This document shows positions 1 through 64,000 of a stretch of 64,000 bases of DNA, in pieces. The translations under genes were made by a program, and so were the position numbers. Below the pieces are notes generated by a model, which had not been told where the DNA came from, did not search any database, and saw only the letters and a program-made list of their open reading frames with translations. The stretch comes from Legionella steelei (GTDB taxonomy: Bacteria; Pseudomonadota; Gammaproteobacteria; Legionellales; Legionellaceae). Position 1 is the first letter of the stretch. Every line of letters starts with the position of its first letter. The stretch spans positions 159,756 through 223,755 of the forward strand of contig NZ_LNYY01000016.1 of NCBI RefSeq assembly GCF_001468005.1, given 5' to 3'.

Positions 1-2808
1 ATCAAACGTATAGAAGATGCAACACTGCATTTTAGGACGATAGACGGCGATAAATTGCTGCTCAATCATGGACAATTAACAGCAGATCAAGCTCTTGAAC
101 TCCGCGAGTGGTATAAAAATAAGCGGAATAAGTTCCTAGTTGTAAAAAATGCATATTCTCAATTTCTCAAATTGCTCTATGAAGAAATAAAAAAGAACCC
201 TAAAATTCAAGGAAATATATCGCACTTAAGTTATTTGAGCCCAGAAGTTAAAGCTCAGTTTCGTAATTTATATAGTATTTTCCAACCCTACTTAATTGGT
301 TCCATACCTCCGGAACAGAAAGCAAAGGCTCTGCATTTTGATAAATATTTGGTTGCCAGCTTATCAAACGAAACTCTATTTAGAAAGAAAGCCCCGCCAA
401 TTCAAACGCTCATGCGTTTTAGAGGCTGCTTCCGGGATACTTTTATTCGCGTCTCAACTGAATGGAATCGAAGAACCGAGCGATTTTCTAACTTAACCAA
501 GAAAAAATTTACTCGTGAAAATAATAAAACCGTGCTCAAACCCACTCCCAAAACAGGCCGAGAGCACTACGTTATCCCTAATACCGATTTTTCCAAATAC
601 ATCCATGACTTCAAACAATCCTTATTTGAAGTCACCAAGCTATTTAATCATGCAATGCAAGATGCATTAACTCCTAATGCATTAAGAAAGCCTAAAATGA
701 TGGACCTATCACCCACAGCAATATTGAGTGATGGTGTGCAAATTATATTCCCTCCATCGGCAGTACCATTTCCCGAAATGGAGGATAATAATCAGAGATT
801 AGCTCAAAGCAAACAAGTCTGTGCATTAAAGGATATCTTTAACAGTTTGTTCCATTTGGAAGGGATTGTTCTTAAGTTAGAGGATTTAAATAATCAAAGC
901 ATTAAAAGTAGATATGTATACCATTTACTGCAAGCTTATGGACATCTTAATGAAATCATCAAGGCTGCACAGCGTTTGGCTGCTGATCCACATTTAGGAT
1001 TTATAGCTCGTGATTTACTTAATAAAGCACAAAATCTTTACGCCACCCTCCAGGAACATTCTGATGCATATCAAGTTTCCCCCGAACAAGTTCCTTACGG
1101 ACCAGATAAAGTACAATTCAACTCACTTTGGTATGTCCTCAATACCTTTTACATTAGCCCTAAGCATATTAGAGCCTTAAAAAATACGAACTACATGACA
1201 ACCGAAGAGCTAAATGAATTGCATCTTCGCGCCAAAAAAGCAACTTTAATTATAGAAAATTTGATTAACAGTTCTGACTCTTATTTTAAATTGTTCCTGC
1301 AAACACCCAATATGATTTACCTTTACCAGGAACTCACCGCAAAACTCACTGAATTTACCAGTACGTCTCATGATGCGATACTGGACAATCTCGGGAAGAT
1401 GCAATCGACAGTATTTACCCCGATGCTTCTAGAGGCAGATCGCTGGGAAAACAGGTTAGGACTCGCCCCAGGCATTTTATCCGGCCCATTACGACAAATA
1501 ACGAATGAATTTTTTAAAGGGCTATTGCATCCTCTGGATTTGAAGTCGAAAACACGCATAGGATTAATTTGCGACAAGGAACCATTAGAAAAAAGAATTG
1601 CGCTGACTAAAAAACAAATCAGCAGAGCCCAAAAATATGCCAAAAAAATAGATAAAGACCACGAAGATATTGAAAATCTATATCAATGGTATCTCGAAAT
1701 GACAACACCTATAGACCTTCTTGATATCACTGCTCCGCAAAAACCCAAAGTCCCATTAAATATAGCAAAAGAACAATTATGCGCTGCTTATAAAAAAGCA
1801 CTTCCCAAGTTAGCAAAACTAAAAATAGATAAAAAAGTAGAAATTGCCAGCAGTCAATACCCTGAAGATCATAAGCTGGATCAGCTATGTAATTCTGGAC
1901 TTAAAGCTTATGACCCTCATTTTACTGAAATCGAGGCGTTAATCGTTGCAAGCCATCATTATTACTTGGGTTTAAAAGCAACACAGCAAATGCGGTTAAA
2001 TACTGCAGAAGAACGCTTAGTTTATCTCATGAACTTAGCGCCAATCCAAAAAGAAGAGAAAACAGCTTTTGTCGAGCAGTATACAACCGAATCATTCGAC
2101 AAACATTGTGCAGTCATGTGCAATCGCCATATAGGTTTAGAATATATTGATGAGGAATATAGGGGTGCGCTTAAAGCGTATTTACTCACTCTTAGAAATA
2201 ACATAATTGCTAAAGCAAAAACATCTAAGGATATTGATCGAAGTATCAAAAAATTGTTGGAAATAGAAATCAGTAAATTTGAGAAAAAATTCTACGTTCA
2301 ATATTATCAGCTTGATGCAATACGGGATGCTTTGACGCAATTTAAAATTTATTTCAGCTATTCTAGAACGGCTATCGCCAATCAAAGTTCAATATCTGAA
2401 AATAATAATACTTTAAATCCAAAATCAGATCTTATTGTTTTATTAGAAAAAATTGCTAAAAATCCAGCCTTGGAAATTTCAGAGCGTTTGGCAGAAATAA
2501 AAAAGAAAGTCGATGAACCTCTAACTAATTTCTCAGGAATTATTCTAGCAACACATCCGCAAGTAGAGACCTTTAGTTTTGCTTACTTAAAAATGTGTTT
2601 TTTATCATTGCTTGAGGCATTGAATTTGTATACTCCTACTCGACAAAAGCTTCATGATAATCTTAATGACGCCGTTCACAACCCGCCTGAAATCAATGTA
2701 CTCACGAAGCGCTTTGGCCTATTTGCTGCAACAAAAACAGCTAAAGATGCAGAACCCAAACGATATGATGCCCCAGCTATGCCAGCCATCAGCTCTACTG
2801 CTCCATAA
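1..2808 (+). CDS. Large protein of unknown function, 5' end outside the window
   Basis: The reading frame is open from the first base, so the gene begins upstream; 935 residues are visible before the stop at 2806-2808. A TTG at 55 and later ATGs are internal and should not be taken as the start. The product is rich in Lys, Glu, Asn and Leu, looks mostly helical, and shows no signal peptide, membrane segment or catalytic motif that I recognise. The C-terminus is Ala/Pro-rich, without a clear glutamate block. Large, soluble, low-complexity proteins like this are common among Legionella Dot/Icm substrates, but nothing here proves secretion. It converges on the RND operon with only 28 bases between the stops. 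Confidence 0.75.
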   Translation: MKRIEDATLHFRTIDGDKLLLNHGQLTADQALELREWYKNKRNKFLVVKNAYSQFLKLLYEEIKKNPKIQGNISHLSYLSPEVKAQFRNLYSIFQPYLIGSIPPEQKAKALHFDKYLVASLSNETLFRKKAPPIQTLMRFRGCFRDTFIRVSTEWNRRTERFSNLTKKKFTRENNKTVLKPTPKTGREHYVIPNTDFSKYIHDFKQSLFEVTKLFNHAMQDALTPNALRKPKMMDLSPTAILSDGVQIIFPPSAVPFPEMEDNNQRLAQSKQVCALKDIFNSLFHLEGIVLKLEDLNNQSIKSRYVYHLLQAYGHLNEIIKAAQRLAADPHLGFIARDLLNKAQNLYATLQEHSDAYQVSPEQVPYGPDKVQFNSLWYVLNTFYISPKHIRALKNTNYMTTEELNELHLRAKKATLIIENLINSSDSYFKLFLQTPNMIYLYQELTAKLTEFTSTSHDAILDNLGKMQSTVFTPMLLEADRWENRLGLAPGILSGPLRQITNEFFKGLLHPLDLKSKTRIGLICDKEPLEKRIALTKKQISRAQKYAKKIDKDHEDIENLYQWYLEMTTPIDLLDITAPQKPKVPLNIAKEQLCAAYKKALPKLAKLKIDKKVEIASSQYPEDHKLDQLCNSGLKAYDPHFTEIEALIVASHHYYLGLKATQQMRLNTAEERLVYLMNLAPIQKEEKTAFVEQYTTESFDKHCAVMCNRHIGLEYIDEEYRGALKAYLLTLRNNIIAKAKTSKDIDRSIKKLLEIEISKFEKKFYVQYYQLDAIRDALTQFKIYFSYSRTAIANQSSISENNNTLNPKSDLIVLLEKIAKNPALEISERLAEIKKKVDEPLTNFSGIILATHPQVETFSFAYLKMCFLSLLEALNLYTPTRQKLHDNLNDAVHNPPEINVLTKRFGLFAATKTAKDAEPKRYDAPAMPAISSTAP

Positions 2809-2836
2809 TTATCTCAATTCAAAAGCCACCACCAGA

Positions 2837-5800
2837 TTAGCCCAAAGACTCCTCTTCATCTAGATGCTCAGCAGCAGCTATTTTCGTATGATCTGCAGCT
2901 AACAACAAATACATTGATGGAACAACAAAAAGAGTAAATAAGGTCCCAATAGAAATCCCCATTGCAATGACTAAACCAATATTATAACGACTCTCCGCTC
3001 CCGCTCCTGTAGCAACAATTAAGGGTATAACCCCTAAAACCATAGCCGCAGTAGTCATCAAAATAGGACGCAAGCGAATTGCAGCAGCTGCTTTTATGGC
3101 ATCTAATTTCTTTTGCCCCTCTGCCTGCAAATCATTAGCAAATTGCACAATCAAAATACCATGTTTGCTAATAAGGCCAATCAATGTAACCAAACCAACC
3201 TCGCTATAGATATTTAGCGTCGCGCCGCCAATGCCTAAACTGATAAAAATCATAGCCCCACAAATCGACATGGGGACACTAATCAAAACAATAAGCGGGT
3301 CGCGGAAGCTTTCAAACAAAGCGGCCAATGACAAAAAGATAATAATTAAAGCAAAGAAAAAAGTAACGATAAGGTTAGCACCTTCCTGGATATATTGACG
3401 TGATTGGGCAGCATAATCGATGTAATAACCTTGAGGCAGAACCTGCTTGGCAATCTTAGCAAAAGTATCCAAGGCTTTTCCCATAGATATGCCCGGATAG
3501 GCAACGGCAGAAATTGTAGCGGAATTAAGCTGTTGAAAATGGTTTAATGATTCAGGCACAATCTGTCTTTGTAAACTAGCAACTGTGGAAAGGGGTATTG
3601 AAGCGCCAGAAGATGTCTTGATGTAATAATTCAATATTTGATCCGTGTTTAAACGTGTTTCCCTTTTTACTTGTGGAATAACCTGATAAGAACGACCAAC
3701 AAAATTAAAATAGTTGATATAACCCTCACTTAAAGCAGAGCCAAACACATTCCCAAGATCTTGCATGGTCAAACCAAACTGAGATATTTTATCGCGATCT
3801 AAATTAACTCTTGTCTGCAATTGGTCGATTTTGAGGTCGGGATTAATATAAGCATAAATACCTGACTCATAAGCCTTGTCCAAAATTCGCTGTAGCACGA
3901 TGTTTAATTTGTCGAACGTTTCTGTCGTAGTAATAACAAATTGAATGGGCAATCCACTTCCCCCTCCAGGCAATGAAGGTAACTGAAACGCTGCCACTTT
4001 CGCTCCGGCAATCTTATCAAGTTCATTTTGCACTAAGGGTTGTAAATCATTCGATGTACGTTTGCGTTCATCCCAGGGTTTTAAGACCATACCAATAATC
4101 GATGTATTCAGGCCTTGATAACCATCAACTTGGAAAATGTGATCCGTTTCCGGGAATTTTTTAAAAATGTCATTCACTGCATTTGCATAAAGTTGAGTTT
4201 GAGCTAGGGAAGCGTTCGCTGGTGCAGTCACCTGAGCAATGACAATCCCCAAATCTTCTTGAGGAGCTAACTCGTTCTCCGAAGTAATAAAAAGAAAATA
4301 ATTACTGCACAGAATAATGATTGCAAAGACAATGACGACTGGCAGATGATTAAATGTTGCAGACAAAACTCGTGCATAAGATTTCTCGAGCTTTGCAAAC
4401 AAATTATCAACATAAGTCATAAAACGCCCTTTAACGCCCCCATCTCCCATTTTTAGGAATTTCGAACACATCATAGGAGATAAAGTTAAAGCAATTACCG
4501 CCGAAACAGTAACAGCACCTGCGAGTGAAAAAGCAAACTCGGTAAATAATGCTCCAGTTAACCCCCCCATAAATCCAATAGGTAAATAAACCGCAATTAA
4601 AACTACCGTAATTGCAATAATGGGATTTGCTAGTTCACGCGCTCCTAATAAAGCAGCTTTCAAGCGTGTTTGCCCTTCCTCTATATGGCGTTGTATGTTC
4701 TCAACAACAATAATGGCATCATCGACTACCAGTCCAATAGCAAGTACCAAAGCCAACAAGGTAAGCAAGTTAATTGAATACCCCAAAATAAGCATAATCC
4801 AAAATGCCCCGATCAAGGATAAGGGAATAGCAACAAGTGGAATAACAACGGAGCGAATTGATCCAAGGAAAATAAAAATAACACCGGTTACAATTAAAAA
4901 TGCTTCTAATAAAGAAAAAATCACTTCATATATAGAAGAATGAACGAATAAACTGGCATCATATACAATGTTTCCTGATAGTCCTTGAGGGAATTGTTCC
5001 TGGATGCTTGGAAATATTTTTCTAATCTCATTAATTACCGTCAACAGGTTTGCCGAAGGCGCAACAACAATTCCTATATAAACTGCTGTTCGTCCATCAA
5101 AACTCACCGATGAATTATAATTTTGCGCACCTAAATCTACAGTGGCCACGTCTTCTAAACGAATAATCGCTCCATTTTGAGCTTTAATAACCATTTTCCT
5201 GAATTGGTTGACATTAGTTAGATCCGTACCGGCAGTAAGATTTTGAATAAACATTTGTCCATCAGTACGACCTACTGCGGAAATAAAATTATTATTCGCA
5301 AGAGCAGTTCCTACCTCTGCTGCCGTAATTCCATATCCAGCCAGTTTCACCGGATCCAACCAGGCACGTAAGGCAAATGTTTGATTTCCTAGAATTTGGG
5401 CATTCTGCACCCCATTAACAGCCTGTAACTTGGGCTGCACTACCCGAATTAAATAATCTGTAATTTTATTAATCGGCAATTCATCGCTATAAAAACCAAT
5501 GTACATGGAGTCAATTGTTTGTCCAACCGAAACTGTGATGACTGGTTGCAGCGCGTCTTTGGGAAGTTGATTCAATACCGCGTTTACTTTAGTAGTAATA
5601 TCGGACAATGCTTTCAATGGATCATAATTTAAAAGAAGATTTACAGTAATCGTACTGGTGCTAGGCGCACTGACAGAGGTCATATAATCAATCCCATTAG
5701 CTTGGGCAATGGAATTCTCTAATGGCGTAGTAATAAAACCAGCAATAACATCAGGGTCTGCCCCCGTATAAGTGGTCGTTACAGTGACAATGGCATTTTC

Positions 5801-5920
5801 TGTAAATGGATATTGCATTACCGGTAAAGAACCAATAGAACGTAGGCCCATTGCTAAAAGCAACAAGCTAATCACTGTAGCAAGCACAGGTCTTTTAATA
5901 AAAATATCGGTAAACCGCAT
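2837..5920 (-). CDS. RND efflux permease, HAE1 (AcrB/MexB-like) family
   Basis: Inner-membrane proton/drug antiporter of a tripartite multidrug pump; 1027 aa, normal for the family. The N-terminus shows the usual first membrane helix after the motif FIKRPVLA, followed by a large periplasmic porter domain; a second half repeats the plan. The proton-relay residues are present: Asp400-Asp401 in GLVVDDAI and Lys919 in ISKHGIL, equivalent to AcrB Asp407/Asp408/Lys940. It is the last gene of an operon in the order OMF-MFP-permease on the minus strand, 65 bases after the adaptor gene. The substrate cannot be predicted. No dedicated regulator lies beside the operon. Confidence 0.95.
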   Translation of the reverse strand: MRFTDIFIKRPVLATVISLLLLAMGLRSIGSLPVMQYPFTENAIVTVTTTYTGADPDVIAGFITTPLENSIAQANGIDYMTSVSAPSTSTITVNLLLNYDPLKALSDITTKVNAVLNQLPKDALQPVITVSVGQTIDSMYIGFYSDELPINKITDYLIRVVQPKLQAVNGVQNAQILGNQTFALRAWLDPVKLAGYGITAAEVGTALANNNFISAVGRTDGQMFIQNLTAGTDLTNVNQFRKMVIKAQNGAIIRLEDVATVDLGAQNYNSSVSFDGRTAVYIGIVVAPSANLLTVINEIRKIFPSIQEQFPQGLSGNIVYDASLFVHSSIYEVIFSLLEAFLIVTGVIFIFLGSIRSVVIPLVAIPLSLIGAFWIMLILGYSINLLTLLALVLAIGLVVDDAIIVVENIQRHIEEGQTRLKAALLGARELANPIIAITVVLIAVYLPIGFMGGLTGALFTEFAFSLAGAVTVSAVIALTLSPMMCSKFLKMGDGGVKGRFMTYVDNLFAKLEKSYARVLSATFNHLPVVIVFAIIILCSNYFLFITSENELAPQEDLGIVIAQVTAPANASLAQTQLYANAVNDIFKKFPETDHIFQVDGYQGLNTSIIGMVLKPWDERKRTSNDLQPLVQNELDKIAGAKVAAFQLPSLPGGGSGLPIQFVITTTETFDKLNIVLQRILDKAYESGIYAYINPDLKIDQLQTRVNLDRDKISQFGLTMQDLGNVFGSALSEGYINYFNFVGRSYQVIPQVKRETRLNTDQILNYYIKTSSGASIPLSTVASLQRQIVPESLNHFQQLNSATISAVAYPGISMGKALDTFAKIAKQVLPQGYYIDYAAQSRQYIQEGANLIVTFFFALIIIFLSLAALFESFRDPLIVLISVPMSICGAMIFISLGIGGATLNIYSEVGLVTLIGLISKHGILIVQFANDLQAEGQKKLDAIKAAAAIRLRPILMTTAAMVLGVIPLIVATGAGAESRYNIGLVIAMGISIGTLFTLFVVPSMYLLLAADHTKIAAAEHLDEEESLG

Positions 5921-5985
5921 TTATCTAATCCTTAGATTATTCTTTATCTAACTACTCACTTCATAATGCATCTGAGTCTGGGCTA

Positions 5986-7137
5986 CTATCTCCCGACTAT
6001 TTTTGGCGATGCGTCATTACTTGGCTGTATTTTATTATTAATAAGAACATGGCTACCATTCTTAAGTTTCAATTGACCACTGGTTACTACAATATCCCCC
6101 TCATGCAAGCCTTGTAGGATAGCAATTTGATCGCCCCGGGTCTCTCCAACCTTAACAAAAATCTGTTTGACCACAAGAACTGGCTTATTATCTTTATCTT
6201 TTTGGCCACTGTCTTTAACTAAAAAGACAATATCGCCATAGGGGTTAAAACTAATGGCTGATTGCGGTAAAGTCAGAAAACTTTGCTTCGCCCCGGTTTC
6301 AACTTCAACTTGAGTAAACATACCTGGTTTCAATTGATAATCAGGGTTAGGGATAGTAGCCTCTACCTGCACATTACGAGTAGCACTATCGACAATAGGT
6401 TCTATGGTAGTAATTTTTCCCAAAAATACTTTCTTGGGGAAAGTATTGGTAACAACCTTCACCGTTTGCCCGAGCTCTAACTGAGCCAAATCTTGCTGCG
6501 GCAAATAAAAATCAGCATAAAGAGGATCCAATGCCTGTAAGGTCGAGACCGTGTCTGCTACATTAAGATATTGCCCTGGGTTGGTATTGTTAATACCCAA
6601 TTGCCCATCAAAAGGCGCGCGAATTGTCTTTTTTTCAACAGTTGCGGCTTGCTGTGCCACTTGAGCCTGTAAATTTTTGAGATTCCACTCATCGGTATCG
6701 ACTACTTGCCTACTCACTGCACGCACAGCATATTGCGCCTTGTCACGATTATAAGTAATTTTTGCTAATTCAACCTGTGCTTGTAATGAATGTAATTGTC
6801 CCAGCTCCGCATCTGCATTTAATTGCACCAAAACAGTGCCTTTTTTAACAATAGATCCTGGAGTAAAATAGATTGTTTGTACCATGCCTGCCAGTTCTGT
6901 TGTGACATTCACACCAAGACGTGCACGCATGCTGCCTACCGCTTTAAGCGTAGGTTGCCACAAGGAACTCTCAACTTTCATCGTAGACACCGTTACTGCA
7001 GGCGACTTATTCTGAAGAAAATATTGTTGCATCATGTAGTTACCAAAGGCCTTCCAACCAAAAATCAGACCAAACAAAAGGCCGACCGCAACCAACATAA
7101 TAATCATCTGTTTTTTCAAAAATATCTCTTTCATCAT
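5986..7137 (-). CDS. RND efflux periplasmic adaptor (membrane fusion protein)
   Basis: Periplasmic adaptor joining the inner-membrane permease to the outer-membrane channel; 383 aa from the chosen start. One N-terminal hydrophobic segment (about residues 8-25) anchors it; a lipoyl/hairpin/beta-barrel layout follows, with the typical phrase IRAPFDGQLG in the second lipoyl half-motif and KPGMFTQVEVE in the barrel. The reading frame can be extended to a TTG at 7158, but the ATG at 7137 overlaps the stop of the upstream channel gene (ATGATGA) and has AAAGAG 5 bases before it, so I place the start there. Sits between the channel and permease genes and is translated with them. Confidence 0.93.
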   Translation of the reverse strand: MMKEIFLKKQMIIMLVAVGLLFGLIFGWKAFGNYMMQQYFLQNKSPAVTVSTMKVESSLWQPTLKAVGSMRARLGVNVTTELAGMVQTIYFTPGSIVKKGTVLVQLNADAELGQLHSLQAQVELAKITYNRDKAQYAVRAVSRQVVDTDEWNLKNLQAQVAQQAATVEKKTIRAPFDGQLGINNTNPGQYLNVADTVSTLQALDPLYADFYLPQQDLAQLELGQTVKVVTNTFPKKVFLGKITTIEPIVDSATRNVQVEATIPNPDYQLKPGMFTQVEVETGAKQSFLTLPQSAISFNPYGDIVFLVKDSGQKDKDNKPVLVVKQIFVKVGETRGDQIAILQGLHEGDIVVTSGQLKLKNGSHVLINNKIQPSNDASPKIVGR

Positions 7138-8621
7138 AGACACTCTTTGACACACCAAGGTTTATGCCACCAGCCCCCACCTAACGCTTGGAATAATGCG
7201 GCTGTATCACTGTAACGCGTAGCTTGTGCCTGAATACGGCTAATTCGAGCCTGTTGGTACTGCTGTTGCGCGTTTAATAAATTTATATAATTCACGCCCC
7301 CCAAATGATACTGCTTTAGCGTGAGATTTAAAGAAGCGCGAGCCGCGCTTTCAGCATTTATTTGCGCTTGCAGGGTGCGGGCATCGACTTCCAAGCCCCT
7401 TAAAACATCTGCTACGTTCTGAAAAGCTTGCAATACAGTTTGCCTGTACTGAGCCGCAGATTGCTGATATGCCGCAATTGCAGCGCGTCGTTGCGCCAGT
7501 AAAGCGCCCCCACGAAATAAGGGTTGTAATACCTGGTTACTTACGGACCATACATTATTTTTTGCGATATAGAGTCCCGAATAGGTGGTACCAAGCCATC
7601 CTTCATTAGCACTGAGCGTAAATTGCGGAAATAAATTGGCGGTTGCTACTCCAACTTGAGCACAAGCCTGATGAAGCGATGCTTCAGATGCGCGCACATC
7701 CGGACGTTGGCGAACAAGATTCGAGGGCAAACTCACAGGTATCTCAATGGGTAGTTTTAAGCGGTCTAAATCAATCACCGGTAAAGGTGCATCTGGAAAA
7801 GTACCTACAAGTGCAGATAACGAATGTCTCGCTTGTGATAAACTTTTCTGTAATGGGGGTAATGTTGCTTTAGTTTGCTCAAGCAGGGTTTGTTGCGTCA
7901 GTATATTTTCTTTTGAAACAGCCCCCAAACGAAATTGTTTATTTAAAATATCGAGCACCCCTTGCTCTGTCTTAATCAGATCAAGCGTTGCATTAATTTG
8001 TGCTTGGTATGACGCCACAGCCACTGAAGTGGTAACAATATTAGCAGTCAGGGTCAGATAAGCTGCAATGACTTGAAATTGTTGATAATCAACCTGAGCA
8101 CGTAATGCTTCGATTTGACGGCGTGCACCGCCAAAAACATCCAAGGTATAGGATAAATTAAATGAGGTATAATAGATGGTAAATGTGGCACTTTCATTTG
8201 GGATCCCTATTTGTGCACCTGAATAACGTTGCGTTTGCATCGAATCAGTCACATCGATTGAAGGCCACATCGAATTGCCAATTTGTTCCTTTAAGTTTTC
8301 CTGAGCTTGACGTAAAGCAGCAGATGCTGCAGCTAAATTGGGACTATTGGCTAAGCCCGTACGAATTAACTGATTAATTTCAGGAGATTGATAGAGCTCC
8401 CACCACAATATAGGAATGTCCTTATTCGTGATATAAGTTTGTGCTTGCCCACCTGCGCCGGAAGTACTTACAGTTTTTTTAGGTAATGGTTTTTCGGTAT
8501 ATCTTTCAACATTGGGTGGAGTAGGTGAATGAAAATTAGGGCCAACCTTACAAGAGGTTTGCAGAACGGTGCTCAGCAAAACGAAGCTCAATACTCTTAG
8601 ATGTTGTTTCAGCTCACACAC
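7134..8621 (-). CDS. Outer-membrane efflux channel lipoprotein, NodT/OprM family
   Basis: TolC-like outer-membrane channel of the RND pump; 495 aa. The N-terminus is a lipoprotein signal with lipobox LQTSC, followed by CKVGPNFHSP, a form of the VGPxYxxP start typical of OprM/NodT proteins. Two outer-membrane efflux repeats follow, with LRQRPDVRASE introducing the second. Start is GTG, with AAAGGA nine bases upstream; the second GTG two bases away is out of frame. First gene of the OMF-MFP-permease operon and divergent from the KAS III-like operon, with about 200 bases of shared upstream DNA. Confidence 0.93.
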   Translation of the reverse strand: MCELKQHLRVLSFVLLSTVLQTSCKVGPNFHSPTPPNVERYTEKPLPKKTVSTSGAGGQAQTYITNKDIPILWWELYQSPEINQLIRTGLANSPNLAAASAALRQAQENLKEQIGNSMWPSIDVTDSMQTQRYSGAQIGIPNESATFTIYYTSFNLSYTLDVFGGARRQIEALRAQVDYQQFQVIAAYLTLTANIVTTSVAVASYQAQINATLDLIKTEQGVLDILNKQFRLGAVSKENILTQQTLLEQTKATLPPLQKSLSQARHSLSALVGTFPDAPLPVIDLDRLKLPIEIPVSLPSNLVRQRPDVRASEASLHQACAQVGVATANLFPQFTLSANEGWLGTTYSGLYIAKNNVWSVSNQVLQPLFRGGALLAQRRAAIAAYQQSAAQYRQTVLQAFQNVADVLRGLEVDARTLQAQINAESAARASLNLTLKQYHLGGVNYINLLNAQQQYQQARISRIQAQATRYSDTAALFQALGGGWWHKPWCVKECL

Positions 8622-8728
8622 TAACTACAATCCTTTGCAAATCATTTAATGAATTGGGTTAATTTATCATGGATTGCTAAGGGTTGACAGTTTTAGTCGT
8701 TGTTAGATGCTTTGCAAATGCATTCTAT

Positions 8729-8757
8729 TTGAATAATAAATGTCCATATAATATAAT
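8729..8757 (+). promoter_or_regulatory. Sigma-70-type promoter of the KAS III-like operon
   Basis: TTGAAT at 8729-8734 and TATAAT at 8752-8757, separated by exactly 17 bases, point to the operon beginning at 8823; the leader would be about 60 bases. A second TATAAT overlaps at 8747-8752. The ribosome site of the first gene is AAGGA seven bases before its ATG. The motif match is direct; use in vivo is inferred. Confidence 0.6.
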
Positions 8758-8822
8758 GATTGTCGATTATTTTCCATCCAGCAAACTTCGAGTAGTTAAT
8801 TGAAGTACTGAAGGAATTAAAT

Positions 8823-9809
8823 ATGCTCGCGGTAAAAATTACAGGAATGGGGAGTTATTTACCCAGAAATAAAGTTTTGTCTTCAGAACTAGACATACAA
8901 CTTAACTTGCCCCAAGGAAGTGTACAAAAAAAATCCGGCTTGATTTCACGTCACTTTGCCTCGCCTGCTGAAACAACTTCCTATATGGGCGCACAAGCTG
9001 CATTGATTGCAGTACAGCAGGCTGATATTCAATTAACAGAGATCGATGCCATCATCAGTGCTTGTGGGGTGAGTGAACAAGCAATTCCTTGTACCGCTGC
9101 GTTAATTCAAAAACAATTAGGACTAGAGCAATCAGGAACCTCTTGTTTTGACATAAACAGTACATGCCTTAGCTTCATTAATGCCTTAGATATTGCCTCA
9201 TATCTCATTGAAGGCGGCCGATTTAAACGCATTCTTATTGTATCCAGTGACATCGCCTCCGCAGGATTAAATTGGCGTGATATGGAAACATGCACCATTT
9301 TTGGTGATGGCGCTGCAGCATGTATTCTTGAAAAAAGTGATGGAACAAATCGAATTTTATCAGCACATCATGAAACACACAGCATTGGCTCCACTTTTTG
9401 CCAAATTGAAGCAGGTGGTACACGTCTACCTCCGAAGAATCCTCTAAAGAATTTAGAGCAAGGCCTATTTTATATGGACGGTAAAAAAGTATTTAAATTA
9501 GCCTCTAAATTAGTAGACAATCTTATGGAAAATCTTTTACGCAAAGCCAATCTTACTCTGGATGATATTGATTGGTTTGTCCCTCATCAGGCAAGTTTGC
9601 TGGCGATGCACCATGTGCAAAAACGATTGAACATTCCCACTGAAAAATTCATTACAATTTATCCAAACCATGGAAATCAAATTGCGGCATCGATTCCCAC
9701 TGCATTATGTTCTTTAGTTGACAGCCAGCAATTACGCCGTGGACAATTAGTATTATTACTAGGTACAGGTGCAGGTTTGGCTACTGGTGGCATAATTATG
9801 GAGTATTAA
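8823..9809 (+). CDS. 3-oxoacyl-ACP synthase III-like (KAS III/FabH-type) condensing enzyme
   Basis: Thiolase-fold condensing enzyme of the FabH group, expected to join an acyl-CoA or acyl-ACP to a second acyl unit. 328 aa, usual size. The Cys-His-Asn triad is intact: Cys115 (NSTCLSF), His255 (VPHQAS) and Asn285 (NHGNQIA). First gene of a four-gene operon; the SDR gene starts within its stop (TAATG). The neighbours (reductase, MBL hydrolase, adenylate-forming enzyme) are not fatty-acid-synthesis genes, so this is more likely a specialised enzyme, comparable to OleA of olefin synthesis or other secondary-metabolite KAS III enzymes, than the housekeeping FabH. The substrate is unknown. Confidence 0.88.
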   Translation: MLAVKITGMGSYLPRNKVLSSELDIQLNLPQGSVQKKSGLISRHFASPAETTSYMGAQAALIAVQQADIQLTEIDAIISACGVSEQAIPCTAALIQKQLGLEQSGTSCFDINSTCLSFINALDIASYLIEGGRFKRILIVSSDIASAGLNWRDMETCTIFGDGAAACILEKSDGTNRILSAHHETHSIGSTFCQIEAGGTRLPPKNPLKNLEQGLFYMDGKKVFKLASKLVDNLMENLLRKANLTLDDIDWFVPHQASLLAMHHVQKRLNIPTEKFITIYPNHGNQIAASIPTALCSLVDSQQLRRGQLVLLLGTGAGLATGGIIMEY

Positions 9810-10795
9810 TGATGGTGTCTGTTGTTACTGGGGCAACGGGGTGTCTGGGGCTGAGCTTAACGCAGCGGTTAGTCGCAAATGGCCATGAAGTCATCGCGTT
9901 GGGGCGTAATGAACAGCTTGGCAAAATGATTACCCAAGCCGGCGCACGATTTATAGCAGTTGATTTACACGAGAAAGAACGATTAAAAAAAATAGCACGC
10001 GATGCCCAAACCATTTTTCATTGCGCAGCGCTTTCAAGTCCTTGGGGACGATATAAAGATTTTTATAATGCCAATGTACTTGGTACACAACATATCATTG
10101 AGGCAACACCGCCAAATACACGCTTAATTCATGTTTCATCACCAAGTATTTATTTTAATTTCACCGAACAACATAATATTAAGGAAGATGCGGTATTACC
10201 TATAAAACCTGCTAATTATTATGTAAAAACCAAATTGCTCGCTGAATCCCTGATTGATAAAGCCCATCATGAACTCGACCTTAATGTGATCACCATACGT
10301 CCACGCGCTATCTTTGGTCCTCATGATCGCGCTATTTTACCGCGGATACTCCAGAATGAAAAAAACGGCGTTCTAGCTATTATTGGTACTGGGCAAAATA
10401 TAATCGACATTACTTATGTCGAAAATGTAGTAGAAAGCTTGCTTCTCGCAGCCCAAGCTGATCAACAGTTTTGTGGTAAGAAATACAACATAACCAATGC
10501 TGAGCCCAAAGCACTAATCACGATTCTTTCTGAACTCTTTAGAACATTACAAAAGCCTTTTAAACCCAAATTTATCCCCTACTCACTTGCAAAAATGTAT
10601 GCTGCGTCTCTGGAAAAACTTTATAGCCTTTCATTGACTGACAAAGAACCGCGTTTGACTCGCTACAGTGCAGCAGTTTTATGCATGGGACAAACTTTAA
10701 ATATTGAAGCAGCGCAAAAAGATTTGTGTTATCAACCCAAAATCAGTATTAATCAAGGTATAGAGCGTTTTGCGATGTGGTATCAAAGAACATGA
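9809..10795 (+). CDS. NAD(P)-dependent epimerase/dehydrogenase (extended SDR, 3-beta-HSD type)
   Basis: Extended short-chain dehydrogenase/reductase, 328 aa. The nucleotide-binding motif GATGCLG is at the N-terminus (residues about 8-14), the catalytic Ser lies in HVSSPS and the Tyr-Lys pair in YVKTK. The fold resembles the 3-beta-hydroxysteroid dehydrogenase branch, which includes OleD, the enzyme reducing 2-alkyl-3-keto acids in olefin synthesis. With the KAS III-like enzyme just upstream, the natural guess is reduction of a beta-keto condensation product. GGAG lies five bases before the first of two ATGs. The next gene overlaps its stop by four bases (ATGA), implying coupled translation. 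Confidence 0.88.
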   Translation: MMVSVVTGATGCLGLSLTQRLVANGHEVIALGRNEQLGKMITQAGARFIAVDLHEKERLKKIARDAQTIFHCAALSSPWGRYKDFYNANVLGTQHIIEATPPNTRLIHVSSPSIYFNFTEQHNIKEDAVLPIKPANYYVKTKLLAESLIDKAHHELDLNVITIRPRAIFGPHDRAILPRILQNEKNGVLAIIGTGQNIIDITYVENVVESLLLAAQADQQFCGKKYNITNAEPKALITILSELFRTLQKPFKPKFIPYSLAKMYAASLEKLYSLSLTDKEPRLTRYSAAVLCMGQTLNIEAAQKDLCYQPKISINQGIERFAMWYQRT

Positions 10796-11613
10796 TAGAG
10801 TATCAATTATTCGAAGCTGGTCATTGTAAACACTGTGAACGCATGACCCTAAAAAAAGGGCGTTGGCGGCAATGCGAATACCCAGCACTTTGTGCTTTAA
10901 TCAAACACCCAACCCAAGGATATATTCTCTTTGATACAGGTTATAGCAGTCGCTTCTACACTTTAACGCAAAAATTTCCTTACTCCATCTATAGACGCTT
11001 AACTCCTGTGACGTTAAAAAAATCGCTTAAAGAACAATTAACAGAAAAAAACATTCGAGCCTCTGAGATCAAGAGTATTGTGATTTCTCATTTCCATGCT
11101 GATCACATTGGTGGTTTAAACGATTTTCCTAATGCACAATTCTTCTGTCACGCCGAAGCAATAAACGACATCCGTGATAAAACAGGAATCAAAGCATTGA
11201 TACAGGGTTTTTTACCCGGACTACTCCCCAAAGATTTTTATGACCGCTTGGTTGTGTTAAAAAATGAAGTAGTCCTGGGGCCTAACCTATTTCCATTTAC
11301 AACTGGATTTGATCTTTTTAATGACGAACAACTTATTGCTATTCCTTTACCAGGACACGCGAAGGGACAAATCGGTCTGTATTTTAAAACATCCCAGGAA
11401 ACCTTCTTAGTTGCAGACAGTTGTTGGCATCAAGAAACCTTTAAGGAATCCATTTTACCAAGTGAGTTCACCTACTTAATTCATGATAATAAAGAGGCGT
11501 ACCAGCAAACCATCAACAATCTACACCAGCTTTTTAAAAACAATAAAGAGATCGATATTATTCCCTCACATTGTCAACACATCCGTGCTCGTCTTGTGGA
11601 GGGGCAACGATGA
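10792..11613 (+). CDS. MBL-fold metallo-hydrolase
   Basis: Metallo-beta-lactamase-fold hydrolase, 273 aa, with the zinc motif HFHADH (His100, His102, Asp104, His105), a third-metal-ligand His in PLPGHAKGQ, Asp in VADSCW and a late His in PSHCQH. The overall look resembles AHL-lactonase-like and thioesterase-like members. The frame extends to a GTG at 10777, but ATG 10792 overlaps the upstream stop as ATGA and fits the operon pattern. In this operon it could cleave a thioester or a lactone, for example releasing or hydrolysing the condensation product; that is inference. No signal peptide, so cytoplasmic. Confidence 0.85.
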   Translation: MIEYQLFEAGHCKHCERMTLKKGRWRQCEYPALCALIKHPTQGYILFDTGYSSRFYTLTQKFPYSIYRRLTPVTLKKSLKEQLTEKNIRASEIKSIVISHFHADHIGGLNDFPNAQFFCHAEAINDIRDKTGIKALIQGFLPGLLPKDFYDRLVVLKNEVVLGPNLFPFTTGFDLFNDEQLIAIPLPGHAKGQIGLYFKTSQETFLVADSCWHQETFKESILPSEFTYLIHDNKEAYQQTINNLHQLFKNNKEIDIIPSHCQHIRARLVEGQR

Positions 11614-12881
11614 TACTGAGGTTGCTTTATTATTATTTTAAAACACATTTGCTTCATAAACGCTTCAAAACCCGTGAGCAATTATCCGCATACCAAGAAA
11701 AAAGATTTAAAAAGTTAGCCAAAACAACCTTGTCCAAATCGCCTTTTTATCAACCTTATTTAGATAAACCCCTAAATGAATGGCCAATTATCAACAAAAA
11801 AATCATGATGCAGCATTTTGATGATATCAATACGGCAAATATAAAAAAGGATCATGCATTGAAATTGGCATTAACAGCAGAAAACACGCGCGATTTTTCT
11901 GCTTTAATTAATGACATCGCGGTTGGGTTGTCTTCCGGAACGTCAGGAAATCGCGGTTTATTTCTAGCCAATGCAAAAGAACGCGATGCCTGGGCGGGTA
12001 TTTTATTGGCTAAAGCATTACCCCATGGATTAAAGCGAAATGAGCGTATTGCATTTTTCCTCAGAGCAAATAGTAGACTCTATACAACCCTAAGTAAAAG
12101 TAAAAAAATTCAATTCCATTTTTTTGATTTACTGGAGCATTTCGAAACCCATATAAGCCGTTTGAATACCATGCAGCCTACTATTTTATCTGCACCAACC
12201 TCTGTGTTGCTGGCTTTGGCTAAAGAAAAACATCGCTTATCAATTATGCCTAAAAAAATATTTGCGGTTGCGGAAGTTATAGAACAACGTGATGAGGCGA
12301 TTATAAGCAAAGCTTTTAATTGTCAGGTGGCACAAGTTTATCAATGCACTGAAGGCTTTTTAGCAATTAGCGATAAAGAAAATAACCGTTTGTTAATGAA
12401 TGAAGAGTATTTAATTATTGAAAAAGAATGGCTGGATGAAAAACGATTTGTTCCGATTATTACCGACCTGTTGCGCGCAACGCAACCAATAATCCGCTAT
12501 CGTTTAGATGATGTCTTAATTGAAGAACCATCATCTGGGGTGTTTACACAATTGGCGGGAATTGAGGGTCGCATAGGTGATATTTGTTATGCAACCCAAA
12601 ACAATGAAGTGTTTCCCATTTTTGCTGACTTAATTCGCCAAAAAATGGCATCATTCCCTTTTGAGTTTGATGACTATACCATACAACAACACGCTTTAAA
12701 TCAGTTTACCATTCAAATCACTCCCGATTTACCAGAAAAAGAAGCCTTAATTTCACATTTAAATGAGTTATTTCACGCCCAAAATTTCGATATCCCTTTA
12801 TGGCAATGGCAACCGTATATTAAAAAGGAAATGGGAACAAAAAACCGCAGAATCCAAGCATTGCCGGGAATCTCATCATAA
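11610..12881 (+). CDS. Adenylate-forming enzyme (F390-synthetase/PaaK-like)
   Basis: Adenylate-forming enzyme, 423 aa, related to coenzyme F390 synthetase and phenylacetate-CoA ligase. The ATP-binding loop is GLSSGTSGNRG (around residue 105), and a TEGF segment and a YRLDDV segment match later adenylation motifs. It would activate a carboxylic acid as acyl-AMP; acceptor unknown. The start ATG at 11610 overlaps the MBL gene stop and has GGAGG seven bases before it; the longer frame from 11571 lies inside the MBL gene. Last gene of the four-gene operon. OleC, the ligase-like beta-lactone synthetase of olefin operons, belongs to the same superfamily but is larger, so equivalence is uncertain. 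Confidence 0.85.
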   Translation: MILRLLYYYFKTHLLHKRFKTREQLSAYQEKRFKKLAKTTLSKSPFYQPYLDKPLNEWPIINKKIMMQHFDDINTANIKKDHALKLALTAENTRDFSALINDIAVGLSSGTSGNRGLFLANAKERDAWAGILLAKALPHGLKRNERIAFFLRANSRLYTTLSKSKKIQFHFFDLLEHFETHISRLNTMQPTILSAPTSVLLALAKEKHRLSIMPKKIFAVAEVIEQRDEAIISKAFNCQVAQVYQCTEGFLAISDKENNRLLMNEEYLIIEKEWLDEKRFVPIITDLLRATQPIIRYRLDDVLIEEPSSGVFTQLAGIEGRIGDICYATQNNEVFPIFADLIRQKMASFPFEFDDYTIQQHALNQFTIQITPDLPEKEALISHLNELFHAQNFDIPLWQWQPYIKKEMGTKNRRIQALPGISS

Positions 12882-12974
12882 AAATCAGGCATTCACTAGA
12901 AATGGAAGAAATAAAATGAACGATTCCAACTCTTCGTCGAACATCGTCATGCCGTTTGGCAAATTGAGCAAATA

Positions 12975-13000
12975 CTCCCCATAGCATTTGCTATAGGGAG
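12975..13000 (-). terminator. Hairpin downstream of the entericidin gene
   Basis: On the minus strand CTCCCTATAGCA and TGCTATGGGGAG can pair over 12 bases (one G-U), with only two bases between them, so the top pairs must open. It lies 11 bases after the entericidin stop. The U-tract is poor (TATTTG), so it is a weak terminator or an mRNA-stabilising stem. On the plus strand the same stem has a C-A mismatch, which favours the minus-strand reading. Confidence 0.5.
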
Positions 13001-13011
13001 CATAGAGCAAA

Positions 13012-13149
13012 TTATCTTGATGCTCTTTGAATGTCTTTACCAACTGTAGAGACATCTTTTCCAAAACCATGGACAGTCCCACAGGAACTTAATATTGCCA
13101 GTGTTGTGAAACAAATACTAACCATAAGTACTTTTTTTAGAATATTCAT
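13012..13149 (-). CDS. Entericidin A/B family lipoprotein
   Basis: Small lipoprotein of 45 aa: basic start MNILKK, hydrophobic stretch, lipobox ILSSC, and a mature part with the family hallmark CGTVHGFGKDV, ending in KDIQRASR. Entericidins are small outer-membrane lipoproteins linked to envelope stress and programmed lysis in enteric bacteria; a role here is not known. The frame runs open far upstream to 13398, but the ATG at 13149 carries GAGAGGGG five bases before it and gives the normal signal peptide, so the longer version is wrong. It is divergent from the efflux gene at 13308 and has its own downstream hairpin. Confidence 0.9.
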   Translation of the reverse strand: MNILKKVLMVSICFTTLAILSSCGTVHGFGKDVSTVGKDIQRASR

Positions 13150-13307
13150 AACTGCCCCTCTCTTTTTATTTTTAAAATTGTTCTTTACATAGATTATTCT
13201 AGACCAAATTCTTGTAAAGTTAGAAATATTAGGATGCAGTATCTTAATGTATTTTCTAAAAAAAATTGATACAGTACTCAATTCACGCATAAAAAAGGAT
13301 ATAAATT

Positions 13308-14714
13308 TTGCGCTCGTTCTTTGTAATTTGTGTTTTAATGACGCCAGCATTAACGGGCTGCTCCCTTTTCGGGGAAGTCCATACGAATACAGAACCACTT
13401 AATGCGGCCGATTTAGCAGCAAAACACATTTACAAGCTTCCTAAAAAAAACAATGCAGCGCAGCATTTTAAACGGTTTAACGATCCGCAATTAAATCAAC
13501 TCGTTTCTGTTGCTCTCGTAGATGCACCTAATATGCATAGCGCTAAAGCACGAGTTAAACGCGCTCAGCATCTTGCCAAAATTGCCTCTTCATCACTTTG
13601 GCCATTTTTAGACTCCAGCGGTTATTTAGAAAAGGCATACTTTCCAATACGTGGTACAGTACCTCCCCCGTTCAATTCAATCAAAATTGATCAGGCGAAG
13701 ATTGCCGATATTGGCTTAAAGTTTAATTATGAGCTGGATTTTTGGGGCAAAAACAGAGAAAACTTAGCAAGCAAAGTAAGTGAAACCTTTGCTGCACAGA
13801 TGGATTTGGCAGAAACACAACTCGTTTTGAGTGCTGCAGTGGCTACAACTTATTTCGATATTCAAAATAATATGATCCAACAACGTTTAGCCAAAGAAAA
13901 TGTGCGCTTACTTAAACAGCTTGCGGATATTATCATTGCCCGAGAAAAGCAAGGCATCGAATCCAATATTCCAGTAAAAACAGCATTAGCTAATTCCCAA
14001 GCAGCCATATTATCCATAGAGGATTACAAACGTGCAGAACTGCAGTCACGGCATCAATTGGCTGTATTAATGGGCAAAAACCCTCTGAACACACAAATTG
14101 ATACAGCGACTTTTGTTTATAACAAGAGACAGCTTATGTTACCTGCAGTAATCCCTGCAAATATACTCGCGCAAAGACCTGATATTGCCTCTGCCCGTGC
14201 TCTAGCTGAAGCAGCAGCACATCAAGTGAAGGTTGCTAAAACAGCCTTTTTTCCCAATATTAATCTAAAAGGTTTGCTAAGCTTGCAAAGCTTTTACTTT
14301 ACTAAAGCTTTTAATATATGGCTGCAAAACGATAACGCTTCGGCAGCGTTTGATTTACCTATTTTTGATGCGGGCGCACGCAGAGCAAACCTAGGGGTAA
14401 ATTACACGCAATATGAACTTTCAGTGAACCAATATAATCAAACTATTTTAAATTCATTGCAGCAAGTCAGTGATCAATTATCGGCGTTAAAAACACTTGA
14501 TGCTCAAATTAATGCGCAAAACCAAGCATTAAATAATACAGCATCCAATTACAAACTATTTCAATCACGGTATACTCAAGGGATTATTGACTACACCCAA
14601 CTTATTGAAATAAAACAATTATTAATCCAACAAAAAGCTGCTTTGTACAACTTACAAACGCGTCAAAAACAAGCTTTTGTGGCCTTATTAGCAGCCTTAG
14701 GTGGAGAGCTTTAA
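13308..14714 (+). CDS. Outer-membrane efflux channel lipoprotein of the EmrAB-type pump
   Basis: NodT/OprM-type outer-membrane channel, 468 aa. TTG is the only reasonable start: AAAGGA lies about eight bases upstream and the following residues form a lipoprotein signal with lipobox LTGC. Two efflux repeats are visible; LAQRPDIASAR opens the second. It is followed three bases later by an EmrA-type adaptor and then an EmrB-type transporter, so it is the exit duct of an MFS tripartite pump rather than of an RND pump. First gene of its operon. Confidence 0.9.
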   Translation: MRSFFVICVLMTPALTGCSLFGEVHTNTEPLNAADLAAKHIYKLPKKNNAAQHFKRFNDPQLNQLVSVALVDAPNMHSAKARVKRAQHLAKIASSSLWPFLDSSGYLEKAYFPIRGTVPPPFNSIKIDQAKIADIGLKFNYELDFWGKNRENLASKVSETFAAQMDLAETQLVLSAAVATTYFDIQNNMIQQRLAKENVRLLKQLADIIIAREKQGIESNIPVKTALANSQAAILSIEDYKRAELQSRHQLAVLMGKNPLNTQIDTATFVYNKRQLMLPAVIPANILAQRPDIASARALAEAAAHQVKVAKTAFFPNINLKGLLSLQSFYFTKAFNIWLQNDNASAAFDLPIFDAGARRANLGVNYTQYELSVNQYNQTILNSLQQVSDQLSALKTLDAQINAQNQALNNTASNYKLFQSRYTQGIIDYTQLIEIKQLLIQQKAALYNLQTRQKQAFVALLAALGGEL

Positions 14715-14717
14715 GCG

Positions 14718-15929
14718 ATGACAGAAAAAAACGAAACTGAAGCCAAGTCTCAAAAAAATGGTGGTCCCTCACCTGAAACCTTGCATAAACGTAAAACCGC
14801 GATGCTCATTCTTGGTGGTATTTTTTTATTTGTCGCCGTGTTGTGGTTTCTCTATTGGCTGATTTGGGGACGATTCGAACGCTACACTGACGATGCCTAT
14901 GTCAGCGGGAATATGGTACAGCTTATGCCGCAAATCCCCGGGACTGTAATTGAAATCAAAACCGATGACACTCAATTAGTAAAAGAAGGGCAAGTCATCA
15001 TTAAATTGGACCCTACTGATTATGCGGTGGCGCTCCAACGAGCAAAAGCAGATCTAGCGCAAACGGTACGCCAGGTACGCCAATACTTTGAAAATGCGGC
15101 TGAGTCCAAACAAAATGTGATTGTAAATAAAGCAAATCTAGTTAAGGCACAACTCGATTTTAAACGACGTGAAGGACTATCTGGCAACCGTGCGGTATCT
15201 CGTGAGGAGATGCAACATTATAAAACAGCGCTTGAAGCTGCACAGGCAACTTATGATTTATCATTACACCAACTGGATGCAGCCTTGGCAATAGTTGAAA
15301 ACTCACATCTCTATACACACCCACTTGTTGAGGCTGCAAAAGCAAATTTGAAAACAGCTTATCTGAATTTCCAAAGAACAACCATTGCAGCACCAGTCAC
15401 TGGCTTTATAGCCAAAAGGAATGTACACCCAGGCCAGCAAGTGTCCATGAGTTCGGCCATGTTAGCGATTGTTCCATTAGATGATACTTGGGTTGATGCA
15501 AATTACAAAGAATCGGAATTAGATGATATCCGCATTGGCCAACCAGTTACACTCTCTGCTGATGCTTATCCAGGAATGACCTATCACGGTAAAGTTGTGG
15601 GTTTAAATGCCGGAACAGGTGCGGCGTTTTCCTTGCTGCCGCCCCAAAATGCAACCGGAAACTGGATTAAAATCGTACAAAGACTTCCTGTACGCATTAG
15701 TCTCAATCCCGATGAGTTAGAAAAAATTCCGTTACAACTTGGATTGTCCATGCGTGTAACCATTGATGTGAGTAATTTAGATGGGTATCGGATGCCCCAA
15801 ACGGCAGAGCCTAAATTTAATTATCAAACAAGGATTTTTGAACAACAACTTGCAGAGGTAGAATCGCTTATTAATGAAATTTTACATGCGAACTCATCTG
15901 ATATGTACTTGCCAAGGACAAAAGCATAA
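14718..15929 (+). CDS. HlyD-family adaptor, EmrA-like
   Basis: Periplasmic adaptor of an MFS multidrug pump; 403 aa. A charged cytoplasmic tail of about 30 residues precedes one membrane helix (ILGGIFLFVAVLWFLYW region), then the EmrA signature RYTDDAYVSGN, a lipoyl half-motif, a long helical hairpin (about residues 95-215) and TIAAPVTGFIAKR for the second lipoyl half. This order is EmrA rather than AcrA. It overlaps the EmrB-like gene by one base (TAATG), so the two are translated together. Confidence 0.93.
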   Translation: MTEKNETEAKSQKNGGPSPETLHKRKTAMLILGGIFLFVAVLWFLYWLIWGRFERYTDDAYVSGNMVQLMPQIPGTVIEIKTDDTQLVKEGQVIIKLDPTDYAVALQRAKADLAQTVRQVRQYFENAAESKQNVIVNKANLVKAQLDFKRREGLSGNRAVSREEMQHYKTALEAAQATYDLSLHQLDAALAIVENSHLYTHPLVEAAKANLKTAYLNFQRTTIAAPVTGFIAKRNVHPGQQVSMSSAMLAIVPLDDTWVDANYKESELDDIRIGQPVTLSADAYPGMTYHGKVVGLNAGTGAAFSLLPPQNATGNWIKIVQRLPVRISLNPDELEKIPLQLGLSMRVTIDVSNLDGYRMPQTAEPKFNYQTRIFEQQLAEVESLINEILHANSSDMYLPRTKA

Positions 15930-17464
15930 TGGCTGAGCTCGCCCCACTCACTGGCAGTAGATTGGCATTAATGACGATTTCTTTGTCATTGGCGATTTTT
16001 ATGAATGTTCTTGATGTATCCATTGCGAACGTGGCCATTCCAACCATTGCTGGCGATTTGGGGGTTAGTCCTGATAATGGAACTTGGGTTATTACCTCTT
16101 TTGCAGTAAGTCAGGCGATTATGCTCCCCCTGACAGGATGGCTGGCCAAACGCTTTGGTGAGGTTCGTTTATTCCTGTTCTCTACCACCTTATTTACCAT
16201 AACCTCCGTGCTATGCGGATTGTCGGCAAATTTAGAGATGCTGATTTTTTTCCGTGTGCTTCAAGGGGCTGTTTCTGGGCCGATGATTCCTTTATCACAA
16301 AGTATTCTTCTCGCCAACTACCCTCCTGAGAAAAGAGGGCTGGCAACTGGAATATGGGCCATGACTGCCGTTGTAGGTCCCATATTTGGTCCAATTATGG
16401 GGGGTATAATTACTGATAACTATACCTGGCCTTGGATTTTTTATATTAACGTTCCTGTAGGTATTTTCTCTGTAATATTCACAATGATCACCTTGAGTGG
16501 TCGAGAAACACCCATCACCAAATTGCCTATTGATGTTATTGGCTTAGCATTGTTATCAATAGGAATTGGCTGCTTGCAGGTTTTATTAGATAAAGGGAAT
16601 GATTTAGACTGGTTCAACTCGAATTTCATTGTTACGTTAACAATCATCTCAACAGTCACGCTAAGCTTTTTAATCATTTGGCTTTTAACACAAAGTCATC
16701 CAATTATTGATTTATATTTATTTGCTGACCGCAATTTTACTATTGGGACAATCAGTCTGACTTTTGGCTATTTGGTATATTTTGCCACTGTAGTTATTTT
16801 TCCTTTATGGCTGCAGACACAAATGGGTTATACCCCAACTTGGGCAGGGCTGGCCGTTGCTCCAGTAGGAATCCTACCTTTCTTCTTAACCCCTATTGTG
16901 GGCAACTATATGGGCAAATTTGATTTGCGCATCATTATCAGTCTTGGATTTATTGTCTTTGTAGTGACGTCCTTATGGCAATCTAATTTTTACACTGACG
17001 TGGGTTTTATCCAACTGCTTGAGCCTCGATTAGTTCAAGGAATTGGCATTGCTTTTTTCTTTACCCCATTAATCGCCTTAATACTCGCAGATCTCCCCGC
17101 GGAACGCTTGGCAAGCGCCTTAGGTCTTGCTAATTTCTTTAGAATTTTGGGCGGAAGTTTTGGAACATCGATCAGTGTTACTTTATGGAATCACAGGGAA
17201 TCATTTCACCAAAGTCGCCTAGTAGAACAAATAACTGCATACAATCCTTTAGTTCAACAATCATTAGATAAACTCCATTCATTAGGAATATCTGGCCTAA
17301 AAGGTTTTGGTGTCATCTACGCCACTGTAATTAATCAGGCATTTATGCTCGCTACTAACGATATATTCAAACTTGCCGCATGGATCTTTATGATCTTACT
17401 TGCCATAATTTGGCTTGCAAAACCAACCTATGCTCGCGCGTCTGGAGGTATTGCAGCAGAGTGA
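15929..17464 (+). CDS. DHA2-family MFS multidrug transporter, EmrB-like
   Basis: Inner-membrane drug/proton antiporter with 14 predicted helices; 511 aa, the EmrB length. The N-terminal motif LDVSIANVAIPTIAGDL and the motif WVITSF are typical of DHA2 proteins; motif C lies near residue 150 (VVGPIFGPIMGG). Together with the two genes before it, it forms a complete OMF-EmrA-EmrB pump spanning both membranes. No regulator of the EmrR (MarR) type is next to it. Substrates of the family are hydrophobic compounds, uncouplers and some natural products; none can be assigned here. Confidence 0.94.
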   Translation: MAELAPLTGSRLALMTISLSLAIFMNVLDVSIANVAIPTIAGDLGVSPDNGTWVITSFAVSQAIMLPLTGWLAKRFGEVRLFLFSTTLFTITSVLCGLSANLEMLIFFRVLQGAVSGPMIPLSQSILLANYPPEKRGLATGIWAMTAVVGPIFGPIMGGIITDNYTWPWIFYINVPVGIFSVIFTMITLSGRETPITKLPIDVIGLALLSIGIGCLQVLLDKGNDLDWFNSNFIVTLTIISTVTLSFLIIWLLTQSHPIIDLYLFADRNFTIGTISLTFGYLVYFATVVIFPLWLQTQMGYTPTWAGLAVAPVGILPFFLTPIVGNYMGKFDLRIIISLGFIVFVVTSLWQSNFYTDVGFIQLLEPRLVQGIGIAFFFTPLIALILADLPAERLASALGLANFFRILGGSFGTSISVTLWNHRESFHQSRLVEQITAYNPLVQQSLDKLHSLGISGLKGFGVIYATVINQAFMLATNDIFKLAAWIFMILLAIIWLAKPTYARASGGIAAE

Positions 17465-17530
17465 TTGTTTTATACCCAATACTTCCCTATAATCCGCAGC
17501 GGATCTAATAATAATAAAAGGTACGCTGAA

Positions 17531-17920
17531 ATGAAAAAATGGATGATACTGGCAACAACCAGCTTGATGATGATGAATGCGCACGCAGATAATAAATCTT
17601 GGTGCGGTTATAAAGATTACTTCCGACTAAGTGATACTTCTCACCCTGGAATCTACGTAGTGAGCGGATTTAACGATGCAGACGTGCTTCTCCACATCGT
17701 TGGCCCACGTAGTTTTGAGCTCTTAGACTCATTCCAATGCCGTAGCGGTTATGCCCATGTCACTGTTGCTTATGATTCAGAGAATTGGTGTGTTCTTGAT
17801 ATTAAAGATGGCCCATTAATGAATCATCCATCAGTGAGTGCTTCTTGCAACGGAATTCGTTATATTGATACCGTGTATGATGGCATAGGCACCTACTCTT
17901 ATACTATTAATCTCGATTAA
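17531..17920 (+). CDS. Small exported protein of unknown function
   Basis: 129-aa protein with a clear Sec signal peptide: basic start MKKWM, hydrophobic core, cleavage expected after NAHA. The mature part is about 110 residues with four Cys (in SWCGY, FQCRS, NWCVL and ASCNG), which would allow two disulphides in the periplasm or outside the cell. I do not recognise the family. The start at 17531 has AAAGG nine bases upstream and begins the signal peptide; the open frame from 17465 is too long. It lies 66 bases after the efflux operon and may have its own promoter in that gap. An inverted-repeat element follows its stop directly. Confidence 0.75.
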   Translation: MKKWMILATTSLMMMNAHADNKSWCGYKDYFRLSDTSHPGIYVVSGFNDADVLLHIVGPRSFELLDSFQCRSGYAHVTVAYDSENWCVLDIKDGPLMNHPSVSASCNGIRYIDTVYDGIGTYSYTINLD

Positions 17921-17923
17921 TGT

Positions 17924-18037
17924 GTAGGCTGGGCTGTTAAGCCCAGCGCTTGCTGAGCTAATTCTTATTATTCAAAATGTCCATTATGAAAAACCATCAT
18001 GGTAATCTCAACTAACTGGCTTAGCAGTCCAGCCTAC
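17924..18037. repeat. Inverted-repeat intergenic element, copy 1
   Basis: A 114-base element starting and ending in inverted arms. Left arm (17924-17947) GTAGGCTGGGCTGTTAAGCC...; right arm (18016-18037) is its reverse complement with two mismatches and a one-base deletion. Each arm is itself nearly palindromic around GGCTGGGCT/AAGCCCAGC. The same arms occur at 27247-27404. It fills the gap between two convergent genes and may also act as a two-way transcription end. Looks like a non-coding, MITE- or REP-like family. Confidence 0.8.
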
Positions 18038-18067
18038 GTTTATTGAGATAATAAAATAGGTGCAAAA

Positions 18068-19522
18068 TCAGGAGATCCTTGGCTTCTTCTTCCCCATATC
18101 TAAAGACCACCCCCCTCCTAAAGCCTTAATTAACTGAATACTGGCAATTTGACGACGAGTGCGGATATTCACTAAAGCAAGTTCTGACTGTAATGCAATA
18201 TTTTCAACAACCACCACCTGCAGAAAAGTAACAAGCCCGCCTTTATATCGATACAACTCCTGCTCCCATGCACGCTTTGCCGCGCGCGCCGCAGCCTTTT
18301 GACTTTGATACTCCTTATCAAGCTGGCGAATCGCCACCAAATTATCCTCCACTTCCTGAAAGGCGGTTAGCACGGTTTGTCTATAAGTAGCTACCGTTTC
18401 AAAATATTGAGCTTTGGCCTGATTTAATAACCCTCGCAGTCGCCCTCCATCAAAAATAGTTACTTCTGCTATGGGTTGCGCTAAGGTTAATAAACTCAGA
18501 GGGCCAAGCGACCAAAAAAGACTGGGTTTGGAAATAAGATTTGCTAAGCTCCTGCTTTGAAAACCTCCACTTCCAGTTAAATCAATCACGGGGAAAAATG
18601 CAGCGCGCGCTACACCAATATTTGCATTTGCAGCCAGAACCTGAGATTCAGCGGCAACTATATCAGGTCGTCTATCTAAAATAGTTGAAGGAAGATTAGG
18701 AGCTATTGCCAGAAAAATCTTAGGTGATTTTGCAGGAGCCAATGAAAAATTACTAGGTATTTCTCCAACTAATACGGCAATCGCATGTTCTAGCTGCGCT
18801 CGTTGTAATCGCATGTCAGCGGCCATCGTTTTGGCATTTTCAAGCTGAGTTTCAGCTTCGTCCACATCAGAGATGGGGGCTGCGCCGCCTTGATAACGTT
18901 TTTTCGTTAAATAAAGTGCTTTTTGATAAGCCACAACAGTTATGTCTAAAATGCGTTGTGCCTCATCACTTCCCCTTAAGGCAAAATAATTATTCGCAAG
19001 TGATGCTTGTAAACTCAAGCGAATTGATGCCATATCGGCAACGCTTGCCTTGGCTTTGCTTTCACTGACAATGACGGAATTACGAATACTTCCCCAAGCG
19101 TCAAGCTCGTAAGAAAGAAAACCACCCAACAAAAATTGGTTATAGACTGGGGTCGTTGGCGGGTTTGCAACAGTTTGTGAGTTTTGTTGTCTATCCGCGT
19201 TGAATAATCCCTGAGCGGTAGGGAAAAAATACGAACGCGCGACTTGCACCAATGAAATCGACTCCTGAAAATGGGCATAAGCTAATTTCAAGTCTTGGTT
19301 GGCAACACTCAACTGTTTTTCCAAATCATTTAACACGGGATCATGAAAAGCCAACCACCAAGCATCTGGAGCAATGACTTTTGGTGTTGATTTAATTTTT
19401 ACCCATTGTCCTGGTTCCTTAAAATGCTCAGGAATTGGCATGGCAGGACGATGATAGTGTGGTGCCAAAGAACAACCCACCAAAGCAAAAACAAGTATTC
19501 CGACAGCAAACAACTTATTCAT
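18068..19522 (-). CDS. Outer-membrane efflux channel lipoprotein of the second RND pump
   Basis: NodT/OprM-type outer-membrane channel; 484 aa. Lipoprotein signal with lipobox LVGC, then SLAPHYHRPAMP, a variant of the start seen in OprM-like proteins. Two efflux repeats; ILDRRPDIVAAE opens the second, and a closing KALGGGW phrase is typical. Last gene of a permease-MFP-OMF operon; its start overlaps the adaptor's stop by four bases. Gene order is the reverse of the first RND operon, so the two operons are not recent duplicates. Confidence 0.93.
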   Translation of the reverse strand: MNKLFAVGILVFALVGCSLAPHYHRPAMPIPEHFKEPGQWVKIKSTPKVIAPDAWWLAFHDPVLNDLEKQLSVANQDLKLAYAHFQESISLVQVARSYFFPTAQGLFNADRQQNSQTVANPPTTPVYNQFLLGGFLSYELDAWGSIRNSVIVSESKAKASVADMASIRLSLQASLANNYFALRGSDEAQRILDITVVAYQKALYLTKKRYQGGAAPISDVDEAETQLENAKTMAADMRLQRAQLEHAIAVLVGEIPSNFSLAPAKSPKIFLAIAPNLPSTILDRRPDIVAAESQVLAANANIGVARAAFFPVIDLTGSGGFQSRSLANLISKPSLFWSLGPLSLLTLAQPIAEVTIFDGGRLRGLLNQAKAQYFETVATYRQTVLTAFQEVEDNLVAIRQLDKEYQSQKAAARAAKRAWEQELYRYKGGLVTFLQVVVVENIALQSELALVNIRTRRQIASIQLIKALGGGWSLDMGKKKPRIS

Positions 19523-20664
19523 GAAACAACTCGCACGGTTTCGCCGTTCATAATAGAATCAGGAGGATTAATCACGATTCGCTCCCCCGGTGATACCCCT
19601 GTAGCAAGTTCAACTTTTGAACCAAAATCACGCTGCACAGTAACCGATTTCAAGACAATCTTATTGTCTTTGCCAAGCACTGCTACTTGCAATCCTTGAG
19701 CACGAAAAAGCAGGGTATTAACAGGTAAAATTACAGTCTTGGGAGGGATAGGTAAAGTAAACCAAACTTCGGTATAACCACCAGGTAATAGCTCTCCATT
19801 TTTATTCTTAGAAACAAATTGGGCGAGCAAAGTCCGCGTCTTAGGATCAATAGCATGTGCGGTTTCAAATAATTTTGCAGGAAAAACTTGTTTAGGATGT
19901 TCAGCAAAATGAAGTTTGACTGACATATTGGGTTTAATCCGTGCAGAATAATACTGAGGGATTTTGACATAAATGCGCAAAGGACTGGTTTGAGCAATAC
20001 GAAATAACGGTCGTGCTGTTGAACTGCTTCCTGCGTCAATTAAATCACCTATGTCTGTAGCACGAGCAGTGATAACGCCATCAAAAGGTGCGATAACCTG
20101 TTCAAAACCTACTAACTCTTGTAATCGTTGTAAATTAGCTTTCGCTGAAAACATAGCCGCCTCAAGAGCTGCGGCTGAGCTCACCTTTTCATCCGTTTCC
20201 TGTTGGGAGACAGATTCCGTTTTTAATAAATTAAGCCATCGTTTTGCGGTAATTTGAGCCAGTTGATTATTGGCAATTGCGGTATTCAAATCAGCCTTAG
20301 CCTGACGCTCTTGCGCATCAAGTTCTGGGGTTTCAATGACGGCAAGTAGATCCCCTTTTTTAACACGACTACCAATATCGACATACCATTTTTTTACATA
20401 ACCGTTAGTACGGGCAAAAATAGGTGATTCGTGCCAGGCCTGAACATTGCCCGGCAAAATAATTTTATCTACCCCTGCTTCTTGTTTTGCTTCCATGAGG
20501 CGCACTATAGGGACGGCATCTGCCAGTGTCTCATTCCGTAAGTTTATTGCCGCATAAACGCGAAAAAAAATGATGACTAAAAGAATGAATAAAAAAACAG
20601 CAATCGCAATAATAAGTCGTCGATGCGGGTGGTTCTGTAAATGCGACTGAATCGTTTTACGCAT
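19519..20664 (-). CDS. RND efflux periplasmic adaptor, second system
   Basis: Membrane fusion protein, 381 aa. Basic N-terminus (RRLI) and one membrane helix at about residues 18-35; two lipoyl halves (GNVQAWHES... and VIAPFDGVITAR) around a rather short helical hairpin, then a barrel and a membrane-proximal domain. Starts eight bases inside the permease gene's end and runs four bases into the channel gene: translational coupling in both directions. Adaptor for the permease encoded upstream. Confidence 0.93.
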   Translation of the reverse strand: MRKTIQSHLQNHPHRRLIIAIAVFLFILLVIIFFRVYAAINLRNETLADAVPIVRLMEAKQEAGVDKIILPGNVQAWHESPIFARTNGYVKKWYVDIGSRVKKGDLLAVIETPELDAQERQAKADLNTAIANNQLAQITAKRWLNLLKTESVSQQETDEKVSSAAALEAAMFSAKANLQRLQELVGFEQVIAPFDGVITARATDIGDLIDAGSSSTARPLFRIAQTSPLRIYVKIPQYYSARIKPNMSVKLHFAEHPKQVFPAKLFETAHAIDPKTRTLLAQFVSKNKNGELLPGGYTEVWFTLPIPPKTVILPVNTLLFRAQGLQVAVLGKDNKIVLKSVTVQRDFGSKVELATGVSPGERIVINPPDSIMNGETVRVVS

Positions 20665-23600
20665 GGTCCTTCCTTTGCTTCTTCTTCAATTTGCGTTCAT
20701 GAATCACATAAAAAACAGAAGGGACAAAAAAGAGTGTGGCTATTGTTGCAAAAGACAACCCTCCAATTACCGCCCGTCCTAAAGGAGCATTCTGTTCACC
20801 GCCATCCCCTAGCCCTAATGCCATAGGAAACATACCAATTATCATGGCTAATGCCGTCATCATTACGGGTCTTAAACGTGTATTTCCCGCTTCAAGAGCT
20901 GCCTGCATTGGATCATTTTCAATTGCCAGGTGATCTCGAGCAAAACTAATAATAAGAATACTATTCGCCGTTGCAACCCCCATACACATAATTGCTCCCG
21001 TTAAAGCAGGAACACTTAATGCAGTATGAGTAAGAAATAACATCCAGGCAATTCCAGCAATAGCTGCGGGCAATGCAGTAATAATAATAAAAGGATCAGT
21101 CCAAGATTGAAAGTTAATAACAATTAATAAATAAACTAATAAAATTGAGAATGCTAATCCCCAATACAATCCATGAAATGCATGCTCTTTAGTTTCAATT
21201 TGCCCACGAATCACTACAGATGAACCTTTAGGCACATCTTTTTTTGTGTCGTGAATAATTTGCTTGATATCATTTGCCACTGATCCTAAATCCCTATCTT
21301 GTATCGAAGCAAAAATATCAAACACTGGCTGCACATTATAATGTGACTCAACCACAGAGGTCCAAGTACGTCTCAATTTTGCAAAAGAACCTAAAATCTG
21401 TGCTTGGCTAGGCGTTGTTAAACTTCCAATGGGAACATTAAGCAAATCGTTTAATGAGGTCATCACATATTGAGGAGCTTGCGTCACAATGGGGTAAGAA
21501 ACTCCGCTTTTAGGATCCAACCAAAATGTGGGTGTCGTTTGAAAGCTTCCAGACAGTGTAATTAATAAATCCGACGCGACATTAAGTTGTGTAAATCCAA
21601 GTTCACTTGCCAAACTACGATCTACATCGACAAAAAACTCAGGATAGTTATTGGCTTGTCTTATGCGTACATCAGTAAGACCAGGAACCCGTTTTAGCTG
21701 GCTCATCAACTTATTCGCATAACGCGCATTTTCTTCTTTTTTTAAGCCAATCACCTGGATATTAATGGGCGATGGCAAACCAAAGTTAATAATTTGGTTG
21801 ACGATATCCGCTGGTAAAAATGCGAACGTTACTTGTGGAAAACGCTCTCTTAACGTAGATCGCAATTGATGCTCATAACCAGAACTTGGACGATGTCCAT
21901 CGTTTAGAGAAATTAAGATATCGGCATCTTCCGGACCATTTGTTGCTGAATTACTGTACGATAAATTAATTCCACTCACAGGTAGGCCAATATTATCCAC
22001 AATACTTCCTAGCTCCTTAGGAGGTATCACCTGTCGAATCATTGTATCAATATTATCAACGAGCCGAGCCGTTTCCTCTACTCGTGTCCCTGTTGGCGCA
22101 CTAATGTGTAATTTAATTTGTCCTGCATCGACATTAGGGAAAAAATTCGAACCAAGCCATGGCCAAAGCAATAATATTGAGACGCCAACAAAAACTAAGA
22201 AGCAAGGAATAAAAACTTTAGCATTGTGTAATACCCATGCTAATGCTTCAGAATAATGAGAACGTAATCGTGAAAATTGGTCTTCGAACATCCGATGAAA
22301 ACGAGCCAATCGGCCTTTATCTTTCTCCTCGGACATCAACTCATGTTTGTGCAGCCAATATTTTGCCAGAGTAGCAACCAGCGTGCGTGACAAAATATAC
22401 GACATGAGCATAGCAAAAACGACAGCTTCAGCTAAAGGAACAAATAAATATTGAGCAACGCCTCCCAAAAAAAACATCGGTACAAACACAATACAAATGC
22501 ATAAGGTCGATACAAGTGCTGGTATTGCGATTTGTTTGGCACCATCGAGAATAGCCTGCTCTACTTCTTTGCCTTGCTCCAAATTCCAATTAATGTTCTC
22601 TATGGCAACCGTAGCATCATCAACCAAAATACCCACCGCAAGAGCCAAACCACCTAAAGTCATAATATTAATTGTCTCGCCTAAAGCAGAAAGAATAGTA
22701 ATCGAGGCAATAATCGATAAAGGAATAGACAACGTAATAATCAAGGTGCTCCGCAAACTTCCCAAAAAAAGTAAGATCATCAGCCCTGTTAATGCTGCAG
22801 CAATGACTCCCTCAACAATAACCCCATGAATCGCTGCGGTGACAAAAATCGATTGATCCCCAAAATAAGATAAATTAAGTCCTGCAGGAAGCATCTCCTT
22901 AACTTTGGGTAATAAAGCCTTAACCCGATGCACAATATCTAAAGTTGACGCATTCCCAGTTTTTTGTATCGACATCATGACCGCACGCTTACCATCTACC
23001 CGCACTATGTTCGTTTGCGGTGCGAAACCATCGCGCACATGCGCGACATCGCGAATATATAGGACACGACCAGGGGTTGATTTAACAGGCACATCATTTA
23101 ATTCAACGGGTGAAAGCGGGCTGCCATTTAATTTCACAATATACTCATACTCACCTATTTTTTGTGTACCTGAGGGTATAATCAGGTTTTGAGCAAGAAT
23201 TGCCGTATTAATGTCTTGTGCAGATACCCCATAGGTTTGCATTGCTTGTAAATCCAAATCGACCTGTATTTGACGTACTTTCCCCCCATAAGGATAAGGA
23301 AGTGCCGCTCCTTGTACGGTTGCAAGTTGCGTACGTAGAAAGTTATTGCCCAAATCATTTAACCTTTGCTCAGGAATGGTCGCACTCGATAGCACAAGTT
23401 GTAATACGGGAACAGTTGATGCTTTATAACTTAAAATTAATGGAGGTAAAGTCCCTGGCGGTAAATTGCGTAGCATGGTTTGTGAGATTGCAGTGACCTG
23501 GCTTAGAGCCATATCAACATTCACACCAGGTTGAAAGAATAATTTAACCACACTGACACTAATCAGAGACTCTGATTCAATATGTTCAATATCATTCACT

Positions 23601-23821
23601 GTGGTGGTTACCGCGCGTTCAAACACACTCGTAATGCGGTTTCCCATTTCATCTGGGGGTAAGCCAGTATAATTCCATACAACACTCACAACAGGAATAT
23701 TGATGTCAGGAAAAATATCTGTAGGAGTGCGCATAATTGCCAAAGGCCCGATAATAAGAAGCATTAGAGCCATTACAATAAATGTGTAGGGTCGCGAAAG
23801 TGCAATCCATACAATCCACAT
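20657..23821 (-). CDS. RND efflux permease, second system
   Basis: Large inner-membrane RND transporter; 1054 aa with the twofold repeat of membrane helices and porter domains. The N-terminus SRPYTFIVMALML and the segment PTDIFPDINIPVV mark a branch different from AcrB, closer to metal/solvent or uncharacterised HAE proteins. The relay aspartates are present (Asp401-Asp402 in ILVDDATVA), but the helix-10 lysine of AcrB (Lys940) is replaced: the segment reads GVATANSIL, with Ala952 at that place. First gene of the permease-MFP-OMF operon. A loss-of-Lys branch may couple protons differently; the substrate is unknown. Confidence 0.94.
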   Translation of the reverse strand: MWIVWIALSRPYTFIVMALMLLIIGPLAIMRTPTDIFPDINIPVVSVVWNYTGLPPDEMGNRITSVFERAVTTTVNDIEHIESESLISVSVVKLFFQPGVNVDMALSQVTAISQTMLRNLPPGTLPPLILSYKASTVPVLQLVLSSATIPEQRLNDLGNNFLRTQLATVQGAALPYPYGGKVRQIQVDLDLQAMQTYGVSAQDINTAILAQNLIIPSGTQKIGEYEYIVKLNGSPLSPVELNDVPVKSTPGRVLYIRDVAHVRDGFAPQTNIVRVDGKRAVMMSIQKTGNASTLDIVHRVKALLPKVKEMLPAGLNLSYFGDQSIFVTAAIHGVIVEGVIAAALTGLMILLFLGSLRSTLIITLSIPLSIIASITILSALGETINIMTLGGLALAVGILVDDATVAIENINWNLEQGKEVEQAILDGAKQIAIPALVSTLCICIVFVPMFFLGGVAQYLFVPLAEAVVFAMLMSYILSRTLVATLAKYWLHKHELMSEEKDKGRLARFHRMFEDQFSRLRSHYSEALAWVLHNAKVFIPCFLVFVGVSILLLWPWLGSNFFPNVDAGQIKLHISAPTGTRVEETARLVDNIDTMIRQVIPPKELGSIVDNIGLPVSGINLSYSNSATNGPEDADILISLNDGHRPSSGYEHQLRSTLRERFPQVTFAFLPADIVNQIINFGLPSPINIQVIGLKKEENARYANKLMSQLKRVPGLTDVRIRQANNYPEFFVDVDRSLASELGFTQLNVASDLLITLSGSFQTTPTFWLDPKSGVSYPIVTQAPQYVMTSLNDLLNVPIGSLTTPSQAQILGSFAKLRRTWTSVVESHYNVQPVFDIFASIQDRDLGSVANDIKQIIHDTKKDVPKGSSVVIRGQIETKEHAFHGLYWGLAFSILLVYLLIVINFQSWTDPFIIITALPAAIAGIAWMLFLTHTALSVPALTGAIMCMGVATANSILIISFARDHLAIENDPMQAALEAGNTRLRPVMMTALAMIIGMFPMALGLGDGGEQNAPLGRAVIGGLSFATIATLFFVPSVFYVIHERKLKKKQRKDHA

Positions 23822-23935
23822 AAATATCCATATCGCAGTTTGAAAAGTAGACCATTATATCAATGAACTACATGAAACTTTAAGAATAAACCTGAGTTTT
23901 TCTTATTTTAATTTCTGAGGTAATTATTTGCATTT

Positions 23936-24700
23936 TTAATTGAGATCAAACTCTTGTCCACAACGAACAAAACCAGCAAAACCATGAGATTTTGCATCAG
24001 GCAAGTCCCCATCATTGTAATGATATAGCCAAAGCTTTGCTTTTATTTTGGGATCTAATGTATCTAACTGATTAAAATGGGTATGCACTCCACTGGGCAC
24101 ATCCAATGTTTCGCAATCATGAAAAATTAATGTTGCAGCACGATAATAAGGTTTAAAACGATCGAGGGTAAATTGTGTATCGGTGGTAATAAAAAAAGTT
24201 TTTCCCTTATAGCCAATATTCAAACCATAGCTTGGCATCAATTTTTTATTTGAATAAATATGTACTGTTTGCACTAAATCTAATGTTAAACCTTCCCAAT
24301 TAAAAATTTCGCCATCATTGACTACGTGCACCACAAAATAATCACTTAACGTTGCTTCTCTATCATCAAGTGTTTTCAAACCGCCGCTTAAGCTATGCTC
24401 CCACAACGGATGCACCAGGCGTTCATGAGCTATTAACTGGGGAGCGCCATTCTGCGAAGCAAATTTACGTTGGAAAGCGAACCATTCGATACCTCCTATA
24501 TGATCAGCATGCAAATGGCTAAGATAGACCGCATCTATCTCTTCGGGAACATAACCCGCTTTAGTTAATGAAAAACGAATGTCCGTGCCACAATCTATCA
24601 ATAGCTTCTTGCCACTATCAGTTAGAAGTAACATATTTGATTGGAAATTTCCAAAATCCGTCCCTAAGCCACTACCCGCGCCTAAAAATAACAATTTCAT
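23936..24700 (-). CDS. MBL-fold hydrolase, ribonuclease Z/phosphodiesterase-like
   Basis: Metallo-beta-lactamase-fold protein, 254 aa. N-terminal MKLLFLGAGSG and zinc motif HLHADH (His62, His64, Asp66, His67), a later Asp in FITTDTQF, HDCET and a His-rich end (YHYNDGD) fit the RNase Z-like/cyclic-nucleotide phosphodiesterase-like branch. It lacks the long exosite arm of true RNase Z. AGGGA sits seven bases before the ATG. It is divergent from an adenylate cyclase gene with 165 bases between, so hydrolysis of a cyclic nucleotide is worth considering, but that rests on position only. No signal peptide. Confidence 0.82.
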   Translation of the reverse strand: MKLLFLGAGSGLGTDFGNFQSNMLLLTDSGKKLLIDCGTDIRFSLTKAGYVPEEIDAVYLSHLHADHIGGIEWFAFQRKFASQNGAPQLIAHERLVHPLWEHSLSGGLKTLDDREATLSDYFVVHVVNDGEIFNWEGLTLDLVQTVHIYSNKKLMPSYGLNIGYKGKTFFITTDTQFTLDRFKPYYRAATLIFHDCETLDVPSGVHTHFNQLDTLDPKIKAKLWLYHYNDGDLPDAKSHGFAGFVRCGQEFDLN

Positions 24701-24865
24701 TAATTAATCCCTGAACTTAGTTAAGGCTTATCCTAAAAAAATTCCTTAATAAAACAACCATCTTCTTCATTAAAGAATAGCATTTAAAATTGGTTATTAG
24801 AAATAGCTCAACGATTATAAATGAGCTATCCTTCAAAATAAGTTGGCAAAGAACGTGAGACAAAC

Positions 24866-26275
24866 GTGCTAAAAAAGTTCCATCTTAAAAATACTCGCCT
24901 TTTAAAACTTTTTTTCTTTTTTCTCGCGATTACACTTACAAGCCTAATCGTTTGTTTATTTGCATTAAAACACATTGCGGTACAAGAAGTTATTGATAGC
25001 AATGAGCGTTATCAATTGTATGTGTTAGCCAATAAACTTCGTCAGAGCTCCGATGATTTAACTGAGTTATCTCGTCTTTATGTGATAACCGGCGAGAAAA
25101 AATACCGTAACTACTATAATGAAACTTTGGCTATACGTGAGGGCACCTCGCCTCGTCCTGTAAATTATGATGAATTGTATTGGGATTTGATTATTGGTAA
25201 TAATCTTCCCCAATCCTATGGTCCAGCAAAATCGTTAGCAGCAATGATGTTAGAACATCATTTTACTCTCAAAGAGTTTTCCTTATTGACTGAAGCAGAA
25301 AATCAAAGCAATAAACTTGCAGAAACTGAAATTAAAGCGATGAATTTGATTGAAGGAAAATATCAAGATAAATTAGGAAATTATACTATTATCGAGAAGC
25401 CTAATCCCGAATTAGCCAGAAAAATGCTTTTTGATACTGATTATATGAAGGCAAAATTACAGGTGATGGAGCCCTTACAGGAATTTTTTACCCTCGTAAA
25501 TGATCGAACATTCCTAACAAATGAAAAAATTGAGACCAAAATGTCAAAGATTATCGCCTTAGCCCTCGCACTCTCATTTCTATCAACAATACTGATGCTC
25601 TTTTTTATAATTCATGCATTAAAAACATTATCCAGGGTCAATGAGGAAAATGATTTATTACTTTTGAATATCCTGCCTGAATCAATTGCCTCACGCTTGA
25701 AAATGGGAGAGGAAGGTATCGCTGATGAATTCCCCCAAGCCAGTGTGATGTTTGCGGATATTATTAATTTTACGCAGCTAACCGAACAATTGGGCGCAAA
25801 AAAAACCGTAAATGTTTTAAATCTATTGTTTGCTGAGCTCGATCAGCTCACTGAAAAATATTACGTAGAAAAAGTTAAAACCATTGGTGACAACTATATG
25901 GCTGTATCAGGTGTTCCCGAGCAAACAACACGACATGCAATCAATATTGCCAATTATGCTTTGGCCATCATAGACAAGCTGCTGTCTTTTAATCAAGATA
26001 ATAAGATGCAACTCCAATTACGCATTGGTATTACTTATGGACCTGTAGTCGCAGGGATAATTGGTCATAAAAAATTTGTTTATGATGTATGGGGTAACGT
26101 GGTCAACCTAGCCAGCCGCTTAGAAGAAACCTCTCTCCCTAATAAAATCCATATTTCAGAAAAAATGGCTTTTATGCTGCAAGATGAATTTATTGTTGAA
26201 CCACGTGGAACTGTAGAAATGAAAGGAATTGGTTCTATAAGAACCTATTTTCTTCTGGGCAAGAAAGAAAAATAA
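24866..26275 (+). CDS. Membrane-bound class III adenylate cyclase
   Basis: Makes cAMP from ATP; 469 aa. Layout: helix 1 at about residues 12-33, an extracytoplasmic sensor region of about 200 residues, helix 2 at about 230-253, a short linker helix with the phrase LLLNILPESIA, then the cyclase domain (290-465). All expected catalytic residues are visible: metal Asp298 (FADIINF) and Asp342 (IGDNYM), adenine-selecting Lys338 and Asp407, transition-state Asn414 and Arg418 (NLASR). Lys/Asp at the base-selecting sites indicate ATP, not GTP. GTG start with only a weak ribosome site. Legionella species carry several class III cyclases; the signal sensed here is unknown. Confidence 0.92.
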   Translation: MLKKFHLKNTRLLKLFFFFLAITLTSLIVCLFALKHIAVQEVIDSNERYQLYVLANKLRQSSDDLTELSRLYVITGEKKYRNYYNETLAIREGTSPRPVNYDELYWDLIIGNNLPQSYGPAKSLAAMMLEHHFTLKEFSLLTEAENQSNKLAETEIKAMNLIEGKYQDKLGNYTIIEKPNPELARKMLFDTDYMKAKLQVMEPLQEFFTLVNDRTFLTNEKIETKMSKIIALALALSFLSTILMLFFIIHALKTLSRVNEENDLLLLNILPESIASRLKMGEEGIADEFPQASVMFADIINFTQLTEQLGAKKTVNVLNLLFAELDQLTEKYYVEKVKTIGDNYMAVSGVPEQTTRHAINIANYALAIIDKLLSFNQDNKMQLQLRIGITYGPVVAGIIGHKKFVYDVWGNVVNLASRLEETSLPNKIHISEKMAFMLQDEFIVEPRGTVEMKGIGSIRTYFLLGKKEK

Positions 26276-26314
26276 ACTAAAATTATCTTATCGTAGCGTG
26301 TGCACACAGGCAGC

Positions 26315-26734
26315 TCATCCACCTTTATGACAGCGTGGACATATTCCATAAATATTTAAGGCATGATCAGTCATGTGAAAATTGGCACGTTCGGCTATTG
26401 TTTTTTGCCTCTGCTCGATGATTTCATCAACAAATTCCTCAACACAGCCACATTTGATGCAGACTAGATGATCATGATGAGCCCCCTGACTTAATTCAAA
26501 TACTGAATGCCCCCCTTCAAAATTATGGCGATTAACTAATCCTGCAGCCTCAAATTGTGTTAACACGCGATAGACCGTGGCAAGCCCCACATCTTCTCCG
26601 GTCTCCAATAAAGCCTTATAAACACCTTCCGCGCTTAAATGATGATTAGGGGATTGCTCCAATATTTGCAATACTTTTAAACGTGGTAAAGTAATTTTTA
26701 ATCCAGCATTCTTCAGCTGTTTACTTTCTTCCAT
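26315..26734 (-). CDS. fur: Ferric uptake regulator Fur
   Basis: Iron-responsive repressor, 139 aa. Winged-helix N-terminal domain with the recognition region DVGLATVYRVL, followed by the metal-binding dimer domain: HHDHLVC, CxxC pair (CIKCG) and C-terminal CPRCHKG. ATG at 26734 has GGGGAG five bases upstream; the TTG one codon earlier is less likely. It is divergent from bamE, the same arrangement as fur-omlA in Pseudomonas. I see no obvious 19-base Fur box in the 100-base gap, so autoregulation cannot be claimed. Confidence 0.96.
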   Translation of the reverse strand: MEESKQLKNAGLKITLPRLKVLQILEQSPNHHLSAEGVYKALLETGEDVGLATVYRVLTQFEAAGLVNRHNFEGGHSVFELSQGAHHDHLVCIKCGCVEEFVDEIIEQRQKTIAERANFHMTDHALNIYGICPRCHKGG

Positions 26735-26833
26735 CAATGCTCCCCTCGCCGTAATGAATTTGCCTTTCCAGGTTAGGTGTCTTTCAGTAAATGACGTGTT
26801 ATTATGGCGAAATTTTTCACGATAGGCAAAAAA

Positions 26834-27193
26834 ATGAGAATAATAATTTTTCTACTTGGAATTATACTTTCCTTAACCCTGACTCAATGCAAATCCTATG
26901 ATCTGTCTCGACGAGTAGTCCAGCAGGGAAACTTATTACCAAAATCGAGGATTGACCGACTTAAAGTAGGAATGAGCAAGAATGATGTTGCCATCTTAAT
27001 GGGTACCAGTCTATTAAGCCCTACATTTAATAATGACCGCTGGGACTATGCATACACATGGCGTAGAGGCCATGGCGCGATAACAATGTCCTCACTAAGC
27101 TTATATTTCCGCAATAATACTCTAATACGTATAGAGCATGACAAATTTAAACCAGGACCTGGATTCAATCACCCTGATATTAATCAGGAATAA
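26834..27193 (+). CDS. bamE: Outer-membrane assembly lipoprotein BamE (SmpA/OmlA)
   Basis: Small lipoprotein of the BAM complex, which inserts beta-barrel proteins into the outer membrane; 119 aa. Signal peptide with lipobox LTQC, then the BamE signature: an RIDRLKVGMSKNDV stretch and WDYAYTWRRG. ATG 26834 gives the normal signal peptide and has AGG eight bases before; the frame from 26804 would add ten residues ahead of it. Divergent from fur. Length and motifs are standard for the family, so no truncation. Confidence 0.94.
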   Translation: MRIIIFLLGIILSLTLTQCKSYDLSRRVVQQGNLLPKSRIDRLKVGMSKNDVAILMGTSLLSPTFNNDRWDYAYTWRRGHGAITMSSLSLYFRNNTLIRIEHDKFKPGPGFNHPDINQE

Positions 27194-27246
27194 TTAAGAC
27201 ACCTCCGTCATCTCTATATATGTTATGACAAAAAAAACTAAATAAC

Positions 27247-27404
27247 CGTAGGCTGGGCTGCTAAGCCCAGCATGTAACAATGCGCTGAAGTAGTTCTTTC
27301 TTAGAAAACCATAGATTAAGATACGTATCAATTGGGCTTCATAATGGAATTTTGGAGAGGACGAATGAACTCAGCAGATGCTGGGCTTAACAGCCCAGCC
27401 TACG
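27247..27404. repeat. Inverted-repeat intergenic element, copy 2
   Basis: A 158-base element with 27-base terminal inverted repeats (27247-27273 and 27378-27404) that match with one mismatch; both arms contain GGCTGGGCT...AAGCCCAGC and end in CGTAGG/CCTACG. Same arms as at 17924-18037 but a longer, unrelated-looking centre. It occupies most of the 302-base gap between bamE and rnfH; the rest of that gap shows nothing I can name. No reading frame of note inside. Confidence 0.85.
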
Positions 27405-27495
27405 TCTGTCCTTTTTGTCAGCGAATTAGCTAACCTCTACAATGACAGCAGTTTCATCGACCCTGGATTATGCTGCGCTAACCCAGGCACAAAGC

Positions 27496-27777
27496 TCAGC
27501 TACGTGCCCGACGAACATTTGCTTTTTGACGTCGTTTCTCTTTAGGATCCAAAACCAATGGCCTGTATAGTTCTACCCGGTCACCATCCTGTAAAACCTG
27601 TTCCAGAGAAACTTGCTTTGCATAAATACCCACGCACATATCTCGCGTTTCTGGATGAGTATCATAGATTTTGGAGGCATGGAGTGCATCAAGAACGGTT
27701 GCTCCGTGTTGAAGATCTAGAGTCATATGAACGACAGCCTTTTCTGCAGTCACGTAAACTAACTCAACTTTAACCAT
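27496..27777 (-). CDS. rnfH: RnfH family ubiquitin-like protein (UPF0125)
   Basis: 93-aa protein with a ubiquitin-like (beta-grasp) fold; function poorly defined. The sequence starts MVKVELVYV and contains VGIYAKQVSLEQVLQDGD and VELYRPLVLDPKEKRR, diagnostic for the RnfH family, with a basic tail. The open frame reaches back to 27810, but ATG 27777, eight bases inside the ratA end with AAGG upstream, gives the family's usual start. ratA-rnfH pairing is conserved in gammaproteobacteria (ratA-ratB in E. coli), close to bamE as here. Confidence 0.92.
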   Translation of the reverse strand: MVKVELVYVTAEKAVVHMTLDLQHGATVLDALHASKIYDTHPETRDMCVGIYAKQVSLEQVLQDGDRVELYRPLVLDPKEKRRQKANVRRARS

Positions 27778-28198
27778 AAATGGCCTTGGCTCTATCGCAA
27801 AATGAATCAACCATCTTATCCGTTACTTGTTCAAATACAGGACCAAGCAACATAGAAAACATACGCCCTGCAAATTCAAATTCCAGGTCAAAAGAAACTT
27901 TGCATCCATCATCGACTTCATCAAAGCGCCAGAACCCTTCTAAGTGGCTGAAAGGGCCATCAACAAGGCGAATCTCTATCATTTTATTACTTTGAAGTCT
28001 GTTGCGTGTAGTAAATGACTTGCTCATACCCGCCGCACCAATAACTAAAGTTGCCTGTACCTCATCTTCATCGCGATGGTGTACTAAGCTTTCTGAGCAA
28101 TAAGGTAGAAACTCTGCATAACGCTCTACTTCATTCACCAACGAAAACATTTGCTCGCAGCTATAATTAACAGTACGTGACTTTTTCACTATGGGCAT
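27770..28198 (-). CDS. ratA: RatA/COQ10-like START-domain protein
   Basis: 142-aa START-like domain protein (SRPBCC fold). The motif SCEQMFSLVNEVERY near the start and FLPYCSES, plus LEFEFAGRMFSM and the helical end with DKMVDSFCDRA, are family features. In E. coli the RatA homologue was described as inhibiting 70S assembly, while eukaryotic relatives bind coenzyme Q; which applies here is open. GGGGAGAGG precedes the ATG, and the start shares one base with the upstream esterase stop (TAATG). It overlaps rnfH by eight bases: a three-gene operon. Confidence 0.92.
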   Translation of the reverse strand: MPIVKKSRTVNYSCEQMFSLVNEVERYAEFLPYCSESLVHHRDEDEVQATLVIGAAGMSKSFTTRNRLQSNKMIEIRLVDGPFSHLEGFWRFDEVDDGCKVSFDLEFEFAGRMFSMLLGPVFEQVTDKMVDSFCDRAKAIYG

Positions 28199-28854
28199 TA
28201 TGCCTCTCCCCGAATTTTATTCTTTAACCAAAGACTCAGATCTTTAATTTCCTCAAAACAAATTGAATGCTCCATAGGATACTTATAATACGAAATGTGG
28301 TCATATCCTTTATTCAATAGCCAATCCTTACTTGATTCAGTCCATTGAGGTAATACTAAGGGGTCAAATTGCCCTGCCCCCATGAAAAAAGGTGTACTTT
28401 TATCCAGCTTTGCTCTAGTATGTGCTGCTAAGGGTAAATAAGCAGATAAAGCAACCACTCCTGCCAAGCGAGCGGTTGTATGCAGAGCAGTGTGCAATGC
28501 CATAGCTCCGCCTTGCGAAAATCCTGCTAAAAAAATCTGATTGTAGGCAAACCCATCGTTTAGCTGTTCATCCATGACTTTACGAATCACTAATTCAGAT
28601 TGCTCAATACCTTCTTTATCTTCCCTATCAATTAGTTTCATACCTACAATATCATACCAAGCAGGCATAACCATCCCACCATTCAGGGTCACTGGACGCT
28701 GGGGGGCATTAATAAACACGTGGCGTAACGCAACATCAGAAACTGTTAGCTGATCGGCTAAGCCCATCATATCGGAAGCATCAGCACCTAGTCCATGCAT
28801 CCAAATAACGCACGCCTGGGCTGGAGCCTGTGACTCATTTATAAATACATTCAA
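28198..28854 (-). CDS. Carboxylesterase/lysophospholipase-like alpha/beta hydrolase
   Basis: Cytoplasmic alpha/beta hydrolase of the phospholipase/carboxylesterase family (YpfH/EstB-like); 218 aa. Oxyanion segment MHGLGADASD, nucleophile elbow GFSQGG, an Asp in AGQFDPLV and His in MEHSIC complete the Ser-Asp-His triad. The start is TTG at 28854: GGGGGA lies six bases before it, and the nearby ATG at 28850 is out of frame. First gene of the esterase-ratA-rnfH operon. Substrates of this family are short-chain esters or lysophospholipids; the true substrate is not known. Confidence 0.9.
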   Translation of the reverse strand: MNVFINESQAPAQACVIWMHGLGADASDMMGLADQLTVSDVALRHVFINAPQRPVTLNGGMVMPAWYDIVGMKLIDREDKEGIEQSELVIRKVMDEQLNDGFAYNQIFLAGFSQGGAMALHTALHTTARLAGVVALSAYLPLAAHTRAKLDKSTPFFMGAGQFDPLVLPQWTESSKDWLLNKGYDHISYYKYPMEHSICFEEIKDLSLWLKNKIRGEA

Positions 28855-29033
28855 AACAAATCCCCCACAGACAAAAAAGAGAAATTATCGCTAATGCATT
28901 AACACAGTGCAAGTTATACGTTCTCGATATTTTATAGAATCGACACATCAAAAAATAAAACGACACCAATTTGAGCAATTATAAAACAAAAGCACCGCCA
29001 AACCTATTTTATTATTAGCCAACATGAATTATA

Positions 29034-32021
29034 GTGCGCTACTATGGCTTAATTAGCGGCAAAAGCATGATTGAAATTGAAAAAGTAGATTCTAAATCAT
29101 TTACCCTGACAATGTTGGGGACAGACACATTTTATACGCCTACTTTAAAAAACAAGAAAAAAGTACCGTTACAAGCAGGGGAGAAAATACAAGAGTATTA
29201 TCCTAAGGGAGAAACTCTAAGTCTTGTTTCTACATTGATTAAAACAGAAAGACCTTTGATTAATAACAAACAACTTGTTCCCTATCAATCAATAGATGTC
29301 GCAGTTGTTAATGGGCCTAAGACCGAAGGGACCGATGTTGGCGAAAAAATTGGCATTGGACTTGGGCTTGCTTTAAATGCCATTGTTCGTGGGCAAACAG
29401 AACTGAATGATATTGCACACAGTAGAGGTGGGGTTGAATCAATTCTGATAGCCCATGAACTTAATGCGATAAAAGACACCATTAACTCTTGCGAAAATTT
29501 CGAACAATTAATCAAAGAGCTAACGCAACAACAAGCAAACAGGAAAAAAGGCCTGCCCTATAATAATACCCCTGACATTATTAAATCGCTGTTAACCCAA
29601 CTACCGCAATCAGCAACAGACAAACAGTTATGGTTTAATGCTCTAAAAATTAATATTGCCAAGGCGTCAATGAATCTTTTTATTATTGATCCAGTTCCTG
29701 GCGACTGCTGGCCTATAACCTGGTACGACCAAAGATTTTATACGCTTCCTCCTATTGTTAAACATGCTGAATTCACCTATTACGAAAATGAACGCTCTGA
29801 CTGGGGCTTTACACCAATCTATACCGAAGCGTCAACTCCAGAGCAAATAATAGTACGCAGCACCCTGCCTGGACATCATGGCACAGGTTCAGCCGGAACT
29901 AATGCATCGCAACAAAATTTTGCCGTTTCTCCTGAGAAAACAAAAGCGACGCATGTGCAAAAATTAATGATTTTCAAATTACTTAAATTTTTGTCATCAC
30001 ATGGAGTCGCCTTTAAAGATGCTCGAGAAATTTTTCATGAGCACACCGCTTTAGGTAGAAAATACATCTCCTTCCTAGAGGAAATGGGAGGCGATGGCTT
30101 TGATGTAGCAAAACTTGATTTCCCAACGATATTTCGTAAACTCTATGACAAAATTTATGCCAATAGAGCCGCATACGAAGCATTCAATGCGACGCACTAC
30201 ACATTTATGGGTGTAGCACCACAAAGAAAAATGCTCCGTACTGACCATAAATATGCCCTTTTAACTGAGGCCTTCCCTAAAAACATGGGATATGTGAATG
30301 AGGAACACAGTTTATTAATGAAGGAGTATTTCTTCAAAATCCTCCAAGTCGATGCCTATAAAGAGCAAACGATGGTAGAACTCATTCAATCAGCACAAAC
30401 CGTATTATCTAAAAACATAAAAGCAATTACCAATTTGTCATCATCTCTTGTAGAACATTCAATTGCCCCCGCAGCAATACTTGATAGTGAAAATGCGCGT
30501 AAAGATGTTTTGAGTTCATTTGGTACCTTAATTCAAAGAGTAAGCCAACAATATCTTACCGATGACTGGAGTACTGAGGGCAAGCAAAAAGAAAAAGAAG
30601 AACTTTTTGCTGCAATCATTGGCATCTTTGCTGAGTTTGAAGAGTTATCAAAAATTGATAATCAAACCATCAAAGAGTTTGTGGCATCACTTATTGCTTT
30701 GAGTCTAAAAGGCATAATTCAAACCGTTGCGCAACAGCGTACCAATCTAGAAGAAGAGTTTGAGCGCCTACAAACACCAACTGATACAAACTTACAGTTC
30801 TTTTTTAGCAGCTTATTAGCACAGATCAATAAAGATGAAAGTTATACCGGTTCAGAAATAAACCCCGATATTGTCAGGATCTTTGAAAGTCCTGATTTTG
30901 CTCAATTAGCAAATTACCCAATAAGAATAAAAATACAATACATTTGCCAACAACTAAAAGAAAAACTACCTCAAAGCGAAAGTGCAGACAGCCTGGTTTA
31001 CCAACTGACACAACGATTTGCAGAACATTATGACAGCTCTTTTGAGGAATTTGAAAAACTGTATCGGCAAATAGAAATCTTTACTAATGATACGGCAGCA
31101 CTAGGTCGACAATTTGTAAGTGAGGAAGCAGTATTCAACAAACATGAACTCTTTCTGCGAAAAAAAGCTGACGCCTTAATCGATGTCGCGGCACAAAAAT
31201 TTTATCGAGACCGACCGAATGCATTACCTTCGCCCGCAGAAAAAGGAACTTTTCAAGAGTTAGTTGAACGTCACGCCATTAATCAATATGGCGTCGTTGA
31301 TAGACTCAAACAAGCAAAAAACGCCTTAGAACAAGAAAAGGCGCAATTAGGTACACGCATCCACCAAATGGAACAACAAATAGCCGAGAAAGAGCAGCAA
31401 AAAAAACAAACGCTTGCCGCATTAGAAACAGAAAGAGCAAAAAAAACTGAATACCATGCTGCAATGAATGATAACAAAGAAGCAGAGTACTTACTGCTTA
31501 TTAATAAAAAGCTCATTCCATTAACCGAAGAATATTTGGCTTCACTCAGAGCAAAATTGTCCAATAGAACGCCAGAAGAAGAACAAGATGATGAGATAAA
31601 ACAAAGGGATGATAAGGTCAAAGCCAAAATCTTAAAAGCGACTAAATTGTACGATATTTTGCAAGATAAAAAGCAAAAACCACACCCTAAAGACCGTTTA
31701 CGCTCATTTTATACCAAGCTGGATAAGTATGAAGATAAATTCGTAACGCATAATGATCCCGATTGGATACGCTATACCAAAAATACGGTAATTGCTGCAG
31801 GAATTCTTTTGAGTTTTATCTTTCCCGGAATAGTTGTACTTGCAATTTATACTCATGTAGGCCTTAGCTCTGTAAAATCATGTTTCTTTTGGCAATCCGC
31901 AGGACAAAATGCTGTGGAGTCCTTGAACGAACATAGGCCAGATCTTGCCCTAAGCGATGATGCGAATAGCGAGTCTGCTGAGAATGAACATTTAGCATTT
32001 AATGATGCCCTAATCATGTGA
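29034..32021 (+). CDS. Large protein with N-terminal hydrolase-like region, candidate Dot/Icm effector
   Basis: 995 aa, no housekeeping homologue that I recognise. The first about 290 residues hold the ordered pieces of an alpha/beta-hydrolase triad: Ser130 in AHSRGG, Asp219 in IIDPVPG and His281/His282 in PGHHGTG. A helical middle follows, then a long coiled coil (about residues 760-825, Gln/Lys/Glu-rich), a hydrophobic hairpin near residues 917-945 (IAAGILLSFIFPGIVVLA) and an acidic tail with SESAENE, resembling the glutamate-rich signals of Dot/Icm substrates. Start is GTG 29034 without a good ribosome site; ATG 29067 is the alternative. Hydrolase activity and secretion are inference. Confidence 0.75.
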   Translation: MRYYGLISGKSMIEIEKVDSKSFTLTMLGTDTFYTPTLKNKKKVPLQAGEKIQEYYPKGETLSLVSTLIKTERPLINNKQLVPYQSIDVAVVNGPKTEGTDVGEKIGIGLGLALNAIVRGQTELNDIAHSRGGVESILIAHELNAIKDTINSCENFEQLIKELTQQQANRKKGLPYNNTPDIIKSLLTQLPQSATDKQLWFNALKINIAKASMNLFIIDPVPGDCWPITWYDQRFYTLPPIVKHAEFTYYENERSDWGFTPIYTEASTPEQIIVRSTLPGHHGTGSAGTNASQQNFAVSPEKTKATHVQKLMIFKLLKFLSSHGVAFKDAREIFHEHTALGRKYISFLEEMGGDGFDVAKLDFPTIFRKLYDKIYANRAAYEAFNATHYTFMGVAPQRKMLRTDHKYALLTEAFPKNMGYVNEEHSLLMKEYFFKILQVDAYKEQTMVELIQSAQTVLSKNIKAITNLSSSLVEHSIAPAAILDSENARKDVLSSFGTLIQRVSQQYLTDDWSTEGKQKEKEELFAAIIGIFAEFEELSKIDNQTIKEFVASLIALSLKGIIQTVAQQRTNLEEEFERLQTPTDTNLQFFFSSLLAQINKDESYTGSEINPDIVRIFESPDFAQLANYPIRIKIQYICQQLKEKLPQSESADSLVYQLTQRFAEHYDSSFEEFEKLYRQIEIFTNDTAALGRQFVSEEAVFNKHELFLRKKADALIDVAAQKFYRDRPNALPSPAEKGTFQELVERHAINQYGVVDRLKQAKNALEQEKAQLGTRIHQMEQQIAEKEQQKKQTLAALETERAKKTEYHAAMNDNKEAEYLLLINKKLIPLTEEYLASLRAKLSNRTPEEEQDDEIKQRDDKVKAKILKATKLYDILQDKKQKPHPKDRLRSFYTKLDKYEDKFVTHNDPDWIRYTKNTVIAAGILLSFIFPGIVVLAIYTHVGLSSVKSCFFWQSAGQNAVESLNEHRPDLALSDDANSESAENEHLAFNDALIM

Positions 32022-32030
32022 TTCATTACT

Positions 32031-32067
32031 GTAGCCTGGGTTAGATGTAGTTCATAATCCAGGCTAC
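32031..32067. repeat. Short inverted repeat (GTAGCCTGG family)
   Basis: GTAGCCTGGGTTA at 32031-32043 pairs with TAATCCAGGCTAC at 32055-32067 (one mismatch in 13) around an 11-base loop. It lies nine bases after the preceding stop. The outer GTAGCC/GGCTAC ends are also seen at 43288-43342. Either a short member of the intergenic repeat family or a stem that ends transcription without a U-tract. Confidence 0.6.
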
Positions 32068-32150
32068 GTGCAGAAAACAATATCCATGACTTGAATTTTT
32101 ACATAAATAAATGGATAGTTAGCGTTCTAAAACTTTTAACTACTATTCTA

Positions 32151-32261
32151 ATGAAACAAATTTACTTTTTATTTATGGTTTGTATTGCCATACTCTTAGT
32201 AGGTTGTGGGCAAAAAGGTCCGCTCTATTTGCCAGAATCAACAAAAAACACCGCCAGTTAG
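32151..32261 (+). CDS. lptM: LptM (YifL) small lipoprotein
   Basis: A 36-aa lipoprotein gene easily missed because of its size. The signal peptide ends in lipobox LVGC, and the mature protein begins CGQKGPLYLP, the signature of YifL/LptM, the small lipoprotein that assists maturation of the LptD/E lipopolysaccharide translocon in E. coli. It stops 11 bases before dapF, the same neighbour as in E. coli (yifL-dapF), which supports the call. No strong ribosome site is visible upstream (TACTATTCTA before the ATG). Confidence 0.9.
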   Translation: MKQIYFLFMVCIAILLVGCGQKGPLYLPESTKNTAS

Positions 32262-32272
32262 ACAGGGCAATT

Positions 32273-33103
32273 ATGAACATTAAATTTACCAAAATGCATG
32301 GCTTGGGTAATGATTTCATGGTGATTGATGGAGTAAATCAACAGATTACCCTAAGTCCGCAACAAATAATGACTATGGCTCAACGCAATACCGGCATTGG
32401 CTTTGACCAATGCTTGTTGATTGAATCAAGTGTGCAGCATGGTATTGACTTTAATTATCGGATTTTTAATGCCGATGGCCAGGAAGTAGGCCAATGTGGT
32501 AATGGAGCACGCTGTCTTGCCTTATTTGCAAAATACTATGGATTAACTGATAAAAATCACTTAACCGTGGCCACTCACACGACACAAATGCGTTTACACA
32601 TCAACGCAGACTCTAGTGTTAGTGTCGATATGGGAATTCCCCGATTATCCCCATCTGATATCCCATTCATAGCAGAGCAGCAATCTGTTGAATACTCCTT
32701 AGAACTTCAAAAAAACAAACCGGTTCACTTCAATGCATTAAGCGTGGGCAATCCACATGCAGTATTAGTGGTAGAAGATATAGATAAAGCACCGGTTCAT
32801 ACTTTAGGAAGCGAAATCAGTGTACATCCACGTTTTCCCGCGCAAGTAAATGTTGGCTTCATGCAAATTGTGACTCCAAACCATATCAAATTACGAGTCT
32901 ATGAACGTGGCTGCGGAGAAACTCAAGCATGTGGAAGTGGTGCTGTTGCAGCAGCTGCTATTGGACGTTTATATCATCAATTGGACAAACAAATAAAAGT
33001 GACATTACCTGGTGGTGATTTATTTATTGATTGGCCAGCATTTAATGAATCGCTTATCCTGACTGGCCCCGCTGTTTTTGTTTATGAGGGCATGTTGTTT
33101 TAA
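32273..33103 (+). CDS. dapF: Diaminopimelate epimerase DapF
   Basis: Converts LL- to meso-diaminopimelate for lysine and peptidoglycan synthesis; 276 aa from the ATG at 32273. The start KFTKMHGLGNDF is diagnostic, and both catalytic cysteines are present: GQCGNGARC and GCGETQACGSGA. The frame extends back to 32180 through the lptM gene, so the longer version is an artefact. AGGGC lies just upstream. lptM and dapF probably form one transcript. The following 284 bases before the next gene contain no feature I can support. Confidence 0.96.
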   Translation: MNIKFTKMHGLGNDFMVIDGVNQQITLSPQQIMTMAQRNTGIGFDQCLLIESSVQHGIDFNYRIFNADGQEVGQCGNGARCLALFAKYYGLTDKNHLTVATHTTQMRLHINADSSVSVDMGIPRLSPSDIPFIAEQQSVEYSLELQKNKPVHFNALSVGNPHAVLVVEDIDKAPVHTLGSEISVHPRFPAQVNVGFMQIVTPNHIKLRVYERGCGETQACGSGAVAAAAIGRLYHQLDKQIKVTLPGGDLFIDWPAFNESLILTGPAVFVYEGMLF

Positions 33104-33387
33104 GCACGGTTCAACCCCTATCCCTATGCAAAATTAACACAAGTATTGAATTTTCTTTACAAAGAGTTATCCTGAAAGAACGCCTCACACTCGCACCGCT
33201 CCAAATTTACACTAGACTTTTTTCGAAATTCACTGTGGCTAAGTGCGAAAAAAATGGAGCCTAGACTAAAATATACCCCCAAGTACATGAGGACTAGGTA
33301 CCGTTTTAATGAAGAGTTCGCCGCTACAGTCGTGTTTCGAAAGAAGTCCATTAGGGAATTGGTGCTTGGCTAAAAGGAGAGAGTGCT

Positions 33388-35679
33388 ATGACAGGAAGCA
33401 AAATACAAAGTTTTGAGTTATTCAAAGCGGCTATGGGAAACCAAGAGTATTTAACGGAAATCAATAAGGATATAGTAAGTCAGACGCAATTCTTAGTCAC
33501 TCTTGAAGAAGGGAAATTAACAATCCCCAATATTCTTGACGCCATTCAAATCGTTAAAAACCTACAAGTAAAATCGCTCTTAATAATTTACTTATTAAGT
33601 AAAAAAGAATACTTGTCGTGCTTAAAAGGTGAATCATTATTAAATAGGTTAACCCAGCAAGATCATCATATCCCTTCGCGTCTTAACGCCCTAGTGTACC
33701 AATTAGACTTAAAAGTCCTCTCAAATCCATTAATAGGTAAATTAGAACCTGAGGCAGCAGTAAGTATTCTTTGCTCAGTTCCTCATTTTCATCAACTAAC
33801 TAAAGCTCAATTAGCGGCCCTGATTGAGCGATGCCCTCTCTATGACCGACACAATGTGATTGCTTATTGGATGAATCATTTTGCGTCAATGCCCAATGCT
33901 CATTATATCTTGGCTCATTTTATGGACATTGCAACACCCAATGTGATTGATGTATTAGGGAAAATGGAGCCAACTCGAAAAGAAGCTGCTGTTGTTAGTA
34001 TCATTGAGAACTTAGGACTATTTCATAACATTCCGAATAAATTTCTCGAGCATGCGGGCAAAGAATCTCATTTGCTGTTGGCAATACGTCTTTATCTAAA
34101 TGGTCATTATAATAAGGCCTATGCATCTTATATTAATCAATTAACTAAAAAATTATTGGATAAAAATCATTCCTTTTCATTAGCAGCAATAGAACTCCTT
34201 TTTTTCTTGAATGATAAACTCGCATTTAAGGAGTTGGCCGCGAGAACGGCGTACTTAACCAATCGCTATTTAAGAAATAATGCATTAAAAGGAGATACAT
34301 CATTATTTTATCAAAATAAGCGGCTCACTATTCAAAGAATGCTACAAGATATTCATTTAAATCCCCCTCTTCCTGGAACGCTAAAAGAACAAAGACAATC
34401 AGTGAATTCTAATGAAAGCTCTTTTATAGATGAGTTGATTAAACATGATAAAACAATTAATTGTTTTGAGTATTTTTTAATACATTATAGAGGCAGTCCG
34501 GCACCAATCCTTACATTGCTTGATGACTACATGGGCTTTTATGAGCGTTCCGTAAATATCCTCATTCGCAACAAAGCAATACACCACCTTGGATTCATGT
34601 TAAAACGTTCAGAAGTAGACGGCACAGTAAAAGAAGCGATTTTTTCCGCATTATTAGCTCATCCTGCTTTTTTTGATGAGCAGATTAGTTATCAATTGTT
34701 TGTATTTGATGCAAAGAGAGTTATTCGCCATTTTGGCCTCCGAGGAGGAAAAGAAAATTATCAACGCGTTATCAATTTGTGTACCTTCGCACTAAAAAAC
34801 CTTCATCCTGAAAAAAATCAAGAAATCATTCAAGTGGCGCATAAAGCGCTTAAGGAAGCACAACTTGAATTAAATTTTGCCAATGAACAAGGATTTTTTT
34901 CTGTTTTCATTAAATGGATTAAACGTTGTTGGATTTATGGATGGACCGGCTTTTTTAAACCTAACGCGCCCGAGTACATTGCCCCTGAATCATTAGCCCT
35001 AGTAGAAAACGATGAACCATCATCTTCAAAACAGACAAAAAGTTCCGGGCCAGTTCAAGAATCAGAACACGATCTGCTGGATTTGTTAAATAAAATGACC
35101 CTTCCCCTAACGCATGAAAAACTTGAGGAGATTATTAAAGCATTCGACAAATTCTCGTTACAGACAATTCCTAAAGATGAGTTCATTACACGACAAAAAC
35201 TTCACCGGTTATATCATTATGCAATCAAGCATAGAGAAGAAAATGAACAAATTTACCATTGGTTAAAAGACAATCAAAATCCATTCATTGTGAATCAATT
35301 CCGTCTTTTAGAGCTGATGTTAAAAGAAAAATCTCGTGGTGAGATTGATTCATTGCTGGTACAGGTTGGGGAAGATTCCGATCAATTGCAATATGTTTCT
35401 GACGAGCTGGATAATCTCATGCCAGAACTTATAGTCACTCCCAGTAAAGAGCCTTCAACCAGCTCAGAAACAAGTGATTTTGTAGCAAGCGCAGGCAAAA
35501 TGCTCTCCAAATATACATGCGAAGCAACTGTATATGCACAAAGCGCGTTGAGTTGGGCTGAGGGTTTTTTTACCAAAATGAAACAGCCCACACAAGAGGA
35601 GGAGGAAGAACCCTTTGAAGTGGAACATAATGCATCTTTTCAAAAGATAATAAACAGCAAAGGAACGATTACAACTTGA
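33388..35679 (+). CDS. Unknown 763-aa protein with glutamate block, candidate Dot/Icm effector
   Basis: I do not recognise the family. The protein is soluble-looking and helical, with Leu-rich helix pairs in the first about 480 residues that might form a solenoid, a short aromatic segment (about 510-525, KRCWIYGWTGFF), and a helical C-terminal part. The last 25 residues carry a run of five glutamates (TQEEEEEPFE), the E-block pattern described for C-terminal Dot/Icm translocation signals. AAAGGAGAG lies eight bases before the ATG. Its stop overlaps the convergent acyltransferase gene by 11 bases. From memory, L. pneumophila has Dot/Icm substrates at the same position next to this lipid cluster; I could not check this. 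Confidence 0.75.
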   Translation: MTGSKIQSFELFKAAMGNQEYLTEINKDIVSQTQFLVTLEEGKLTIPNILDAIQIVKNLQVKSLLIIYLLSKKEYLSCLKGESLLNRLTQQDHHIPSRLNALVYQLDLKVLSNPLIGKLEPEAAVSILCSVPHFHQLTKAQLAALIERCPLYDRHNVIAYWMNHFASMPNAHYILAHFMDIATPNVIDVLGKMEPTRKEAAVVSIIENLGLFHNIPNKFLEHAGKESHLLLAIRLYLNGHYNKAYASYINQLTKKLLDKNHSFSLAAIELLFFLNDKLAFKELAARTAYLTNRYLRNNALKGDTSLFYQNKRLTIQRMLQDIHLNPPLPGTLKEQRQSVNSNESSFIDELIKHDKTINCFEYFLIHYRGSPAPILTLLDDYMGFYERSVNILIRNKAIHHLGFMLKRSEVDGTVKEAIFSALLAHPAFFDEQISYQLFVFDAKRVIRHFGLRGGKENYQRVINLCTFALKNLHPEKNQEIIQVAHKALKEAQLELNFANEQGFFSVFIKWIKRCWIYGWTGFFKPNAPEYIAPESLALVENDEPSSSKQTKSSGPVQESEHDLLDLLNKMTLPLTHEKLEEIIKAFDKFSLQTIPKDEFITRQKLHRLYHYAIKHREENEQIYHWLKDNQNPFIVNQFRLLELMLKEKSRGEIDSLLVQVGEDSDQLQYVSDELDNLMPELIVTPSKEPSTSSETSDFVASAGKMLSKYTCEATVYAQSALSWAEGFFTKMKQPTQEEEEEPFEVEHNASFQKIINSKGTITT

Positions 35680-36517
35680 GTTTCCAGCGCTTATGCATCC
35701 AATTCCATTGTTCTGGATGGGCTAAAATAATACGCTCTAATGCTTGGTTATAAGCAAGCGTATTATAATAAAGAGACTCTTGAGCATTCTCATAGTCTTT
35801 CCATGGAATAGGCTCATAAAACTCTAAAACATGCTTTCCATTTGGCAATCTATATCCTGCAGCTGGAATTACAGGAACTCCCGTATAACGAGACAACGTT
35901 GCCAGGCTACGGTAAGTTCCTGCTTTCACCCCAAAAAACTCTACGGCAATCCCGTCACGGTTAACCAATGAGGCATGTTGATCAAGAACAAAAATAACGG
36001 CGTGATTTTTTTCCAGAGCAGCACAAACCTTATCCAAAGAGTTTTTTTTAGGGATAACATTCAAGCCAACTTGGTAGTACTGCTTGAATAAACTGCGCTC
36101 AATAAATTTAATTGACAAAGTCCGACGAATAAAATGAAACTGCCCTTGAAATTCTTGAAAATTTAAAACACCACCAATTGGTGCCACTTCCCAATTGCCA
36201 AAATGCCCTGTTAAAACTAAAACTCCTTTTTGTTGCGCCACAACCGACAACATGTTTTCATGGCCTCGCACCTCGACCATATTGCGTAAATTCTCTTCAG
36301 ACATAAAACGCAGTTGCATTGCTTCTTTAAAGGATTTAAGTAAATGTGAGTAATATGAGATAGCAAGTCGTTTTTTTTGTGCACCATTCAGTTGCTCACC
36401 AAAAACACGATCAATATTTGCCATAACAACTTGTCGCTTATAGGGCAAAAATTTATGTACGAATCGCCCAAACATGCTTATTGGCAATTCATTAATTTTT
36501 CGTTCTAATTCAGTCAC
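35669..36517 (-). CDS. LpxL/HtrB-type lipid A acyltransferase (LpxXL-like)
   Basis: Lysophospholipid-type acyltransferase that would add a secondary acyl chain to lipid A; 282 aa. Catalytic HX4D/E motif is HFGNWE (about residue 105), followed by FVLDQHA and the acceptor-binding region VPVIPAAG. It ends the six-gene fatty-acid cluster and starts eight bases inside the previous gene. In rhizobia the last gene of the equivalent cluster, lpxXL, transfers a 27-hydroxy-C28 chain from AcpXL to lipid A; the same role is the best inference here. Convergent overlap of 11 bases with the 763-aa gene. Confidence 0.9.
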   Translation of the reverse strand: MTELERKINELPISMFGRFVHKFLPYKRQVVMANIDRVFGEQLNGAQKKRLAISYYSHLLKSFKEAMQLRFMSEENLRNMVEVRGHENMLSVVAQQKGVLVLTGHFGNWEVAPIGGVLNFQEFQGQFHFIRRTLSIKFIERSLFKQYYQVGLNVIPKKNSLDKVCAALEKNHAVIFVLDQHASLVNRDGIAVEFFGVKAGTYRSLATLSRYTGVPVIPAAGYRLPNGKHVLEFYEPIPWKDYENAQESLYYNTLAYNQALERIILAHPEQWNWMHKRWKLKL

Positions 36518-37787
36518 AAGCTTTGATCACTAAACACGCATTCATACTGGCAAATCCTCGATTGATCGTCAATGCATAAGGGCCTCTTTTTAAAGGTTGA
36601 TGCTCCGCACTTACGGATAAACCTTTACAACCGGATGCTATATTTTGCAAATTCGCTATCCCAGGTACGCACTTAGATGAAAGTGCATAAGTTGTCATTA
36701 CTGTGTCAATCAACCCGGAAGCACATATAGAATGCCCTACAGACCATTTAAATGCAGTGACAGGGATTTCCTGTTCAGGAAAAACATTTTGTATTGCCTG
36801 AGACTCACTATAGTCCGATTTACTATTACCATTGCCATGAGTCACAATAAAACCTAAATCATTAGGATTTACTTCTACACATTCCAAAGTACGTTGCATC
36901 AACTCAGCAAGTTGTTGGCCGCTGGCATCCAGAGAAAATAAGCCTTCAGCTTCAGTGCTTGATAAGCCACCAAGAATCTCACCATAGCACGTTGCTGAGC
37001 GCGCACGCATGCTGGCTTCACTTTCCAACACCAAAGCAGCGGCACCATCAGCTAAAATTGTGCCATTATGCGCTGCATCAAAAGGTTTTAAATGTTGATT
37101 ACTTAATACCCCTAATTGCTCGTAGTAAAATAACGCTTGCGGTTCAACAGCTGCATCATAGGCAACAACTACCGCTCGCTCTGCCTGACCACTACGAATC
37201 GCATGGTATGCTTCCAATAATGCTTGTGTTCCACCTACAGCATGATTCGTTACATTATGATTTGGGCCTTTAAACTCATAAGTTATCCCAGTGTATGCAA
37301 GAACATTATTTGGCAATATACGTAACAACCACATCGGATGGACTGTTTCAAATAGGTGTTGCGCAAATTGCTGCATATCACCTTGAGTTTTGGCCAACAA
37401 AGGCAAAAAATCATATTGTTGAAAATATTTATTTCCTGGTGATCCTACAAAAACAGCAGTTTGCTCATTAAATAAACTAGAGTCGTCAAGCGTATCGCGA
37501 TAGGCAATCATTTGGCTGTGCTCAATTGCCTGTACTGCAGCATGAATTCCCATCACGTCTTGTCGTGAAATAACTTTCATCAATTTGCGATCTGGTAGCA
37601 TTTTTGCTGGACTAAATTCTTTTAACTCGCCGCCCAAGCGATACTGCCATTGCGATACATCCCATTGCGTTATTTCACCAATTCCACTCTGGCCAGAAAG
37701 AATCGCATCCCACGTTGCATCTGCAGTAGCGCCTGATGCAGTTAATGCGCTTCGCCCTGTAATAAATACTCTGTTGCTTTGACTCAT
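36510..37787 (-). CDS. Ketosynthase-fold protein lacking the nucleophile Cys (KS-beta/chain-length-factor-like)
   Basis: 425-aa protein of the FabF family. Aligned with the gene upstream (TACASGGQAL), the nucleophile region reads TNHAVGGTQAL, so Ala183 stands where the catalytic Cys should be, and no Cys occurs before residue 267. The two active-site His are kept (VTHGNGN and VGHSICASG). It can therefore hardly condense on its own. Type II polyketide synthases use such Cys-less subunits (KS-beta, chain length factor) as partners of an active KS. Its start overlaps the active ketosynthase gene by four bases, favouring a one-to-one heterodimer. That pairing is inferred. Confidence 0.88.
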   Translation of the reverse strand: MSQSNRVFITGRSALTASGATADATWDAILSGQSGIGEITQWDVSQWQYRLGGELKEFSPAKMLPDRKLMKVISRQDVMGIHAAVQAIEHSQMIAYRDTLDDSSLFNEQTAVFVGSPGNKYFQQYDFLPLLAKTQGDMQQFAQHLFETVHPMWLLRILPNNVLAYTGITYEFKGPNHNVTNHAVGGTQALLEAYHAIRSGQAERAVVVAYDAAVEPQALFYYEQLGVLSNQHLKPFDAAHNGTILADGAAALVLESEASMRARSATCYGEILGGLSSTEAEGLFSLDASGQQLAELMQRTLECVEVNPNDLGFIVTHGNGNSKSDYSESQAIQNVFPEQEIPVTAFKWSVGHSICASGLIDTVMTTYALSSKCVPGIANLQNIASGCKGLSVSAEHQPLKRGPYALTINRGFASMNACLVIKACD

Positions 37788-39082
37788 AGCCCGGCTCCTT
37801 CAAACTCAGGATGCTTAAATAACAAGCAACTATTGGAGCCGCCAAATCCAAAAGAATTGGAAAGCACCACTCCTAAAGAGCGCTCGCGTGGTCCATCAAC
37901 TACATAATCTAAATCACATTCTGGATCTGGAGTAGTTAAATTGGCTGTCTTGGGTATCTGTGCCTGCTCTATGGATTTAACTGATAATACAGCCTCAAGT
38001 GCTCCTGCCGCGGAAATCAAATGTCCGGTTTGACTTTTAGTCGCACTGACCGGCAAGTTTGCGACAGATTCGCCAAAAACTGCTTTAATTGCATTCGTTT
38101 CACTTAAGTCATTCATTTTAGTTGAGGTGCCATGTGCATTAATATAATCCACATCTGAAGCTTGGACTCCTGCATCTTGGAGAGCTCGTTCAATTGCCTG
38201 AATGGCACCATCACCATTTGGATGGGAATCAGTAATTCGATAAGAACTTAATGAATTACCTTCACCAGCTAATTCTGCATAAATACGTGCACCTCGAGCT
38301 TTGGCCTTATCCCATTCTTCTAGGATTAAAAAAGCAGCACCTTCACCTAAAACAAAACCATTCCGTGTTGCATCAAAAGGTCTGCTCGCTGTTTCGGGGG
38401 TACTGTTATAAGTAGATAAGGCGCCTAATAAGCAAAAGCTGGATAATCCCAACGGATTAATCATTGAATCAAAGCCTCCAGCCAGCATAAAATCCGCCTC
38501 TCCGCGACGAATTACTTGCATCGCGAGTCCTAAAGCCTGTCCACCTGATGCACAAGCGGTGTGGACGGAGGATGCATATCCTCTAATGTTAAATTGTTGA
38601 ATCAATAAAGACAGACCAGAGTTTGTAGTTGTTTTACCAAAATCAGATAATTTATAAAATTCTTGTGTACTAGCCTGCAAACGTTCCCAATCTGCTTCAC
38701 CATTTTGAGCACACGTTTGTTGAAATCGAGATAGATAGTCAAACTCAGAGGTCATCATGCCGCTTCCGGTAACAACGCCCCACTGAGTCGCAGTTTGCTC
38801 CGTAGGCACGATGCCTGCATCATCAAAAGCTTGTTGGGCAGCTTCAAGTGCATATCGCGTAAAATTGACAGAAAAACGACTGCGTTTTGTGGTTAATTTA
38901 GGCGCAAGCGAAAAATTTTTCACCTCAGCTGCAATATAAGTTGGAAACGCACTGGCATCAAATTGCTTGATTTCAGCAATACCTGAACGTCCTTCCAATA
39001 AATTGGACCATATAGACTGAACGTCAAGCCCTAAAGGAGAAACGGCTCCCATACCTGTAATCGCAACTCGTCTTTTTTTCAC
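37784..39082 (-). CDS. 3-oxoacyl-ACP synthase II-type ketosynthase (active partner)
   Basis: Beta-ketoacyl-ACP synthase, 432 aa. Intact Cys-His-His triad: Cys177 in TACASGG, His in NAHGTSTKMND and His in TGHLISAAGALE. Starts MKKRRVAITGMGAVSPLG as in FabF. Two bases separate it from the hot-dog gene upstream and it overlaps the Cys-less partner downstream. In this cluster it would elongate a very long acyl chain on the dedicated carrier protein rather than serve general fatty acid synthesis. It matches fabF1/fabF2-XL of rhizobia in position. Confidence 0.92.
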   Translation of the reverse strand: MKKRRVAITGMGAVSPLGLDVQSIWSNLLEGRSGIAEIKQFDASAFPTYIAAEVKNFSLAPKLTTKRSRFSVNFTRYALEAAQQAFDDAGIVPTEQTATQWGVVTGSGMMTSEFDYLSRFQQTCAQNGEADWERLQASTQEFYKLSDFGKTTTNSGLSLLIQQFNIRGYASSVHTACASGGQALGLAMQVIRRGEADFMLAGGFDSMINPLGLSSFCLLGALSTYNSTPETASRPFDATRNGFVLGEGAAFLILEEWDKAKARGARIYAELAGEGNSLSSYRITDSHPNGDGAIQAIERALQDAGVQASDVDYINAHGTSTKMNDLSETNAIKAVFGESVANLPVSATKSQTGHLISAAGALEAVLSVKSIEQAQIPKTANLTTPDPECDLDYVVDGPRERSLGVVLSNSFGFGGSNSCLLFKHPEFEGAGL

Positions 39083-39084
39083 TT

Positions 39085-39981
39085 TTATTTACCTCTGGGA
39101 ATAAGCACTACATCCACAACACAAACACGTTTACCTGCAACCTCACTACGATAAGCTAGGATCAACTCGTCTTCCGTTTGCTTTTTGACGGTTACAGAAC
39201 ACTCAAGAATGTCGCCTGGATAGACAAACTCTTTCATTTTTATTTTGCGAAATTCGCTCACTTTATAATCGACTGGGTAGCCTGCACGTCGAATAAATTC
39301 CTTCGCCAAATTTAATTTACATTCCAATAATACCGTCAATGGTAATACCGGTTTTTTGGGAAAATGATCCGCAAAATAAAGGGCTGCACGTGATATTCTT
39401 TTTTCAGCAGTTAAACTAACTCCTGGTTCACTGGAGCAAATTCTGTCGAAGGTCATGGGCACTACCGGCAATTCCGAGCTCATAATCAAATCGTCATTCA
39501 ATATTGGTGCACTCTTCTGACTCACAGCAAGCCAATCACCAGGACGATTAATTTCGGAAAATTGCTGTTTCACTTCATCTAAATCAATAAAATCATCCAT
39601 AGGTAACAATGGACCTAAGGCGCCTTCAAGACTGAAGACACGCTCATTACCTACTCTCGCTTCACTATAGTATTGCATTACTGAATGATCTAAGTGCTCA
39701 ATAAATGACTCAAGCAATAAAGTCTCACCTACATATGCTGGACGATGCAGGGCGGCACAGGCAACAATCCCGGCTACAGGTCTGTAGGCAAACTCTTGAA
39801 GCGCCATCACATTCCACGCAGCCAGTTGGCCTAGTGTTTCACCGATTAACGAAGGGATGAAGCAGGGCCGTCCCTGTTCATCAACTGTGAGGTATGTATC
39901 ATTCGGGGTAATATGTTTAATTCCCCGGACCACCTGACCGGGAGATGACTCCACGATACGATCAACGAATAAAAATCTCAT
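39085..39981 (-). CDS. Double hot-dog 3-hydroxyacyl-ACP dehydratase (FabZ-like)
   Basis: 298 aa, about twice a FabZ monomer. The second half carries the FabZ active-site pattern DHFPKKPVLPLTVLLE with its His and Glu; the first half begins FVDRIVESSPG and contains PSLIGETLGQLAAW, the matching helix of a first hot-dog. So two hot-dog units are fused, the FabA/FabZ dimer in one chain. Expected to dehydrate the 3-hydroxyacyl-ACP in the elongation cycle. It lies between the acyl carrier protein and the ketosynthase; the rhizobial cluster has fabZXL in the same place. Confidence 0.85.
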   Translation of the reverse strand: MRFLFVDRIVESSPGQVVRGIKHITPNDTYLTVDEQGRPCFIPSLIGETLGQLAAWNVMALQEFAYRPVAGIVACAALHRPAYVGETLLLESFIEHLDHSVMQYYSEARVGNERVFSLEGALGPLLPMDDFIDLDEVKQQFSEINRPGDWLAVSQKSAPILNDDLIMSSELPVVPMTFDRICSSEPGVSLTAEKRISRAALYFADHFPKKPVLPLTVLLECKLNLAKEFIRRAGYPVDYKVSEFRKIKMKEFVYPGDILECSVTVKKQTEDELILAYRSEVAGKRVCVVDVVLIPRGK

Positions 39982-40027
39982 CAGTATTTATTAAGCCCTA
40001 TTAACTTGATTTTAAATAACACCTAAA

Positions 40028-40441
40028 TTAAGCCACAGATCCAGCAGTTTGTTGTTCTTTAACCGCAGCAACAACTAACTTGCAAAATGTTTCAATGGTA
40101 AATAGCATAGGTATTTCATTGACTTTCATATTCGGCTTGAACTGCTCTGCAGGAATTTCACTCAAATAATTTTGCAATGCCTGCAAACCTCTTTCGGTAA
40201 TAACGCCACCTTTCTCAAATTCATCTTCTGCCAAATCACCTCGTGCATTTTTTTCTAATTGACCACGGGGAATTTTAATTTTGAATTCTTTTTCTAATTG
40301 GAATACCAAATCAAGAAAATCAATAGATTCTGCGCCTAGATCTGCTATCAAACGACTGTTAAGAGATACTTCTTCTACATCAATCACTAGCACATCAGCA
40401 ACAATTTCCCTAACTTTAGGATAAACGTCTGCTACATTCAT
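40028..40441 (-). CDS. Dedicated acyl carrier protein, AcpXL-like
   Basis: Acyl carrier protein of 137 aa, longer than the roughly 78-aa housekeeping ACP. The phosphopantetheine site is Ser39 in LGAESIDFLD, followed by VFQLEKEFKIKIPRGQ, close to the AcpXL pattern of rhizobia; an extra helical C-terminal part (about residues 75-137) is present. GAGGA lies before the ATG. A TATAAT on the minus strand at 40480-40485 could be a -10 box, but I see no matching -35. Would hold the growing very-long chain and hand it to the acyltransferase at the end of the cluster. Confidence 0.9.
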   Translation of the reverse strand: MNVADVYPKVREIVADVLVIDVEEVSLNSRLIADLGAESIDFLDLVFQLEKEFKIKIPRGQLEKNARGDLAEDEFEKGGVITERGLQALQNYLSEIPAEQFKPNMKVNEIPMLFTIETFCKLVVAAVKEQQTAGSVA

Positions 40442-40528
40442 ATTTTTTCCTCAGAGATAGCTAATTTACAAAGCCCGAAATTATATCATATATTTTTTTA
40501 AAGGCATAAAATTAAGAATGACAAGGTA

Positions 40529-41284
40529 TTAACCCACCTGACTGTACCCTGCATCAACAAATAAAGTATGCCCATTAATCATGGCTGCTTCCGGCAAGCA
40601 CAAGAGATAAATAGCATTGGCCACATCTTGAGTTGTCAATGGCCTATCAGCCAAAGAGTGGGCCTGATATTCATCAAGTAGCTGTTCCCTGTTAGGAAAA
40701 TGTTTCAATGCATCGGTATCAACTACTCCAGCAGAAACAGTATTCACAGTAATTCCATCGACAGCCAACTCAAGACTCAAAGAACGGACTAAAGCTTCAA
40801 GAGCAGCCTTAGACGCGCCAATAAATGCATAGTTAGGAATCGCTCGAGATGCACCAAGGCTTGATAAGGCAACAATTCGGCTCCCTTTAGGCATCGATGA
40901 GCGCGCCTCTGTAGCCAAATGATTTAATGCCAAAGCATTTGTTTCTAAGCACCAGCGCCAATGTTTTGTTGACATCTTAAGTGCTGATTTTAAAACACCG
41001 CTTGCAGCATTACTAATTAAAAAATCAAGTCGGTTAAAATGCTCACGAAATTGCACAAACATTTCTTTTACCGACTGATGGTCGGCTACATTAGCTTGTA
41101 ACGCAATCGCTTTGCGCCCCATAGCATGGATTTCTTCAACCAAAGTTTGAGCTTCATCAGAACTGTTGTAATAAACGATGGCAATATCACTTCCTGACTG
41201 AGCTAACTTTAATGCAGTCGCCTTACCGATACCTCGAGCACCGCCAGTAATTAATCCAACTTTACCTGCGAAAACCAAACTCAT
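40529..41284 (-). CDS. fabL: Enoyl-ACP reductase III, FabL-type SDR
   Basis: 251-aa short-chain dehydrogenase. GGARGIGKATA binds NADPH; the catalytic pair is Tyr152 and Lys159 with six residues between (YAFIGASK), the enoyl-reductase spacing, not the YxxxK of ordinary SDRs. The segments NAASGVL, SSLG, SKAALEALVRSL and DTDALKHFPNRE closely match Bacillus FabL as I remember it. This supplies the last step of the elongation cycle. ATG 41284 with GAGGA six bases upstream is the start; the frame to 41329 adds an unlikely extension. First gene of the cluster, 87 bases before the carrier protein. Confidence 0.88.
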   Translation of the reverse strand: MSLVFAGKVGLITGGARGIGKATALKLAQSGSDIAIVYYNSSDEAQTLVEEIHAMGRKAIALQANVADHQSVKEMFVQFREHFNRLDFLISNAASGVLKSALKMSTKHWRWCLETNALALNHLATEARSSMPKGSRIVALSSLGASRAIPNYAFIGASKAALEALVRSLSLELAVDGITVNTVSAGVVDTDALKHFPNREQLLDEYQAHSLADRPLTTQDVANAIYLLCLPEAAMINGHTLFVDAGYSQVG

Positions 41285-41555
41285 GAAATATTCCTCATTA
41301 ACTTCATTTATTAAAAACTGTTGATACAATACGATAGTGACAACTCATGCGACACATGGAGCATAATAGCCTACTAGTACTTCTAAACTCAGAAGCATAA
41401 GTTGACATTTATTGACCAACAATTACAAAAAACTACATTTTCATTTTTATTGAGCAATAAAGCAATGTTTCATGCATTAAATTTTTAAATATCTTGTTTC
41501 TAGATGGCTAACTTTGTACTATCGGCACACAATAAAGATAAACATATATTAATGA

Positions 41556-42908
41556 ATGAAGCATTCTTGGTCTAAAACTGTCTTTCCTATAGCCGCGATT
41601 TTTTCTTTCCGCATGTTAGGTTTGTTTTTGCTCATACCCGTATTTAGTATTTATGCAGAAAATTTACAAAACGCAACACCTGCACTAGTAGGGCTTGCTC
41701 TAGGAATTTATGGTCTTGCTCAAGGCCTCCTGCAAATGCCTTTTGGTATGCTTTCTGATAAGGTAGGAAGAAAACCCATGATAGCCATAGGGTTACTCCT
41801 TTTTGCTTTGGGTAGTTTACTTGGTGCTCTAACCAACTCTATTTATGGGATGATACTTGCAAGATCCTTGCAAGGCACTGGCGCAATTGGTAGTGTTTTA
41901 ATCGCCTTGCTTGCAGATTTAACCCCTGATGATCAACGTACTAAATCGATGGCGGTCATTGGCATGACTATAGGGACATCTTTTAGTCTTGCGATGGTTG
42001 TTAGTCCAGCCCTTACCCATCATTTTGGCCTATCTGGTATTTTTTACCTAACGACTCTATTAGCAATAGCTGGGATTATCTTGCTTTATTTGGTAATTCC
42101 CAAGCCTGTAAATGAACGTTTTCACATTGATAGTGAAACAAATCCTGCTTTATTGAAGAATGTTATTTCTAACGTCCAACTACAACTTCTTAATATCGGT
42201 ATTTTCTGCCAGCATTTTATTCTCACCGCAACATTTTTTGCTATTCCTTTCATCCTAAAAAAACAAGTGGAACAAGGACATTTATCGCAACAGTGGCATT
42301 TTTATCTACCACTGATGATCATTTCATTTATTCTCATGATCCCATTCATTATTCTTGCCGAAAAGAAAAAGCGCATGAAAGGCGTGTTTCTTTCATCAGT
42401 GCTTATCATGGCAATGGCACAATTATTATTAGCTTATACCTCACAACATTGGGTGAGTCTGTGTGTTCTCATGTTAATTTATTTTGTTGCGTTTAATATT
42501 CTAGAGGCGGCATTACCCTCTCTAGTATCTAAACAGGCAAATCCTCACAGTAAGGGGACGGCTATGGGGATTTATTCAACCAGCCAATTTTTAGGCCTTT
42601 TTATTGGTGGGGCACTCGCAGGTGTATTGTATCAATGGAATAGCAGCCAGGGTATTTTTGTTACTAATGCAATCATTGGTATTATATGGTTGCTTGTTTC
42701 ATTTTCAATGAAATCGCAAGCCTCCTTTTCAACACTTGTTTTACCTGCCCCTTGGGCCGAAAAAAATGAGCCGATCATCAACAAATTATTGAATATTAAA
42801 GGGGTGATTGAAGTTGCATTTGCAGAAGATGAACGAGTAATTTATTTGCGTGTTGATAGGGAACGTTATCTTGCAGGCAGTGCGGAAAAAATTATTCATC
42901 ATGGATAA
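41556..42908 (+). CDS. MFS transporter, YajR-like with C-terminal YAM-type domain
   Basis: Twelve-helix major-facilitator protein of 450 aa. Motif A is DKVGRKPM (between helices 2 and 3), and IYSTSQFLGLFIGG belongs to a late helix. After helix 12 comes a cytoplasmic domain of about 55 residues (IINKLLNIKGVIEVAF, YLRVDRERY) like the ferredoxin-like YAM domain of E. coli YajR. Drug export is the family assumption. An MFS gene shortly upstream of ssb is a common gammaproteobacterial arrangement; here other genes are interposed. Start ATG has no strong ribosome site. The 270-base gap to the FabL gene holds divergent promoters, of which only a weak TTGACA-16-TACAAA at 41402 is visible. Confidence 0.88.
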   Translation: MKHSWSKTVFPIAAIFSFRMLGLFLLIPVFSIYAENLQNATPALVGLALGIYGLAQGLLQMPFGMLSDKVGRKPMIAIGLLLFALGSLLGALTNSIYGMILARSLQGTGAIGSVLIALLADLTPDDQRTKSMAVIGMTIGTSFSLAMVVSPALTHHFGLSGIFYLTTLLAIAGIILLYLVIPKPVNERFHIDSETNPALLKNVISNVQLQLLNIGIFCQHFILTATFFAIPFILKKQVEQGHLSQQWHFYLPLMIISFILMIPFIILAEKKKRMKGVFLSSVLIMAMAQLLLAYTSQHWVSLCVLMLIYFVAFNILEAALPSLVSKQANPHSKGTAMGIYSTSQFLGLFIGGALAGVLYQWNSSQGIFVTNAIIGIIWLLVSFSMKSQASFSTLVLPAPWAEKNEPIINKLLNIKGVIEVAFAEDERVIYLRVDRERYLAGSAEKIIHHG

Positions 42909-42930
42909 CCGTTAATCAAGGAGGCAGTAA

Positions 42931-43272
42931 ATGAAAATTTCTTTGAAACATCAAACGACCGAACACAGTAATGCTCCATCCTGTAAAGTCAGTGAGCATC
43001 ATCTGAATGATCCAATGATGGATTGTGCTATTGCAAAAATATCAGGCCGATATCCTGAAACGCGACGAGTAGTGAATTTACAATGCAATGAATTAGTTTA
43101 TGTGTTCCAAGGCGAAGGCAAGGTCGTCGTCAATCATATGGAACATAAATTATCCGCTGGCGATGCAGTATTGATTGAAGCAGGTGAAAAATACTATTGG
43201 GAAGGCGATATGCAACTGTTTATTTCTTGCCGTCCGGCGTGGAGTATGGAGCAACATCAATTGGTTGATTAG
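42931..43272 (+). CDS. Small cupin-domain protein
   Basis: 113-aa single cupin barrel. The conserved core reads VYVFQGEGKVVVN and the second motif LSAGDAVLIEAGEKYYWEG; the usual metal-binding His residues are mostly absent (the first motif has no HxH), so it may not bind metal. AAGGAGGC lies eight bases before the ATG. Twenty-two bases after the MFS gene, so probably co-transcribed. Function unknown. Confidence 0.82.
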   Translation: MKISLKHQTTEHSNAPSCKVSEHHLNDPMMDCAIAKISGRYPETRRVVNLQCNELVYVFQGEGKVVVNHMEHKLSAGDAVLIEAGEKYYWEGDMQLFISCRPAWSMEQHQLVD

Positions 43273-43287
43273 TCTACATACTACTCG

Positions 43288-43342
43288 TAGCCTGGTTGAA
43301 ACGAAGTGTAACCCGGGGTTTTTCTTGCAAAAAACCCGGCTA
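43288..43342. repeat. Inverted-repeat element between convergent genes
   Basis: Outer arms TAGCCTGGTT (43288-) and AACCCGGCTA (-43342) pair with one mismatch; inside them GGGTTTTT (43316-43323) and AAAAAACCC (43329-43337) form a perfect inner stem. Belongs by its TAGCC/GGCTA ends to the same loose family as 32031-32067. Between convergent genes it can end transcription from both sides, although no unpaired U-tract follows. Confidence 0.65.
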
Positions 43343-43374
43343 CTCGACTGATATTATCGGCAATACCCAGTAAG

Positions 43375-44625
43375 TTACTGACGAACCAAGCGCAAATTTT
43401 TACCAACAAATGAGCTCTTCTCCGTAGAACGGTATGGATTGATATCTAATCCACCTCGGCGTGTATACCGGCCATATACGGTTAGTTGTTCTGGTTGGCA
43501 ATAATTCATAATATCGACAAAAATTCGTTCAATACATTGCTCGTGAAATTCATTATGATTACGAAATGAAACAAGATATTTTAATAAACCTTCCCGATTA
43601 ATTTTTTTACCTTTGTAAGCAATTTGCACGCTTCCCCAATCAGGCTGATTTGTCACCAGACAATTAGATTTCAACAGATTTGAATATAATGATTCTTCTA
43701 CAAGCTCCTCGCTTACAAAAAGAAATGAAGGTTCTACATGATAAATTGAGCATTCTATATCAAGGTCGTCAAGCAAATCTCCCGCAAATGACGGTTGTAT
43801 TGCAAACTGATTGGTAGAGTCTAAAAGATGTATGTTAACCCAAACTTCTGCACCAACACGCTCTTGTAAATCTCTTTTAATTGTATTTTCTAACTCACTC
43901 ACACTGTGAATTCGCGTATTGTTAAATGAATTAAAATAAAGTTTTAACGATTTTGATTCAATTAAATTAGGTGAGTTACACTCATAAAACAACTCAGCAA
44001 TCGCAACCATGGGTTTGCCTTTCGCATTAAGCCAAGAAACTTCATAATGATTCCAACAATCAAAGCCATAAAAAGGCAATTTTGATGGGTCCACACCAAT
44101 TTCTTGTCGCTTCCCCGCCCTGGGGATAGGATATAATCGATTGGGATTATACGTATCATCGTAAGCAGATTTCTTACCTAATTCCGACTGCTCCGCTTCA
44201 GCTTGATATTTTTGCAAAACTTGATCATTCATTGTATTGAGCTCCAATATTTCTATTATTTTTGCAGTACTTTTCCAATTCACAGATTGATTCATTTCCA
44301 GTTGACTGGAAATATACGTAAGAAGAGATGCCGCCTCATTAATTCGCGCTGCTTTTTCAGTCAATTCACGTGCTTGTATGCCAACGGAAGCCGCTACATC
44401 AAAACCTGGACTTTCTATAATCTTCTTTATAGTCGACAAAGAAAATCCCAAAAATTTTAGCGTGGTGATCTGCTGCAATCGAATTAAATCCCTTTCACAA
44501 TAAAGTCGATAGCCACTGTCTGAACGCTTCGTAGGTTTTAATAAGCCAATTTCATCATAATATTGTAATGACCTAATTGTTAATGAAGTCATTTGGCTAA
44601 TCTCTTTAATTTGGTAATATTTCAT
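43375..44625 (-). CDS. queF: MerR-type regulator fused to QueF (7-cyano-7-deazaguanine reductase)
   Basis: A 416-aa two-part protein. Residues 1-70 are a MerR winged-helix domain (RSLQYYDEIGLLKP, SGYRLY, LKFLGFSL) followed by a dimer coiled coil (about 76-112). Residues 132-416 are a complete E. coli-type QueF, which reduces preQ0 to preQ1 in queuosine synthesis: NADPH motif IESKS (222-226), nucleophile Cys322 (KSNCLVTNQ), Asp329, and His361-Glu362 (FHEQC), ending INPYRS. No break in frame separates them. Met132 carries GGAG nine bases upstream, so a 285-aa QueF could also be made from an internal start. AGGAGAGG precedes the first ATG. Ordinary QueF has no DNA-binding domain. Confidence 0.92.
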   Translation of the reverse strand: MKYYQIKEISQMTSLTIRSLQYYDEIGLLKPTKRSDSGYRLYCERDLIRLQQITTLKFLGFSLSTIKKIIESPGFDVAASVGIQARELTEKAARINEAASLLTYISSQLEMNQSVNWKSTAKIIEILELNTMNDQVLQKYQAEAEQSELGKKSAYDDTYNPNRLYPIPRAGKRQEIGVDPSKLPFYGFDCWNHYEVSWLNAKGKPMVAIAELFYECNSPNLIESKSLKLYFNSFNNTRIHSVSELENTIKRDLQERVGAEVWVNIHLLDSTNQFAIQPSFAGDLLDDLDIECSIYHVEPSFLFVSEELVEESLYSNLLKSNCLVTNQPDWGSVQIAYKGKKINREGLLKYLVSFRNHNEFHEQCIERIFVDIMNYCQPEQLTVYGRYTRRGGLDINPYRSTEKSSFVGKNLRLVRQ

Positions 44626-44646
44626 TCAACCCTCTCCTGTACATTG

Positions 44647-44677
44647 ATTTTAAACTATCACGTAACGTGAGAGTCAA
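44647..44677 (-). promoter_or_regulatory. MerR-class promoter and operator of the merR-queF gene
   Basis: On the minus strand: -35 TTGACT (44672-44677), -10 TAAAAT (44647-44652), spacer exactly 19 bases. The spacer is centred on the palindrome TCACGTTACGTGA (44658-44670), extended to CT-N-...-N-AG. Overlong 19-base spacers with a central palindrome are the hallmark of promoters activated by MerR-family proteins, which untwist the DNA. It drives the fusion gene, whose ATG is 22 bases further. The divergent Nudix gene shares this 91-base gap. Confidence 0.8.
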
Positions 44678-44716
44678 GAGAATATGCAATAAAATACACC
44701 AAAGGGATAATAAATT

Positions 44717-45340
44717 ATGTCTAAGAAAGATTTAAGTTGGTTAAAATATATTGCTGAAATTCAAGCAATCGCACAAAATGGACTGACCTATTCAAATAAT
44801 GAGTTTGATAAAGAACGTTATTTAAGACTTCGCGAAATTGCCTCTGAATTTATGGCGAATTATTCAGACACGCCACTTGCTGAGATAAAACAGATTTTTT
44901 CATTAGAAGCAGGATATGCCACACCTAAAGTTGATGTTCGAGCGTTTATTTTAAAGGATAACAAGCTCTTATTGGTTAAGGAGCGTGCCGATGAATTGTG
45001 GACTCTACCTGGTGGTTGGGCAGAAACAAACGAGTCTGCCGCCGAATCCGTAATTAGGGAAACTAAGGAAGAAAGTGGATTTGATGTTTCTGTAATTCGG
45101 CTGCTCGCTCTATGGGACAAACAGAAGCATGATCATCCATTACAATGGCCTCATACCTATAAATGCTTTTTTCATTGTGAAATTATCTCTGGTGTGGCCA
45201 AGGAAAATCTAGAAATTTCTGCGATTGATTTTTTTGATTTAGCACATTTACCACCTCTTTCAACACCAAGAGTCACACAAAAGCAAATTGCGCGCTTATA
45301 TGAACTTGTTAATAGTTCTGATAAAACTCTTTTTGACTGA
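44717..45340 (+). CDS. Nudix hydrolase with N-terminal helical domain
   Basis: 207 aa. Residues 1-60 form the helical N-terminal domain seen in ADP-ribose/CDP-choline-type pyrophosphatases (hydrolases of X-linked moieties in nucleotides). The Nudix box begins at Gly100: GGWAETNESA...RETKEESG with all Glu ligands and the Arg present. AAGGGA lies nine bases before the ATG. Divergent from the MerR-QueF gene across a 91-base gap with a MerR operator, so co-regulation is plausible. Substrate unknown; the N-terminal domain suggests a nucleoside diphosphate linked to a small group. Confidence 0.9.
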   Translation: MSKKDLSWLKYIAEIQAIAQNGLTYSNNEFDKERYLRLREIASEFMANYSDTPLAEIKQIFSLEAGYATPKVDVRAFILKDNKLLLVKERADELWTLPGGWAETNESAAESVIRETKEESGFDVSVIRLLALWDKQKHDHPLQWPHTYKCFFHCEIISGVAKENLEISAIDFFDLAHLPPLSTPRVTQKQIARLYELVNSSDKTLFD

Positions 45341-45473
45341 GCATGTACTTGACGCAGTACTTACGTCATACTTGGCCGTTACCAACGAAAAGGAAAATCG
45401 ATGGAACAGCAGTGCAAGGGCTATATAAATTAGGTATACTCTTTTCTAACTTTCGCATACAGGAGATCAAAAA

Positions 45474-45944
45474 ATGGCACGTGGTATAAATAAAGTCATC
45501 TTAATTGGCAATGTCGGTGTCGACCCTGACGTACGCTATTTACCAAATGGTAATGCTGTAACTACTCTCTCAATAGCAACCAGTGAATCATGGAAAGATA
45601 AAGTAACTGGTGAAAAGCAAGATCGTACAGAATGGCATCGCGTGGTGTGCTTTAATCGCTTGGGTGAAATTGCCGGTGAATATGTACGTAAAGGTTCTAA
45701 GCTTTATGTAGAAGGCAGCTTAAGAACCAGAAAATGGCAGGATCAACAAGGCCAAGACCGATATACCACTGAAATTGTTGCCAATGACATTCAAATGTTA
45801 GACAGCAAAGGGACGGCTTCATCCGGTTTTGATGAGATGCCACAAGCCCAATTTTCGCCAAGCAATCAAAGTGCTCCAAGACAACAACCGACTCAAGTGC
45901 CACAAGATGCTTTTGATCAATTAGATGATGATGTCCCATTCTAA
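45474..45944 (+). CDS. ssb: Single-stranded DNA-binding protein SSB
   Basis: Binds single-stranded DNA in replication, repair and recombination; 156 aa. OB-fold start [22 protein letters not shown] and GSKLYVEG; a Gln/Pro-rich linker and the acidic partner-binding tip DDDVPF at the C-terminus are all intact. AGGAG lies ten bases before the ATG. Followed by a strong terminator at 45982, so it is the last gene of its transcript. Confidence 0.97.
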
Positions 45945-45981
45945 TTTCAACTGAATAGTAGTCCTTACTTCTTACTTTATT

Positions 45982-46006
45982 GCCCTTACTAATAAGGGCT
46001 TTTTTT
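45982..46006 (+). terminator. Rho-independent terminator after ssb
   Basis: GCCCTTA (45982-45988), loop CTAA, TAAGGGC (45993-45999), followed by seven T. A seven-pair stem with tetraloop and U-tract, 37 bases after the ssb stop. Confidence 0.9.
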
Positions 46007-46202
46007 CATAACGAGTTATTTTTCTACTGCGGTGTAAATGCCGTGAAGCAAAACCTGGAGATACTGTATATCGAGGGCAACGCGAATGCTACTTCGCTAC
46101 CCAAACTACCGACTCCACATTATCATTATTAATTGTGAACTGATATTTTACATACTTGATCATGAACCAATATTTTCATTCATTAATCCAATTGAGGTTT
46201 GT

Positions 46203-46558
46203 ATGGATACAATTAATTTAGTTGAGAAATTCAAACTTTTAGCGAGTATTGGTCACCACGTATTGTTGGAGAACTTAATGGTCAATATGTCAAACTTGCA
46301 AAATTCAAGGGAGAGTTCATCTGGCATAGCCATGCTAATGAAGATGAATTATTTCTAGTTGTGAAGGGCATTCCAAACATTGAGTTCAGGCATAAAAAAA
46401 TCACCTTAAATGAAGGTGAATTTTATATTGTACCCAAAGGCGTAGAACATAAACCGGTTGCACACGAAGAGGTACATGTCCTCCTGTTAGAACCAAAATC
46501 TACAGAGCAGACAGGTGGTATTGAGAGTGATTTACTTGTAGAACAGCCGTGGATTTAA
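46203..46558 (+). pseudogene. Cupin-like gene broken by a one-base frameshift
   Basis: The first 12 codons from ATG 46203 (MDTINLVEKFKL) are continued in another frame by FSEYWSPRIVGELNGQ, HSHANEDELFLVV and GEFYIVPKGVEHKP, a normal small metal-type cupin that ends EQPWI at 46558. Adding one T to the TTTT run at 46237-46240 restores a single frame of 118 aa. The break thus looks like loss of one base in a homopolymer: a young pseudogene or a sequencing error. The first motif HSHANEDE and the late HxP... region keep metal-ligand residues, so the intact form would have been functional. The 195 bases after the ssb terminator otherwise show nothing. Confidence 0.8.
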
Positions 46559-46780
46559 TTTGTTGATAAAAACAAATAAATCGCTAGTTTAGACCTCATA
46601 TTTTTTTTCAGTAGTGGTAGAATTGAGTTTGTATCAAGTTCCTTTTGATGCATGCTACAGCAAGCACCATCACTTCAATGAAGGAGAAAGTCCCTCATGC
46701 TAAAAGTTGGACGAACATCCTAAAAATTCAAGAATTTATTTATATAATTTAGCATTATTTACAGGCGATATAGGCATTTA

Positions 46781-48523
46781 ATGATCGAAAAACACAGCTT
46801 TTTTCCTTATCTCAAAAAACAAAAGTACGTCGTTATATTTAATTATATTCATTATGATGGCATAGGTGATTTTAATCATCTTCTTGATTTTGCAAAAGAA
46901 TTTACTCCGCAGGCTGAAAAATTGGGGATAAAAATCATTCTTCTTGTTGTAAGTACTGCACATAGGGAAAAATTAGTAAAACAACGCCTACAAACTATAT
47001 TACCAGCACTAAAAGCCCATGTCCTGGAGTTGGGGGAAAGCTCAGGAGATAAGGCAATTCAGGAGTTTTCCAATTTCATTCAAAACAACCTCGAATTAAA
47101 GAGCGAATTAAGTACCACTTGCAGCATTTTTCAAATCTCTACATCCATGGCCAAAGCACAAAAAGATGCTATATTGAGCTTTTGCCCATCCGAAATACCC
47201 GTCATCACTATCCCCGAAATCACAGGGTTACGTACCTCTGCCTTAAATCTGCCGCTTAGTCATATTGATCCGAGAGATGAAATGACTCAGATAGATTTAA
47301 AAACCCAAAATATTAATACACGATATCTTGGACTGCAAAAGGTTCCTTATCAGTATGGGTTGAAAATTAGGAGTCACTGTCTTCTAAGTTTGATGGCATT
47401 GGAAAATAGAAATTTTTTCAAGCATGTAACAGGTCTAAACGATTCCGCACCAATCACTCCAGAAGACATATCAAAAATGTTAGCTAAAACACAGTTAGTC
47501 CCTGCTTACCTACAAGACTGGGATAGTATCAATCGATTTCTATCTTTTTGTATTCAGAGATTTCAAATATCTAATCAGGAGCACTTGGTAATCTATTTAA
47601 ATAATATTAGACACAATAATCGAACTGGTGTCTTTAGTGTAGTTCCTCATATTCTACTCGACGCTGAAGAAATTCTATTTCTAGAAGAGAATCAATTTGA
47701 TGATTTAATCATCAAACGAAAAAACAAACAGTATTTGCCATTTATGGAAGAACAGCTAATATTCGGTTCCTTATTCTTATTCGCAAGAAATTCAAATATT
47801 TCTGCTATAGAAATTAATGTAAATGGCAATATTCGTAGAATTAACTACAGTCCCACAACGATTTGCAATCCACCAAAGGTTGTTTCCATTTTAACCGATT
47901 TTAATTTGAATGATACTGATTACGATCTCCTGATAGAAAACGCGTCCGACATAGTTGGAGTCTCAGGTGATAATACCATTGAAAAAGCGCTCTCATACAA
48001 TAAACTACCCTTTTTGCAACCCAACAACAAAGAAAACTTTGAATCGGTCATGAGGTTGCTCGGTCACTTAGCCAAGCTCTATTTACCGATTGACACACCA
48101 AATCTGCATAAAGACTTTGAAGCATTTTTTTGTAATAAAATGATGCGCTTAGATAAACCTGAGTGTTTTACCAATTTACTAGAGATCGACATTCGATCAC
48201 TTTATAAGGTATGGCCAGCAGTGGTTGAAGGTTTACGCCAGAATTACAATATCTTTAATCAAATTCATGCCATCTTTTATGAACCACTTCTTCACTACAG
48301 TGCTCAAACAGGCGATATCGCCTTGTTGCATTTAATTCATAATCATTTTGAAGACATCAATTTCAATATTCCTAATAAACAGGATGAAACGGCATTAACA
48401 ATTGCTGAAAAAAATAACCACAGATTGTTTATTAAGGAGTTGCAATCTCTTATGCAAAAAAAGGAAGAATCAAAAGATCTTAGAATAAGCAATAAAAACT
48501 GTTTATCCAATAACGTTGGTTAA
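46781..48523 (+). CDS. Candidate effector: GT-B-like protein with C-terminal ankyrin-like repeats
   Basis: 580 aa, low-GC, not recognised as a named family. The N-terminus (YIHYDGIGDFNHLLDFA) resembles the GxGD loop of GT-B glycosyltransferases, and about residues 385-417 read ENASDIVGVSGDNTIEKALS then LPFLQP, a pattern like the donor-binding part of that fold. Residues about 497-560 look like two ankyrin repeats (LLHYSAQTGDIALLHLI; DETALTIAEKNNHRLFIKEL). The tail has KKEESKD, a modest glutamate-rich signal. Taken together it looks like a secreted host-directed protein; glycosyltransferase activity is only inferred. It stands alone, 258 bases from the cupin pseudogene start region and convergent to the ribosomal cluster. 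Confidence 0.75.
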   Translation: MIEKHSFFPYLKKQKYVVIFNYIHYDGIGDFNHLLDFAKEFTPQAEKLGIKIILLVVSTAHREKLVKQRLQTILPALKAHVLELGESSGDKAIQEFSNFIQNNLELKSELSTTCSIFQISTSMAKAQKDAILSFCPSEIPVITIPEITGLRTSALNLPLSHIDPRDEMTQIDLKTQNINTRYLGLQKVPYQYGLKIRSHCLLSLMALENRNFFKHVTGLNDSAPITPEDISKMLAKTQLVPAYLQDWDSINRFLSFCIQRFQISNQEHLVIYLNNIRHNNRTGVFSVVPHILLDAEEILFLEENQFDDLIIKRKNKQYLPFMEEQLIFGSLFLFARNSNISAIEINVNGNIRRINYSPTTICNPPKVVSILTDFNLNDTDYDLLIENASDIVGVSGDNTIEKALSYNKLPFLQPNNKENFESVMRLLGHLAKLYLPIDTPNLHKDFEAFFCNKMMRLDKPECFTNLLEIDIRSLYKVWPAVVEGLRQNYNIFNQIHAIFYEPLLHYSAQTGDIALLHLIHNHFEDINFNIPNKQDETALTIAEKNNHRLFIKELQSLMQKKEESKDLRISNKNCLSNNVG

Positions 48524-48697
48524 ATTATATTAAGCAACTAAAAATTGATTCATTAGACAACGTTAAGCATTAATGCAATGAGGTCTTTATTTTGAATACA
48601 GGATAAACATGTCGACTCAATGATTATTCTATGTAGGGATCCGTCATTAAATTCCCCAAACCTAAAGAAAATCACCTTGAGGGGACTCAATGTACTT

Positions 48698-48720
48698 AAA
48701 AAAAACCCGCATAATGCGGG
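48698..48720 (-). terminator. Rho-independent terminator of the alpha ribosomal operon
   Basis: On the minus strand CCCGCA, loop TTA, TGCGGG (stem at 48706-48711 and 48715-48720), then eight T (48698-48705). It lies 27 bases after the rplQ stop and closes the long ribosomal transcript unit. Confidence 0.93.
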
Positions 48721-48747
48721 TTTCTTTAATTAATGCGAATACTAAAT

Positions 48748-49131
48748 TTATTCTTCAGCTTCGTCACTAACAGCAGGTCTGTCTAAGAGCTCTACAATGG
48801 CCATAGGAGCATTATCACCCTCTCTAAAACCACATTTGATGATACGTACATAACCACCAGGACGCTCCACAAAACGTGGACCTAAATCAGTAAATAATTT
48901 ACCAACAGCAGACTTAGATCTTAAAATATCAAATGCATGACGACGTGAAGCAACTGAGTCAACTTTTGATACAGTAATTAAAGGTTCAATATAACGTCGC
49001 AAATCTTTAGCCTTAGGCAGAGTTGTTTTGATCAACTCATGCTCGATTAAAGAATTACACATGTTTGCAAACATAGCCTTTCTATGGCTACTTGTACGGC
49101 CAAAACTTCGACCTGAATTACGGTGACGCAT
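48748..49131 (-). CDS. rplQ: 50S ribosomal protein L17
   Basis: 127-aa large-subunit protein, beginning [12 protein letters not shown] and including the basic [14 protein letters not shown] helix. The ATG at 49131 has AGGAG eight bases upstream; the TTG two codons earlier is not needed. Eighteen bases after rpoA; last gene of the alpha operon (rpsM-rpsK-rpsD-rpoA-rplQ), followed by a terminator. The C-terminus is short and acidic (SDEAEE). Confidence 0.97.
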
Positions 49132-49149
49132 AACCAAAACTCCTAAACT

Positions 49150-50142
49150 TTATTCGCCAAGATTCGCTGGCGGCCAATTCTCAAGTTTCATACCTAGCGA
49201 TAATGAACGTGACGCTAAAACATCCTTAATTTCAGTTAAAGATTTCTTACCTAAATTAGGAGTTTTTAAGAGTTCATTTTCAGTTCTTTGTACTAAATCG
49301 CCAATATAATGAATATTTTCTGCTTTCAAACAATTTGCAGATCGAACAGTTAATTCTAAATCATCGACAGAACGTAATAGAATAGGATCAAAATCGTTGC
49401 GTTCTTTATTATCAGATCGAGACTCTTCAAATTTCATGTCTACAAAAGCATGCAGTTGTCTTTGAAGAATACTAGCAGAAATCCGTATTGATTCTTCAGC
49501 ATCAATAGTTCCGTTAGTTTCTAACTCAATAGTTAACTTATCAAGGTCAGTTCGATTTTCTACACGAGCACTGTCAACATAATAAGCCACTTTTTTAACT
49601 GGAGAGAAACTATTATCAATTTTTAGCTTACCAACTGATTTTCTTTCTACTTCATCATCGAAATGTCTAACGAATGAATCAGTACTGTGGAAACCAATCC
49701 CTCGTTCAACTTTTAATGTCATATTTAATTTGCCTTTTTCATTCAAATTAGCAATGACCAGCTCTGGATTAACAATTTCTAATCCATGAGTCAGTTGAAT
49801 ATCACCAGCCGTAACTTGACAAGGACCTTGCTTGTTTAATGTTACAAGAGCTTCTTCACCGACTGTCATTTTTGTCGCAACTAACTTCAGGTTCAGTAAA
49901 ATGTCTACGACATCTTCCTGTACACCTTCAATTGTGCTGTACTCATGCAAAACACCATCGATTGAAACTTCAGTAATCGCACTTCCAGGCATTGATGATA
50001 GTAAAATACGTCTCAAAGCATTGCCGAGAGTATGACCAAAGCCACGCTCCAAAGGCTCTAAAACTATTCTAGCTTTATAGGGCGATTCAGCCTGGACCTT
50101 AAGAACATTAGGTGTCAACATTTCATTGATTTCAGTATACAT
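49150..50142 (-). CDS. rpoA: RNA polymerase alpha subunit
   Basis: 330 aa. The N-terminal assembly domain includes [20 protein letters not shown], where beta and beta' dock; the C-terminal domain (about 250-325) holds [18 protein letters not shown] and [16 protein letters not shown] for UP-element and activator contact. Lies between rpsD and rplQ, 18 bases from each. GGAG is about ten bases upstream of the ATG. Full length and unremarkable. Confidence 0.98.
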
Positions 50143-50160
50143 TCAGCTATTTCTCCGAGC

Positions 50161-50781
50161 TTACTTAGAGTAAAGTTCTACAACCAAGTTTACGTTGTAG
50201 TCTGAAGATAAGTCAGTTAACGTTGGTGCTGTAGAGAATGTTCCCTTAAAAGAAGAATTATCTACAGTAATCCAATCACAAGCAGCTCTTTGTTCTGATA
50301 AAGCTAAAGCAGCCTGAATACGACCTTGAGCTTTTGCTCTTTGACGAACAGACACAACATCACCTGGTTTAACAAGTAACGATGGAACGTTAACTACTTT
50401 ATCATTAACAAGTATCGCTTTATGCGTAACTAATTGACGCGCTTCAGCACGTGTACTTGCAAATCCCATACGATAGACAACATTATCTAAACGTCTTTCA
50501 AGCAATGACATTAGATTTTCACCTGTTGAGCCTTTCATACGAGCAGCCATTTTGTAATAGCCACGGAATTGCTTTTCAAGAACACCGTACAATCTTCTGA
50601 TTTTTTGTTTCTCTCTAAGCTGAATTCCATAACCATTCAGACGTGGTTTTTTATCTCCATGTTGTCCAGGTAATTTTTCTGATTTACATTTGGACTTGTG
50701 ATCACGGACACCACTTTTAAGTAATAAATCACAACCTTCACGACGTGATAACTTACATTTTGGACCAAGATATCTAGCCAT
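50161..50781 (-). CDS. rpsD: 30S ribosomal protein S4
   Basis: 206 aa, starting [16 protein letters not shown]; the S4 RNA-binding domain begins near residue 95 ([20 protein letters not shown]). S4 starts 30S assembly by binding 16S rRNA and in E. coli represses the alpha operon translationally; whether a target pseudoknot exists upstream of rpsM here cannot be judged by eye. Sixteen bases after rpsK. Confidence 0.98.
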
Positions 50782-50797
50782 TAATTACTCCTGAGTC

Positions 50798-51196
50798 TTA
50801 TACACGACGTTTTTTAGGTGGCTTACACCCGTTATGGGGAATACCAGTAACATCGGTGATTTCAACAATTTTAAAATCCTGTGAAATTAATTCACGAATG
50901 GTGGATTCTCTTCCAGGGCCAGGACCATGGACAAATACAGCCACAGATTTCATACCGTATTCTTTTGCAACAGCAGCAGCACGCTCAGTAGCAACCTGCG
51001 CAGCATAAGGTGTACTTTTTCTTGATCCTCTAAATCCAGAACCACCAGATGTTGCCCAGCATAGAGCATTACCTTGTCTATCAGTAAAGGTCACTATAGT
51101 GTTATTAAAAGAAGCATGAACGTGAACGATACCATCTGACACGACACGTTTTGCCTTCTTGCGTACTTTTTGTTGTTTTGACTTAGTTATTGCCAT
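50798..51196 (-). CDS. rpsK: 30S ribosomal protein S11
   Basis: 132 aa of the 30S platform. Contains [16 protein letters not shown] and the highly conserved ending [18 protein letters not shown]. The N-terminal about 16 residues are the usual basic tail ([12 protein letters not shown]). Twenty-one bases after rpsM. Confidence 0.98.
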
Positions 51197-51217
51197 CTTA
51201 CTTTCCTACATGAAAAA

Positions 51218-51574
51218 TCAACCGGTAGTGCCTTTTCTGCGACCTTTACGTGTACGAGCATTAGTTTTCGTACGTTGTCCGCGTAATGGCAACCCTCTTC
51301 TGTGTCTTAGACCACGATAACATCCTAGATCCATAAGGCGCTTAATGTTCATTGTCACAACACGACGCAAATCACCTTCCACTGTAATTTTTGCAATTTC
51401 TGTTCTTAAAGACTCAAGTTGAGCATCGGTTAGTCCTGAAACCTTTTTAGAAGGTTCAATACCAACTGCAGAACACAGTTTTAAGGATGTAGGTTTACCA
51501 ATACCATATATTGCTGTTAAAGCAATCACAACATGTTTGTGATCAGGTATATTTACTCCTGCAATACGAGCCAT
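51218..51574 (-). CDS. rpsM: 30S ribosomal protein S13
   Basis: 118 aa of the 30S head, contacting tRNA and the L5 bridge. [14 protein letters not shown] at the start, the helix-two-turn-helix [10 protein letters not shown], and the basic tail [13 protein letters not shown] are present. First gene of the alpha operon, 77 bases after rpmJ, the second-widest gap in the ribosomal cluster. Confidence 0.98.
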
Positions 51575-51651
51575 TAACTTCTCCGAACGTTATTTGTTCT
51601 GTCGAAAGGGACAGAAGAATACTATTTTTATAAAATTAAATCAAGCAGATA

Positions 51652-51765
51652 TTAACCTTGCCTTTGTTTATGTCTGGCATCTTTACAAATAACTCGTATA
51701 GTGCCACTTCTTTTAATAATCTTGCAATTGCGACAAATTCGCTTTACAGATGCTCTTACTTTCAT
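51652..51765 (-). CDS. rpmJ: 50S ribosomal protein L36
   Basis: A 37-aa gene, short enough to be missed. It reads [20 protein letters not shown] and ends RHKQRQG. The zinc ligands Cys11, Cys14, Cys27 and His32 are all present, so this is the zinc-containing (C+) form. It sits 18 bases after secY at the usual end of the spc operon. Confidence 0.97.
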
Positions 51766-51783
51766 TCTTAACTCCGATAAAAA

Positions 51784-53112
51784 TCATAAAAGACCAGGTA
51801 GTTTGGTACCTTTAAAATTAGCCTTTTTCATTAAAGAATCATATTGCTGAGTCATTAAATGAGCTTGTACCTGAGCTACAAAATCCATAATAACAACCAC
51901 GATAATCAGCAAAGATGTTCCTCCGAAATAAAAAGGGACATGCCATGTATACATCAAAATCTGTGGCAAAAGACAAACCAGAACTAAATAGATTGCACCA
52001 ACTAATGTCAAGCGAGTCATTACACCGTCAATATATTTAGTTGTTTGCTCACCGGGTCTAATTCCAGGTATATATGCACCAGATTTCTTCAAATTATCAG
52101 CAGTATCTTTGGGGTTAAACACCAGAGCTGCATAGAAGAACGCAAAAAATATAATAGCTACTGCATAAACTATTAAATATAAAGGTTGTCCAGGTGACAA
52201 AGCCATTCCGACATCTGCAAGCCAGCCTAAACCTTTTGTATGCGAGAAAAATTGAGCTAAAGTCGCCGGTAACAAAATAATACTGGATGCAAAAATAGGC
52301 GGTATTACACCAGACATATTGATTTTTAAAGGCAAATGACTGGTTTGAGCAGCATAAACCTTTCTACCTTGCGTCCTTTGCGCATAATTAACTCTTATAC
52401 GTCGTTGTGCACGCTCCATAAATACAACAAAACCTGTTACAACTACTACAACCACTGCGATAAGAATCATAGTCAAAGCTTGCATTTGTCCTTCTTTAAC
52501 TTGTTGAAGAACCGAAGCAATCGCAGTAGGCATACTTGATACAATTCCCGAAAAGATAATTAAAGATATTCCATTACCAACACCTTTTTCAGTAATCTGC
52601 TCACCTAACCACATTAAAAACATAGTTCCTGTAACTAAAGTTACAACTGCAGTAAAGTAAAATGAAAAATCAGCTTGAAGCGCAATTTGCTGCCCTGCTA
52701 ACCAGCGTGCCATTCCTAAAGATTGAAACACTGAAAGCAACAAAGTTAAGTATCGTGTGTACTGATTTATCTTCCTGCGTCCAGACTCACCTTCTTTCTT
52801 AAGTTGCTCAAGTTTAGGTGAAACAACTGTAAATAACTGGAGTATAATAGACGCTGAAATATACGGCATGATTCCTATTGCAAAAACCGTAACACGCGAT
52901 AATGCACCACCAGAAAACATATTGAATAAGCCAAAAATTGTATTCTGTTGCTCGTTAAAAAAATTAGCCAATCGTGCTGGATCCAAACCTGGCACAGGTA
53001 TGTGAGCACCCAATCGATAAACTAAAATAGCGAGAACAACAAACAATAATCTTGATTTTAGTTCAGCCAATCCACCACGTGATTGGCTCGCATTATGTTT
53101 TTGGTTTTTCAT
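51784..53112 (-). CDS. secY: Preprotein translocase subunit SecY
   Basis: Central pore of the Sec translocon in the inner membrane; 442 aa with ten helices. First helix follows [11 protein letters not shown]; the plug region and [10 protein letters not shown], the [11 protein letters not shown] helix and the cytoplasmic C5 loop ([10 protein letters not shown]) are in place. ATG 53112 has GAAGAG five bases before it; the earlier GTG at 53118 lies within the rplO end. Two bases after the rplO stop in the spc operon. Confidence 0.98.
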
Positions 53113-53114
53113 AG

Positions 53115-53549
53115 TCACTCTTCTATGCTGCCGCCTAAACCTTCAATGGCTAAACGAGCTCCTTTAGTGACCCTTAAACCTTTAAGTTTGATGGCAGTAG
53201 TTAATTCACCAGATAAAATAACTTTTACATCTTTAATAGAGCCATTAATCAAGCCTGCTTCACGCAAAACATTTAAATCAATTACATCAGCAGATATCTT
53301 TGCAAGCTCACTGAGGCATACTTGATCTATTGTTTTTCCAACTCGTGACTTAAAGCCCATTTTTGGTAATCTTCTTTGAATAGGCATTTGACCGCCTTCA
53401 AAGTTAATTTTATGAAAACCACCAGCTCTTGCTTTTTGACCTTTATGTCCTTTACCACTTGTTTTACCTAGTCCCGATCCAATACCACGACCTAAACGTT
53501 TTTTAGGGCGTCTTGAACCAGGATCTGGTGATAGTGAATTTAAATTCAT
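53115..53549 (-). CDS. rplO: 50S ribosomal protein L15
   Basis: 144 aa. Gly/Arg/Lys-rich extended start ([20 protein letters not shown]) that threads into 23S rRNA, then the globular domain with GFKSRVGK and the C-terminal [15 protein letters not shown]. Its start overlaps the rpmD stop by one base (TAATG), and secY follows two bases after it. Confidence 0.98.
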
Positions 53550-53734
53550 TATACACTCTCCTCAACCAGCAATAAGTAATCAACTTTATTAATAAGACCA
53601 CGAATAGCTGGAGTATCATTATGAGATACACTTGAATTAGTTTTACCTAGACCTAATTGTTTTACTATAGAAATATGCTTTGGTTTTCTGCCTATAATGC
53701 TTTTTACCAAAGTTATTTTAATTTTCTTTTCCAT
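53549..53734 (-). CDS. rpmD: 50S ribosomal protein L30
   Basis: 61 aa, the short bacterial form. Contains [14 protein letters not shown] and the loop with [12 protein letters not shown]. Lies two bases after rpsE and shares one base with rplO, the usual rpsE-rpmD-rplO order. Confidence 0.97.
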
Positions 53735-53736
53735 AA

Positions 53737-54246
53737 TTAGCCCGCCATAACTTCTTCAACAGTTTTACCACGCTTGGCCGCAACATAATCTGGGGTACCG
53801 ATATTAGTTAAAGCACCGATCGTAGCTCTTACAATATTGCTTGGGTTGGTAGAACCAATACTCTTAGCTAATATGTTTTGTACGCCGAGAACCTCTAATA
53901 CAGCTCTCATCGCACCACCAGCAATAATTCCAGTACCTTCACTTGCTGGCTTCATAAATACCTTAGAAGCACCATAGTTCCAAGTAATTTCGTGGAATAT
54001 AGTTGATCCAGAAAGTGGAATATAAACCATATTTTTCTTTGCTTGTTCCATTGCTTTTTGAATTGCAATTGGAACTTCGCGCGCTTTACCTCTACCAAAA
54101 CCAACTTTACCTTTGCCGTCACCAACAACAACAAGTACTGCGAAACCAAAAACACGGCCACCCTTAACAACTTTAGCGGTACGGTTTACCGATACTAACT
54201 TTTCTTGGTAGCCATCTGATTTAGGTGATGAATCATCGAATGCCAT
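53737..54246 (-). CDS. rpsE: 30S ribosomal protein S5
   Basis: 169 aa. Double-stranded-RNA-binding N-terminal domain with [16 protein letters not shown], followed by [17 protein letters not shown], and a second alpha/beta domain with [12 protein letters not shown]. Involved in decoding accuracy and the mRNA entry channel; the spectinomycin-contact loop region VVKGGR shows no deletion. Nine bases after rplR. Confidence 0.98.
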
Positions 54247-54255
54247 AATCGTTCC

Positions 54256-54615
54256 TTAAAAATCTAATCCAGCTTCGCGTGCACCTTCTGCAAGGGCTTT
54301 CACTCGGCCATGATATTTATAACCAGCACGATCGAATGCAACTTGCGTAATACCTTGCTCGCTTGCGCGCTTACCAAGTAGTTTGCCAACTAAGCTAGCT
54401 TGCTCTACTTTACATTTACCGGTCAGGCTGGATCGTAATTCTTTATCGTTAGTTGAACATGTTACTAATACTTTATCTCCAAGCTTATCAGCTTGAATGA
54501 TTTGTGAGTAAATGTGTAAACCACTTCTATAAACGACTAGTCTTGCTCTGCCTGATTTACGAATCAATGCCTTTGCTTTTAATCCACGTCGAGCACGTGA
54601 GTTATGTTTATTCAT
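54256..54615 (-). CDS. rplR: 50S ribosomal protein L18
   Basis: 119 aa; binds 5S rRNA with L5. Basic start ([16 protein letters not shown]), [15 protein letters not shown] and the end [22 protein letters not shown] are characteristic. Ten bases after rplF. Confidence 0.97.
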
Positions 54616-54625
54616 GACTTAAACC

Positions 54626-55165
54626 TTATTTCTTTTTCGCTTCTTTACGCGCAATATACTCGCCAGCAAGTTTAACACCTTTACCTTTATATGGTTCTGG
54701 TGGTCTAAATGCTCTTATTTCAGAAGCTACTTGACCCAAAATTTGTTTATCAACACCTTTCAACAATATTACAGTATTACTTGGTGTTTCGACTAAAACA
54801 CCTTTAGGTAAATGGTATTCAATAGGATGAGAATAACCTAGAGATAAAGTAATTGAATTATCTTTAGATTGTGCTCTATAACCTACGCCAACCAGTTCCA
54901 AGGTAACAACAAAACCTTCAGTTACACCCTTGACCATATTATTTACTAATGCACGCGCTGTTCCAGCTTGAGCCCAAGCTTTAGGATCATTTGCAGCAGG
55001 AGCAAACTCAACATGGTTAGAATCTTTATTTTTAGTTACTTTTACTAACCTATTAATTTTTTGGGTTAGTGTTCCTTTAGGCCCTTTTACAGTAACTTCA
55101 CCATCACCTATTGTTATTTCAACATTTGCTGGTTGAACTACTGGGGCTTTTGCTACTCTAGACAT
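54626..55165 (-). CDS. rplF: 50S ribosomal protein L6
   Basis: 179 aa made of two similar domains; the second carries PPEPYKGKGVKLAGEYIARKE, which contacts 23S rRNA at the factor-binding region. N-terminal MSRVAKAPV is the standard beginning. Seventeen bases after rpsH. Confidence 0.98.
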   Translation of the reverse strand: MSRVAKAPVVQPANVEITIGDGEVTVKGPKGTLTQKINRLVKVTKNKDSNHVEFAPAANDPKAWAQAGTARALVNNMVKGVTEGFVVTLELVGVGYRAQSKDNSITLSLGYSHPIEYHLPKGVLVETPSNTVILLKGVDKQILGQVASEIRAFRPPEPYKGKGVKLAGEYIARKEAKKK

Positions 55166-55182
55166 ATTATTCCTCGCAAGTA

Positions 55183-55578
55183 TTAAGCCACTTCACAAAT
55201 GACTTCACCACCAACGCCTTTCATCTTTGCAGATATATGGGTCATTATACCTTGTGATGTAGACAGTATAGCCACACCAAAACCAGGAATAGAAGTTAAA
55301 TCTTTATAAGACTTATATACTCGCAATCCAGGTCTACTAATTCTCTTAATAAGTTCAATAACAGGTCTGCCATGATAATACTTCAGCTTTATTGTCATTA
55401 ATTTAAGATTATTATCTAGTGGTTCTACAAAGAAGCTTTCAATATATCCTTCTTCCTTTAAAACACGAGCAATTTCTTCTTTCAATTTAGAAGAAGTTAA
55501 CGTTATTTGCTGACGTTTTGCTTGTTGACCATTTCTAATTCGGGTCAGCATATCAGCAACTGGATCATGCATACTCAC
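55183..55578 (-). CDS. rpsH: 30S ribosomal protein S8
   Basis: 131 aa; early 16S-rRNA binder and, in E. coli, translational repressor of the spc operon. Starts with GTG at 55578: GGAG is about seven bases upstream, and this gives MSMHDPVADMLTRIRNGQ as in other S8 proteins, while the ATG two codons later is 13 bases from GGAG. Ends GLRVYK... GGEVICEVA with the conserved STSQGIMT. Confidence 0.97.
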   Translation of the reverse strand: MSMHDPVADMLTRIRNGQQAKRQQITLTSSKLKEEIARVLKEEGYIESFFVEPLDNNLKLMTIKLKYYHGRPVIELIKRISRPGLRVYKSYKDLTSIPGFGVAILSTSQGIMTHISAKMKGVGGEVICEVA

Positions 55579-55599
55579 AATCGTTCTCCAATTAAAAAA

Positions 55600-55902
55600 T
55601 TACCAGCTGGATTTTCTTCCGCCAGGTATATTACCAACCATTAGTTGTTGTCTTAAGCAAATTCTACAAAGAGCAAATTTACGATATACACCATGTGGAC
55701 GACCACATTGTTGACATCGTGTTTTGAAACGAACAGGATTAGAATTAACAGGCAATTTAGCTAACTTTAACTGACTATCCATAATTACCTGAAAATCATC
55801 AGATGATTTAATCAATTGTTTCAATTCGTTTCTGCGTTTACTGTGTTTATTCACCAGCTTTTTACGCTTTAACTCTCTCATAAGCATTGATTTCTTAGCC
55901 AC
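55600..55902 (-). CDS. rpsN: 30S ribosomal protein S14
   Basis: 100 aa, the long zinc-free form (C-): the region [23 protein letters not shown] keeps four Cys-like positions (CQQC and CRIC), yet the protein has the long form's length. Ends with [10 protein letters not shown]. Ten bases after rplE. The retained cysteines make the zinc state worth noting. Confidence 0.95.
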
Positions 55903-55912
55903 AATTTCACCC

Positions 55913-56464
55913 TTATTTTTTATCTCTATCTTTCAATGGAAGGTTAAAAGCTTCTAATAAAGCTTTAGCTTCTTCATTTGTTTTAGCAGTTGTAGTGATA
56001 CAAATGTCTAAACCACGGATACCATCTGTTTTATCGTAATCAATTTCTGGAAATACGATTTGTTCATGTATCCCCATACTATAATTACCAGTTCCATCAA
56101 AAGATTTAGGATTTAAACCACGAAAATCTCTTACACGCGGCAAAGTTACGGAAATCAATCTGTCTAAAAACTCATACATACGTTGACGTCTTAGTGTTAC
56201 TTTACAGCCTATAGGCCATCCTTCTCTAATTTTAAAACCAGCAATAGATTTTCTTGCTTTAGTGACAACAGGTTTTTGTCCAGCAATCAAAGTCATATCT
56301 TCAACAGCATGATTCATAACCTTTTTATCACCAACAGCTTCGCCAACACCCATATTTAAGGTGACTTTAAGCAGTTTTGGAACTTCCATAACGCTGGAAT
56401 AGTTGAACCGTTTCATCATCATTGGGATGATTTCTTTTTTATAAAATTCATTAAGTCTTGCCAT
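55913..56464 (-). CDS. rplE: 50S ribosomal protein L5
   Basis: 183 aa; binds 5S rRNA and contacts S13 in the head bridge. ATG 56464 with AGGTGA six bases upstream starts [12 protein letters not shown]; the longer GTG start at 56473 is less likely. [11 protein letters not shown] and [15 protein letters not shown] are diagnostic. Thirteen bases after rplX. Confidence 0.98.
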
Positions 56465-56477
56465 TTCAATCACCTAA

Positions 56478-56807
56478 CTAAACACGGTCAATTATTTCAT
56501 TGTCAGATTTAAAATATCTAACCTTTTTACTTACACCGTTACTCTCAATAAACTTAAATCCTACTTTATCCGCTTTATTTGTATTGGGATTAAACAGAGC
56601 AACGTTTGAATCGTGTACCGGAGCTTCAAGGGATACTATTCCACCCTTATTTTCTGGCTTTTGAGGATTAGGCTTAACATGTTTCTTTATTAAGTTTCCA
56701 CCTTCGACAACAACGCCATTTTCTGTGACACGTAGGACTTTACCTCTATGACCTTTACTTTTACCGGCGATTATAATCACATCGTCGCCTTTTTGAATAC
56801 GTTTCAT
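56478..56807 (-). CDS. rplX: 50S ribosomal protein L24
   Basis: 109 aa, an early 50S assembly protein. KOW motif near the start: KGDDVIIIAGKSKGHRGKV. NLIKKHVKPNP follows. Thirteen bases after rplN and 13 before rplE. Confidence 0.97.
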   Translation of the reverse strand: MKRIQKGDDVIIIAGKSKGHRGKVLRVTENGVVVEGGNLIKKHVKPNPQKPENKGGIVSLEAPVHDSNVALFNPNTNKADKVGFKFIESNGVSKKVRYFKSDNEIIDRV

Positions 56808-56820
56808 ATCTAAATCCTTC

Positions 56821-57186
56821 TCACAAAACTTCTGCAGCCAGAGATATTATCTTCATAAATCTCTCTCGTAGCTCGCGAGTAACAGGGCCAAATATACGAG
56901 TACCTATTGGCTCGTTTTGATTATTTAAAAGTACTGCTGCGTTGCCATCAAAACGAATTAAAGAACCATCGTCTCTACGAACGCCTTGCGCCGTACGAAC
57001 TACTACAGCTTTCATTACAGCACCCTTTTTCACTTTACTTCTTGGTATTGCATCTTTAATACTTACTTTAATTATATCGCCTACGCGGGCATATCTACGG
57101 TGCGACCCGCCAAGCACTTTAATACACATAACTTTACGTGCTCCGCTGTTGTCAGCCACTTCGAGCACTGTCTGCATTTGGATCAT
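56821..57186 (-). CDS. rplN: 50S ribosomal protein L14
   Basis: 121 aa. Starts [18 protein letters not shown] and carries the conserved [16 protein letters not shown] and [15 protein letters not shown] is six bases before the ATG. First gene of the spc operon, preceded by an 88-base gap after rpsQ, the widest break in the cluster, where an operon boundary is known in E. coli. Confidence 0.98.
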
Positions 57187-57274
57187 TTTTTACTCCAGCT
57201 CTGATTTCGACCAGAAAAAGGTTGCTGATTATATCAGGCCTTTTAGGGTTTTAAAAGTAAATCAACAGGGTTGA

Positions 57275-57526
57275 TTAAGAAATTACTTCGACTAATACCC
57301 AGCTTTTTGTTTTCGAGAGTGGTCTTGACTCACGGATTTTAACTATATTGCCAATTTTACATACTTGATTTTCATCATGAGCATGTAATTTGGATCTACG
57401 TTTCATAATTTTTCCATACTTTGGATGTTTAACAGAACGTTCAATCATCACAACTATGGTCTTATCCATTTTGTCACTAACTACTTTTCCAACCATTGTT
57501 CTGGCATTTGATTCACTATTAGACAT
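57275..57526 (-). CDS. rpsQ: 30S ribosomal protein S17
   Basis: 83 aa, OB-fold 16S-rRNA binder: [33 protein letters not shown] and [12 protein letters not shown] are typical. One base after rpmC. Last gene of the S10 operon. Confidence 0.97.
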
Positions 57527-57527
57527 G

Positions 57528-57722
57528 TCACTTACCTGCCTTTTCAGTCAATGTTGTTTTAACTCTTGCCACTGACTTACGCACCATTGTGATAAGATGA
57601 GTTTTATCTAGTGAGCCACTTGCTTTCTTCATTCGTAAATTTAATTGTTCTTTACGTAATGAAAGCAATTCATTTTGCAGTTCTTCTATAGATAAACTGC
57701 GTAATTCTTCAATCTTCTTCAT
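57528..57722 (-). CDS. rpmC: 50S ribosomal protein L29
   Basis: 64 aa, two-helix protein at the nascent-chain exit: [20 protein letters not shown] and [14 protein letters not shown]. Its ATG shares one base with the rplP stop (TAATG). Confidence 0.97.
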
Positions 57723-58135
57723 TACATCACCTTCCTTTCTTCAAATATAACTTTGAAAGGAAGTTTTGCTTTAGCCAGATCAAAAGCTTCCATCGCAAGC
57801 TCTCTGGATACACCTTCCATTTCAAATAAAACCTTACCTGGTTGTATTTGAGCAACCCAATATTCAACACTACCTTTACCTTTACCTTGTCTTACTTCTA
57901 AAGGCTTTTGTGTAATAGGCTTATCTGGGAATACTCGAATCCAAATTTTACCACCACGCTTAATATGACGTGTCATTGCTCTACGAGCGGCTTCAATTTG
58001 TCTTGCTGTCAAACGACCACGTTCAAGAGCTTTCAAACCAAATTCACCGAAGCTGATGTTGCTACCGCGTAAAGCTAAGCCTCTATTACGGCCTTTCATT
58101 TGTTTGCGGTATTTTGTACGTTTAGGTTGTAACAT
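57722..58135 (-). CDS. rplP: 50S ribosomal protein L16
   Basis: 137 aa near the tRNA A-site. [19 protein letters not shown] at the start; Arg-rich loop [19 protein letters not shown]; the Arg in KGSVEYWVA region known for hydroxylation in E. coli is in a conserved stretch. Sixteen bases after rpsC. Confidence 0.98.
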
Positions 58136-58151
58136 GATTCTTAATCCTCAC

Positions 58152-58808
58152 TCACTGGGCAACGTCAGATGATCTTTTCTTTTGTGGGAGAATTTCGCCC
58201 TTGAAGATCCAGACTTTTACACCAATAATACCGTAGGTAGTTTTAGACTCTGCTGTTCCATAATCAATGTCTGCTCTGAAAGTATGTAATGGTACACGAC
58301 CTTCTCTATACCATTCGCTACGAGCAATTTCAGCGCCACCAAGTCTTCCGCTAACACAAATTTTAATTCCTTTAGCACCTGCTTTAAGAGCCGCAGTTAC
58401 AGCACGCTTCATAGCACGTCTAAACATAACACGTTGCTCTAACTGTTGCGCAATTCCTTCAGCAACTAATGTTGAGTCAAGTTCAGGTTTCTTAATCTCT
58501 TCAATATTAAGATGAACAGGTACACCTAATCTGCTAGAAATTTCACTACGAAGTGTTTCAATACCACCACCTTTTTTACCGATAATTACACCGGGTCTTG
58601 CAGTCAGTATTGTTACTACAGCATTGTTAGCAGGACGCTCAATAAGAATTTTACTTACAGCAGCTGCCATGAGTTTCTTTTTAAGTTCAGTACGTAATTT
58701 AATATCTTGAATTAGAAATTCAGCATATTTTTTACCTGCGAACCATTTAGAATTCCAGTCTTTAATAATACCAAGGCGTATGCCTATAGGGTTAACTTTT
58801 TGTCCCAT
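58152..58808 (-). CDS. rpsC: 30S ribosomal protein S3
   Basis: 218 aa. [14 protein letters not shown] start, KH domain with [15 protein letters not shown], and the C-terminal domain with [22 protein letters not shown]; helps form the mRNA entry pore with helicase function. Two bases after rplV. Confidence 0.98.
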
Positions 58809-58810
58809 TG

Positions 58811-59146
58811 CTATTCCTCGTCAGACACTTTAATCGTGATATGGCAGGTACGTTTGCAAATTCTATTTGCACGTCCTTTAGCTCTGGGACTAATGCGTTT
58901 TAAAGTCATTGCTTCATCAACACAAACCATACCTACTTTTAAATCATCAATATCTGCCCCATTATTGTTTTCAGCATTGGCAATAGCCGACTCCAATAAT
59001 TTAAGCATCAATTGAGCACCTTTTTTTGGTGTAAACTTGAGGACATCAAGTGCACCAGATACTTTCATATTTCGTATCATATCTGCCACCAATCTGCCCT
59101 TTTGAGCGGATAAGGGAGCACCTTTCAACTTTGCTGTAACTTCCAT
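58811..59146 (-). CDS. rplV: 50S ribosomal protein L22
   Basis: 111 aa lining the exit tunnel. Of two adjacent ATGs, the second (59146) has AAGAGG at five bases and matches the usual MEVTAKL start; the first would be only two bases away. The beta-hairpin region [19 protein letters not shown], where erythromycin-resistance changes occur in E. coli, shows no deletion. Nine bases after rpsS. Confidence 0.97.
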
Positions 59147-59155
59147 CATATCCTC

Positions 59156-59434
59156 TTATTTACCTTTTGCCTTTCTGTCACCAGAGTGGCCTTTGAAAGT
59201 ACGAGTCATGGCAAACTCACCTAATTTATGACCGACCATGTTATCTGTTATGTAAACAGGGACATGATCTTTGCCGTTATGAACGGCAATTGTTAAGTCA
59301 ATCATTTCAGGAACGATTGTTGATCGTCTTGACCATGTTTTAATTGGTTTCTTAGATTTCGATTCAATTGCAGCTTCTACTTTGGCAATCAAATGATGGT
59401 CAACAAACGGACCTTTTCTTATAGAACGAGCCAC
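59156..59434 (-). CDS. rpsS: 30S ribosomal protein S19
   Basis: 92 aa of the 30S head. GTG at 59434 with GAGAGG seven bases upstream gives the normal start (V/M)[14 protein letters not shown]; the frame extended to a TTG at 59449 has no ribosome site and adds residues absent from the family. Ends [13 protein letters not shown]. Eighteen bases after rplB. Confidence 0.97.
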
Positions 59435-59452
59435 TTGATATCCTCTCAAAAA

Positions 59453-60280
59453 TTATTTCTTCTTACGTCTTCTGACAATAAAATTATCAGTACGCTTATT
59501 ACTTCTAGTTTTGTAACCTTTAGTAGGTAAGCCCCATGGTGATACAGGATGACGTCCACCAGAAGTACGACCTTCACCACCACCATGTGGATGGTCAACT
59601 GGGTTCATAGCAACCCCACGTACTGTTGGTCGAATACCTCTCCAACGCTTAGCACCTGCTTTACCTAATGCGCGCAAACTATGCTCACTATTGCTTACTT
59701 CACCAATTGTTGCTCTACAAAGAACATGAATTTTACGCATTTCGCCTGAACGAAGTCTCAATGTTGCATAGATACCTTCTTTAGCAACTATTTGTCCGCT
59801 CGCCCCAGCACTTCTTAAGACCTGTGCACCTTTCCCTGGTTTCATCTCAACACAGTGAATTGTGGTACCAACAGGAATATTTTTTAGTGGAAGACAATTA
59901 CCTACGCTAATAGGAGAATCAGCACCACTTACAACAGTATCGCCAACATTTAAATTGGCTGGTGCAATAATATATCTTCTTTCACCATCTTTATAAACGA
60001 TTAGTGCAATCAATGCAGTACGATTTGGATCGTACTCAATACGTTCAACACGAGCCTCGATTCCATCTTTATTACGTTTAAAATCAATGATGCGATATTG
60101 ATTACGTTGACCGCCACCGATATGTCTTACAGTGATTCTACCTTGGTTATTACGACCCCCAGTTTTCTTCAGTTTTTCAACCAAAGCATCATGTGGTCTA
60201 CCTTTATGGATATGGTGGTGAACCACGCGTAATTCGCCACGCTTTCCGGGCGAAGTAGGTTTAGATTTTAATAGTGCCAT
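59453..60280 (-). CDS. rplB: 50S ribosomal protein L2
   Basis: 275 aa, needed for the peptidyl-transferase centre. Key region [17 protein letters not shown] with the catalytically important His is intact; ends [10 protein letters not shown]. Eleven bases after rplW. Confidence 0.98.
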
Positions 60281-60291
60281 CTTAATCTGCC

Positions 60292-60588
60292 TTATTCGGT
60301 AGCTGTAAAGTCAATATCTTGATCAGCATGAAGAGTTACAAATGCTTTTTTCCAATCACTACGCTTTCCGCTCATTTGTTTAAAACGTTTTGTTTTTCCC
60401 TTCACATTGACAACAGACACATTTTTAACTTTAACGTTAAATATATTCTCTACCGCCATTTTAATTTCAGGTTTGGTTGCAGTTTTCAATACTTTGAAAG
60501 TGAACTGTTTCAGCTTATCAGCAATAACAGTAGCTTTTTCAGAAGTATGTGGTTCTCGTAGAACCATCAACAATCTTTCAGCGTTCAT
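60292..60588 (-). CDS. rplW: 50S ribosomal protein L23
   Basis: 98 aa at the tunnel exit, docking site for trigger factor and [16 protein letters not shown] and [20 protein letters not shown] are diagnostic. Four-base overlap (ATGA) with the rplD end. Confidence 0.97.
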
Positions 60589-61190
60589 TGTAACTGTTCC
60601 TCAATTTTTTTAATTGCAGCTTCTGTAACAACAACTTTCTCAAATCTGAGTAAAGAAACAGGATCTATAGTTGTAACGTCGCAGATATCATAATCAATTA
60701 AGTTTCTTGAACCAAAATACTCATTCTCACCCACTTCGCTCATCACGATGAGAGCATTTTTTATATCCAGCTGGTTCATTTTAGTAACAAAATCTTTAGT
60801 TTTTTTGCTTTCACATTGGAAATCACTAACTACTACAAGGTTTCCAGTGCGACAAAGTTCGGAGATTATACTACGTAATGCGCGTTTGTACATTTTTTTA
60901 TTAATTTTTTGTGAATAATCTCTTTTTTTAGAAGCAAACGTCACACCACCGGTTCTCCATAGTGGACTTCTTATGGTACCAGCACGAGCACGACCTGTAC
61001 CTTTTTGATTCCAAGGCTTTTTACCACCACCTCTAACTTCAGAGCGAGTTTTTTGAGCACTGTTACCACTACGTGCATTATTCATATAAGTTACTACTGC
61101 TTGATGAATTAAGCCTTCGTTATAAGAATATGCAAATACTTCTTGGTTCAGTGTTAATTTTGAATTTGTATCTATCGTAGTAATTTCCAT
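60585..61190 (-). CDS. rplD: 50S ribosomal protein L4
   Basis: 201 aa. ATG 61190 overlaps the rplC stop (TGATG) and has GAGG six bases before it; a GTG one codon earlier is less likely. Tunnel loop [16 protein letters not shown] is present. In E. coli L4 also represses its own operon. Overlaps rplW by four bases. Confidence 0.97.
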
Positions 61191-61840
61191 CACTCACCTC
61201 GCACTTGCTTTTTAACTGAAGGTTTAATTTCAACTCGCGAGCCAGGAGCACCAGGTATAGCACCTTTGATAAGAAGTAAATTTCTTTCGGCATCTACGCG
61301 CACTAGTTCAAGGCTTTGAACTGTACAACGAACATTACCCATGTGGCCAGCCATTTTCTTACCTTTGAACACGCGTCCTGGAGTTTGGTTTTGTCCAATT
61401 GAACCCGGAACACGATGCGATCTAGAGTTACCATGTGTAGCATCTTGCGTTCTAAAATTATAACGTTTTACTGTTCCAGCAAAACCTTTACCTTTAGTGA
61501 TTCCAGCAACATCAACAAATTGACCAGCAGCGAATACATCAGCTACTGAAATAACTTGTCCTGCTTTGAATGCATCTTCAGAGTCAACTAAAAACTCAAC
61601 TAGCGTGTCACCTGCTTCAATTTCAGCTTTTGCAAAGTGACCTGTTAAAGCTTTGTTAACTTTACTTGCCTTTTTAGTGCCACCAGTTAATTGAACAGCT
61701 GAGTAACCATCAGATTCTTTTGTTTTAACTTGTGAAACTCTATTAGGGTGAACTTCAACAACAGAAACTGGAACTGAAACTCCATCTGCCATGAAGACCC
61801 GCGTCATACCGATTTTACGGCCTAATAAACCGATCATCAT
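61190..61840 (-). CDS. rplC: 50S ribosomal protein L3
   Basis: 216 aa, early assembly protein near the peptidyl-transferase centre. [24 protein letters not shown] and the central loop [21 protein letters not shown] are conserved. GAGG is seven bases before the first of two ATGs. Thirty-four bases after rpsJ. Confidence 0.98.
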
Positions 61841-61874
61841 TCTAACACCTCTTTAATATCCTTCACCCTAATAT

Positions 61875-62192
61875 TTAGTCATCAAGGCTTATCTGAACAT
61901 CAACCCCAGCAGCCAGATCTAATTTCATCAACGCATCTACTGTTTTCTCAGTTGGATGAACGATAACGACCAGGCGTTTATGAGTACGTAATTCGTATTG
62001 ATCTCTTGCATCTTTATTAACATGCGGTGAAGTCAATACAGTAAATTTTTCCTTACGGACAGGTAGTGGTATTGGCCCACGAACTTGTGCGCCAGTACGT
62101 TTTGCTGTCTCTACAATTTCTCGAGTTGATAAGTCAATCAACCGATGATCAAAGGATTTTAATCTTATTTTAATGTTTTGATTGCTACTCAT
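61875..62192 (-). CDS. rpsJ: 30S ribosomal protein S10 (NusE)
   Basis: 105 aa; part of the 30S head and, as NusE, of antitermination complexes. [16 protein letters not shown] and [16 protein letters not shown] are diagnostic. Begins only five bases after the tuf stop, so it is likely co-transcribed from tuf; no promoter fits in the gap. Confidence 0.98.
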
Positions 62193-62197
62193 TCTAA

Positions 62198-63388
62198 TTA
62201 CTCGATAATTTTAGCGACAACACCGGCGCCAACAGTACGGCCACCTTCCCGAATTGCGAAACGTAAACCTTCGTCCATTGCAATAGGTGCATGCAAGTTG
62301 ATGGTTAATTGTACGTTATCACCAGGCATTACCATTTCTACTCCAGATGGCAGATCACAAGTACCTGTTACGTCTGTAGTTCTGAAATAAAACTGAGGTC
62401 TATAACCATTAAAGAATGGTGTATGACGTCCGCCTTCTTCTTTTGATAATACGTATACTTCTGCTTCAAACTTTGTGTGTGGCTTAATTGTACCTGGCTT
62501 AGCTAATACTTGGCCACGCTCAACCTCATCACGTTTCGTTCCACGTAGTAACACGCCAACGTTATCTCCCGCACGTCCTTCATCCAACAACTTACGGAAC
62601 ATCTCCACGCCTGTACAAGTGGTTTTTTGAGTATCACGGATTCCCACAATCTCAATCTCTTCACCCACTTTAACAATTCCACTCTCGACACGACCAGTTA
62701 CTACTGTTCCACGTCCAGATATAGAGAATACATCTTCGATTGGTAACAAAAATGCTTTATCAATGTTACGTACTGGTTCTGGTATGTATGAGTCCATTGT
62801 CTCAACCAGTTTCTCAATCGCTTTAACTCCGATATCACTCTCGTCGCCTTCCAACGCCTTCAACGCTGAACCAACAATAATAGGAATATCATCACCAGGG
62901 AAATCGTAACTGCTTAACAAGTCACGTACTTCCATTTCAACTAATTCTAACAACTCCGGATCATCTACCATATCCGCTTTGTTCATGAACACAACAATAT
63001 AGGGTACGCCTACCTGACGTGACAACAGAATGTGTTCTCTCGTTTGTGGCATTGGACCATCAGCTGCTGATACTACGAGTATCGCTCCGTCCATTTGCGC
63101 CGCACCAGTAATCATGTTCTTAACATAGTCAGCATGTCCTGGGCAATCTACGTGTGCGTAGTGTCTGTTTGCTGATTCATATTCTACGTGTGCTGTAGAA
63201 ATCGTAATGCCACGCTCTCTCTCTTCTGGAGCCGCATCAATCTGGTCATAAGCTTTTGCTGTACCACCAAACTTCTTCGCCATAATCGTGGTAATCGCCG
63301 CTGTTAATGTCGTCTTACCGTGGTCTACGTGACCAATCGTGCCCACATTAACGTGTGGTTTTTTACGTTCAAATTTTTCCTTCGCCAT
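62198..63388 (-). CDS. tuf: Elongation factor Tu
   Basis: 396 aa; carries aminoacyl-tRNA to the ribosome. G-domain motifs: GHVDHGKT (P-loop, about residue 19), DCPGH, NKADMVD; domains 2 and 3 complete, ending AGVVAKIIE. Upstream (31 bases) is tRNA-Thr(GGU) of a four-tRNA cluster, the context of tufB in E. coli; downstream is rpsJ, the context of tufA. One copy thus bridges both contexts. Confidence 0.98.
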
Positions 63389-63419
63389 TGGAAAGTCTCC
63401 CCATTGCTAATTGACATTA

Positions 63420-63495
<76 letters not shown>

Positions 63496-63548
63496 TTATA
63501 TTAACTTGCCAACTTCTTAAGGCAAGCAAATATTATCTATTTCTAATT

Positions 63549-63622
63549 TGGAGCGGGTGATGGGAATCGAACCCACGCTATCAGCTTGGAAGGCTGAAGT
63601 TCTACCATTGAACTACACCCGC
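63549..63622 (-). tRNA. tRNA-Gly (anticodon UCC)
   Basis: 74 bases with CCA. Acceptor GCGGGTG with CACCCGC; anticodon stem-loop TCAGCCTTCCAAGCTGA, anticodon TCC; T-arm GGGTTCGATTCCC. Third in the cluster. Confidence 0.96.
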
Positions 63623-63641
63623 TTTTATCCTTCTTTTTAAC

Positions 63642-63726
<85 letters not shown>

Positions 63727-63795
63727 AAAAAGAACGTTATTGTCTTTTAAGATGAATAGAATGTCAACATTTTGTTAACGGCCAACCTAATAAGA

Positions 63796-63871
<76 letters not shown>

Positions 63872-63933
63872 ATGTACGCTTTTCCCATTTTTCAACGGGA
63901 ATTCAGTGATATACAACTATCACTTAAATAAAA

Positions 63934-64000
63934 CCCTGGCGATGACCTACTTTCACATGAGGAAACCTCACACTATCATTGGCGCGGGTTCGTTTCACTT
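63934..64000 (-). rRNA. rrf: 5S ribosomal RNA, 3' part (cut by window edge)
   Basis: The last 67 bases match the reverse complement of the 5S 3' half: loop region with TAGTGTGAGGTTTCCTCATG and AAAGTAGG before the closing CGCCAGGG. The 5' half lies beyond the window. Exact 3' end is estimated at 63934. It shows that an rRNA operon precedes the tRNA-tuf unit. Confidence 0.88.

What the first reader, a model, noticed from the sequence alone, without database searches (positions are those of the whole stretch)
43375..44625. MerR-type DNA-binding domain fused in frame to the queuosine enzyme QueF
The gene encodes a MerR winged helix plus coiled coil (residues 1-~112) joined to a complete QueF with all catalytic residues (Cys322, Asp329, His361, Glu362). 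Known QueF proteins have no DNA-binding domain, and MerR proteins usually carry a ligand-binding C-terminal domain. Here the enzyme sits in the place of that sensor domain. An attractive reading is that binding of preQ0, preQ1 or NADPH by the QueF part controls transcription, making the enzyme its own metabolite sensor. I know of no description of this fusion.
Basis: partly seen in the sequence, partly recalled or inferred. Interest (0 to 1): 0.82.

Follow-up and report, generated by a model that had tools for sequence, protein, structure and literature searches.

The report
Two-start MerR–QueF self-regulating enzyme gene
In many Legionella-family bacteria the tRNA-modification enzyme QueF is built onto a DNA-binding switch that probably acts on its own promoter, and the same gene seems able to make the bare enzyme too from a hidden second start, so the enzyme may sense its own substrate and set its own supply.

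Summary
The fusion is real: one open 416-codon frame with MerR HTH, coiled coil and complete bimodular QueF, the only QueF of its genome. Full-length copies occur in 40 of 143 held genomes of the order; none is in the listed rows of a class sample outside the family. All 42 distinct fusions compared have a MerR-type promoter (dyad in an exact 19-bp spacer) just upstream. In 45 genus genomes 40 of 48 such sites lie at this gene or its broken copies, so it mainly controls itself.

Regulator plus effector-domain protein from one autoregulated gene is the TipAL/TipAS plan, and TipA-like MerRs are the nearest relatives found, with QueF where TipAS lies. Fused MerRs group together (support 90/77); MerR was probably lost repeatedly, leaving fossils.

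Inferred, not shown: the stable preQ0-Cys322 thioimide is the inducing signal. No paper found describes it. New variant of a known kind.

The parts
43375..44625 (-). Long product: MerR-QueF fusion, 416 aa
   Evidence: One open frame; Pfam/NCBIfam; full length in 40 of 143 genomes of the order
44413..44616 (-). MerR winged-helix DNA-binding domain, residues 4-71
   Evidence: PF13411 2.4e-16; among the best solved MerR matches are MtaN, SkgA and TipA
44233..44412 (-). Coiled coil and linker, residues 72-131
   Evidence: dN/dS 0.100 (72-112) and 0.043 (113-131); alignable with the linker of TipA-like MerR proteins
44242..44247 (-). Embedded Shine-Dalgarno TTGGAG (codons 127-128)
   Evidence: GAG in 42 of 42, xTG in 41 of 42; 0 synonymous changes at codon 128 against 5-13 at nine other invariant Glu columns
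44230..44232 (-). Internal ATG (Met132), start of the short QueF
   Evidence: ATG in 42 of 42 fusions, the only codon that is ATG in all of them; annotated queF start in the L. adelaidensis relative
43375..44232 (-). Short product (predicted): QueF alone, 285 aa
   Evidence: PF14819 and PF14489 both lie in this part; length like stand-alone QueF
43534..43662 (-). QueF catalytic region: Cys322 (43660-43662), Asp329 (43639-43641), His361 (43543-43545), Glu362 (43540-43542), Cys364 (43534-43536)
   Evidence: Invariant in 42 fusions; Cys322, Asp329, Glu362, Cys364 correspond by offset to V. cholerae Cys194, Asp201, Glu234, Cys236 (numbers from passages of PMC5372742)
43936..43959 (-). QueF (NADPH) motif ESKSLKLY, residues 223-230
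   Evidence: E223, K225, S226, K228, Y230 invariant
44647..44677 (-). MerR-type promoter, probably autoregulated: -35 TTGACT, exact 19-bp spacer with dyad CACGTTACGTG, -10 TAAAAT
   Evidence: 42 of 42 fusions against 1 of 60 MerR-less queF loci
44634..44638 (-). Shine-Dalgarno AGGAG of the long product
   Evidence: Sequence

Best explanation
A gene that works like TipA, with the enzyme QueF as its C-terminal effector domain. Shown by comparison: one gene with its own MerR-type promoter, a long MerR-QueF frame, and a nucleotide-conserved internal start for QueF alone. Inferred: the dimeric long form sits on the 19-bp-spaced promoter and holds it low. When preQ0 accumulates, or NADPH is short, preQ0 stays on Cys322 as the stable thioimide, which shifts the QueF dimer and through the linker lets MerR realign the promoter. 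One message then yields more long form and, from the internal start, bare catalytic QueF, which turns preQ0 into preQ1 and resets the switch. My odds: real conserved self-regulator 0.93; second product made 0.8; QueF ligand state controls DNA binding 0.6; preQ0/thioimide is the inducer 0.4.
For: Fusion frame and domains. Only QueF of its genome, which has QueC and TGT. 40 of 143 genomes of the order have a full-length fusion; in 38 of these no separate intact QueF is found at E<=1e-60. MerR half under the same purifying selection as QueF (dN/dS 0.088 and 0.089, 164 pairs); halves co-evolve (r=0.92, largest of 999 permutations 0.31). Promoter in 42 of 42; 40 of 48 sites in 45 genomes lie, by coordinates, at fusion genes or their broken or split copies (one search held); in the own genome only its own site, of 25 core matches, has the full promoter pattern. 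Embedded start. Two chromosomal copies whose MerR frame ends after 20 or 28 codons keep internal SD, ATG and QueF frame. TipA precedent and thioimide stability from passages of two papers.
Against: No direct evidence for a ligand, DNA binding, repression or activation, or the short protein. 103 of 143 genomes of the order have no full-length fusion, and fused and solo forms mix on the QueF tree (7-16 changes), so the control is dispensable. The lowest-variation window at codons 127-132 (0.37) is hardly lower than one starting at codon 138 (0.38), and two other codons (Lys7, Phe231) are also without change. The best-scoring MerR relatives (L232, L233) have no Met at the junction, so the second start may simply be queF's own old start. 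Spacing of 9 nt is somewhat long. The structure job did not return.
Confidence: 0.6

Rival explanations
1. Redox or NADPH sensor: the signal is oxidation of Cys322 (disulfide with Cys364) or the NADPH state, not preQ0.
For: Both cysteines are invariant in 42 fusions; passages of PMC5372742 report a reversible Cys55-Cys99 disulfide in B. subtilis QueF with loop rearrangement, and the second Cys in 100% of 1375 bimodular QueF.
Against: The same cysteines are invariant in the 15 stand-alone QueF rows of the alignment, so they are not special to the fusion.
Confidence: 0.2
2. Unliganded autorepressor: MerR only keeps the QueF level constant by binding its own promoter; QueF senses nothing and is joined as a convenience (concentration feedback).
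For: Sites mostly at the own promoter; no other effector domain in the protein; no Cys among the invariant residues of the MerR half, so no obvious metal or thiol sensor there.
Against: Exact 19-bp spacing in 42 of 42 is the MerR activation geometry (recalled) and would be odd in a pure repressor; the linker has the lowest dN/dS of five regions.
Confidence: 0.25
3. Decaying MerR passenger: only the internal start matters and the protein made is ordinary QueF.
For: MerR absent or broken in many relatives; NCBI annotation of the L. adelaidensis relative starts queF at the internal ATG.
Against: dN/dS of the HTH 0.088 over 164 pairs, promoter dyad conserved in 42 of 42, halves co-evolving.
Confidence: 0.06
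4. Sequencing or assembly artefact, or chance read-through of two genes.
For: None found.
Against: 42 distinct fusions in many assemblies, some of them single-contig genomes (G131, G105, G064, G097).
Confidence: 0.01

Closest known systems
TipA-class MerR regulators (TipAL/TipAS of Streptomyces lividans, Mta, SkgA)
   Same: MerR HTH and coiled coil, C-terminal domain that can be made alone from a second start, autoregulated gene, ligand held covalently by an active cysteine in TipA (passages) as preQ0 is in QueF (passages)
   Different: C-terminal domain is a complete enzyme of tRNA modification, not the TipAS antibiotic-binding domain; ligand untested
251-260-aa MerR proteins of genome G293, another family of the class (L232, L233)
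   Same: Best-scoring MerR-only matches of the class sample and next to the fused clade on the MerR tree; similar linker; weak TipAS match just under cut-off (22.4 and 21.4 against 23.8 bits) beginning where QueF begins in the fusion
   Different: No Met at the junction, so no second start there; long branches, so their place is unsure
~320-aa MerR proteins of Legionella (L002 in this genome, L201-L230)
   Same: Best MerR match in the own genome (38% over residues 4-130), similar linker, internal GAGG-N8-ATG at the matching place, own MerR-type promoter
   Different: C-terminal domain without Pfam match above cut-off; different operator sequence in the L002 group
Bimodular QueF (V. cholerae, E. 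coli type; TIGR03138)
   Same: Full QueF with all active-site residues
   Different: No DNA-binding domain in the solved enzymes matched; here MerR is fused in frame
Trigger enzymes (PutA, BirA, NadR; recalled)
   Same: An enzyme of a pathway that also regulates transcription
   Different: Here a separable MerR module plus a predicted enzyme-only product from the same gene; the target seems to be chiefly the gene itself
preQ1 riboswitches
   Same: Known control of preQ1 genes (recalled; one review seen in the listing only)
   Different: No Rfam match at E<=1 in 40000-48500; control here would be by protein

Membership tests
QueF (7-cyano-7-deazaguanine reductase) | TIGR03138 above cut-off; Cys, Asp, Glu active site and QueF motif | tested here: met
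   403.6 bits against 293.45; residues invariant in 42; feature list from passages of PMC5372742
QueF (7-cyano-7-deazaguanine reductase) | NADPH-dependent reduction of preQ0 | not testable with these tools
   No assay; it is the only QueF of a genome with QueC and TGT
MerR family | Winged HTH, coiled coil, promoter with long spacer and dyad | tested here: met
   PF13411, PF00376; 19-bp spacer in 42 of 42
TipA class | Second start giving the C-terminal domain alone | tested here: inconclusive
   Strong sequence evidence, conserved SD and ATG; the product was not observed
TipA class | Autoregulated promoter | tested here: inconclusive
   Conserved site at the own promoter; binding not tested
TipA class | C-terminal TipAS effector domain (PF07739) | tested here: not met
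   No PF07739 hit; QueF in its place. So it works like TipA but is not filed as a TipA-class member
TipA class | Ligand binding changes promoter binding | not testable with these tools
   Needs biochemistry

The most novel reading that the evidence does not exclude
A self-resetting enzyme switch: the covalent preQ0-Cys322 thioimide on the DNA-bound long form is the transcription signal, and catalytic turnover itself (NADPH reducing the adduct) is the off step, while the same message makes the bare enzyme that clears the substrate. The gene would be a one-gene homeostat for queuosine precursor, built by putting an enzyme in the effector seat of a TipA-like regulator.
Probability: 0.38. Interest if true: 0.9.

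Novelty: new variant of a known kind. Interest (0 to 1): 0.77.

Why it matters
It would be a protein-based control of queuosine precursor supply and a case where a whole enzyme has taken the effector seat of a MerR regulator. It shows how one frame can yield regulator and enzyme. The one annotated relative I looked at is given as plain QueF starting at the internal ATG, so such fusions may be hidden in databases.

Tried and rejected
Divergent NUDIX as the regulated partner: present at the site of only part of the fusions; other loci have other neighbours. Wider regulon: own genome, core 14-mer with up to 2 mismatches gives 25 hits against 58 for the reversed control; of those 25 only the own promoter (two overlapping hits) has the full pattern. 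Riboswitch: no Rfam hit. Non-functional QueF: rejected on residues. Swap exactly at an inherited internal start: first thought shown by the ~320-aa MerRs, withdrawn as a firm claim because the best-scoring relatives L232 and L233 have no Met there; the start may have come with queF. Fusion outside the family: none in the listed rows (list cut) of a class sample of 369 genomes, 4 of them of the family; two QueF with odd alignments there (G437, G328) are ordinary stand-alone genes. Structure: one job, polled until, never finished; no structural claim is made. One search used a site pattern off by one base; one search replaces it. The first MerR tree (SH-aLRT 94) lacked L232 and L233; one search replaces it.

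Full report
Observation. Nearest solved sequences are bimodular QueF for the C-terminal part, and MtaN, a MerR-like regulator (3qao), SkgA and TipA for the N-terminal part.

Distribution. Own genome: one QueF, this one. Order: 143 held genomes, all in one family code; full-length matches (residues 1 or 2 to 416) in 40 of 143; 7 of 143 have no match at E<=1e-60. Of the 40, 27 have a single match, 6 also a copy split into two frames, 4 two intact fusions, 2 (G076, G116) an intact stand-alone QueF, 1 (G094) a second copy with stops. G092 and G099 have the MerR part broken; G008 runs off a contig. In a class sample of 369 genomes, 365 of them outside the family, no row listed is a full-length match outside the family (the list is cut). 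Named relatives are Legionella species such as L. anisa, bozemanae, parisiensis, longbeachae, saoudiensis and worsleiensis. QueC is over its cut-off in 44 and TGT in 45 of 45 genus genomes.

Selection and origin. From 76 loci considered, 61 gave a full-length frame and 42 of these were distinct, the window's own among them; 15 were left out as broken, MerR-less or cut. Over 164 pairs with 80-97% protein identity, dN/dS is 0.088 (HTH), 0.100 (coil), 0.043 (linker, 19 codons), 0.154 (residues 133-147) and 0.089 (rest of QueF). Distances in the two halves agree (r=0.92). On a MerR tree of 77 rows the 42 fused MerRs lie on one side of a branch (bootstrap 90, SH-aLRT 77; 88% of 200 bootstrap trees), with L232 and L233 next to them; few columns and long branches make this moderate support. 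On a quick tree of 101 QueF domains (42 fused, 59 alone; two loci skipped) fused and solo rows mix: at least 7 changes by strongly supported branches, 16 by the tree as drawn. The count cannot tell gain from loss, but one fusion and many losses is the natural reading, because solo genes carry fossils: in-frame linker before the start (L055, L057), a coil remnant in another frame (L063), linker or coil remnants (L181, L182), and in L190 the MerR promoter itself, its -35 box 83 bases before the start of a MerR-less queF. Most solo loci show no such remnant.

Promoter. In 42 of 42 fusions a TTGAC box, exactly 19 bases after the -35 hexamer and a TANA[AC]T-like box lie with the -10 end 16-24 bases before the start codon, with the dyad ACG-N3-CGT; of positions not fixed by my search pattern, 5, 8, 10, 11, 16-18, 20 and 21 never vary. 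Only 1 of 60 solo queF loci has it, the fossil L190 (two further loci without a frame not counted). In 45 genus genomes the 31-base pattern with up to two mismatches gives 48 sites (0 for the reversed control). By coordinates 31 lie at intact fusions, 2 at fusions with a broken MerR part and 7 at split copies; 1 is L190, 1 is a MerR-linker gene whose QueF is cut short (L189), and 6 lie before other MerR genes, all six read (L191-L194, L241, L242; in L193 the MerR frame starts late). One of these six was scanned with Pfam and has a TipAS domain (L191). So the site type is shared with TipA-like regulators, and the fusion's target is chiefly itself.

Second start. Codons 127-132 read [TC]TG GAG NNN NNN NNN ATG in 41 of 42 (one has TTA at codon 127). 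GAG: 42 of 42, while nine other invariant Glu columns average 36% GAG. The highest xTG count of 23 other invariant Leu columns is 29 of 42. On the codon tree codon 128 has 0 changes, the other Glu columns 5-13; the third base of codon 127 has 1 change, other Leu columns 4-13. Two other codons, Lys7 and Phe231, also have 0 changes. The six-codon window from codon 127 has the lowest synonymous variation of the gene (0.37 against 0.85 overall), but a window from codon 138 is close (0.38). ATG132 is the only codon that is ATG in all 42 (the first start is GTG in L008). Solo genes start at this same signal in 11 of 60 cases (two pairs identical, and L103 is from Piscirickettsia). In G092 and G099 the MerR frame ends after 28 and 20 codons while signal and QueF frame are whole. 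The annotation of the L. adelaidensis plasmid copy starts queF exactly at this ATG.

Where it came from. Best MerR match in the own genome: a 314-aa MerR (38% over residues 4-130). Its family (31 of 45 genus genomes at E<=1e-40) has the linker W..IIQLIEVY[RK]M with GAGG-N8-ATG at the matching place: 29 of 30 rows readable there have GAG, one GAA, one row was printed at another Met; near-copies included. But the best-scoring MerR-only matches of the class sample, L232 and L233 (41% identity, E 2e-33 and 1e-33), have no Met there; they carry a weak TipAS match starting at residues 145 and 139. So QueF stands where TipAS-type domains stand, while the second start may be inherited from such a regulator or be queF's own old start. 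TipA of Streptomyces makes TipAL and TipAS from two starts, is autoregulated, and binds thiopeptides covalently through a cysteine (passages of PMC7762955). The fusion repeats this plan with QueF as the C-terminal domain.

How it works. Shown: anatomy, conservation, promoter, second start signal. Inferred from the MerR mechanism (recalled) and from QueF chemistry (thioimide decay about 5e-6 per second, V. cholerae QueF a homodimer; passages of PMC5372742): dimeric long form at the promoter, preQ0-loaded QueF as the inducing state, bare QueF as the main catalyst. Redox control through Cys322-Cys364 and plain concentration feedback remain open.

Literature. The searches list no paper whose title or abstract start names a MerR-QueF protein; I saw listings only, apart from passages of the two papers named. 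The library holds open PMC papers only.

Noticed in passing
L081-L084; G135:C53, G126:C12, G119:C2, G117:C2, G136:C54, G133:C1, G092:C3; plasmids NZ_CP025492, NZ_CP042253, NZ_CP045305, NZ_CP082855: A closely similar copy split into two frames at the same place; on ~144-150-kb plasmids in the named records. The first frame keeps MerR (226 aa) and the promoter, the second most of QueF. A regulator-only product is possible.
   Followed up: partly
L097:3001-4466 (same layout in G468:C55, perhaps the same genome): A queF whose stop overlaps the ATG of a MerR gene (TGATG), order reversed; that MerR frame has a stop at codon 7.
   Followed up: partly
L190:526-1466: MerR-less queF keeping the MerR-type promoter, -35 box 83 bases before its start: the MerR frame is gone between promoter and enzyme.
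   Followed up: yes
L189:992-1515: The converse: promoter, MerR and linker kept, frame ends after 158 aa early in QueF; that genome has a separate QueF.
   Followed up: partly
L002:946-1887 and L201-L230: ~320-aa MerR family with its own conserved internal start and a C-terminal domain without Pfam match above cut-off; perhaps another two-product regulator.
   Followed up: partly
NZ_LR134431 15352-16602 (L231): Annotated as plain QueF starting at the internal ATG, so the fusion is invisible in that annotation.
   Followed up: yes
window 46086-46558: Two short cupin-like ORFs in different frames; some relatives also match in two pieces. Possibly a broken gene.
   Followed up: no
window 46781-48523: 580-aa ORF, C-terminal part looks ankyrin-like by eye; function unknown.
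   Followed up: no
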